Origin: Bacteroidota bacterium
GTDB lineage: Bacteria; Bacteroidota; Bacteroidia; Chitinophagales; Chitinophagaceae
Reading direction: 5' to 3'
Length of the DNA: 36,923 nucleotides
Assembly: GCA_013286485.1 (NCBI GenBank)
Contig: JABDFN010000009.1
Location: 1-36,923 of the forward strand
Shown here: one piece after another, positions 1 to 36,923 of the stretch
How positions within the stretch are numbered: position 1 is the stretch's first letter
How the letters are laid out: every line of letters begins with the position of its first letter
The notes under the pieces: generated by a model
What the model was told of the DNA's origin: nothing
The model's input: only the letters and a program-made list of their open reading frames with translations
Database searches by the model: none
Program-made: the position numbers and the translations under genes

Positions 1-1
1 T

Positions 2-3000
2 GATCTTGGCTACTTTATAATTTCAGCAGCAAGCCCTTCAATCTGCGGCACTGCCTATAAGACAATTAGAGTGCTTGAAGCTGTTGCTTCCCCGATTGAT
101 GACGCAACAGGAGCAACAACCGTTTGTCTTCACGAGCCCTATGTATATAGAATTGATGGTTCGGGATACACCAACTATTGGACTGTGGTAGGTGGTATTG
201 CTTCGGCACTTACAGGAGATTCAATTACAGTGTATTGGACAGATGCCGACCCGTTACCCAAGAGTGTGCATGTGTATAGGGGAGTTGCTGACACACCTCA
301 TTGTGGAGGTGTGGTTGCTTATGACTGGACAATACATGACATAAAACCAAAAATACACATCGGCGGTCCCACAAGCGTATGCGCGAATGGTTTTAACACA
401 TATTATGACAGTTTTGATCACGCCAATTTTACAAAATGGGGTATAAGCCCCGATACACTGGGAAGCGTTGATTCTGATTACTACGGCGCTACAGTTCGAG
501 TATTGTGGAATAACCTGCGAACTACTACCGCAACGACAGCTAAACTTTTTGTTACAGCCAATGCCTGTGATACATCCATAAGTGATACGTTGTTGGTAAC
601 AATAAATCCTGTTCCTTTTGTCAGCATCACTGCTGATGATGCAACGCCATGTAAACGACAATCGGTAAATTTTACAGCTGCAACTGGTGCTGCTACATAT
701 ACATGGAATTTTGGAGACGGCACCGCGGAAATAACGACAAGTACGAATACTACGAGTCATGCATTTAAAATAACAGGTACGAGCTCGGTCACCTTTACGG
801 TTACAGTAAAGGCCAATGGAACTACCAGTTCTTGCCCTGTATTGGGAATGGGTAGTATGATTGTGACTGTCACCCCTGGGCCATACGCAAGTATTTATAC
901 ACCGGATAAACACACTTGGTGTGAAGGATCGGCAATTAGCGACGTATTTTATGCCAGCGTAAGTCACGTAACTACTGCAGTTGCCTATAAATGGTATATG
1001 CAGGGTAGTGGCACCATACTTAGTACAACAAGTTCTTACACGGCTACAAGCACCGGGAATTATTTTCTTGTAGTACGCGATAGTTCCGATTGTACTGATA
1101 CTTCCAATATAATTGCAATTGATTATGCAGTATGTACCCCATGCGGTTACGCTGTGAACATTACCATGAGCACCCATTGTGATACACTTTTTGTTGCTGG
1201 AAGAAGAACAATTGGAACAAGCAGCAGCAATCCCGGATGGGACGTGGGTTCGGGAACATTAGTTTTGCAAGATGATACGGATGGATTTGTAGTTTACAAA
1301 GATCCCGGCTATTACGAAATAACTTTTTCTGAAGACTTTGACACTTGCACCGCAATAAATACTCAAGTTGATAGCGTTGTGATGGTGCCCAGCCATTATT
1401 GGGACTGGACATGCCCAGGCACTGATACGATCTACACAGTGAATTTCCATGATAAATCGAAAACACTTGCAACTTGGTCAGTAACGGGCGCAACATGGTC
1501 GGTAACTCAAATTGGCGGTTCACATAGCTATTCCGGAAGCGGTCTTAACTGGAGTACTCCTATGTCTCACGGCAAATACCTAGTGCAGGAAACAGCGACA
1601 GGAACAGGCAGCTACACTATGAACTGTGTAGCCTCTGACACGATAATAGTTCCGGCTAAACCGACTGTAACAATCAGCCGTTCACCTTCTGCGATTTGCG
1701 AAGGTGTCCCAATTGCATTTGGAACTATAATAACTCCTACCAGTTCGCCCGGCATAGAAAATTATTTTTGGAATTTTGGGGATTCTGCAACCAGCAAATT
1801 GGCAACCCCAAATAGAGTGTATATTTGGAAAAACCCCCCTGGAGGAACTTTTAATCCAAGGGCAGTCAATCTTAATATTACTGATACCATTGGATGTAAT
1901 TATTCTGCCACCTCAATTGCTGATAGCATCTACCAAAATGGCTTAAACGGCGAGATATTAGGTGATAGTTTTGGCTGTCGGGGCTCGATCATTACATTAA
2001 CGTATCATTCTCTTTCAGGGACTCCAATAAACTATTTATGGTCAACTGGAACTACTAGCAATACAGATGTGGTTAGTAGTAGCGGCAGCTATTATGTTAC
2101 TGTGCAAGATGGTCACCAGTGTGCATTTAATACTCCTGAATTCCCTGTGTTGATAATGGGACTTGAACAAGCAGTTATCAGCGGGCAGCAATTTTATTGT
2201 GAAGGTCAGGCTGTAGGCCTTACAGGTTTCGTAGGCGATGATTACCATTATCAATGGTATAGATACAACACGACAACTGGCATGGTAGCGATTGACACAA
2301 CTGCTGCTATTTTGGATGCTGGCTTGAGTGCAGATACATTTACCTATTACTTAGTGGTCTCTCATGTAAGCCCCACTAGAGGAACAATCTGTAAAGATAC
2401 ATCGGTAGGCTTCCCTGTGGTAATTTTTCCAACACCATCCGCACCTACATTTAATAGTGTAACGGTTTTGGACTGTAAGAAGTATGAGATATTGTTGAAA
2501 GCAAACGGAGTAACAGGAGCTACATATGCCTGGAGTAATGGCAATCATGGCACAAGAGACACAGTATATATGGGTGGTCCATATAGAGTTTGGGTGACAG
2601 ATAGCAATGGGTGTACTAATTATAATGATACTGCTCTGCCATATTCACCGGAAGAGTACCTGGACTGGTTTCCGAACGGTTGCTATGTTCTTTGTCACCA
2701 AGCTGATGCGGCTGGTAATGATACGATTTATGGACCGCCAGAAAAGTTTAATAGCTGGAAATGGCTCAAGAATAGCAGTGGTGTTGATTCCGGGACCAAC
2801 AGTATGCCTTCTCATTTACCCGTGGTGTATGCAGGAGGTACATATAGTCTAATTTTGGGAAATGGACTATGCAACGATACTTCATTATCTATGTCTGTAA
2901 GTTATCAAAATTGTGTAGGTGGTGCATGCCCAACCATAATACCCGGCGCAGTAAGTTTGATGTGTGATAACCCGGTTGCAGATGATGATACTGTGCAGGT

Positions 3001-3574
3001 AATCTTAAACAATACTACGGGTGCTTCACTGCCTGTGATTATAGGATTGAATATAGGGCCGTCTGTACCATTTAGCATTACTCTGCCTCCGGGAAGTTCT
3101 ACAGTCACACTCCATTTTAGTATCATAAATAAACCTCCACCATCAACTGCACTGCTTTCATTTATGTGTCATATATCCACGCCCCCGTACACCTGTTACC
3201 AGACTGTACAGGCGGCAGTGCCATACCCTTGTAGTTGGCCACAGGAAAGAGTTGCAGGACAACTGCCGACAAAACCTGTGAGTGCAATCACAAATATTGC
3301 AACTGGAATGGTGGTATATCCTAACCCGGCAAAAGAAGGTGTGAATGTGAATTATATTTATGGTTCTCCTTGCGCCTGCGAAAGAAGTATAGAAATATAC
3401 GATGTGCTAGGTAGATTAGTTAATACTTACAATGTAAGTAATATTGCAAACGGAGGAAAACCTAATGGCACATGGACATTTATGACAACGGATATGCCCT
3501 CAGGCAGTTTTGTGGTGAAAATGGAAGAGGAAGGTAGGATATTACATGTTGCTCATGTGAGTATAACGCATTGA
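2..3574 (+). CDS. T9SS-sorted secreted protein with PKD/Ig-like domains (5' partial)
   Basis: The reading frame is open from base 2, so the gene is cut by the window start; the GTG at 71 is only an internal codon. The 1190 or so visible residues are rich in Ser, Thr, Gly and paired Cys, as in cell-surface adhesin-like Bacteroidota proteins. PKD-like cores are visible as WNFGDGT near base 706 and WNFGDS near base 1770. The C-terminus from about base 3311 (VVYPNPAKEGVNV, then IYDVLGRLV) is a type A T9SS sorting domain, so the product should cross the outer membrane by the Por system and be surface-attached or released. The ligand or substrate cannot be told. A strong terminator follows, separating it from the next gene. 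Confidence 0.9.
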   Translation, partial: DLGYFIISAASPSICGTAYKTIRVLEAVASPIDDATGATTVCLHEPYVYRIDGSGYTNYWTVVGGIASALTGDSITVYWTDADPLPKSVHVYRGVADTPHCGGVVAYDWTIHDIKPKIHIGGPTSVCANGFNTYYDSFDHANFTKWGISPDTLGSVDSDYYGATVRVLWNNLRTTTATTAKLFVTANACDTSISDTLLVTINPVPFVSITADDATPCKRQSVNFTAATGAATYTWNFGDGTAEITTSTNTTSHAFKITGTSSVTFTVTVKANGTTSSCPVLGMGSMIVTVTPGPYASIYTPDKHTWCEGSAISDVFYASVSHVTTAVAYKWYMQGSGTILSTTSSYTATSTGNYFLVVRDSSDCTDTSNIIAIDYAVCTPCGYAVNITMSTHCDTLFVAGRRTIGTSSSNPGWDVGSGTLVLQDDTDGFVVYKDPGYYEITFSEDFDTCTAINTQVDSVVMVPSHYWDWTCPGTDTIYTVNFHDKSKTLATWSVTGATWSVTQIGGSHSYSGSGLNWSTPMSHGKYLVQETATGTGSYTMNCVASDTIIVPAKPTVTISRSPSAICEGVPIAFGTIITPTSSPGIENYFWNFGDSATSKLATPNRVYIWKNPPGGTFNPRAVNLNITDTIGCNYSATSIADSIYQNGLNGEILGDSFGCRGSIITLTYHSLSGTPINYLWSTGTTSNTDVVSSSGSYYVTVQDGHQCAFNTPEFPVLIMGLEQAVISGQQFYCEGQAVGLTGFVGDDYHYQWYRYNTTTGMVAIDTTAAILDAGLSADTFTYYLVVSHVSPTRGTICKDTSVGFPVVIFPTPSAPTFNSVTVLDCKKYEILLKANGVTGATYAWSNGNHGTRDTVYMGGPYRVWVTDSNGCTNYNDTALPYSPEEYLDWFPNGCYVLCHQADAAGNDTIYGPPEKFNSWKWLKNSSGVDSGTNSMPSHLPVVYAGGTYSLILGNGLCNDTSLSMSVSYQNCVGGACPTIIPGAVSLMCDNPVADDDTVQVILNNTTGASLPVIIGLNIGPSVPFSITLPPGSSTVTLHFSIINKPPPSTALLSFMCHISTPPYTCYQTVQAAVPYPCSWPQERVAGQLPTKPVSAITNIATGMVVYPNPAKEGVNVNYIYGSPCACERSIEIYDVLGRLVNTYNVSNIANGGKPNGTWTFMTTDMPSGSFVVKMEEEGRILHVAHVSITH

Positions 3575-3589
3575 ATTTTATGAACTTAT

Positions 3590-3627
3590 GGGTTGCAGCG
3601 CATCAACGCTGCAACCCTATTTTTTTA
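3590..3627 (+). terminator. Rho-independent terminator
   Basis: An 11-bp perfect stem (GGGTTGCAGCG / CGCTGCAACCC) with a 6-nt loop is followed by TATTTTTTT, 16 bases after the stop codon of the first T9SS gene. Confidence 0.9.
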
Positions 3628-3654
3628 ATAGTATCTTTATAAAAAACAGACGGC

Positions 3655-5550
3655 ATGAAAATAGCTTCACTTCTATCTGTATATGCTTTACTCTTAACCT
3701 TTACGCTTCAAGCACAAAACTATAAATGGATAAAAGGTGGCGGCAGCACAACTGGTATGTCCCCCTCAATGAATTTTGAAAGAGTTGAATATTTATGTAC
3801 AGATGACAATAAGAATGTCTACATTCTTGCTAAAGTAGGCAATAATAATATTACCGCTGACACTTTTCATATGAGCATTGCGCATGACCATTATGGGGCT
3901 GCTTCCTATGATACACATACTTTTCTTGCAAGTTATGATTGCAACGGAAATATGCGGTGGGCAAAGCTGATTGAGTCATATAACTTTGCTGAAGAATATG
4001 GTTTAGCATACAGTAATGGAAGTATTTACATTGTTGGGATACTTATCGGCCCAGATAAGTATATTGGGTATGACACATTTATCAATAATGCCCATCTCCA
4101 AAGCTACCTTGCAAGATTTGATACATTGGGGCATTTTAAATGGATACAATTCGTTGGTGCCGATAACACTTATACAGAACTTCATACAGGGTACAGCGCT
4201 GCATTGGCAATAGACGGAGGTGGTTATATTCATCATTACGATTTTATACAAAATGGAGTTCAGCTTTCAGGCAGTTTCAGTACGTCTGTGACGGGTACTT
4301 ACGATCTGAAATATGATAGTACAGGCAATTTGTTAAGCGCTGTGAAAATGCAGATTGACACTAATATGGCTATCAGCAGTGTTGATATCAACACCACAAG
4401 CGAAAATGCCTATGCCGTCTTATCCGAAAATCCATTATCTGCGGGGCTATATAATCAATATATCGCAGCATTTGATGCGACCGGCATTCAACTATGGGCA
4501 GATACAGCGGGTGATGCTACTGTATTGGACCAGCTAAAATTTGACAACCATACTAGTATATACGGAACAGGGGTAGGGCAAATAGATCCTTTTATTTTAG
4601 ATAAAGACACTTTCGTAAATAGCTACTCGGGTGGTGATATTACTGTAATTTTTAAAATGGATACCCTAGGGCATATGAAATGGGGTTATGATTTAAGTGG
4701 CAGTACAGATGTTAATGGTGTCATCTCTCTTGCATTGTTACCCGATAATAAAATAGCTGCAGGTGGAGGGCTCATAGGGACAACCAAACATGGTATAGAT
4801 AGCATTTTTACTCCAAGTGCCGGGCAGAATCCTTTATTAGCTATTGTAGATACTTCCGGCAAGTTGATATTTCTCGACCAATTACATAGTGGAGGTTCAG
4901 TTGATGGTATTTTGACGATGACTAGTGATAAGGATGGGAATGTTTATGCTGGCGGTATGATTGAGACAAGTATAACGGCATCAGGCCTAAGTAGTGGTTA
5001 TACAAGCGTGGGCGGCAATACTGATTTTTTTGTAGCTAAATACGGGTATAAATGCAACTGCAGCCTGGCTACAGAGCCAACCCCCAACTATACATACACC
5101 GGCAGCGGCTCGGTGAATTTTACTTATACAGGCGCAACTTCACCCGATAGCGTGAAATGGAATTTTGGAGATGGAGGAACAAGCACCGTGCTTAATCCGA
5201 CACATAATTTTCACGATACGGGGTTGCACCATGTTTGTTTAACTGTGTATGCCTGTGACAGTGGCAGCTATTGCGGGTATATGCATACGACGCTGAGCGT
5301 TCCTGTTTTTGCAGCAATACCTATTGTCAGTGTGTATCCTAATCCGATAAGCGGGGCATTTTTTATTGAGGGTGCAGAAATGAGAACAACGGTAAGGTTG
5401 TTTAATGTGATGGGGCAATTAGTTTATGAGGGAACTATAAAAGATAATAAGCAGCAGATAAATACGGGTGATCTGCGATTGGGTACTTACTTGTTGCAGT
5501 TGATAGATAAGGAAGGGAGGAGGGAAAACGTCACAATTGTGAAGCAGTAA
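3655..5550 (+). CDS. Secreted T9SS protein with repeat propeller-like region and PKD domain
   Basis: The 631-residue protein starts with a clear signal peptide (about residues 1-20, ending LQAQ). Residues 30-460 contain recurring blocks of the type FDTLGHFKWIQF, MDTLGHMKWGYD and DKDGNVYAGG, as in SBBP-like/beta-propeller repeats of Bacteroidota exported proteins. A PKD domain follows (VKWNFGDGGTS, about residues 497-545). The last 80 residues, starting at VSVYPNPISGAFF, form a type A T9SS sorting domain. It is probably a surface or secreted protein of unknown ligand. It follows a terminator, so it is likely its own transcription unit. Its C-terminal segment closely resembles an orphan fragment at 19242-19319. 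Confidence 0.9.
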   Translation: MKIASLLSVYALLLTFTLQAQNYKWIKGGGSTTGMSPSMNFERVEYLCTDDNKNVYILAKVGNNNITADTFHMSIAHDHYGAASYDTHTFLASYDCNGNMRWAKLIESYNFAEEYGLAYSNGSIYIVGILIGPDKYIGYDTFINNAHLQSYLARFDTLGHFKWIQFVGADNTYTELHTGYSAALAIDGGGYIHHYDFIQNGVQLSGSFSTSVTGTYDLKYDSTGNLLSAVKMQIDTNMAISSVDINTTSENAYAVLSENPLSAGLYNQYIAAFDATGIQLWADTAGDATVLDQLKFDNHTSIYGTGVGQIDPFILDKDTFVNSYSGGDITVIFKMDTLGHMKWGYDLSGSTDVNGVISLALLPDNKIAAGGGLIGTTKHGIDSIFTPSAGQNPLLAIVDTSGKLIFLDQLHSGGSVDGILTMTSDKDGNVYAGGMIETSITASGLSSGYTSVGGNTDFFVAKYGYKCNCSLATEPTPNYTYTGSGSVNFTYTGATSPDSVKWNFGDGGTSTVLNPTHNFHDTGLHHVCLTVYACDSGSYCGYMHTTLSVPVFAAIPIVSVYPNPISGAFFIEGAEMRTTVRLFNVMGQLVYEGTIKDNKQQINTGDLRLGTYLLQLIDKEGRRENVTIVKQ

Positions 5551-5927
5551 TTTTTGGCCTAATTTTTTAAATTTATATACATAAAATATTTTTATGAATA
5601 AGGCTATTTAAAATGTCGTTGGTTTGGTAGTAAATATTTCTTTTAACGAAAAAATAAAATAGATTAAGCCGTGTAAGCCCTATTTATTAAACATGAAATT
5701 ACTTACATTGTAAGAAAGGCCTACACAAGCAACCAGAAACATTAACGATAATCACCTGTCTATTGAGTCTGACTTAAATTTTTGTGGTTTAATAAATATG
5801 AAATAAACATCGACAATTTGGATGCATATCGACTTCTTGTAATGAAGCTAAAGACTAATTGCTGGTGTGATACAATTTTTTTGACAAATAGGGGTTGGTT
5901 TTTTACAACAGTATCATAAAACTTTGA
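5551..5927. other. Intergenic region without recognisable gene
   Basis: This is very AT-rich DNA between the second T9SS gene and a decayed outer-membrane gene tail. I see no convincing open frame, RNA gene or strong terminator. It is a plausible place for the left edge of the accessory island, but no att-type repeat matching the right side was found by eye. Confidence 0.4.
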
Positions 5928-6152
5928 AGTCAAATATCCATTGTATATCCATGTACTACACACTTCATACCTCCAGATGCCGGAACTGCCAACGAAACAT
6001 GGAATAACAATGTGAACAATGATAAGTGGCTGCAATCTTATGGTTTAAGTGCAAGAACCAAACTGGCAGGCTACCCTATTAGAATAGATGTAGCATGGCC
6101 AGGTGGCATGAGCAAACAACCGGTTTGGTATTTTTCACTGAATCTGCAGTAA
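5928..6152 (+). pseudogene. C-terminal remnant of an outer-membrane barrel protein
   Basis: A plus-strand frame with no start codon and an upstream in-frame TGA at 5925 ends at TAA 6150-6152. Its last 50 or so codons read as real protein: ETWNNNVNNDKWLQSYGLSA, then RTKLAGYPIRIDVAWP and KQPVWYFSLNLQ. The pattern of a glycine-rich strand, GYPIRIDVAWP and a terminal WYFSL strand resembles the final strands of Bacteroidota outer-membrane surface-antigen/TolB-like barrel proteins. The upstream part is missing, so this is a stub left by insertion or deletion. The family assignment is from memory of the motif and moderate at best; that it is a decayed coding fragment is better supported. Confidence 0.5.
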
Positions 6153-6174
6153 TTTCCTGATATATAATAATAAT

Positions 6175-7593
6175 TTATGACTTCTTTACAGTGTCTAGTT
6201 TCATCACAGTAGTATCTGTTTGAGGTTTGACAATATTCATTTGACGAACTAAATTTATTTTATCTGCCAAATTTTTTTGAGACGAAATGTAGTCAAGCAC
6301 TGTTAATTTATTGAAGTCAAAGCTCCGTTCTTTATTGATTATTTTTATACCTCCAATAGTTAAAGAAATTACTGGTTGCCCCAAACCATTTTCTGTTTTT
6401 TCAATGTTAGTAACTTTGCCCTGTATGGTTATCTTGTCAATAATACAATTGTTGCTGGCATCTATCTTACAATATGAAATACTGTTAGACTGGATTGCTG
6501 TTTTTAAGTTTTCATCACAACCATTCAAAACAGTAGCTAAGTAATTTGCATTATAAACAGTAGTATCAAAATTAGATGAATTTAAATTCTGTAGTCTTTC
6601 AATTGCTGTTTTCATATTTGTTAGCCACACTTGATATTGATACCTTTTTTTCTTCTCGTTATCGTATAGATCGTTGTCTGAAAATAATTCAGTATTGTCG
6701 TAAATCTCTTTTGAAGTTTTATTATAAAACCAATCGGAACCCAATTCAGGATATATTGAATTTGAGGTAAGAAAATTCTTATCAATGCCAGCTTGAACAT
6801 GCACCCTAATATCTGCAGCATTGTTTGTGATACCAAAGAAGTCAGGAGGTGTATTTTTATTACCCATGAGATTGTTAACATGAAAGGTTCCTGTTATTTC
6901 AATAGTGTGTCCCTTATATTTCTCGACTACAGCTGCATTATTTGCGTTAAACTCTTTACAGAACTGGTCAATACTATCAATCTTATAAATCCTGTTTTTA
7001 TCATAAATCTTATATGCTCCAAAACCTGCCCCTAAAACAATCAAAAAGATTAAAATAGTTGTAATTGTTTTTTTAGAAACTTTAGCATGCTGTGGTGCTG
7101 TTTTATTAGTATTTGTAGTCTCATCAGTGCTTAGAATAAGCGACATTATTGATGAACTATTGAATACTGATATTGTATAAATGATGCTGGATACCAATAA
7201 AAGGTAAAGACCTATCCCATTTGAAACGTTACTGTTTGCTGACATGCCGTAATTATTATCTCCTGTATGTATTGAGGAGTTAAAATTCATGGGTAATCCT
7301 ATCCAATGAAATAAAAATGAAGCTGAAACAGCAATAGAAATCATTCCAAGAATAAACGATACGTATTTGACAGGTTTAACAAAACATAGTATTAACCCTA
7401 CAATTGAAAGTAAATAAACGATAGCCGCATTTGTAGCCTGTAAGCCATTAATTGATGAATTAATACTACTTAATTGTGAGCCATATTCGCCTAAATTCAG
7501 AGAACCTGAAAAGCTGAAAGAATACCATGGTAGAAAGGTTGAAATAATCATGCAGATCAGTGCAATGATTGCCATTGTTTTTACTTGTTTCAT
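6175..7593 (-). CDS. Four-helix membrane protein with OB-fold (tRNA_anti-like) domains
   Basis: The 472-residue protein has four hydrophobic helices in the first 155 residues, a further helix near 175-195, and then a long soluble part. The soluble part has two segments resembling the tRNA_anti-like OB-fold found in many Bacteroidota proteins: around 205-290 (DQFCKEFNANNAAVVEKYKG, then IEITGTFHVNNL) and around 335-440 (YNANYLATVLNG, then IDKITIQGKVTN). The role is unknown; membrane-anchored OB-fold proteins of this type have no settled function. It is transcribed divergently from the small XRE regulator at 7720, so the two may share a control region. Strongly AT-rich. Confidence 0.7.
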   Translation of the reverse strand: MKQVKTMAIIALICMIISTFLPWYSFSFSGSLNLGEYGSQLSSINSSINGLQATNAAIVYLLSIVGLILCFVKPVKYVSFILGMISIAVSASFLFHWIGLPMNFNSSIHTGDNNYGMSANSNVSNGIGLYLLLVSSIIYTISVFNSSSIMSLILSTDETTNTNKTAPQHAKVSKKTITTILIFLIVLGAGFGAYKIYDKNRIYKIDSIDQFCKEFNANNAAVVEKYKGHTIEITGTFHVNNLMGNKNTPPDFFGITNNAADIRVHVQAGIDKNFLTSNSIYPELGSDWFYNKTSKEIYDNTELFSDNDLYDNEKKKRYQYQVWLTNMKTAIERLQNLNSSNFDTTVYNANYLATVLNGCDENLKTAIQSNSISYCKIDASNNCIIDKITIQGKVTNIEKTENGLGQPVISLTIGGIKIINKERSFDFNKLTVLDYISSQKNLADKINLVRQMNIVKPQTDTTVMKLDTVKKS

Positions 7594-7719
7594 AAATAAT
7601 TGCTTTTATTTTTTGAGTTATAATATAAATCAAGGCTAAAATAGCAATTTTGAAACACTAACCTATGGGGCGGTGAAATAAATTTTCAGGCAGTCTACAT
7701 TACAGGCATCTGTAATTAG

Positions 7720-7986
7720 ATGCCAATGAAGTCTCAATTTGAATTAAGTGTTATTGAAAAAGTCAAATTGAAGCGGGAAAGTCACAATATTTCGCAAAAA
7801 CAACTTGCTTATTTGATGGACTTGTCCGTAGGGTTTATTGGTAGGGTAGAAAGCCCGAAATTCCCGGCAAAATGGAATTTAGACCATATTAATAAGTTGG
7901 CTGAGATTTTTGATTGTAGTCCGAAGGATTTTTTACCTGATAAGTTTATCAAGGAGCGCAAGCGGAATAAAGGTATATCTAAATAA
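7720..7986 (+). CDS. Small XRE-family HTH transcriptional regulator
   Basis: The 88-residue product is almost entirely one helix-turn-helix domain: LSVIEKVKLKRESHNISQKQ, then LAYLMDLSVGFIGRVES and HINKLAEIFDCSPKDFL, which is the Cro/C1-type five-helix order. A lysine/arginine-rich tail follows. No effector domain is present, so it probably acts as a simple repressor or as a control protein of the mobile island. A second ATG lies two codons downstream of the first. It is divergent from the OB-fold membrane protein gene. Such small regulators often accompany restriction, toxin or integrative elements; the actual target cannot be read from the sequence. Confidence 0.75.
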   Translation: MPMKSQFELSVIEKVKLKRESHNISQKQLAYLMDLSVGFIGRVESPKFPAKWNLDHINKLAEIFDCSPKDFLPDKFIKERKRNKGISK

Positions 7987-8356
7987 AAAGATTCTCTGCT
8001 TGAGATATCTCTTTATTGTAGTCTGTCATGATACTATCTCACATCGTACAGTATCTTGATTTTCTTTTGATTCTTTTGACCTCCCTTATTGATTAGAAGT
8101 TGGCCACAAATCAGAGTGATTCCATTTAAATTTTCTATAGTATAATATGATTTTGATGCCTCGTTCAATGAGTATTAGAACATCTTTTTTTGCTATCCCA
8201 TTTTTGATTTGTGGGCGTTTGGAGAAGAATGATATGAATATATATACCCCCAAATCCCGGTGCTAATTTTCATTATTATTTTTTAATTGTAAGCAACTTC
8301 TTGTCAAATAAAAAGAAGTTCATTTAAGTCGCAGCATTGAGAATAATTTATATGTA
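7987..8356. other. Intergenic region, no gene seen
   Basis: About 370 AT-rich bases lie between the convergent XRE gene and the polymerase-like gene. No credible reading frame, RNA gene or clear rho-independent terminator was recognised. Confidence 0.4.
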
Positions 8357-9334
8357 TTATAAATACTTCTTACTAAATCTTAGTTCAGGGTATTTAGCCT
8401 TACAATATTCTATTACCTCATTATAATCTTCATTCTTTATAATTAGAGAATCATGCACAGGAATAGCAAATTTTACAGGTATAAACTGCAATAAATCATC
8501 AATCCATATTTTGGCTTCCTCTCTTTGTAAATAGGAAGCACTGTCTTTGTAGTATATCTTCTTTAGTCCCTCAACGAAACTATTGGCAATCGGGAATAAT
8601 TTTTGAATTTTAAAATGTGCGGGCCCTACTTTCCCATTTGCCCAATTCGTGAATGCATCCTTTGCGTCACCTCTATTGGTAAGGTGTAGCTGCTGAACCA
8701 AATATTTGTAAAAGTCTATTTCATGAGTGAAAATGTAATGGTATTTAGTGTCTATAATCCCTTGTCGTTTCATAATTAACCACAACAATCTTGGTTGACT
8801 AGTAATAGCATCAATTACACATAACCCTTTACCTTTTAATTCTTCTTTGTAGGTATTCAAAATTGGGTAATGAACCCTTCTCCCGAATGAGTCTCTTGTT
8901 ATTTTGGCCTCATAACCAAGTTCAATTAGACTATTGGCAGTTATTTCGTACCAGCGTTTTTTCCTGTTGGAAGTAAAGTCAATTTCTATTTCTTCTCCAA
9001 ATGATATGTCAACTAAGAATTTATATTTCATACAATAACCTAAATGAGATGAATATTGTTTAGTGGTTATTGTTCTGAAAATATCGTTTGGGTCAATCTT
9101 TAGGTTTTTCATGTAATCTATAATTCCCTCATCAATAAACCTGTTTATAATTTTAAAATATCTCGCATTTATAGAGCGCAGATAGGTGGAGGGACAATCA
9201 AAATATCCTTTCTCATTTTTTCTGTTGTTTCTGAGGTATAAGGCGGCATAGATTTTCAAACCACTATTTACTGCCGTCTTATTACCAAGACTATTTATGA
9301 TATTCTTTATTTGTTGAGTGATTTTGATTTTCAT
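8357..9334 (-). CDS. Divergent family-A DNA polymerase-like palm protein
   Basis: The 325-residue product has the spaced hallmarks of a PolA-type palm without any exonuclease or full-length polymerase domains. GRRVH lies at 151-155. A motif-A-like VIDAITSQPRLL places the metal-binding candidate Asp at 175 followed by SQP. A motif-B-like RGDAKDAFTNWANGK holds Arg221/Lys225. LQREEA lies at 269-274 and the motif-C signature VHDS at 293-296. The N-terminal 100 residues look helical and wHTH-like. The order GR, DxxxSQP, RxxxK, LQxxEA, VHDS is what mobile-element PolA-like proteins show, so it may replicate or prime an element. The homology is my motif reading. If the Asp residues are not catalytic it could be a structural relative. 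It neighbours a winged-helix protein on the same strand. Confidence 0.6.
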   Translation of the reverse strand: MKIKITQQIKNIINSLGNKTAVNSGLKIYAALYLRNNRKNEKGYFDCPSTYLRSINARYFKIINRFIDEGIIDYMKNLKIDPNDIFRTITTKQYSSHLGYCMKYKFLVDISFGEEIEIDFTSNRKKRWYEITANSLIELGYEAKITRDSFGRRVHYPILNTYKEELKGKGLCVIDAITSQPRLLWLIMKRQGIIDTKYHYIFTHEIDFYKYLVQQLHLTNRGDAKDAFTNWANGKVGPAHFKIQKLFPIANSFVEGLKKIYYKDSASYLQREEAKIWIDDLLQFIPVKFAIPVHDSLIIKNEDYNEVIEYCKAKYPELRFSKKYL

Positions 9335-9490
9335 ACATAATATAGTGTTGGGTAATGAAAAGTTTATAATTATTATTTAAAAAAACTGCACCACATTACT
9401 TATGATATATATACCGCTCACAAATAATTTACTTATTAAATACTTATTATAATCAGGACATTTCTACCAATCTTTAATGCGACTTGTGAG

Positions 9491-9512
9491 CAGCGCGCCA
9501 GCGGAACCAGCG
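9491..9512. repeat. Three short CAGCG direct repeats (iteron-like)
   Basis: CAGCG occurs at 9491, 9499 and 9508, almost regularly spaced, in a small GC-rich patch inside very AT-rich DNA about 160 bases upstream of the polymerase-like gene. The arrangement is iteron-like but short. It could equally be chance or a regulator site. Confidence 0.3.
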
Positions 9513-9554
9513 AACAACCAAGCAGTGAGAATACTTGAAAGAAAGGAATTATTA

Positions 9555-9767
9555 CTATTGGATATAAGCAATCATAATTTTTAGTTCGCAAACTTTTATT
9601 TTCAATTGAAGTTTCTTTCTTTTGTTCACATCCTGCTCTTCATATAATTCCTTGCGAAACTTGTTCATTTGTAATTTGATGCAATTGATGTTATCGTAAT
9701 CAATTTTTTCCTGCAATATATTATACGTATTAGAATGGTATTCATTAAAGTTTAGTTGGTATTTCAT
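9555..9767 (-). CDS. Small Lys/Glu-rich helical protein, unknown
   Basis: A 70-residue frame with an ATG start encodes a charged, probably coiled helix (KLQMNKFRKELYEEQ, then DVNKRKKLQLKIKV). It lies between the polymerase-like gene and the winged-helix gene on the same strand, with a 72-base gap to the upstream gene, so it may belong to the same transcription unit. No family was recognised. Codon use resembles its AT-rich neighbours. It could be spurious; the strand agreement and composition are the main support. Confidence 0.45.
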   Translation of the reverse strand: MKYQLNFNEYHSNTYNILQEKIDYDNINCIKLQMNKFRKELYEEQDVNKRKKLQLKIKVCELKIMIAYIQ

Positions 9768-9839
9768 GAGAAAAATATATTCTTAAAGTCTTTTAGAGTA
9801 TATATTATTTTGTATGACTGAGAATATTCCTTTACCTCA

Positions 9840-10682
9840 CTATTTTATTGAAATGCTTACTGATAAGTTTTTTATAAATTCAAAATATTTTGAACATTGA
9901 TCAACAAGTAATGATTTATACCTGATTCTAACATCTCGCTTTGAATTAACGACCCCAATTTTTTCTAACTCTATAAGTTTTGCAGATATAGTAGCCTTAT
10001 TTAACGTTACATGATAATAATCTTCAATAACCTCATTTGTTTTTTTCTTCTCATCATCTAATTGCTTATGAATTTCATTAACTGATAAAGCCTCATTTTC
10101 AAGTAGTAGCTTAATAATTTTTCTAATAGTTTTTTTATTCAATATTTTTATTGCTTTAGCAACTTCCTGTAAAAGATTTAAATCAATAATGATATTGCAC
10201 GAATCATGGTCAAAATTCGTGTCATCATTTGGTATCTTGAATGGCTTGTTTTTATTTGCTCTTATAATTACATCTTGTTTTTTTAGAATACCATTATAAT
10301 GTTCTTTAAGAATTATAGTTTTGCTCGTGTCGTCTTTTGCAAAAAGATGTTTTAATGATTTTATACCTTCATTAATCAATTTGAATTGTGAGTAGTTTAA
10401 ATAGTTCTTTGTTGTCTTACTAATGTGTTTTTGTTCTATTAGTCTTTGAGTCCTCAATTTTTTTAAGTATTGAAATCCATCAGGCATATCCATACCATTT
10501 GATTTATGGTCTATACAGATAATTGCATCTTGTGAACCGATGCCTTTTTCAAAGTCAATTATTTCAATCATTTTCAAAACCTCAGAATGGGTTAACAAAC
10601 TAATTGTTTTATTAGTGTCTTTGAATAATTCATCCTTATTTAATATTTCAGCAATTATCAGTTTTGATTCTATTGAAGTCAT
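9840..10682 (-). CDS. Unknown protein with C-terminal winged-helix domain
   Basis: In the 280-residue product, residues from about 185 read as a winged helix-turn-helix of the ArsR/MarR type: IRKIIKLLLENEALSVNEIH, a connecting helix, VTLNKATISAKLIELEKIGV and then a short wing VNSKRDVRIRYKS. The N-terminal half is mostly helical with a possible second helix-turn-helix near residues 85-115 (LRTQRLIEQKHISKTTKNYL). No enzymatic motif is visible. In this context it may be an element-encoded regulator or replication initiator for the small minus-strand group that includes the polymerase-like gene. Function is inferred from fold and neighbourhood only. Confidence 0.6.
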   Translation of the reverse strand: MTSIESKLIIAEILNKDELFKDTNKTISLLTHSEVLKMIEIIDFEKGIGSQDAIICIDHKSNGMDMPDGFQYLKKLRTQRLIEQKHISKTTKNYLNYSQFKLINEGIKSLKHLFAKDDTSKTIILKEHYNGILKKQDVIIRANKNKPFKIPNDDTNFDHDSCNIIIDLNLLQEVAKAIKILNKKTIRKIIKLLLENEALSVNEIHKQLDDEKKKTNEVIEDYYHVTLNKATISAKLIELEKIGVVNSKRDVRIRYKSLLVDQCSKYFEFIKNLSVSISIK

Positions 10683-10851
10683 GGCGTTTATATTATTAAA
10701 GATAAGATTGAAAGTTTTTTTAGAGTAGGTTAGATATAAAAGGCTAATGAATTTAGGCGGGTTGTTTTGAAGATTCTTCTTTTGTGAAAAATAGTAATAG
10801 AGTGGGAAAAATCAAAGATATGTAAATGTTTTCACACGTAAAAAATGCTAT

Positions 10852-11070
10852 CTACTTTTGTTCTGAAATCAAAATTATTTTATCATGAATATAATTCGAA
10901 AAGAAAATAAAACCATTATAGAAGTACCAAACATCTCTAAAAAGATCGTCAACAATCCTGTAATAATATGTGTGGGTAGTGTTAAAAAAATCTCCACATG
11001 TAGAAATCCTTTTAGTAAACCCCGAGTCATCAGTGTATGTACTACCGTAGAGCATCTTCTCATGCCTCAC
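10852..11070 (-). CDS. Possible small hypothetical protein
   Basis: A 72-residue open frame of aromatic-rich composition (TTHTYYYRIVDDLFRDVWYF) sits in the 500-base gap between divergently oriented genes. Other frames also stay open across the same bases, so openness alone is weak evidence. No family was recognised. The rest of the gap (10683-10851 and 11071-11188) shows no gene and should hold the promoters of the flanking divergent genes. Confidence 0.2.
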   Translation of the reverse strand: MRHEKMLYGSTYTDDSGFTKRISTCGDFFNTTHTYYYRIVDDLFRDVWYFYNGFIFFSNYIHDKIILISEQK

Positions 11071-11188
11071 CCCCAGTAATCTAAAACAGTTTCGTACCAG
11101 TTAACTAAGTAAAATAAAAATACATCAGAGACAAGCTACTTGACAAGCCAATTCTATGTCATGAACAGATAGATTAAAAACATATAAT

Positions 11189-12832
11189 ATGAAAAAAAAT
11201 TACAAAAAAATACAAATGCTAGTTCAAATAAGTAATCTTATGAGACATCCTTTTCATAAAGAGATATACGAACTAAATGAAATTGAAAATTTAGCTGAAA
11301 ACATCAAACGAAATGGTTTGATATTAAGCGAGGTTGGAATTGATGAGCAAAACTATATACTAAGCGGTGCAAGAGTTGTTGAAGCCTGTAAGTTGTTAGG
11401 CTGGACTGAAATTGAAGCTAAAGTTTTTAAAGAAATCACGGAAGAAGATGCGAAGGAAATTATTATTTCTGCTAATCTACAGCGAGTAAAAAACATATAT
11501 GAAACTGCTAAAGAAGCGGAGTATTATTTATCAAAATTACCCATACAGCAAGGGAAAAGAAATGATATAAAATCAGAAGGAACTGACATTACACCTGAGT
11601 GGGCTCAAGGTATGGAACGCTATGATGCTGTGGCTGATAAAATAGGCGCTGATATGTCAGGATCTACACTCCGCAAACTATTGGAAGTGAAAGAGTTTGA
11701 AGAAACTCAATCAGAAGCCAAACTTGGGTTGCTTAAAAAGATAAATAGCCGTGATTTGTCAATTGATCGGGCAGCCAAGATTATTAACAGTTATAAAGAG
11801 CAGCAGGTTGAAGTTAGTCAGATACAACATATAAAATCCGTATCAATTGAATCTGACGTTGAAAGGAAGTGGGTATTGTATCACAGTTCATCCCTCAGTA
11901 TGAAAGAATTAAATGACGGTATAATCCAAACCTGCATCACCAGTGGCCCCTATTTTTCTTTACGAAAATATGGTAAGGGTACGCAACTAACACCTGAAGT
12001 GGGCTTGGAAACTTCTTATAATGATTATATCAACAACATGATACCTTTCTTCAGGGAGATTTACCGAGTATTAAGCATTAGGGGCAGTTTCTTTCTCAAC
12101 ATTGGGGAGACTTATTCTCGTAATGCAAATAACAATATTATGTTGCGGTTAGTGCTTGCAGCTTGTGACGAGGTAGGTTTTCATTTAGTTAATTCAATCG
12201 TATGGCATAAAACAAATGTTCTACCTCAAGCAATAAATAAGAGGCTGCAGCCAAGCTATGAAATGATATATCATCTGGTGAAAGATGCCGAACAGTATGA
12301 CTACTATCCATTAAGATATATTGATGATACTAAAAAAAGCAAAGTGTATTCTATTGACAGACCCAACAAACGAGGGGGAATTGATATTGGAGCACCAGTG
12401 TTAAGTAAGCCGTATAAAAAATTCAAAGATTTTATTGATGTGCAACATTTTGAGGACGTCATAACCTCTAGTTCTGCTGCCTCGGAAAGTGCGGAGTTGC
12501 ACAAACTTGAGCCGAACATTAATCACTGTGCAATATTTCCCAGCACAATATGTGTGTTGCCTATATTAACAACCTCATTACCCGGACAGCTCATACTTGA
12601 TACATTCAGTGGTTCTGGCACATGTATAGATACGGCATTGATGCTTGGACGTAAGGGGATAGGGTATGAAATTGAAGAACGTTTTGTTCAATTAACACAT
12701 AAACGGTTGGCGGATGCGGAGCGTAGAGTTAGCCAAACAGATATGTCGACTCTACAGCAAATGGTGGAATCAACCAATATAAATAACATTACTCATTTTG
12801 CTAATCAAGATGTGCAAGGCAATGCAGCATAG
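11189..12832 (+). CDS. ParB-N/Srx-like domain fused to a DNA methyltransferase
   Basis: The 547-residue two-part protein begins with a ParB/sulfiredoxin-like nuclease-fold domain at residues 10-110 (LMRHPFHKEIYELNEIENLA, ILSGARVVEACKLLGW, then SANLQRVKN) and a helical linker. From about 225 it is an amino-methyltransferase of the beta order: motif IV first (TSGPYFSLRKYG, 251-262) and the SAM-binding motif I last (ILDTFSGSGT, 469-478, then GIGYEIE). Known relatives are orphan N4-cytosine/N6-adenine methyltransferases of phages and integrative elements, which modify element or host DNA without a partner nuclease. No restriction gene is adjacent. Motif IV is unusual: SGPY instead of the canonical SPPY. 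The gene starts a run with the HTH and integrase genes (20-base gap). Confidence 0.85.
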   Translation: MKKNYKKIQMLVQISNLMRHPFHKEIYELNEIENLAENIKRNGLILSEVGIDEQNYILSGARVVEACKLLGWTEIEAKVFKEITEEDAKEIIISANLQRVKNIYETAKEAEYYLSKLPIQQGKRNDIKSEGTDITPEWAQGMERYDAVADKIGADMSGSTLRKLLEVKEFEETQSEAKLGLLKKINSRDLSIDRAAKIINSYKEQQVEVSQIQHIKSVSIESDVERKWVLYHSSSLSMKELNDGIIQTCITSGPYFSLRKYGKGTQLTPEVGLETSYNDYINNMIPFFREIYRVLSIRGSFFLNIGETYSRNANNNIMLRLVLAACDEVGFHLVNSIVWHKTNVLPQAINKRLQPSYEMIYHLVKDAEQYDYYPLRYIDDTKKSKVYSIDRPNKRGGIDIGAPVLSKPYKKFKDFIDVQHFEDVITSSSAASESAELHKLEPNINHCAIFPSTICVLPILTTSLPGQLILDTFSGSGTCIDTALMLGRKGIGYEIEERFVQLTHKRLADAERRVSQTDMSTLQQMVESTNINNITHFANQDVQGNAA

Positions 12833-12852
12833 TTAAAAGAGCAAACTAACAT

Positions 12853-13140
12853 ATGGAAAGTAATAATCAATTTGTGGTCATACCACTACAGGAACTTATT
12901 GCTCTATTAGAAGAGATTTTTAAAAGATTCCGAAATGAACAAAATGAACCGTATCATGGCCACGTGAATGATACTAAAAAGCTGTACACGAGAAATGAAA
13001 TAGCGACAATTCTTAAAGTTACACCCAATACAATATCAAGGTATCGTAAAAAGAAATTGTTGCACGGAACTAAATGGAATGGTGTATGGCGATTCAGTGA
13101 AAAAGAATTGATCAGATTTATTAGTGGAAAAGCAAAATGA
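12853..13140 (+). CDS. Excisionase-like helix-turn-helix protein
   Basis: The 95-residue product carries a MerR/HTH_17-type domain at about residues 45-92: LYTRNEIATILKVTPNTISR, YRKKKLLHGTKWNGVWRF, then SEKELIRFI. This is the DNA-binding unit used by recombination directionality factors (Xis) and small helix-turn-helix proteins encoded next to tyrosine recombinases. The N-terminal 40 residues are a charged helix. It sits 20 bases after the methyltransferase and ends 7 bases before the recombinase ATG, so the three are probably co-transcribed. It could act as the excisionase or as a regulator of the integrase; the sequence does not decide between them. Confidence 0.8.
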   Translation: MESNNQFVVIPLQELIALLEEIFKRFRNEQNEPYHGHVNDTKKLYTRNEIATILKVTPNTISRYRKKKLLHGTKWNGVWRFSEKELIRFISGKAK

Positions 13141-13147
13141 AAATAAA

Positions 13148-14458
13148 ATGATTAAGGTACATTTTTTACTACGAAACCCGACGAAAAAGGGTAAGACGGC
13201 AATATATGCCACTATCTGCTACCGGAATAAACGAATAATAGTATTTCCTGGTAAAAGTATTGATACAGGCAAATGGGTTATTAATAAGAAGAAAAACATC
13301 AACGAGCCAAAAGATATTCCTGAAAATGACGAGTTAATAGAAGATTTGGCTAATGAGAAGAAGCTATATAAAAAAGTTTATGACGATTTGTTGAAAATAA
13401 ATAAAGGGATCATCTCTCCAGAACAATTTAAACAGGTTATTTATGAAGCAAAAGGTAAAAATCAATCAGTAACAGAAGAAATCAAACCAATTCTAATTAC
13501 CACCTTCTTTCAAACGCTAATTGACGACAGTAAATCAGGAATAAGAAAGAGCAAAGACGACCTATTACTAAACCCTAATAGCATTAAACCTTATAAGTCT
13601 GCTTTGAACCACTTTATTGAGTTTCAAAAACAACAGAAGCGAAAATACTACTTAACTGATATAAGCCAAAAATTAGTTAAGGACTTAACTGATTTTCTTA
13701 ATAGTAAGTTGGCTATCAATGCGAGTGCTAAATATCTAACAGTATTTAAGTTGCTTATAACTTATGCTATTGAAAAGAAATTGCTTGATATTAACCAAGT
13801 TTCAAACATTAAGGTTAACATAAAAAAGGAGATGTCTGATAGTATATATCTGACCGAGCAGGAAATTAAAGACATGATGGCTATAAAAGAGTTCTCTACG
13901 CCTATTTATGAAATTGTCCGTGATTTATTTGCTATCGGTTGCTACACCGGACTTCGGTTTTCCGATTATTCAAAATTGAGATTTGCGAATATAAAGGACG
14001 GCTTTATTGAAATTGTGCCTGCAAAAACCATGAATAATATACGCAACAATAACAAAGTCGTTATCCCTCTACATCCCATGGTAAAGGAGATATTGTTAAA
14101 ATACCCGGACGGATTACCGAAATGCCCGTCAAATCAAGTATTCAATAGGTATCTCAAAGAGATAGGTAAAATGTTGCCTTCACTGTATAAAGAGTTTGAG
14201 AAGAAAATGACCCGTTCACACAAAGTTGAAAAGACTATCTATGCCAAATATTCCGCCTTATGTACACATACAGCCCGCCGGAGCTTTTGCACTAATATGT
14301 ATTTGAAAGGTGTTCCTGTAATAACGATTATGGCTATTTCAGGACACAAAACACAAGAGAATTTTATGAAATATATTAAGGCAGATAATCAAAAACACGC
14401 TGAAATATTGAAAAAGAAATATGATGAAGGCGAAAACATTGAAACTTGCATTGCATAG
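13148..14458 (+). CDS. Tyrosine recombinase / phage-type integrase
   Basis: A site-specific tyrosine recombinase of the Bacteroidota Tn/ICE type, 436 residues from the ATG at 13148; a GTG at 13124 would add 8 residues and overlap the HTH gene. Order: N-terminal arm-binding domain (residues 1-50, KGKTAIYATICYRNKR), SAM-like core-binding domain (about 110-220), catalytic domain. Catalytic residues are all visible: Arg270 in YTGLRFSDY, Lys293, His374 and Arg377 in HTARRSF, His400 in SGHKT and the nucleophile Tyr409 in NFMKYI. It should therefore be active. It is the last gene of the methyltransferase-HTH-integrase run and is followed by a strong terminator and repeated CTGCCACC sites, which may be arm-type binding or att sequences. 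Confidence 0.92.
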   Translation: MIKVHFLLRNPTKKGKTAIYATICYRNKRIIVFPGKSIDTGKWVINKKKNINEPKDIPENDELIEDLANEKKLYKKVYDDLLKINKGIISPEQFKQVIYEAKGKNQSVTEEIKPILITTFFQTLIDDSKSGIRKSKDDLLLNPNSIKPYKSALNHFIEFQKQQKRKYYLTDISQKLVKDLTDFLNSKLAINASAKYLTVFKLLITYAIEKKLLDINQVSNIKVNIKKEMSDSIYLTEQEIKDMMAIKEFSTPIYEIVRDLFAIGCYTGLRFSDYSKLRFANIKDGFIEIVPAKTMNNIRNNNKVVIPLHPMVKEILLKYPDGLPKCPSNQVFNRYLKEIGKMLPSLYKEFEKKMTRSHKVEKTIYAKYSALCTHTARRSFCTNMYLKGVPVITIMAISGHKTQENFMKYIKADNQKHAEILKKKYDEGENIETCIA

Positions 14459-14479
14459 ACGCAAAACACTAAAACATTG

Positions 14480-14503
14480 AAAACTGCCACCTGTTCTGCC
14501 ACC
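14480..14503 (+). repeat. CTGCCACC repeat pair 1
   Basis: AAAACTGCCACC begins at 14480 and a second CTGCCACC follows at 14496, 12 bases after the first, only 22 bases past the integrase stop codon. The same layout recurs at 14687-14709. Confidence 0.65.
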
Positions 14504-14520
14504 TTTTTTAGATTAAAAAT

Positions 14521-14549
14521 ACAAAACCCGCTCTCTGAGCGGGTTTTGT
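14521..14549 (+). terminator. Strong terminator after integrase
   Basis: A 13-bp stem (ACAAAACCCGCTC / GAGCGGGTTTTGT) with a TCT loop. The A and T runs on both sides mean it can work in either direction. Confidence 0.85.
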
Positions 14550-14686
14550 AGTATTGGGTGTGGGAGCACACGGAACACTAAATATGTTATGTGTTTTGTC
14601 GAAAAGAAATAAGAATGAATACAGGCAAGCGATAGAAAAGAATACGATATGCTATCATGTTTCATGTTGTTCACTTTTGTTCTATA

Positions 14687-14709
14687 AAAACTGCCACCTT
14701 TCTGCCACC
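14687..14709 (+). repeat. CTGCCACC repeat pair 2
   Basis: AAAACTGCCACC begins at 14687, and CTGCCACC is repeated at 14702, 11 bases after the first unit. The first pair lies about 200 bases upstream. A single further copy of the 12-mer AAAACTGCCACC is at 32136. Confidence 0.65.
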
Positions 14710-14978
14710 ACCCCTGATTTTAAGCAATCTTTTCTTTTGATAGGATTGCATTAAAATCAGTATTTCAATAGACTAATCAACTCTTTTGACTTTAGCAGGA
14801 ACAATAAAAGGCAAATGTGTTGATGCAAATAATTATCTTAGTAAAGTAACGATCTAATTCAGATAAAAGCTGCTATGCTTATGCCAGAACACGAGGTTCT
14901 TGCCCCTTAGGGTCATAAACAACTGATAATATCCCTTGCGCTCGCACCCAATAAACATAAACCAATTATATAAAATGA

Positions 14979-15007
14979 AAGCCGCTGTAATTGCGGCTTC
15001 ATTTTTA
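14979..15007 (-). terminator. Terminator of the minus-strand gene
   Basis: Stem AAGCCGC / GCGGCTT with a 7-base loop, flanked by A/T-rich tracts. It lies 16 bases beyond the stop codon of the minus-strand membrane protein remnant. Confidence 0.6.
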
Positions 15008-15014
15008 TTAATCT

Positions 15015-15660
15015 TTAATTCTTAGCTACAGTGGTATGCGCTTTATTCATTTCTTCATTGGCAAGAAACATCTGCATTTGCGTAAGTGTACCTAGTACGG
15101 AAAAGTTCGTATACAACTCCATTTTATCAGGTGCCGCATCAAGTATAGAATGGTTTACAGGTATTTTGTCCTGATTTGAAGTATTGTAATTATTCACCTT
15201 TTCCTTTAGCTGCATCAGCAATGTATAGGCCTCAGTATTACTATGAAGATCCATATCCCTTTCAAACATGAAAAATTTTGTCTGGGCATAGTTGGGTGGT
15301 ATGCTTGTTTGCCCTATGTCATTTTTCAATATAGCAGCTTTTAGCTGCTCGCAAATATTGTTAATATCAGTAACTACAGGATCTTCTGTTATGCCTGTTT
15401 CCTTTACGTGATGTTGCATATTTTTCAGGATTTCTTCACTTTGAATGTATGCATACATCTGCACCGGTAATGATGGCTTTACTCGCATCATCAAAAAAAG
15501 CAAGCTGGTAGCAGCTACCAATAGCACCGACACAACAATAGTGTTCAGTTTATTTTCCGGTTTGCGCATGCCCGTAAAAAAATAAACAGGAATAAATACA
15601 AACATCGTTACTGCTATGGTGGAAACGTAGACGATAGCTATATAACAACAAACCCATCGT
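15015..15660 (-). pseudogene. 5'-truncated membrane protein gene
   Basis: The frame encodes one or two hydrophobic helices (VFIPVYFFTGMRKPENKLNT, then a second helix near VSVLLVAATSLLFLM) and about 140 soluble residues rich in helices. An ATG at 15605 would give 196 residues, but the coding pattern clearly continues upstream of it (codons for IAIVYVSTIAVT) until an in-frame stop just past 15660, with no start codon there. Families with this VFIPVYFFTG-x-RKPENK segment normally have an additional N-terminal helix before it. I therefore read it as a gene that lost its 5' end at a junction shared with the plus-strand gene at 15663. A functional short form from the ATG at 15605 cannot be excluded. 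Confidence 0.6.
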
Positions 15661-15662
15661 CA

Positions 15663-17075
15663 ATGATGCATAGAGTATTGTATTCCGATGACTATGGCAC
15701 AACATGGACAGATGTTTCTACTGGGTTTTCAGCTTTGCCAGTCAACAAAATTGTTTACTTGCGAGGCAGCAACGACGTATTATTCGCTGGCACTGATGTT
15801 GGAGTCTATAGATGGAACAAGGACAATAGTACGTGGGAATGTTTTGGCAATGGCCTTCCATTGTGCATCATAATGGATTTGCAGATAAACTACTGTGCAG
15901 GCAAACTGCAAGCGGTAACATTTGGCCGCGGCCTTTGGGAAACTCCAATTGACGATACCACCATCCATTACCCCGATCCCGGTTTCGCTACAATTATTGG
16001 AAGCAGTGCAACTTGGAATTCTCAAGACAGGTACCAAACCGGAAGTATAGAAGTTATATCAGGCGCAACCCTGACTATTGATGGCATCACGCTCCACATG
16101 TCCAGGAATTCGAGAATCGCCGTTGATAAGGGAGCAAAACTAATTGTAACAAACGCGACAATCACAAATAACTGCCAAGATTGCTTTTGGCTGGGCATCG
16201 AGGCTTGGGGCGATTCAACAAAACAGCAAAATGCCACAAATCAGGCGACCGTCATCATTAAGAACAATTCGTACATTTTAAATGCGAATGTAAGTGTTGC
16301 AAATTGGGATTTAACAGATAGCCCTACGAGAGCACAAGCATGCGGCGGTATCATTCAATGCACCCAAACAAGCTTCATAGACAACCATATGGCAGGGTGG
16401 TTCAATCCGTATCAGAATAAATCGCCCCTCTCTTCACACATGCCGCTGCGAGATCAAAGCTTTTTCGCAGAATGCACTTTTAGCATTGATGGAAACTATA
16501 AAGGCGGCACAGGATATCCATTTGCCGAACACCTGTATTTAAAAGGAGTAGATGGAATTGGAATTATGGGATGCAATTTTAGAAACGGCTTGCAATATGG
16601 CAGGGGTATCCGCGCCATCAATGCAGGCTTCTCCGTTAGCAATTATATTCCCCTCGGCATGTTATGCTCTCCGACGAGCTCAGTTACCTGCGGAAAGCGT
16701 TCAACGTTTGATGGGTTTAACAATGGAGTTGATATTGAAGGGATACTGGATAATGCTGGCCCGACTGCGAGCGTTGAAAACGCCATATTTGATACCTGCA
16801 CCATAGGAGTGTATGTGTCAGCATATGACAACGTAAGCACCTACGGCAATACATTCAATATTGGCAACGGACCGAATGAATACCAGGTAACAGGCGGCGG
16901 ACCGTGTTATGAAAATATTGGGATTTATGAAAAACAGAGTAAGGGTTTCCATATTGAATTTAATACATTCCAGGGATGGGATACCTCAATTGCAACATAT
17001 GGAGCACTCATTCAAAACTCATTTCCTGATAACGAATATAACGATCCCGCAACTGTACCTGGAAGCTATAGGTAG
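15663..17075 (+). pseudogene. Truncated BNR/sortilin-like and beta-helix surface protein
   Basis: The frame is open upstream of the first ATG to at least 15543, but protein-like sequence begins only around 15636. Residues 1-100 are the end of a BNR/VPS10-type propeller (YSDDYGTTWTDVSTGF, then the hallmark VTFGRGLWETP). Residues 100-470 resemble a right-handed beta-helix with repeating short strands (ATLTIDGITLHMS, AKLIVTNATITNN, TVIIKNNSYILN). There is no signal peptide at the start and no T9SS sorting domain at the end (it stops at VPGSYR), although intact relatives would have both. It thus seems to be an internal fragment of a much larger secreted protein cut on both sides. Confidence 0.65.
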
Positions 17076-17106
17076 GTTCTTTACATTATTGCCTTTTAAG
17101 GAAGTT

Positions 17107-17298
17107 ATGACGGTGGTAATCAGTCATGTAATTGTTAATCCTAAATTTAATTTTATGGAAATAATGAAAGCTGTGTTATTGCACCTTACGATAGGTCTAG
17201 CGTTGACTTCTGTAGTTCATATTTTAATGAACGTTGTAGTGGATCCAATTGGCATCGTTGGCGGATTAGCCGTTGTTTTCACTTGCAGGGTAAAATGA
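17107..17298 (+). CDS. Possible small two-helix membrane protein
   Basis: A 63-codon frame from ATG 17107 encodes two hydrophobic segments (VLLHLTIGLALTSVVHILMN, then DPIGIVGGLAVVF). The frame is also open upstream, overlapping the truncated beta-helix gene in another frame. No family was recognised. The hydrophobic pattern and codon use are plausible for a real small protein or for the tail of a lost one. Its 3' part overlaps a tRNA-like segment, so one of the two readings may be coincidental. Confidence 0.3.
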   Translation: MTVVISHVIVNPKFNFMEIMKAVLLHLTIGLALTSVVHILMNVVVDPIGIVGGLAVVFTCRVK

Positions 17299-17311
17299 TT
17301 GAATAAACTTA

Positions 17312-17340
17312 TAGTCTCGGTTCGATGCCGGGATCCGCCA
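17312..17340 (+). other. tRNA 3'-end-like sequence (T arm plus acceptor strand)
   Basis: CTCGG-TTCGATG-CCGGG forms a proper 5-bp T stem with a 7-base TTCGA loop, followed by ATCCGCC and A, as in the last 25 bases of a tRNA. GGCGGAT at 17260 is an exact complement of the ATCCGCC strand and would give an 81-base molecule. The middle does not fold into recognisable D and anticodon arms, so this is not called a working tRNA. It may be an att scar of an element that used a tRNA 3' end, or a decayed tRNA. A terminator follows at once. Confidence 0.35.
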
Positions 17341-17344
17341 TATT

Positions 17345-17369
17345 AAGCCACTCGTAAGAGTGGCTTTTT
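17345..17369 (+). terminator. Rho-independent terminator
   Basis: A 9-bp stem AAGCCACTC / GAGTGGCTT with loop GTAA is followed by T residues, starting 5 bases after the tRNA-like sequence. Confidence 0.85.
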
Positions 17370-17556
17370 ACATAATGGGGATTTTGAAAAACATAAAGCC
17401 TTGTTACCCCAATTTCTTAAAGTTGACAGTCTATAATTTTCAAACGAGCGAAAAACCACTGCATTTTGCGTGGCAGGCACCGCACAAAACAATAATATAT
17501 TCATTTTAGCGTTTTATCATATTTCTACGTCTTCTATATTAATAAAACCCCTTTTT

Positions 17557-19218
17557 ATGAGATCTGTCATCACCCTGGCCTTATTTCTCTTTTTACTACC
17601 GGCTTCTTACGCCCAAAGCCCCATACTGGTAGATAACATTACTCCCAGTTCCGGCAGTTCCAGTTTTGGATTATCTATTATGTCTCCTTTGCAGGGCAAG
17701 CTTGTATTTACGGTCAATGATAACCTTCTATACATAACAGATGGCACTCCAGGTGGTACTCAATTACTCAAGGAATTTTATTTTGTCCCCAACTATATCA
17801 ATTTTGTTAGCACTAACAATAAGCTATTTTTCGTGGCAGCAGACAGTACTCACGGTGATGAGCTGTGGGCAACAGATGGCACTGTAAGTGGCACTTATAT
17901 AGTAAAAGATATTCTTCCCGGTCCCGGTTATGGTATACAATACGGTCTCATCACCATGAACGGCAAAGTATACTTCAGCGCCAACGACGGTGTGCATGGC
18001 AATGAATTATGGGTAAGTGATGGCACATCAGCCGGCACTTATATGGTAAAGGATATTGATAGCGGTGCCGCAAGTGGTATTTATGATAACATTGTTACTG
18101 CTAACAATAAGATTTTTATTCCAGGCACCCATAATTCCACAGCCCAGTTATGGATATCGGATGGTACAGATACGGGCACACATATGATAACAGGCGAAAG
18201 TGATACTTCCTATATATACAACCTCATTTCAGCCGGGGACAAAGCTTATTTCTCTAAACGCTCCGGCGTTTCTTCATTACATCCGCCGCAAGTATTATTT
18301 TATGTAAGTGATGGAACAACCACCGGTACCATTGCTATAAGCGGAGGTTATAATTTAGAGAACACAACAGATTATGCAGTAGTCAGCGGTAAACTATATT
18401 TTTATGGGTCCACTTATAATTTTATTTCGGGATATAATGAGGACCAAATATGGAGTACAGACGGAACAACTGCAGGTACTAAACCTATAAAAGCAGGATT
18501 TGATTTCCCATGCTCCAGCAGCGGAACAACTATGCATGTTTTCTTAACCAGTTTTAAGAATAAACTCTACTTTTCTTTTGCCGGTTATAATGGACCTCCT
18601 GTTAATCAATTATGGGTAAGCACGGGCGATAGCTCAGGCACAACAATGCTGGCAGAATTTTCTCCAAAACATAATCCGGGACCGACCTTCGCTCCCTACC
18701 CGATGTTTTTAACTGCAACCGATAAATACATTTTTTTTAAAGCCTACGACACCATAAACCACAGGGCTGACCTATGGGCGACAGATGGTACTACCGCAGG
18801 CACAAAGCGCATAAATATGACTGGTGCAAATTATACTGATAGCACCTTACCCTGCGGTGAAGTAGCTACGCCAATTGCAATTGTAGATTCTATAGTATAC
18901 TTCAGCAATGAATATGACACAAGTATTGGTTTTGAATTATATAAACTCAATGCAAATGTTGATGTACCAATTGTTCCAACCAACGCTGATAAATTTAATA
19001 TCTATCCAAACCCCGCAAAAGATCAATGCACTATAGAAACAACAGCAAAAAATGCACTACTATTAATTTATAGCATTTCTGGTAAACTTTTATTGCATAC
19101 CACACTTAATGCTACAAAAAACAATATCGATCTAAATATGTTCCAACCGGGAATGTATTTTTGTATGTTAAGATCAGAGAACGATATATCTGTAAAGAAA
19201 TTAGTGATCGAAAGATAG
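17557..19218 (+). CDS. ELWxxDGT repeat T9SS-sorted protein
   Basis: The ATG at 17557 is chosen over an upstream in-frame ATG at 17470 because a normal signal peptide follows (MRSVITLALFLFLLPASYAQ). The 553-residue product carries many ELWxxDGT repeats: DELWATDGTVSGTYIVKDI, NELWVSDGTSAGTYMVKDI, QLWISDGTDTGTHMI, ADLWATDGTTAGTKRI. These are known from Bacteroidota and myxobacterial surface proteins and are thought to form a propeller-like fold. The last 75 or so residues (FNIYPNPAKDQCTI, then LMFQPGMYFCMLR-like ending) form a type A T9SS sorting domain. It is a cell-surface or secreted protein whose substrate is unknown. Confidence 0.9.
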   Translation: MRSVITLALFLFLLPASYAQSPILVDNITPSSGSSSFGLSIMSPLQGKLVFTVNDNLLYITDGTPGGTQLLKEFYFVPNYINFVSTNNKLFFVAADSTHGDELWATDGTVSGTYIVKDILPGPGYGIQYGLITMNGKVYFSANDGVHGNELWVSDGTSAGTYMVKDIDSGAASGIYDNIVTANNKIFIPGTHNSTAQLWISDGTDTGTHMITGESDTSYIYNLISAGDKAYFSKRSGVSSLHPPQVLFYVSDGTTTGTIAISGGYNLENTTDYAVVSGKLYFYGSTYNFISGYNEDQIWSTDGTTAGTKPIKAGFDFPCSSSGTTMHVFLTSFKNKLYFSFAGYNGPPVNQLWVSTGDSSGTTMLAEFSPKHNPGPTFAPYPMFLTATDKYIFFKAYDTINHRADLWATDGTTAGTKRINMTGANYTDSTLPCGEVATPIAIVDSIVYFSNEYDTSIGFELYKLNANVDVPIVPTNADKFNIYPNPAKDQCTIETTAKNALLLIYSISGKLLLHTTLNATKNNIDLNMFQPGMYFCMLRSENDISVKKLVIER

Positions 19219-19241
19219 TAATTTTTTTAGTTTACCAGTTT

Positions 19242-19319
19242 CTGCGATTGGGGGCTTATCTTTTACAACTTATGGATAAGGAAGGCAGGAAAATAAGTAT
19301 GACGTTAGCGAAGCAGTAA
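19242..19319 (+). pseudogene. Orphan T9SS C-terminal fragment
   Basis: Twenty-five codons read LRLGAYLLQLMDKEGRKISM then TLAKQ and stop. They are nearly the same as the end of the T9SS protein at 3655-5550 (LRLGTYLLQLIDKEGRRENV, TIVKQ). No start codon or upstream domain is present, so this is the leftover tail of a lost paralogous gene. It lies directly behind the ELWxxDGT gene. Confidence 0.75.
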
Positions 19320-19475
19320 TCATTTTTCACAATTATTTTTCAAATGATAAAAGGTGATTACAGTTTCTAGACTGACTACTTTTTGCTGATTCTTGTCGAG
19401 GACAGCTATTCCGGCCATTATGAAGCTCAATGCATTAATCCTTGCGCAATGAAAGGCTTGGACTGTTAATTCTAG

Positions 19476-20471
19476 TTATCTATTTACAATGTAGTCTGTA
19501 ACCCATCCCATAATATCTTCATGTCCTTTTAAATCCAACAGATACGGTTGGGCTTTCTGACGCTTACGCGCGTCGGAAGTAAAATAAGAGGTTGTAAAAA
19601 TAACTCCCTTATTTGCACCGTTTTCTCGAACCGTATCACACAGTGATCGAACAACCTCTATTCCAACCCCTCTATCTTTTTGCCATTTTTTGCATTCAAC
19701 AAGATATTTTAATGGAAAGCCGTCAACAGATTTTATTGCTATAATGTCCTTTCCGCCGTCTCGTGTTTGGGCTGTCAACTCCACTTCATAGCCTTTAGAC
19801 AAAAGCAGTTCAGCAACCAGTTCTTCGAATTTTCGATGGTGCAAGTCGAAAAGTTGCTTGTGCTTAAGGTATATTGAAAGCATAATTTGCTTTATTGATT
19901 TGGCCCCTTGTATGATTGTTTTGGGTAAAATAAGTTTTTGGCTCTTTTCACCATCTTCTGTCAAATCAACTTTCGAAAAATCATATTCTATGGCAGGAAC
20001 GTCTAATGTACTTTTAAGATAATTAGTAACTAATCTGCTCATTTTAACCATTCGAATAATCTCTTTGTCAATTAGCGTATTTTCAAACCTGCGAACATTT
20101 AAGATCGCCGAAGCATAATCTTTCATCATTAAATTTGAAACAGAAATCGCTCGGTAATCGTCTGTCACCTTATTAAGGTTCATTATCCATGCTGGAATTG
20201 ATGCCAAAGCTCCAACTTTACCCTCCCACGGGCTTCCTTCCGTTATACCCATTTTTGCCGTTAATTCCATTGCTGTCATTACGCTCGGATTTTGAATCTT
20301 GCTCATCATATGCGCAATGTTCTCAGTGAGTGTTAGGGGCCTTGCAGCCATTGCTTCCATTTCATTGATTGATGCAAATCGTGCCGCGATAGTACCCGGG
20401 TTATTATGTACACTGATTTTCTCTCCTATTTCCATAAGTACAGTAGAAAAGGGGTAAAATTCTTTCTTCAT
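19476..20471 (-). CDS. Mrr-like (PD-(D/E)xK) restriction endonuclease
   Basis: The C-terminal 110 residues of this 331-residue protein form an Mrr-type catalytic domain: FEELVAELLLSKGYEVELT, then GGKDIIAI with the metal-binding Asp near 240, and LVECKKW with Glu and Lys near 258-261, followed by VRSLCDTVRENGANKGVIFT and a C-terminal helix. Mrr-family enzymes cut methylated or foreign DNA (type IV restriction) without a partner methyltransferase. The N-terminal 200 residues are helical and not recognised; they may sense the DNA modification or another trigger. There is no adjacent methylase. The gene is divergent from the small membrane gene at 20584. An alternative is another Mrr-cat nuclease such as a phage or plasmid defence effector. 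Confidence 0.85.
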   Translation of the reverse strand: MKKEFYPFSTVLMEIGEKISVHNNPGTIAARFASINEMEAMAARPLTLTENIAHMMSKIQNPSVMTAMELTAKMGITEGSPWEGKVGALASIPAWIMNLNKVTDDYRAISVSNLMMKDYASAILNVRRFENTLIDKEIIRMVKMSRLVTNYLKSTLDVPAIEYDFSKVDLTEDGEKSQKLILPKTIIQGAKSIKQIMLSIYLKHKQLFDLHHRKFEELVAELLLSKGYEVELTAQTRDGGKDIIAIKSVDGFPLKYLVECKKWQKDRGVGIEVVRSLCDTVRENGANKGVIFTTSYFTSDARKRQKAQPYLLDLKGHEDIMGWVTDYIVNR

Positions 20472-20583
20472 TCTCTAAAAAATTAAGCGGTAAATTTACC
20501 ACAAATAGGTTGACTTTCGTTAGCTGAGCAATTATTGAAGATACTTTTTAGAAGGAGTATCTGCAACTTTTGAATAGTAAAAA

Positions 20584-21012
20584 ATGAATAAAAATCAATT
20601 GATAGCAATTTTTTTTGGAATTGCCGCATGTTCTTGGATGCCACATTGGGCCTGTCATTATTATAGAATCGAAACAGGTAGTTCGTTTATTGTTGGGAAT
20701 CTACATTTCAGCATTTTAGATAGTCTATTATCAATGCTGTTATATTCAATTCTGATTTGTTTGAATTTAATTGCCATTTCTTATACGAAAGTCAGATTTA
20801 TTGCCGCTCTTACTTCTGGTATTTTCCATTTAACGCTTGGTATCGTACACATAGTACGGTTTATTAACCCTTTCCCGTTCGAGGTGTTTGGTCTTGAGTG
20901 GTCTATGGGCTCTTCGCTAAGGGAAATAATAATTGTACTCCCATTCGGGATATGGTGCATTGCGATGGCTATGAAAGTGAACAAAATGCCAAAGGGAGCT
21001 TCCTATTATTAA
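20584..21012 (+). CDS. Four-helix integral membrane protein, unknown
   Basis: The 142-residue protein consists mostly of hydrophobic segments at about 7-25, 42-67, 72-92 and 110-132. No signature residues of a known transporter or enzyme were seen. It contains HWACHYYRIETGS after the first helix and two tryptophan-containing loops. It begins 113 bases from the start of the divergent Mrr-like gene, so a shared control region is possible, but co-function is not shown. It reads as intact. Confidence 0.65.
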   Translation: MNKNQLIAIFFGIAACSWMPHWACHYYRIETGSSFIVGNLHFSILDSLLSMLLYSILICLNLIAISYTKVRFIAALTSGIFHLTLGIVHIVRFINPFPFEVFGLEWSMGSSLREIIIVLPFGIWCIAMAMKVNKMPKGASYY

Positions 21013-21111
21013 ATCTAAAACCCCGCCGAGTTTTTCATTGGCATTTTTTTCAAAAAATGTATCTTTAACCGTCACATAACTGACGATTACTCACTTTTTG
21101 CAGCAAAAGTT

Positions 21112-21359
21112 ATGAAAGACGTAGAAAAAGTATTCTTGGTGGTCAAACATCTATGTGAAAGCCAAAAGAAATTAGCAGAAATAGATTGCTTTGAGACTAT
21201 CGCAAAAGAAACGGGGGGCCGTTAAATAAGCTATCCTTATATCTGGATTGCTTACAAGACGTAGGACTTATCAATTATTCATTTTCAGAAAAGTATATTT
21301 ACTTAACCGCATTGGGGAAAAAGCATGAAAAATTAGTAGCTGGCATATCTTTTAATTAA
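21112..21359 (+). pseudogene. Frameshifted small winged-helix protein gene
   Basis: An ATG at 21112 starts MKDVEKVFLVVKHLCESQKK, LAEIDCFETIAKETGG and then stops at 21223. From the six-G run at 21213-21218 a second frame continues smoothly as PLNKLSLYLDCLQDVGLINY, SFSEKYIYLTALGKKHEKLV to a stop at 21357. Joined, the two halves make an 82-residue winged helix-turn-helix protein. One extra G in the run would restore the frame. Either the gene is mutated, the homopolymer was misread in assembly, or slippage is used. Confidence 0.75.
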
Positions 21360-21427
21360 TTAAATTTCTCCGCCAGAACATTTAATACAATCTTGCATTT
21401 TTTTATAATTTTATAAAAAAGACTAAG

Positions 21428-22363
21428 ATGAGAAAACCATTACTCGCATTGTTTGTTATAGCAATATTCTCAACAACTGCTCTTGCGCAGACTACGTACA
21501 GTTATAATTTCATCAATAACCTGAAGGAATCATCAGGCACAGGCCCGGATCTTATACCCATGTGCGCAGGCAGCTTTACAACAGAACCCTTCCCTGCTTT
21601 AGGTCATTTCAGATATGTTTACCATTTTGGCTTCGGCTGCGGATTGATATTTAATGACTCGATCAGTAATTTTCTCTCATCCGGCAGCTATACTATAGAA
21701 ATGTATGTCAGGCTCGATACCGTAAGCGGTTATAAAAAGCTGGTAGACTACAAGGACACGACCAGCGACAATGGCTTTTATAACCAAACCGGGCGCACGC
21801 ATTTATATCCCCATAACGGGTCAGATAGCGCTTACATTCAGGATAGCGTCTACGAATATATTGCATTGGCCAGGGACGGGTCAACAAAAGCCTTGTTCTC
21901 CTATGTAAACAATCATTATCTCAGGTCAGACACCGATACTGCCAGCTACTATGTATATGATGCCCATAAAAAACTTATATTTTTCCATGACGATGACAAC
22001 ACCCATTCTGAGCAGACAAGCGGCACGGTTGTGATCATCCATATTTCCAATTACGCCATGGATAGCAATACCATAAAAAGCCACTATACAAATTTACCAA
22101 GTACTTTGAATATTCCAGGGGCATCTGTAAATAATAGTGGCGTACAAATATTTCCTAACCCAGTAATTGATCATATGTACGTCACAACGACAGAAAAATA
22201 TACTTATACCATTTGCGATATTGCCGGGAAAATCTTGCTAAACGGAGTATTACAACAGGGCGATAATAAAATTTACATGGGTCAGCTAAGCCCCGGAATG
22301 TACCTGCTCAAATTGATGGACAAAAACGGCGCAAGCACAGTTTATAAGACCATGAAAGAATAA
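21428..22363 (+). CDS. Secreted LamG-like protein with T9SS sorting domain
   Basis: The 311-residue product begins with a signal peptide (LLALFVIAIFSTTALAQ). Residues 25-220 resemble a concanavalin A/LamG-like jelly roll: YTIEMYVRLDTVSGYKKLVD, a long central strand region, then DDDNTHSEQTSGTVVIIHIS. Residues 235-311 form a T9SS type A sorting domain (VQIFPNPVIDHMYV, ICDIAGKILLNG, LSPGMYLLKL). It is presumably a secreted or surface-attached carbohydrate- or protein-binding module. No catalytic motif was seen. It is a stand-alone gene, with the following gene on the opposite strand. Confidence 0.9.
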   Translation: MRKPLLALFVIAIFSTTALAQTTYSYNFINNLKESSGTGPDLIPMCAGSFTTEPFPALGHFRYVYHFGFGCGLIFNDSISNFLSSGSYTIEMYVRLDTVSGYKKLVDYKDTTSDNGFYNQTGRTHLYPHNGSDSAYIQDSVYEYIALARDGSTKALFSYVNNHYLRSDTDTASYYVYDAHKKLIFFHDDDNTHSEQTSGTVVIIHISNYAMDSNTIKSHYTNLPSTLNIPGASVNNSGVQIFPNPVIDHMYVTTTEKYTYTICDIAGKILLNGVLQQGDNKIYMGQLSPGMYLLKLMDKNGASTVYKTMKE

Positions 22364-22378
22364 TATAACGTGCAACTT

Positions 22379-23200
22379 TCAATTAATAGTGATAGCCTGC
22401 CAGATCTCTCTTTCTTTTACGAATGCAAACTGTTTCGTCCCTAAAGTCTGAACTGTATATTTATATGAGTAAATTTTTAGCCAGGCTCCGACACTATTAT
22501 CGTCATAGGTGTATTTATTCGACAAATTTGCCAAACCAGAAGAACTGATATGAACGGTACCCGCAGTGGCACTCACAAAAACACTATAAATATGCTCCTG
22601 CATACTATCGGTGATTATTATGTTGACAGAATCCGCCCCGGTAACTGTGGATGAATCAAACGTAAGTGTCAGACCGTTTGCTTTTGTAATAGTAAAAGGC
22701 AGCTTCCCAATGTATTCAGGAAAAGTACCTGAGTAATCATACGCAATAGCCGGAATTTCACTCGAGCCTGTAACATTCCAGTGAGCAGCAGAATCTACAT
22801 CAAACGGAAAATAGGGATGTATAAAATAGACTGAATCGCCGCTTTGAATGGAATAATATAAAGCAGTGCCGGGAACCGGGTTATTCGTTGCCAAAGAGAC
22901 ATTATTTAACGAAACAGTACCCGCATCTGCACCAGTCTGTCCTTCTTCATTTTTTAAAAAAATTGCATAGCCGCCAACGCTGCCTCCCGAAATTACAGTG
23001 TCAGTACCGTTGATATATATGAAGTTTCGTTTTATCGCAATCATCGAGCCTCTGACTGTTGGTGGGAACCCCATGATGTTAACCCCATCAATAAGGATGG
23101 GAACTTGGTTTTGAAAATAAAAATCAGTGGCTTTGTCTTTCTTGCATGACGATATGCTTCCAAATAAAATGAACAATAAAAAGAATACAAGCATTCTCAT
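22379..23200 (-). CDS. Putative lipoprotein, unknown function
   Basis: The 273-residue protein has a lipoprotein signal: a hydrophobic N-terminus and the lipobox GSISSC, with the acylated Cys at 19, followed by KKDKAT, the usual Bacteroidota spacer. The mature part is beta-rich (VPILIDGVNIMGFPPTV, GNVSLNNVS-like stretches, LPFTITKANGLTLTFDSSTV). No enzymatic motif was seen. It would be anchored in the inner leaflet of the outer membrane or on the surface. It converges with the LamG-like gene (15-base gap between stop codons), so they are not co-transcribed. Confidence 0.75.
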   Translation of the reverse strand: MRMLVFFLLFILFGSISSCKKDKATDFYFQNQVPILIDGVNIMGFPPTVRGSMIAIKRNFIYINGTDTVISGGSVGGYAIFLKNEEGQTGADAGTVSLNNVSLATNNPVPGTALYYSIQSGDSVYFIHPYFPFDVDSAAHWNVTGSSEIPAIAYDYSGTFPEYIGKLPFTITKANGLTLTFDSSTVTGADSVNIIITDSMQEHIYSVFVSATAGTVHISSSGLANLSNKYTYDDNSVGAWLKIYSYKYTVQTLGTKQFAFVKEREIWQAITIN

Positions 23201-23506
23201 TGTTACTAATATTTATTCAAAACTACGGAATAGCATATTAAATACATGACTTTCCCTTGATTTTTATACACCCACAGCAGATTTCTATGTATAAACCAAA
23301 CTTTTTAGTTTATTTATTGATTTTTTTACAATTAATTATTTAGGATTACGAAATTTCTATAGGATGCTGTAACTTTTTGTTAGTAAGTAGCATCTAAAAC
23401 TGCATAATAGGGTGAGTAACATTTATTTGTAACTAAAATAGATAGATTTACTCATTGAATGAGCAGTATATTTATACTAGAGTTATAAAATTCAAAAGCG
23501 GGGAAA
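23201..23506. other. Intergenic region with interspersed repeat copy
   Basis: About 305 AT-rich bases lie between divergent genes. The region contains one copy of a 24-base repeat (23277-23300), otherwise no gene or terminator that I can support. It must hold the promoters for the lipoprotein and serine-hydrolase genes, but no clear -33/-7 pair was recognised. Confidence 0.4.
23277..23300 (+). repeat. 24-bp interspersed repeat, copy 1
   Basis: An exact 24-base match to 32083-32106 (it starts GCAGATTTCTATG and ends AAACCAAA). Both copies are preceded by a CACCC(C)A-like stretch and both lie in intergenic DNA. A shorter relative is near 26985-26999. Confidence 0.7.
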
Positions 23507-24997
23507 ATGAAAACGATACTTTTTACATTTATTTCAATTCTAATTTCCGTTATATCATACTCTCAAATTGATAAATCATCGCAATTGTACCGAACATTAA
23601 AGTCAAATGACAGTTTACTTTTTAATGTTGGATTTAATAATTGTGAAATCAAACAATTTGAAAATTTAGTGAGCGATAATTTTGAATTTTACCATGATGA
23701 AGCAGGAGCTTCACTTTCAAAACAAGTATTTATCGAGAGTATTAAAAACGGGGTTTGTAAGCTTTCATATAAGCCGAGAAGAGAATTGATTGAAAGCACA
23801 TTAGAGGTGTATTCTTTAGAAAAAAATGGTGTTTTATATGGTGCTATCCAAACTGGGGAACATAAATTTTATGCTATTGAAAAAGATAAGCCTGAATACC
23901 TGACCGGCACAGCGAAATTTACTCATGTATGGCTACTCGAAAATGGTAAATGGAAATTAAGCCGTGCATTCAGTTACAACCATCAGGGACCTCGTACTGC
24001 AGACAGCATAAATGGCAGCCTTCTATTTAAAGATAGAAAAGAAACTGAAAAATGGCTACTGAAAAATCGAATTCCAGCATTGGGAATAGGTTACATACGT
24101 AATGGAAAGATTCAGGAGATAGTTGTTTATGGGAAGAATGAAAAAGGCGAACCTAATCCAAACAACATGATATTTAACGTAGCATCCTTGACAAAACCAA
24201 TTACTGCAATGGTCGCATTAATATTAATCAACGATGGGAAATGGAGTTTGGATGAACCTATATACAAATACTGGACAGACCCTGATGTTTCCAACGATCC
24301 ACGTAGTAAACAATTGACAACAAGATATATTTTAAGTCAACAATCAGGCCTTCCAAATTGGAGAGGAAAAAATCCAAATGGAAAACTGGTTTTTGAATTT
24401 GATCCAGGAACAAAATATCAATACTCAGGCGAAGGATTTGAGTATTTGAGAAAAGCATTGGAAAATAAGTTCAAAAAACCTTTAGACCAATTAGCGCGCG
24501 AATTGGTCTTTGACCCACTTGAAATGAATGACACTCATTTTTATTGGGACAAAACTGTGGATGAATCGAGATTTGCAAAATGGTATAAAGTAGACGGCAC
24601 ACTATACGAAACCTACAAAAACACCTCAGCCAATGCAGCTGATGATCTGCTGACGACTATTGAAGATTACAGCAAATTTATGGTGCATATAATGAATGGA
24701 GCAGGCTTGAAAAAAGACTTATACGAACAAATGATCTCTGAACAAGTACAACTAAAACCACGTAAATATTTCGGACTAAGCTGGCTGGTACTTGAAAATG
24801 TAAACAATGGGGAAAACGCCTTAGAACACGGAGGCGATGATATTGGTGTTCATACTATCGCATTTATTCTGCCCAAATCAAAAGAGGGGTTAGTGATTTT
24901 TACAAATTGCGACAATGGGACAGACGCATACATTCCAATTGTGCAACACTATTTAGGAAAACCAGGACAAGAAATAATAGATATTGAGACTAAGTAA
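23507..24997 (+). CDS. NTF2-like domain fused to serine beta-lactamase-fold hydrolase
   Basis: The 496-residue protein has a signal peptide (residues 1-20). Residues 30-155 look like a DUF4440/NTF2-like domain (FENLVSDNFEFYHDEAGAS, then FTHVWLLENGKWKLSRAFSY). Residues 175-490 are a serine hydrolase of the class C beta-lactamase/DD-peptidase fold: SLTK at 227-230 (nucleophile Ser227, Lys230), YSG at 306-308 (the YxN motif position, with Gly in place of Asn) and EHGGDDIG near 440 (the KTG-motif position). It is likely a periplasmic esterase or peptidase rather than a resistance enzyme. The NTF2-hydrolase fusion is known in Bacteroidota. The substrate is unknown. Confidence 0.88.
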   Translation: MKTILFTFISILISVISYSQIDKSSQLYRTLKSNDSLLFNVGFNNCEIKQFENLVSDNFEFYHDEAGASLSKQVFIESIKNGVCKLSYKPRRELIESTLEVYSLEKNGVLYGAIQTGEHKFYAIEKDKPEYLTGTAKFTHVWLLENGKWKLSRAFSYNHQGPRTADSINGSLLFKDRKETEKWLLKNRIPALGIGYIRNGKIQEIVVYGKNEKGEPNPNNMIFNVASLTKPITAMVALILINDGKWSLDEPIYKYWTDPDVSNDPRSKQLTTRYILSQQSGLPNWRGKNPNGKLVFEFDPGTKYQYSGEGFEYLRKALENKFKKPLDQLARELVFDPLEMNDTHFYWDKTVDESRFAKWYKVDGTLYETYKNTSANAADDLLTTIEDYSKFMVHIMNGAGLKKDLYEQMISEQVQLKPRKYFGLSWLVLENVNNGENALEHGGDDIGVHTIAFILPKSKEGLVIFTNCDNGTDAYIPIVQHYLGKPGQEIIDIETK

Positions 24998-25623
24998 ATA
25001 TTGACAATATTTTGTCCAGAAAGGGGGATGGGTCTCTTTAACCCTGGTAAATAGATAGCTTGCCCCTGTTGACAACACATTAACCTTGTTGCAGGTGCAA
25101 TACTAAGAGGTAAATAGGCATTCAACTTCCTCTTCAGCATAAAGAACGCCAACCCAAACAACCCTTGCGCTATGTAATAGATCAGATGCCGGCGCAAGAG
25201 ATGTTTGTCCTGTACGCCGAAAGCCTGGCATTCGCCAGAGCTTTCTTGCTAAGGACGCTTCACGGCTTGGCACTCTTTCTGCGGTTCATTCGTCAGTTTC
25301 ATTACAGCCTCTGTTATCCTGCATGAGCGGTTGCAGTCTCTGTGCTTGCAAGTATTCGCTTCATTCCTTTACCACTCATGCAGTCTACCGGCTGTTTCGT
25401 TTGTGCTCGCCTGCGTAACTCGCCGACAAGTGTTTGGCATGGTTTTGTGCTACCAAAAACACACGCCAAACATTTCCGCCCTTTGTTTTCTAATGGAAAA
25501 CGTTACAGGTTGGATCTTGCTCGTACTCGTGGAAGGCTCGCGGCACAGTGATTAAAACGAAAATGTTTCAATCACTTTTGGGCTCTGTGGCTGATGGCTC
25601 CTTTACCGTGCGACGGACGCGCA
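24998..25623. other. GC-richer, hairpin-rich non-coding region
   Basis: There are 625 bases with no gene I accept. The section 25200-25560 is visibly richer in G+C than its surroundings and holds several inverted repeats: 25219-25245 (GAAAGC-CTGGC / GCCAG-A-GCTTTC), 25319-25383 (CTGCATGAG / CTCATGCAG around an inner TTGCA / TGCAA) and 25431-25472 (TGTTTGGC / GCCAAACA). Overlapping open frames exist on the plus strand but look like by-products of composition. It could be a structured RNA or part of an intergenic mobile repeat. Confidence 0.45.
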
Positions 25624-25973
25624 CTACTGGCTACATTCGTAATAAGTTTCACCTGGGCATACGAAACTATTAGTGCACTCATGACCAGACCCACCGCATC
25701 TGGTACAACTGGTAGTTCCGTCCCGCGACAAACATTACAATTTACTTGCCCCGAGCCATTATAGTTGAAGCATTTTTTATTATCATAAGTACCGGACCCA
25801 CTACAATAAGAGCAATCTACAGTTCCTTTAGCTTTACATACATTACAGTTTTGTTTCCCATTCCCATTACATTTTGAACAGGCAACTTGTTTTAATACCC
25901 ATTTGCCACCGGGGCATTCCTGGCTGTAACATGTTTGCAGAACGGAAAAAAGGATTAGAAAACAGCATATAGT
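25624..25973 (-). pseudogene. Frameshifted Cys-rich (DnaJ zinc-finger-like) protein gene
   Basis: On the minus strand one frame reads a hydrophobic leader (CCFLILFSVLQTCYSQ), then ECPGGKWVLKQVACSKCNGN, CNVCKAKGTVDCSYCSGSGT and CNVCRG. A +1 shift near 25718-25726 continues DGTTSCTRCGGSGHECTNS and FVCPGETYYECSQ to the stop at 25624. The CxxCxGxG pattern is that of DnaJ-type zinc-binding repeats, here in a small exported-looking protein. The leader frame is preceded by a stop and lacks an ATG in frame, so a second lesion at the 5' end is likely. Mutation or assembly indels are both possible. Confidence 0.7.
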
Positions 25974-25979
25974 TTAGAT

Positions 25980-26168
25980 TTGTTATCATCCCATTCAGGG
26001 ATAGATATACCGAACTATAGAGATGTGCACGCCATTAATATTGCCTTAGAATCCAATTTAGAATCCATAATGACAAACCAATTGGGCGTACTAAGTTATA
26101 TCAAAGATCGGAGTGAGGTTCTTTCCCATTTGCTTACATTTGCCCAATTCTTATGGGCAACAGATTAG
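25980..26168 (+). CDS. Possible small protein or gene fragment
   Basis: A 62-codon open frame ([20 protein letters not shown], then [14 protein letters not shown]) overlaps the start of the DUF3050 gene by 16 bases. Composition is protein-like but no family was recognised. It could be a leader gene, a fragment or chance. Confidence 0.25.
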
Positions 26169-26968
26169 AGCTATTAAAAAAACAAATTAGTCCTTTACGG
26201 GAGCAACTAATAAACCATCCATTATACAGCCATATACACTCATTGCAGGATTTGAATGTTTTTATGGAGCATCATGTCTTTGCTGTATGGGATTTTATGT
26301 CACTATTAAAATCACTCCAACGAGAACTTACTTGTATTGATATTCCATGGATACCGAAAGGCAATGCCGCTACCAGGTATTTGATCAACGAAATTGTTAC
26401 AGGGGAAGAAAGTGATATAGACCACAATGGCAACAGAACAAGTCATTTTGAATTGTATTTAAGCGCTATGCTTCAGGCGGGTAGCGATACAACTGCTATC
26501 AATGAGCTTATTAAAGGATTGGGAAACAATCAAAACATAAAGGAAGCACTGGGGAATTGTAGCGTATCACAGCCGGTTCTCGATTTTGTTCAAAATACTT
26601 TCGATACGATAGCCACCGGCAAAGCACATACTCAAGCTGCGGTGTTCACGTTTGGCCGTGAGGATCTGATACCGGGAATGTTCATATCATTTGTAAGGGA
26701 ATTGAATAAACACACGGCAGATAAAGCAAGTATATTCCAATATTATTTAGAACGCCACATTGAAATTGATGGAGAGCACCACTTTCATTTAGCATATCAA
26801 ATGACCGAACAATTATGTGGTGACAATGGGCAGTACTGGAATGAAGCTACCGAAGCAGTAAAAACCGCATTATCTTCAAGGATCAAACTTTGGGACTCTA
26901 TTTTATCTGAAATTAAAAATGATAAATTGGCCACCAGCCTCAGTTCCTTGATTAAGCAACATAACTGA
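26153..26968 (+). CDS. DUF3050 family protein (heme-oxygenase-like fold)
   Basis: The 271-residue protein matches the DUF3050 pattern from end to end: [17 protein letters not shown], then [20 protein letters not shown] and [20 protein letters not shown], a conserved EIVTGEESD, a central [20 protein letters not shown] and a final [16 protein letters not shown]. The repeated His and Glu residues ([12 protein letters not shown]) fit a metal-binding heme-oxygenase-like/iron oxidase fold. Biochemical activity of the family is not firmly known. The gene appears intact; an ATG within the preceding open frame is the start. Confidence 0.88.
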
Positions 26969-27072
26969 CCTTCAATTACTGACTTCTATATATAAACCAG
27001 ATTCTCAAAAACTTTTTGAAAGAATAGATGGAATTTGGAACCTTACTGATGAAACATGCCTGCATAAACAAA

Positions 27073-27112
27073 TGAGCCACACAGCAAATAAAATTTGAGC
27101 CATACAGCAAAT
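27073..27112. promoter_or_regulatory. Two direct repeats, likely AraC-type half-sites
   Basis: TGAGCCACACAGCAAAT (27073-27089) and TGAGCCATACAGCAAAT (27096-27112) differ in one base and are 23 bases apart start to start, about two helical turns. They end exactly at the -33 TTG of the candidate promoter for an operon whose second gene encodes an AraC-family regulator. That is the usual layout for activator half-sites. Confidence 0.65.
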
Positions 27113-27140
27113 TGGGCCGTTTAAAAATATCCTACCTTGC
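27112..27140 (+). promoter_or_regulatory. Candidate Bacteroidota promoter
   Basis: TTG at 27112-27114 and TACCTTGC at 27133-27140, spaced 18 bases, approximate the -33 TTG / -7 TAnnTTTG pattern. The GTG start of the first gene is 22 bases downstream. Confidence 0.45.
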
Positions 27141-27162
27141 AATACAATAAATTTATAGTGAT

Positions 27163-27675
27163 GTGGATATTTTAAGATTAAGTACCGATTGGGCAAAGGC
27201 GGAAGTGTTTTCTGCAAAAATGGTAACACTGCTTAGTTTGCTGTTTTTCCTTGTAGCTATTGGGTTTTGGCAATTGGGCAAAACTGTTACAGCAAAAGCT
27301 TTTGTGTGGCCGTTAATGGTTACCGGCGTGTTGATGATAGCTATTGCTGCTGGTTTATATTTCACAAACAAGCCGCGCATTTTGAGTTTTGAAATGGCTT
27401 ATAAAAACAATCCTGACGAATTTATCCAAAATGAAATAGCCCGTACTGCAAAATCGCAACAGGATCTGGCAACAATTGTTTTCAAAGTGCTTCCTGCCAT
27501 CATCATCGTCGCGGCAGTATTGATCATTGTTGTTTCAACACCGCTGTGGCGGGCAATTGGTATCACAATTATTGTATTAATGTCATGTTTAATGTTTATA
27601 GATAGTAATACTGCTGCCAGAAACGCAAATTATCATCAACAATTATTGGATGTAAAACAATGGCCGACAAAGTAA
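27163..27675 (+). CDS. Four-helix membrane protein of unknown function
   Basis: The 170-residue protein starts at GTG 27163; the frame is closed by a stop 15 bases upstream and no ATG lies in frame nearby. Hydrophobic segments lie at about 20-38, 48-67, 103-121 and 124-142, with a charged central loop (KNNPDEFIQNEIARTAKSQQ). No family was recognised. Its end overlaps the AraC regulator start by 16 bases, so the two are translated from one message. It could be a membrane partner whose expression the regulator controls. Confidence 0.7.
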   Translation: MDILRLSTDWAKAEVFSAKMVTLLSLLFFLVAIGFWQLGKTVTAKAFVWPLMVTGVLMIAIAAGLYFTNKPRILSFEMAYKNNPDEFIQNEIARTAKSQQDLATIVFKVLPAIIIVAAVLIIVVSTPLWRAIGITIIVLMSCLMFIDSNTAARNANYHQQLLDVKQWPTK

Positions 27676-28484
27676 TTCCTGTCACACAGGTATTAGAAGA
27701 TAGCTTTGTATATTCCTGTTCCTTTGAGAAGCGACGCGCCTACGAACAGTTCGTGCAATATTACACATTGGCTTTTCAAATTTCGGGCGAAACGCATATC
27801 TATCATCAAAACGGTAAGTTGGTGCTCAGAAAAAACCAACTATTGTTAGCCCGGAAAAACCAATTAATTAAATCCACAAAAATTCCCGCTGAAGATAAAG
27901 TATATAAAAGCATTTCGGTAATACTTACTAATTCCGCGTTACAGGAATTTGCCTTAGATAACGACATCAGTAGCGACAAAAAGTATGAAGGCGAATATAA
28001 TCTTCAGCTAAAACCCGATGCGCTGCTAAAAAGCTATTTTCAATCCATATTGCCTTATGTAGAGCAGTCGAAAAAAATCAATAAAAAATTAGCTACTCTT
28101 AAAATAAACGAAGCCATAGAATTGCTGTTAAACTTAAAGCCATCTTTAAAAACTTTTCTATTTGATTTTTCTGAACCGTACAAAATAGACATTGAAAAGT
28201 TTATGCAGCAGAACTATCATTACAATGTTCCGATAGAAAATTTTGCAAAGCTCACCGGAAGAAGCTTAGCAGGGTTTAAGCGCGATTTTGTGAAAACCTT
28301 TCAAACCTCACCGCGCAAATGGCTACAGGAAAGACGGTTGAGGGAAGCTCATTATCTCATCAAACAAAAAAAGAAAAAACCCAAAGACATTTACCTCAAC
28401 TTAGGCTTTGAAGACCTCTCACATTTTTATACTTCATTCAAACAAAAATTTGGAATAACTCCGGCTGAAATGCTCATTCAATAA
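27660..28484 (+). CDS. AraC-family transcriptional regulator
   Basis: In the 274-residue product the C-terminal 100 residues form the double helix-turn-helix of AraC/XylS proteins: first helix-turn-helix VPIENFAKLTGRSLAGFKRD, then the linker SPRKWLQERRLREAHYLI, and the second helix-turn-helix with the family signature LNLGFEDLSHFYTSFKQKFG then ITPAEML. The N-terminal 160 residues resemble a cupin-like sensor (TLAFQISGETHIYHQNGK, VLRKNQLLLARKNQ). The ligand is unknown. It sits inside a forward operon, and two 17-base direct repeats in front of that operon are its likely binding site, suggesting autoregulation. Confidence 0.9.
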   Translation: MADKVIPVTQVLEDSFVYSCSFEKRRAYEQFVQYYTLAFQISGETHIYHQNGKLVLRKNQLLLARKNQLIKSTKIPAEDKVYKSISVILTNSALQEFALDNDISSDKKYEGEYNLQLKPDALLKSYFQSILPYVEQSKKINKKLATLKINEAIELLLNLKPSLKTFLFDFSEPYKIDIEKFMQQNYHYNVPIENFAKLTGRSLAGFKRDFVKTFQTSPRKWLQERRLREAHYLIKQKKKKPKDIYLNLGFEDLSHFYTSFKQKFGITPAEMLIQ

Positions 28485-28505
28485 TAATTTTTAAATCAAC
28501 TTAAA

Positions 28506-28955
28506 ATGGAAATCCAACAACAGCTGCAAGAAGCTGCCGATAGATTAGCTATCCGCAACCTGGTCGATCAATACGCTTATTGTGCCGATACCCGTGATGC
28601 ACAAGGACAAATGGCTCTTTTTACTGAAGATACCCGTTTCATTGTTTTCATGGATGCTAAATCATCTGAACCATCGCAAGTCATCAATAAAAGAGCAGAC
28701 CTCTTTCCCGTCTTTGATAATCTCAATACTTATCGAGCTACAATGCACTTCAACGGTCAAAGCACAGTTCTGGAACTGAACGATGACACAGCAACAGGTA
28801 TCGCCTACTGCATTGCACATCACCAAACCATCAAAGATGGGGTTCAAACACTAATGATCGCCAATATTAAATATCATGACCGCTTTGTAAAACAAAACGG
28901 GAAATGGCTTTTTGCCGAGCGCAAGCTAATGGTGGATTGGATAGAAAATAGGTAG
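28506..28955 (+). CDS. SnoaL-like/NTF2-fold protein
   Basis: The 149-residue protein is a single NTF2-like (SnoaL_4) domain: AADRLAIRNLVDQYAYCADT, then MALFTEDTRFIVFMD, HFNGQSTVLELNDDTATGIA, and YHDRFVKQNGKWLFAERKL at the end. Known members are small isomerases, dehydratases or binding proteins; in many the substrate is unknown. It starts 21 bases after the AraC gene and is followed 38 bases later by the MBL hydrolase, so it is likely part of that operon. Confidence 0.88.
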   Translation: MEIQQQLQEAADRLAIRNLVDQYAYCADTRDAQGQMALFTEDTRFIVFMDAKSSEPSQVINKRADLFPVFDNLNTYRATMHFNGQSTVLELNDDTATGIAYCIAHHQTIKDGVQTLMIANIKYHDRFVKQNGKWLFAERKLMVDWIENR

Positions 28956-28993
28956 CCATTGACATTCTAAGCGCAAAAACGGTAAGACCAGCT

Positions 28994-30073
28994 ATGAATA
29001 GGAGAAAATTCATCTACAAAGGTTTGGCGTTGTTCGGATTGCTTTTAACAGGAAAAATTATGCTTTTTAAAAAGAAAACACCTACGATTACCGGCTACAC
29101 TTCAAATCCGGCGCTTGCAACTGTTAAACCTGGTTGGAAAGGTACTCCACTTGATGAAGATGGTTTATTCATCAATCATGAGTATCCGTGGAAGCTTGAT
29201 TACGGTAATGTATTAAAATACCCGATGCACCGTAATCCGCAGAAAGAAATAAAAAAGCATGACACCTGGCGAATACCTGTTATCAAAGATGATCAATGGC
29301 TGACAGATTCGACGGACAAGATTGTGTGGTTAGGCCATGCCAGTTTTTTCATTCAATTGTCAGGTATTCGCATGCTCATAGACCCTGTTTATGGTAAGCT
29401 GCAGGTTGGCGCGCGCTATTCGGCCATGCCGGTTGCTCCTGATAAACTACTGAATATTGATTATATATTGGTTTCGCATGCGCACTACGACCACTGTGAT
29501 AAAGAAAGCATAAAGTTGTTAACCCGTAATAATCCCATCGCTGAGATACTAACCGGGCTAAAGCTGAATGATTTAATTAGTAAATGGACGAGCAACAAAA
29601 TACAAACTGCCGGGTGGTATCAACAGTATCAGCTTGACAGCGGCCTAAAGATTACGTTCCTTCCGTCAAGACACTGGGCGAACCGTACTCTTTTTGATGT
29701 GAACACTACTCTCTGGGGCGCATTCATGATTGAGAAAGATGGAAAGCGCATCTACTATAGCGGAGACTCCGGCCATGGATCTCACTTCAATGATATTGGA
29801 GAATTTTTTAAAAATATTAATGTAGCTCTCATAGGTACAGGTGCATACGCCCCTGCCTGGTTTATGGAGCCGATGCATCAAAACCCGTATGATGCTGTGA
29901 AAGCATTCCATGCAACACGCGCAAAAACATTCATACCATTTCACTACGGCACATTCGATTTATCAGACGAGCCATTAGAAGAACCTGAACAAATACTAAG
30001 TAAGCTCAATGCTGAGGGTAAAATCGAAAACGTGTTAAAGATTTTAAAGTTGGGTGAGGTGTTCAACCTTTAG
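28994..30073 (+). CDS. MBL-fold hydrolase, NAPE-PLD/UlaG-like
   Basis: The 359-residue metallo-beta-lactamase-fold enzyme shows the zinc-binding signature HAHYDHCD (about residues 162-169) preceded by WLGHASFFIQLSGIRMLIDP. Further NAPE-PLD-type features are PSRHWANRTLFD, YYSGDSGHGSHFNDIGE with a ligand Asp, and the closing FIPFHYGTFDLSDE with a ligand His. The N-terminus has RRKF followed by a hydrophobic stretch, so it may be a Tat-exported or membrane-anchored protein. NAPE-PLD-like enzymes hydrolyse phosphodiester bonds in lipids; the bacterial substrate here is unknown. It is the last gene of the operon with the AraC regulator and SnoaL-like protein. Confidence 0.9.
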   Translation: MNRRKFIYKGLALFGLLLTGKIMLFKKKTPTITGYTSNPALATVKPGWKGTPLDEDGLFINHEYPWKLDYGNVLKYPMHRNPQKEIKKHDTWRIPVIKDDQWLTDSTDKIVWLGHASFFIQLSGIRMLIDPVYGKLQVGARYSAMPVAPDKLLNIDYILVSHAHYDHCDKESIKLLTRNNPIAEILTGLKLNDLISKWTSNKIQTAGWYQQYQLDSGLKITFLPSRHWANRTLFDVNTTLWGAFMIEKDGKRIYYSGDSGHGSHFNDIGEFFKNINVALIGTGAYAPAWFMEPMHQNPYDAVKAFHATRAKTFIPFHYGTFDLSDEPLEEPEQILSKLNAEGKIENVLKILKLGEVFNL

Positions 30074-30162
30074 TTTATTGGTTTGCGGCAAATTTAAAGG
30101 GGGTCCTTAGTATCACAAAATTCGCATGACAGTTAAGTAATTTGTTAGCCATATAAACAAAA

Positions 30163-30192
30163 TTGACCGTTAAATCTTTCGTAATACCTTTA
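30163..30192 (+). promoter_or_regulatory. Bacteroidota-type promoter
   Basis: TTG at 30163-30165, a 19-base spacer and TACCTTTA at 30185-30192 match the -33/-7 consensus with one change in the last base. The SnoaL-like gene starts 21 bases downstream. Confidence 0.6.
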
Positions 30193-30212
30193 CCTATAAA
30201 ATTCAAATAATA

Positions 30213-30653
30213 ATGGAAAAAACAAACGACCGGGATAAAGAAACGCTCCTATCCATTGTTAAAGAAATGGCAGAATCCAGGACCGGTGCAGCAAGTACTA
30301 AACATTGGGCATCAGACGCACTATGGTTTGACATCCCGGCTTTTGCATCTAAAGGCGTTCAACCTGCCATTAAAATGTTTGACAGCGTTTTCAATAGTTT
30401 TAAGTCCTGCAATGTGTCGATCCTTGAAAGTGAAACAATACTAAGCGGTGATATGGGAATTGTATGCACAATTCAAAAAGTAGATATAATATTCAAAAAT
30501 GATATTGCCAAAACGCTTCTGGTTCGCCAAACAGATTGTTTTAGTAAATCGGACAATAACGAATGGCTATTGGTGCATCAACATGCCTCTGTCCCTTCCG
30601 GTGGGGAATGGGATGGAAAAATCGTAATGGGCTTGCAAAATGAGACACTGTGA
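30213..30653 (+). CDS. SnoaL-like/NTF2-fold protein
   Basis: A 146-residue single NTF2-like domain: LLSIVKEMAESRTGAAST, DALWFDIPAFASKGVQPAIK (the SnoaL_3 pattern with Trp-Phe-Asp), then CTIQKVDIIFKNDIAKTLLV and NEWLLVHQHASVPSG at the end. Relatives act as small-molecule binding proteins or enzymes with no assigned substrate. It has its own promoter, and its stop codon overlaps the possible GTG start of the next gene by 4 bases, indicating translational coupling with the TMEM175-like protein. Confidence 0.85.
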   Translation: MEKTNDRDKETLLSIVKEMAESRTGAASTKHWASDALWFDIPAFASKGVQPAIKMFDSVFNSFKSCNVSILESETILSGDMGIVCTIQKVDIIFKNDIAKTLLVRQTDCFSKSDNNEWLLVHQHASVPSGGEWDGKIVMGLQNETL

Positions 30654-31294
30654 ATATGACAGAAAGAAACCCCAACACCCGATTAGAAGCATTTTGTGAC
30701 GGAATATTTGCAATTGCAATTACGTTGTTAATTCTTGAGATCAAAGTACCGCCTGTCAGCATGGTGCATACAAAAGCGGAATTATGGGCGGCTTTTGCTC
30801 GCGAGCTACCCTCATGGCTTGCATTTTTGCTTAGTTTTATTGTTCTTTTAGTAACATGGGTAGGTCATTGGCATACCCTTAAATTAATTGGCAAGTCATC
30901 TCCAAAATTTACCTATGCCAATGGATTGTTAATGTTGACCGTTGTTTTAGTACCGTTCATTACCGCTGCGGTGGCTGAATACCTTAACAGTGCTAACAGT
31001 GATTTAGCCCAGCCTGCCATTACATTATATTGTGCGGTAATCTTGCTGAATAATATAGCTTGGAATTTAATACAGCATATCTATTTATATTCGGAACTAT
31101 TAGTAAAGCCAAGTGTGAATATTAATAAAGCAAAAAAGCAAGCCGCATATTCGCGTTATATATTTTTTTTATACGCGTTCGCATTTATCTTTTCATTTTG
31201 GTTTCCATTGATTGCTTTTACAATCGTTGCTTTATCGTTTGTTGGGTGGCTGGTTCAGGGCATAGCTATTAAAGAAGAAGAAATGACTAATTGA
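30650..31294 (+). CDS. TMEM175 (DUF1211)-like potassium channel protein
   Basis: The product has 214 residues from GTG 30650, which overlaps the previous stop (GTGA); an ATG at 30656 is an alternative. It has six hydrophobic helices. The N-terminal signature RLEAFCDGIFAIAITLLILE matches the TMEM175 motif RxxxFSDxxxAIAxTLL, with Cys in place of the usual Ser. Bacterial TMEM175 proteins form tetrameric K+ channels with one such repeat per subunit, in the cytoplasmic membrane. It is coupled to the SnoaL-like gene. No canonical GYG filter is expected in this family. Confidence 0.88.
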   Translation: MNMTERNPNTRLEAFCDGIFAIAITLLILEIKVPPVSMVHTKAELWAAFARELPSWLAFLLSFIVLLVTWVGHWHTLKLIGKSSPKFTYANGLLMLTVVLVPFITAAVAEYLNSANSDLAQPAITLYCAVILLNNIAWNLIQHIYLYSELLVKPSVNINKAKKQAAYSRYIFFLYAFAFIFSFWFPLIAFTIVALSFVGWLVQGIAIKEEEMTN

Positions 31295-31361
31295 GAGACC
31301 AAACTTGATTACTTACCTGGTTAAGACAAATGTAATAGCTTTGCCAATAAGTAGAATAAAT

Positions 31362-31928
31362 ATGACAGTAGAACAAATGAAACAATCCATTTTAGGAGAA
31401 TGGATTAGCATCGCTCCCGAAGTCCGTCCAAGTTCCATTAAGAACGCCGACGGTAGTATCAAGCCTTTTTATCTCAGCCGGGAGTTTAAGTACATGACAG
31501 GCGATAAGTTTGAACTTGTTGTAACAAACTACGCCGATCCTTTTGGCAAAGTAGCCCTCGTGAAGATGCTCATACGCGGACGCATGGAATGGAAGGGCGA
31601 TCATCCGATTGCAACCGGCGCTCAGAAAGTTGATTTCATCGCCGATGAAGCATATAAAGTAACTCCGCTGTTTCCTGCATTTGCCGATGCTATGAACCAG
31701 CTCACAAAAGGATTTAATAAATGGGAATTAGGCGAGGAACAAAGCATACTCAAGAAGGCATTCCCGCCTTTCGGGCTTACAGAAGGCCAGATTTTCTCTG
31801 AGTGTGATTTGGTATATCTATTCAACGATATGATGTTCTGGGGTGCGCGTAATGTTGACGGCAGAGGCTTCGACAAAGAAGAGAACAGACCAACCAATTT
31901 GCAGATACCAATGGTGAGGAAGAAATAA
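31362..31928 (+). CDS. APCDD1-like domain protein (tentative)
   Basis: The ATG at 31362 is preferred over a TTG at 31305 that would add an unlikely leader. The 188-residue product opens ILGEWISIAPEVRPSSIKN and continues with FYLSREFKYMTGDKFELVVT then YADPFGKVALVKMLIRGRME, a pattern like the APCDD1 domain (GxWxSxxxEVRP, later a tyrosine/aspartate-proline strand and an RG strand). The second half is less conserved-looking (WELGEEQSILKKAFPPFG). No signal peptide was seen, so it is probably cytoplasmic. It may be co-transcribed with the TMEM175-like gene (67-base gap). The family call is from motif memory only. Confidence 0.6.
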   Translation: MTVEQMKQSILGEWISIAPEVRPSSIKNADGSIKPFYLSREFKYMTGDKFELVVTNYADPFGKVALVKMLIRGRMEWKGDHPIATGAQKVDFIADEAYKVTPLFPAFADAMNQLTKGFNKWELGEEQSILKKAFPPFGLTEGQIFSECDLVYLFNDMMFWGARNVDGRGFDKEENRPTNLQIPMVRKK

Positions 31929-32082
31929 AAGACGCAGTTCAGCTATCATTACCTGAATAAAACGCGATCCCGACAATTCACAATTAATCACTCTACGATA
32001 TATTTTGTAGAAATTTATTAGGTGTGCTATCGCACATCTCTAATAACTGCTTTCTCCGCTTCGCTCTAAAAGACACCCCACC

Positions 32083-32106
32083 GCAGATTTCTATGTATAA
32101 ACCAAA
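32083..32106 (+). repeat. 24-bp interspersed repeat, copy 2
   Basis: Exact copy of 23277-23300, preceded by CACCCCACC as the first copy is by CACCCACA. It is intergenic. Confidence 0.7.
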
Positions 32107-32135
32107 AGTGTCGTGAAAAGGATATTGTGCACCAC

Positions 32136-32147
32136 AAAACTGCCACC
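32136..32147 (+). repeat. Isolated copy of the integrase-adjacent 12-mer
   Basis: AAAACTGCCACC is identical to 14480-14491 and 14687-14698, 17 kb away. It is the only third copy seen in the window and stands 30 bases from the 24-bp repeat. Confidence 0.55.
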
Positions 32148-32203
32148 CTCGTAAAAAGCAAACTTGTTAAGTTGTATTTGTACTACTATAGTTGAAAAAA
32201 AAT

Positions 32204-32638
32204 CTATAATTCTGGTAGAACTGCTAATAATTCAAATACTTTTTGAATAAGGATTTTATCTGCTAGTGAATATTGCTTTGAGATAGCAACAGCTAGCCAC
32301 TGCTCACGTTCTTCACGGCTATTTGTAAGCCATTTGCGGCCCTTTGATGTAATGATTGCGTAAGATTTCCTTTTATCAGTGGGTGCCATTTTTCGAGAAA
32401 TATATCCTAACTCCGTCAGTTTGTTAAGCACCTGAGATACGTATTGAGAGGATAAATTAAGCTTAGAACAAAGTTTAGATGGAAGCAGTTTGTGATGCTC
32501 TACCAATAATTGAATTACGTTTAGCTCAGAGATAGAAAGCTGTTCCGGATTGCTGATTTGTTTTCTCAGTCTACGGTTCATACGGGTAATCAAGTCACGT
32601 ATGAGGTGTGCTAAAACTTTATCTTGTTCAGTTACCAT
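32204..32638 (-). CDS. MarR-family transcriptional regulator
   Basis: The 144-residue protein has the MarR winged-helix order: LRKQISNPEQLSISELNVIQ, LLVEHHKLLPSKLCSKLNLS, the recognition helix SQYVSQVLNKLTELGYISR and the wing KMAPTDKRKSYAIITSKGRKW, then a dimerisation helix. It is divergent from an MFS exporter with a shared control region containing two 13-bp palindromes. The expected role is repression of itself and of the exporter/hydrolase pair, relieved by a small compound that the exporter removes. The inducer is unknown. Confidence 0.92.
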   Translation of the reverse strand: MVTEQDKVLAHLIRDLITRMNRRLRKQISNPEQLSISELNVIQLLVEHHKLLPSKLCSKLNLSSQYVSQVLNKLTELGYISRKMAPTDKRKSYAIITSKGRKWLTNSREEREQWLAVAISKQYSLADKILIQKVFELLAVLPEL

Positions 32639-32675
32639 CTTTTATAATATTGCTGTAAAAGTAAGAAAGAATTAC

Positions 32676-32715
32676 CAAAGTTACTTTGATAATTAAAAAT
32701 ATCAAAGTAACTTTG
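32676..32715. promoter_or_regulatory. Overlapping divergent promoters with MarR double operator
   Basis: Two 13-bp palindromes, CAAAGTTACTTTG (32676-32688) and CAAAGTAACTTTG (32703-32715), lie 27 bases apart. Each end is a promoter element. Forward: TTG 32686-32688, 19-base spacer, TAACTTTG 32708-32715. Reverse: TTG at 32705-32703, 19-base spacer, TAACTTTG at 32683-32676. Occupancy by the MarR dimer would thus block both promoters together. Confidence 0.8.
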
Positions 32716-32734
32716 CAAAGCTCTATTTTAGTAA

Positions 32735-34129
32735 ATGAAAAACAATAATGATAAGGGTCGTACAAAATTTCTTGCACCATTGGTGCTTGGCAATATGTTG
32801 AACCCTTTAAATTCTACCATGCTGGCTACGGCAGTGCTCACCATCGTTATGGCGTTCAAGCAAGAGCCTGGTGCGGGAGCTTTATTAATTGTTCCTCTCT
32901 ATTTCACCTCCGCTATAGGTCAGCCTCTGATGGGGCGGCTTTGCGATGTATTCAATCCGGGGCGCATCAACTTGATAGGTTTTCTTCTGATCCTTTTGTC
33001 AGGTATTGTCGGGGTATACGCCACAAACTTTAACTGGCTGATTGTTTCACGCATACTACTAGGCTTGGGCAGTTCAGCAGCATATCCATCGTCTATTACC
33101 CTGATCAGGCAACGATATAAAGCGTTAAAAATGGAAGTACCAGGAATTATTTTAAGCATTATTGCCATTGCGGGGCAAGTATCGCTTGTATTTGGGCCGT
33201 TTCTGGGCGGTACTTTATTGGAAAGTTTCGGATGGAAAGGTATCTTTTTTATCAATATTCCGCTGGTGCTAATCGGACTGTTGCTTTCTATCAGAAAGAA
33301 AAGTCATACCAAAATAGAAAATACACAACGAAATAAAACTGCTCTTCAATTTTTTAAAGATTTAGATCCATTAGGTCTTGTACTCTTCAGTTGTTTCCTG
33401 TTTGCTTTTCTGATGGTACTGCTCTATCCACCATACTTGTTTCTTAAGATAGCTGTAGCCATTATGTTTTTGATTGCTCTAATTATTGTTGAGCTTAAAC
33501 ACTCCAATCCTTTTATTAATATAAAGGTGTTGAGTCTCAACATGCTTTTAAATACTACTTTTCTCCGCCAGATTGGAATTAACTTCATCATATACCTTGT
33601 GCTTTACGGCTTGCCGCAATGGATGGAACAATCCAAACATATAAGCCCGTCGAAAGTCGGCCTGATCATGTTGCCTTTTTCACTTATCGCGATGAGCCTG
33701 AGTCTGGCAATTGCTGGTAACAAAAATTATAAAGTATTGCTTACGGCGGGTGTTAGCTGTATAACCATAGCAACTATTGGTATTTTTATGCTCAACACAG
33801 TATCACCAGTGTATTTTATTGTTGGTATAACTGTTCTCATTGGAGCTGCTTTAGGTATTCTGACCGTTGCCAATCAAGCCACTTTGTATGCTGAGGCACC
33901 GGATGATCAGCTAGGTGTCTGTTTTGGTCTGTTTAGAACGGTTGGTTATATCGGGGCTATTCTCGCAGGTTCCAGCCTCAAGCATCAGTTCAAATCGGGA
34001 GCGACTGATACAGGCTTACATTCTCTGGCACTGTTTTCACTCATCGCATGTGGACTTATAGTCCTGTTCCTTCTGCCCTTATTTTTTAAAAAACGGAAAG
34101 TACAAGTTGATTTTGAAGTAACCATTTAA
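32735..34129 (+). CDS. MFS multidrug exporter (DHA2, 14-helix type)
   Basis: The 464-residue integral membrane protein shows motif A QPLMGRLCDVFNPGRINLIG after the second helix. It also has the drug:H+ antiporter pattern near helix 5 (SLVFGPFLGGTLLESFGWKG, then IFFINIPLVLIGLLL), typical of EmrB/QacA-type exporters. Twelve to fourteen hydrophobic segments can be counted. It likely exports toxic compounds through the inner membrane using the proton gradient. It starts 20 bases after the operator/promoter block of the divergent MarR gene and is followed 10 bases later by the hydrolase-fold gene, so the two are a probable operon. Confidence 0.9.
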   Translation: MKNNNDKGRTKFLAPLVLGNMLNPLNSTMLATAVLTIVMAFKQEPGAGALLIVPLYFTSAIGQPLMGRLCDVFNPGRINLIGFLLILLSGIVGVYATNFNWLIVSRILLGLGSSAAYPSSITLIRQRYKALKMEVPGIILSIIAIAGQVSLVFGPFLGGTLLESFGWKGIFFINIPLVLIGLLLSIRKKSHTKIENTQRNKTALQFFKDLDPLGLVLFSCFLFAFLMVLLYPPYLFLKIAVAIMFLIALIIVELKHSNPFINIKVLSLNMLLNTTFLRQIGINFIIYLVLYGLPQWMEQSKHISPSKVGLIMLPFSLIAMSLSLAIAGNKNYKVLLTAGVSCITIATIGIFMLNTVSPVYFIVGITVLIGAALGILTVANQATLYAEAPDDQLGVCFGLFRTVGYIGAILAGSSLKHQFKSGATDTGLHSLALFSLIACGLIVLFLLPLFFKKRKVQVDFEVTI

Positions 34130-34139
34130 TTTGAAAATT

Positions 34140-34718
34140 ATGAACATGAATCCAAAAAACAGCAAGACAGTCCTCCTCGTGATGGACATTCAAAATCTTA
34201 TGATGAGCTACTTGCTTGACTCAGAGCCTTTATTGAATAAAATTGAGAAAGCAATCGCCGGGGCCCGTGAAGCAGGGGTGACGGTAGTGTACGTAACACT
34301 TTCGTTCCGCGATGGACATCCGGAAATCCATTCCGAACACCAGCGTTTCGGCCAAATAAAAAATAGCAAGCTGATGTTTACCCCTGCGCACGAAGGGACT
34401 GCTGTACATACGGCAATAGAACCACTTCCAACTGATATTATTGTCAGCAAAAAAAGAGTAAGCGCATTTGCAGGTAGTGATCTTGAAATTATTCTTCGGG
34501 CTCATAAAGCAGAATCTCTGGTTTTATCTGGTTTTTCATCAACGGGAGTGGTATTGAGTACTTTGCGGGAAGCTGCTGATAAAGACTACCATGTGACCGT
34601 CCTTTCCGATGCCTGTGCTGACCCAGAACAGGAAGTTCATGATTTCTTGGTCAAAAAGGTGTTCCCTTTTTCTGGCGAGGTTGCAACTACCGATGAATGG
34701 TTGTCTAAGATAAATTAA
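34140..34718 (+). CDS. Isochorismatase-fold protein lacking the usual catalytic Cys
   Basis: The ATG at 34140 is preferred over a TTG at 34131. The 192-residue product has the cysteine-hydrolase order: VLLVMDIQNLMMSYLLD with the catalytic Asp, the VSKKRVSAFAGSDLEI region with the catalytic Lys, and LVLSGFSSTGVVLSTLREAA where other members have a catalytic Cys (typical CV). Here the position reads TGVV, so Gly replaces Cys. A subfamily with TSGVVLST at this site exists, probably with other chemistry or binding only. It lies 10 bases after the exporter and under the same MarR control, so it may modify or bind the exporter substrate or inducer. Confidence 0.85.
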   Translation: MNMNPKNSKTVLLVMDIQNLMMSYLLDSEPLLNKIEKAIAGAREAGVTVVYVTLSFRDGHPEIHSEHQRFGQIKNSKLMFTPAHEGTAVHTAIEPLPTDIIVSKKRVSAFAGSDLEIILRAHKAESLVLSGFSSTGVVLSTLREAADKDYHVTVLSDACADPEQEVHDFLVKKVFPFSGEVATTDEWLSKIN

Positions 34719-34875
34719 ACGGCAAGGCAGTTGCATATCCTCCTTTTCAGAAGGAAGGTGTGTAACTTGATTTCACACCCCCAATTACAAAATTCTTATC
34801 CACAAGTGTTAATAACTAATTGATTATTATGTCATTTATATCGGAAATTTGTATTAGTAAGTAAGATTTTTTGAA

Positions 34876-35010
34876 ATGTCAAAGAATTCTAAAAAGGTAA
34901 TAGTAGTTTATAGAAGTGCTAAAACGGGCGAATTCGTAAAAGAAAGGTTTGCGAAAGATCACCCAAGTACTACTATCAAGCAACATATTAAGGTTATCAA
35001 AAAAAAGTAA
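34876..35010 (+). CDS. Small conserved basic protein (YRSAKTGxF type)
   Basis: The 44-residue product MSKNSKKVIVVYRSAKTGEF, VKERFAKDHPSTTIKQHIKV, IKKK is lysine-rich. The YRSAKTGEFV...HPSTTIK pattern is found in many short proteins of diverse bacteria and phage, some mis-annotated as transporters. Its role is unknown; the strong basic charge would fit nucleic-acid binding. It is followed by a terminator, so it is a separate unit from the TIR cluster. Confidence 0.7.
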   Translation: MSKNSKKVIVVYRSAKTGEFVKERFAKDHPSTTIKQHIKVIKKK

Positions 35011-35026
35011 CTTAATAATATATAAG

Positions 35027-35065
35027 ACATCTACCGGGTACAGCTATCTGGTAGGTGATTTTTTC
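35027..35065 (+). terminator. Rho-independent terminator
   Basis: An 8-bp stem CATCTACC / GGTAGGTG with one G-T pair and a 14-base loop is followed by ATTTTTTC. It separates the small basic gene from the TIR cluster, so the cluster needs its own promoter in the short gap before 35083 or reads through. Confidence 0.65.
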
Positions 35066-35082
35066 ACTAAAATTCAATATGT

Positions 35083-35313
35083 ATGAACAAACAGTTACTT
35101 CAATTATTTCTAATCTTGCTAGCGGTTGTATTAATTTGGGCTATTGTCAATTCTGTTACAACCTCAAAGGAAAACCGACTGAATCTTTTTGTGGTGGTTC
35201 AGGGACCAATCAATAGTTACATCGAGGCTCGAATGACAATTGGAAAAATTGAGAGCGAGAATACCACTATTGGTGACAATAATTCAATTTTAAAACGAGA
35301 AAAAGATGTCTAA
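35083..35313 (+). CDS. Single-helix membrane protein with C-terminal GDNN motif
   Basis: The 76-residue protein has one N-terminal transmembrane helix (LLQLFLILLAVVLIWAIVNS), then about 45 soluble residues ending in ENTTIGDNNSILKREKDV. The same motif, SNNTVVGDNNEIV, occurs at the start of the TIR protein encoded by the next gene, whose ATG overlaps this gene by 8 bases. The shared GDNN element hints that the two interact or come from one duplicated module. The membrane anchor could place the TIR protein at the membrane. No family was recognised. Confidence 0.7.
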   Translation: MNKQLLQLFLILLAVVLIWAIVNSVTTSKENRLNLFVVVQGPINSYIEARMTIGKIESENTTIGDNNSILKREKDV

Positions 35314-36163
35314 GATTAATATACATTCTCTGCAAAGCAACAATACTGTTGTTGGGGATAACAATGAAATAGTTATGAGTACAAGTCATTACTCGCAAGA
35401 CGCACTTCTTAGGGATGAAGCGGATAGATTTAACCAACATAACATTGAAGCGAATTATTATATCGCTAGCGGGCATAAGAACTTTATTAATGAGTTAAGG
35501 CTTGAGTTGTTTAACTATTATACTGTCGAATCAAAAAGTATCTTTTTGGATCAGGTAAAGAAAGGGCTTATTAAGTACATAAAAGATTTTGAAGAAGAAG
35601 CACCAGATAATGATTTATCGGTTTTACGGAAGATGCTTATGTTCATAGATCAGGAAATAAATGAGCTCCCTAAAATTGTGCAAACAAATTCAATAACGAT
35701 GAAAGGTGGCCGTACTAAAGTTTTTATTAGCTATTCACAAAAAGACAGGTCATTCTTGGATGATTTGAAACGACATTTCAAATCTCTTGAAGATATTGTT
35801 GATTTTTGGGATGACAGCAGAATTGAACCAGGCCAAAAATGGAAAGAGGAAATCGAGTTAGCGATGAATGGCGCTGAAATTGCAATTTTGTTGATAAGCG
35901 CAGATTTTTATTGTTCTGATTTTATTAAAACAAATGAGTTGCCACGTCTACTTAAAAAAGCAAACGAAGAGGGCGCAACAATCCTATGTGTAATATTAAA
36001 GCCGTGTATGTTTGACGATTTTAAAGAAATAAATGTATATCAGGCAATAAATGATCCAAAGAAGTCGATATTAGCTTTGAATGAAGTGCAGAGAGAAGAA
36101 ATGTGGGTTTCATTAGTCACACAAGTTAAGAATATTGTAAACAATAAAGTAAATTCAAAATAA
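35306..36163 (+). CDS. TIR-domain protein, probable NADase effector
   Basis: Residues 1-25 of this 285-residue protein carry VVGDNNEIV, and residues 25-125 are helical. Residues 133-245 form a TIR (TIR_2/SEFIR-like) domain: TKVFISYSQKDRSFLDDLKR, VDFWDDSRIEPGQKWKEEIE, EIAILLISADFYCSDFIK, then TNELPRLL with the candidate catalytic Glu at 211. Bacterial TIR domains with this Glu usually cleave NAD+ upon infection and arrest the cell. It is the second gene of a forward cluster ending in an Abi-alpha-like gene. Its helical N-terminal region may sense the trigger. Roles in cluster and phage defence are inferred. Confidence 0.85.
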   Translation: MSKINIHSLQSNNTVVGDNNEIVMSTSHYSQDALLRDEADRFNQHNIEANYYIASGHKNFINELRLELFNYYTVESKSIFLDQVKKGLIKYIKDFEEEAPDNDLSVLRKMLMFIDQEINELPKIVQTNSITMKGGRTKVFISYSQKDRSFLDDLKRHFKSLEDIVDFWDDSRIEPGQKWKEEIELAMNGAEIAILLISADFYCSDFIKTNELPRLLKKANEEGATILCVILKPCMFDDFKEINVYQAINDPKKSILALNEVQREEMWVSLVTQVKNIVNNKVNSK

Positions 36164-36164
36164 T

Positions 36165-36401
36165 ATGGAGCTCGTTGGAAATTTTGAAGTAGATCGATTG
36201 CACTATTCTTTAATGAAAATCCAAGATAATTTTTTCAAATTATCAGTTCCAACTATGGGGACTGCAAAAAATGCCTTTCATACAGCACCTGATGTATCGG
36301 TGAGAGTAGATGGTGAAAAAATTGAAATTATTGGCTTGCCTACATATCATAATCAACGGGAGGATAAAATAATTTCAGAAATTCGACGACTAGTTTTTTA
36401 A
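36165..36401 (+). CDS. Small unknown protein of the TIR cluster
   Basis: The 78-residue protein starts one base after the TIR stop codon, so it is probably translationally coupled. It has a mix of beta and helix (VGNFEVDRLHYSLMKIQDNF, then VRVDGEKIEIIGLPTYHNQR). No signature or membrane segment was seen. It may be a regulator or inhibitor of the TIR protein; that is a guess from position only. Confidence 0.65.
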   Translation: MELVGNFEVDRLHYSLMKIQDNFFKLSVPTMGTAKNAFHTAPDVSVRVDGEKIEIIGLPTYHNQREDKIISEIRRLVF

Positions 36402-36403
36402 TT

Positions 36404-36688
36404 GTGAATAATAATTTTGAAGTGCCAATAGGTTGGGATAGAGTTGCAGTAGGATTTTGGAACACTATTGTAAAAGGAAAAGCATACTCTGTTTGGTATG
36501 TTTTAGCAAAATCAAACGAACTTCCGATTGATTTTGATAAGGTAAAATTTAAGAAGAGGCTAATTAAAAAGGAAAATAAAAAGTGGTGGTATTCATCTTC
36601 ATATAGAGATGGTTCAGTATCTATTTCTACGGGTGATCGTTATGAGGCAAGTTTACTTAAACACTTAATAAATAGATGGGAGGAATGA
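36404..36688 (+). CDS. Small aromatic-rich unknown protein of the TIR cluster
   Basis: The 94-residue protein starts at GTG 36404, two bases after the previous stop codon. It is rich in Trp and Tyr (IGWDRVAVGFWNTIVKGKAY, KKWWYSSSYRDGSVSI). No family was recognised. The last codons overlap the next start by 4 bases (ATGA), so it is coupled to the Abi-alpha-like gene. It could be a chaperone, inhibitor or sensor in this operon. Confidence 0.65.
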   Translation: MNNNFEVPIGWDRVAVGFWNTIVKGKAYSVWYVLAKSNELPIDFDKVKFKKRLIKKENKKWWYSSSYRDGSVSISTGDRYEASLLKHLINRWEE

Positions 36689-36923
36689 CAATGGAAAAGA
36701 AAATTGATATTACCTCTTCGGTATTAGAAAAAGGAATTGATGCGGCGAGAAGCTTTTTAGGTAAATTGATAATGCCAGCAGTAGAAGAAACTGGTTTATT
36801 GTTAAAGGATCAAGTCACGTTATGGAAGTTTAATAATCAAGTTAAAATATTAAACACGGCCAAACGGTATTGTGAAAAGAATAATATTTCTCCTAAGCAA
36901 ATTTCATTAAAGCTTCTCTGCCC
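36685..36923 (+). CDS. DUF4393 / Abi-alpha-like protein (3' partial)
   Basis: The frame starts at ATG 36685 (in-frame ATG 36691 is an alternative) and runs off the window. The visible start, ITSSVLEKGIDAARSFLGKL, IMPAVEETGLLLKDQVTLWK, FNNQVKILNTAKRYCEKNN and SPKQISLKLLCP, has the pattern of DUF4393/Abi_alpha proteins (a conserved P-x-x-E-x-G-x-L-L-x-D followed by a tryptophan/arginine-phenylalanine-asparagine turn). Abi-alpha members are linked to phage abortive infection. Only about 79 residues are seen, so the call rests on this N-terminal block. Confidence 0.65.
   Translation, partial: MTMEKKIDITSSVLEKGIDAARSFLGKLIMPAVEETGLLLKDQVTLWKFNNQVKILNTAKRYCEKNNISPKQISLKLLC

Follow-up and report, generated by a model that had tools for sequence, protein, structure and literature searches.

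A conserved Bacteroidota gene pair in which a small membrane protein and a putative SpbK-like TIR protein carry matched terminal motifs

In the TIR protein SpbK, an 18-residue linker joins a four-helix domain (residues 1-94) to a TIR NADase that forms filaments (residues 113-266); the protein is activated when the helical domain docks on the phage portal (PMC12847820). In BASS pairs, a motif lies at the C-terminus of a small protein with a membrane helix (Bell) and its twin lies at the N-terminus of an NLR, the two proteins being encoded by adjacent or overlapping genes (PMC7889193, describing Dyrka 2020). TIR domains occur among the BASS-associated effectors, and the same review of amyloid signalling poses as an open question whether bacterial signalling amyloids act in NLR-independent pathways (PMC7889193). 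The core tetrad of a further short motif, the RHIM, is (V/I)-Q-(V/I/L/C)-G (PMC9444067), and Abi-alpha aborts phage infection in Enterococcus faecalis (PMC6356687).

The window, by which we mean the whole stretch of DNA that was analysed (36,923 nucleotides), ends in five open reading frames that are co-directional and close to contiguous (Table 1). Their tight packing, with gaps of a few bases or overlaps, was as the original prediction had described it; genes 1 and 2 overlap by 8 nt, gene 5 overlaps gene 4 (ATGA), and gene 5 is incomplete because the contig stops at 36923. A terminator had also been proposed in front of the cluster, and a hairpin followed by a T-run does lie there, but with 1 terminator-like site found in the region against 1.2 expected, this hairpin alone is not above chance. 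Upstream of it are a gene judged MFS-transporter-like from reading alone, a gene for an isochorismatase (Pfam, 1e-35) and, between the latter and the hairpin, a gene for a 44-aa basic protein (34876-35010) that has no significant family match.

Table 1. Coordinates of the features at the end of the window
Feature	Position	Strand	Description
Terminator-like hairpin and T-run	35028..35057	+	13 pairs, then TTTTTT; parts the cluster from the upstream genes
Gene 1	35083..35313	+	76-aa membrane protein, single predicted helix, C-terminal motif
Gene 1 C-terminal motif	35227..35292	+	residues 49-70, ARMTIGKIESENTTIGDNNSIL
Gene 2	35306..36163	+	putative SpbK-like TIR protein, 285 aa
TIR N-terminal motif	35309..35374	+	residues 2-23, SKINIHSLQSNNTVVGDNNEIV
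Predicted four-helix domain of the TIR protein	35396..35665	+	residues 31-120; structure model
TIR domain	35714..36157	+	residues 137-284; Glu211 codon 35936-35938
Gene 3	36165..36401	+	78-aa orphan, outside the conserved unit
Gene 4	36404..36688	+	94-aa orphan, GTG start, outside the conserved unit
Gene 5	36676 or 36685..36923	+	partial Abi-alpha (PF14337)-type protein, N-terminal end only

The product of gene 2, originally described as a TIR protein, matches Pfam TIR_2 (2e-12) and, over its TIR part, the PADLOC ThsB/ThsB1 model (2.9e-19). A structure model built from three sequences (mean pLDDT 66) shows a low-confidence N-terminus (residues 1-29), four helices (31-51, 56-68, 74-98 and 105-120; pLDDT of the block 63-90, mostly about 80), a linker and then the TIR domain, which matches solved TIR domains including those of AbTir, PdTIR and SARM1. 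In a sampled search, in which the TIR protein or its profile was compared with genome contigs and with overlapping samples of 299, 396, 30, 298 and 130 genomes, six orthologues sharing the N-terminal helical region were found (loci L003, L004, L007, L008, L149 and L150); those of L003 and L007 are 47-51% identical to the window protein. The helical domain (residues 31-120) is conserved in the seven orthologues, counting that of the window, and Glu211, the candidate catalytic residue that the protein had been said to keep, is invariant in all seven. The candidate model PDC-S66 matches 7/7 of these proteins and the PADLOC spbK model one (L003, residues 54-161, 1.8e-4). Since the order of four helices, linker and TIR domain is that of SpbK, and given the PADLOC matches, the modelled window protein is best read as a probable SpbK-like TIR to which an N-terminal tag has been added. 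The same broad TIR family was also seen at L160 (1087-1962) and L161 (1063-1971), fused there to an N-terminal domain that appears by reading to be of a nucleoside-binding Rossmann type.

Gene 1 has the one predicted membrane helix that was attributed to it (residues 5-23), followed by a short spacer and a C-terminal motif. The original prediction carried the label 'GDNN' for this motif, which is indeed present, but did not spell out that there are two copies of it, one closing gene 1 and the other opening gene 2. In the window the two copies (end of the membrane protein / start of the TIR protein) read IGKIESENTTIGDNNSIL / INIHSLQSNNTVVGDNNEIV; the corresponding copies are ENVCGNGNVIGDNNFVTNT / IKNIDGTGNVFGDGNIVHNT in L003 and VGQVNGNANTIGTENKVEN / LGNITGNGNVIGDRNVVKN in L007. 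The motif is about 22 residues long, and Asn, Gly and branched residues are abundant in it. Local alignment of the two copies within a locus gave scores of 57 in the window, 70 in L003 and 56 in L007, none of which was reached by any of 2000 shuffles. Scoring of adjacent genes throughout the fetched loci (227 pairs; mean 19, sd 7) put the motif pairs at ranks 1, 3 and 4; rank 2 was a spurious-looking pair of open reading frames in repetitive DNA and rank 5 a split repeat protein. The true pairing was also the best of the six that are possible (183 vs 117-164), a weak test with so few pairings. The nucleotide sequences of the copies are dissimilar in the window and in L007, which argues against a recent duplication, and weakly similar in L003 (2/500 shuffles).

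No Pfam family matched the motif, and comparison of the motif peptides with solved structures gave no significant match; the nearest structures, beta-helix acyltransferases, would fit stacking in a beta-solenoid, without proving anything. The model of the TIR protein leaves the motif unstructured. When motif-like nucleotide patterns were searched in 199 and 395 genomes, no further pair was found among the matches inspected; these fell in unrelated genes, among them repeat proteins and a 59-aa open reading frame resembling a ribosomal protein, and in the 199-genome search the counts were near those of a backward control pattern. The motif is not diagnostic as a DNA pattern; its paired position alone is.

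The counterparts of gene 1 (L003, 7792-8019; L007, 1261-1491), both from other Bacteroidota, encode proteins of 75-76 aa with one membrane helix and the same layout, and are only 22-24% identical to the gene 1 product. Both genes lie directly upstream of the TIR gene, with an overlap of 19 nt in L003 and a gap of 3 nt in L007. Such an upstream gene accompanies all three TIR genes that carry the motif but none of the four motif-less orthologues (0/4 vs 3/3); in-frame stop codons are found upstream of the latter in L004, L008 and L150, and a COR-TIR gene in L149. In the tree, the TIR proteins that bear the motif group as a clade apart from those that lack it, which make up a second clade (support 97/94). 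Because the paired proteins make up a single clade, one gain or one loss may explain the distribution, and the co-occurrence does not count as independent evidence. No further example of the pair or of its parts was found in plasmids, phages or viral contigs. Overall, genes 1 and 2 are a conserved unit, present at three loci within one clade and plausibly new.

The surroundings of the orthologues differ from locus to locus. In L003 (2786-10624) the TIR pair lies between a gene for a TraD/TrwB-type coupling protein with a metallophosphoesterase gene on one side and a serine recombinase gene about 170 bp downstream on the other, flanks that suggest a mobile island. On the reverse strand of L149, the motif-less TIR gene follows a COR-A/COR-B-TIR (Roco-like) gene and overlaps by a few bases a downstream gene for a NACHT NTPase, a different, NLR-linked context of the same TIR family. 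The motif-less TIR gene of L008 (1507-3259) is followed 25 bp on by a gene for a putAbiC-type protein (PF16872) in which membrane segments are suggested by eye; these two genes, too, may be a defence pair.

The presence of the same motif on the TIR protein and on its membrane neighbour points to assembly of the two by way of matching tags. The explanation that we prefer, although we hold it to be about evenly balanced, is that the pair is a two-component module in which a homotypic tag links the membrane partner to a suicidal SpbK-like TIR NADase. In such a module, the TIR protein would use its four-helix domain to detect infection or to take up a signal, and the two tags would most likely bind by homotypic beta-strand stacking, as amyloid-signalling motif pairs do. 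The membrane protein, if its C-terminus is cytoplasmic, would thereby bring TIR protomers to the inner membrane, cluster them or nucleate them there; clustering would form active sites between TIR domains, and the clustered protein would deplete NAD+ and halt the infected cell. The residues flanking the gene 1 helix carry a net charge of +1 N-terminal to it and +1 to +2 C-terminal to it, an ambiguous topology with which the motif of gene 1 could also face the periplasm. More specifically, we put forward only tentatively, as somewhat doubtful, that the motif is amyloid-like and NLR-free, so that a minimal membrane protein nucleates the putative NADase through the matched terminal motifs.

Several other explanations of the pair were weighed against this nucleation. 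The motifs may serve as a static membrane tether held by strand pairing, with the four-helix domain alone sensing a phage protein, in the way that SpbK is activated by the portal, and no amyloid-like propagation taking place. The SpbK-like architecture and the presence of a single short motif on each protein are consistent with a tether, which would account for the pairing equally well; however, a tether has no obvious need for tags that resemble each other, and since their likeness favours homotypic stacking we regard it as credible but rather unlikely. Control of an antitoxin kind, in which the TIR motif is capped by the membrane protein and the enzyme stays inactive until loss of the partner during infection sets it free, would agree with the small upstream gene that overlaps the TIR gene at two of the three loci, a layout typical of toxin-antitoxin systems. 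Sister TIR proteins that have no motif nevertheless persist without a partner; absence of the partner therefore does not in general make the TIR toxic, and this explanation appears improbable. Finally, the genes abut or overlap and a weak residual DNA similarity is left in L003 (2/500 shuffles, as above), as might be expected if the likeness were a by-product of an ancestral duplication or frameshift through which the neighbouring gene acquired, at its end, a copy of the beginning of the TIR gene. Such an origin is extremely improbable in our judgement, for in the window and in L007 the proteins match strongly without similarity of the DNA, and selection has probably preserved the match through a long divergence.

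The broadest alternative is the original prediction itself, that all five genes form one new anti-phage operon. The packing of the genes is very tight, and gene 5 resembles Abi-alpha, a family for which abortive infection has been shown experimentally (PMC6356687). This likeness, already proposed for the last gene as DUF4393/Abi-alpha, holds through a relative: 40 residues of gene 5 are 48% identical to the beginning of a plasmid-encoded protein of Lactococcus garvieae, and that protein has an Abi_alpha (PF14337) match at 6e-13; the 78-aa fragment encoded by gene 5 gave no direct PF14337 match. The L. garvieae plasmid Abi_alpha gene (L087, 2712-3543), like gene 5, has small hypothetical genes before it. 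However, no relatives were detected for genes 3 and 4: neither had a match in 72,556 plasmids or in IMG/VR viral contigs, gene 4 gave weak partial matches only (E 0.002-0.004) when 249 same-order genomes were searched, and an unusable structure model (pLDDT 43), and gene 3 had no match in Pfam, PADLOC or NCBIfam. Neither these searches nor one with gene 5 in plasmids linked any of the three genes to the TIR gene. No other TIR orthologue found precedes counterparts of genes 3 and 4 or an Abi-alpha gene; the genes that follow are a recombinase gene in L003, a putAbiC gene in L008, a NACHT NTPase gene in L149 and unrelated genes in L007, and the contig of the window stops inside gene 5. Conserved synteny, on which the original prediction itself had made the idea depend, was found for genes 1 and 2 only. 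Since other genes lie downstream of the TIR orthologues found, and the collections searched held no relatives of genes 3 and 4, there is no support for a five-gene system; we judge it very improbable and treat genes 3 to 5 as local neighbours rather than as parts of the module. The interest that had been placed in the two small proteins between the TIR and Abi-alpha genes moves to the matched terminal motif. As to an existing name for the gene set, no named system with this set was found.

For the question of NLR-independent amyloid signalling, genes 1 and 2 offer a compact and testable candidate, with two genes, two motifs of about 22 residues and a simple expected readout, the loss of NAD+; the motif-less sister TIR proteins serve as natural controls. 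If the proposed nucleation is true, the pair would represent a membrane-gated abortive-infection system made of two genes, with a new motif family in Bacteroidota, and would show how an SpbK-like TIR can come under membrane control.

When the locus is compared with known systems, gene 5 resembles the beginning of an Abi-alpha-type protein (DUF4393, PF14337), but it is incomplete, and Abi-alpha is not associated with this TIR family at the other loci found. The TIR domain shows family similarity to Thoeris ThsB, SAVED-TIR and PDC-S66 (PADLOC); for Thoeris and other defence TIRs, however, the match is confined wholly or largely to the TIR part. No ThsA was found among the scanned genes beside the window TIR gene, where the contig stops 760 bp downstream, or noticed among the open reading frames beside the L003 and L007 pairs, and no SAVED/CD-NTase gene was seen near the TIR gene. 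With RHIM and BASS3/PP the motif shares a short hydrophobic stretch rich in Asn and Gly and a conserved G after a hydrophobic residue. Membership of the RHIM family was rejected, as the six motif copies read [NT]-[VT]-[IVF]-G in place of the RHIM tetrad. The likeness to SpbK of Bacillus subtilis ICEBs1 lies in the four-helix N-terminal domain, the linker and the C-terminal TIR domain with its catalytic Glu, and also in size (266 aa, against 256-261 aa in the motif-less sisters). However, SpbK is a single gene whose activator is the phage portal YonE, whereas in the paired clade the TIR protein bears an additional N-terminal motif and has a partner with a membrane helix, and the similarity in sequence is weak, as the single spbK match among the seven orthologues indicates. 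In comparison with Bell/NLR pairs of BASS, genes 1 and 2 come from Bacteroidota rather than mainly from filamentous Actinobacteria and Cyanobacteria, and there is no NLR, the N-terminal motif being carried by the TIR enzyme itself, without an NTPase; the gene geometry and the placement of the motif at the C-terminus of one protein and the N-terminus of the other are nevertheless the same.
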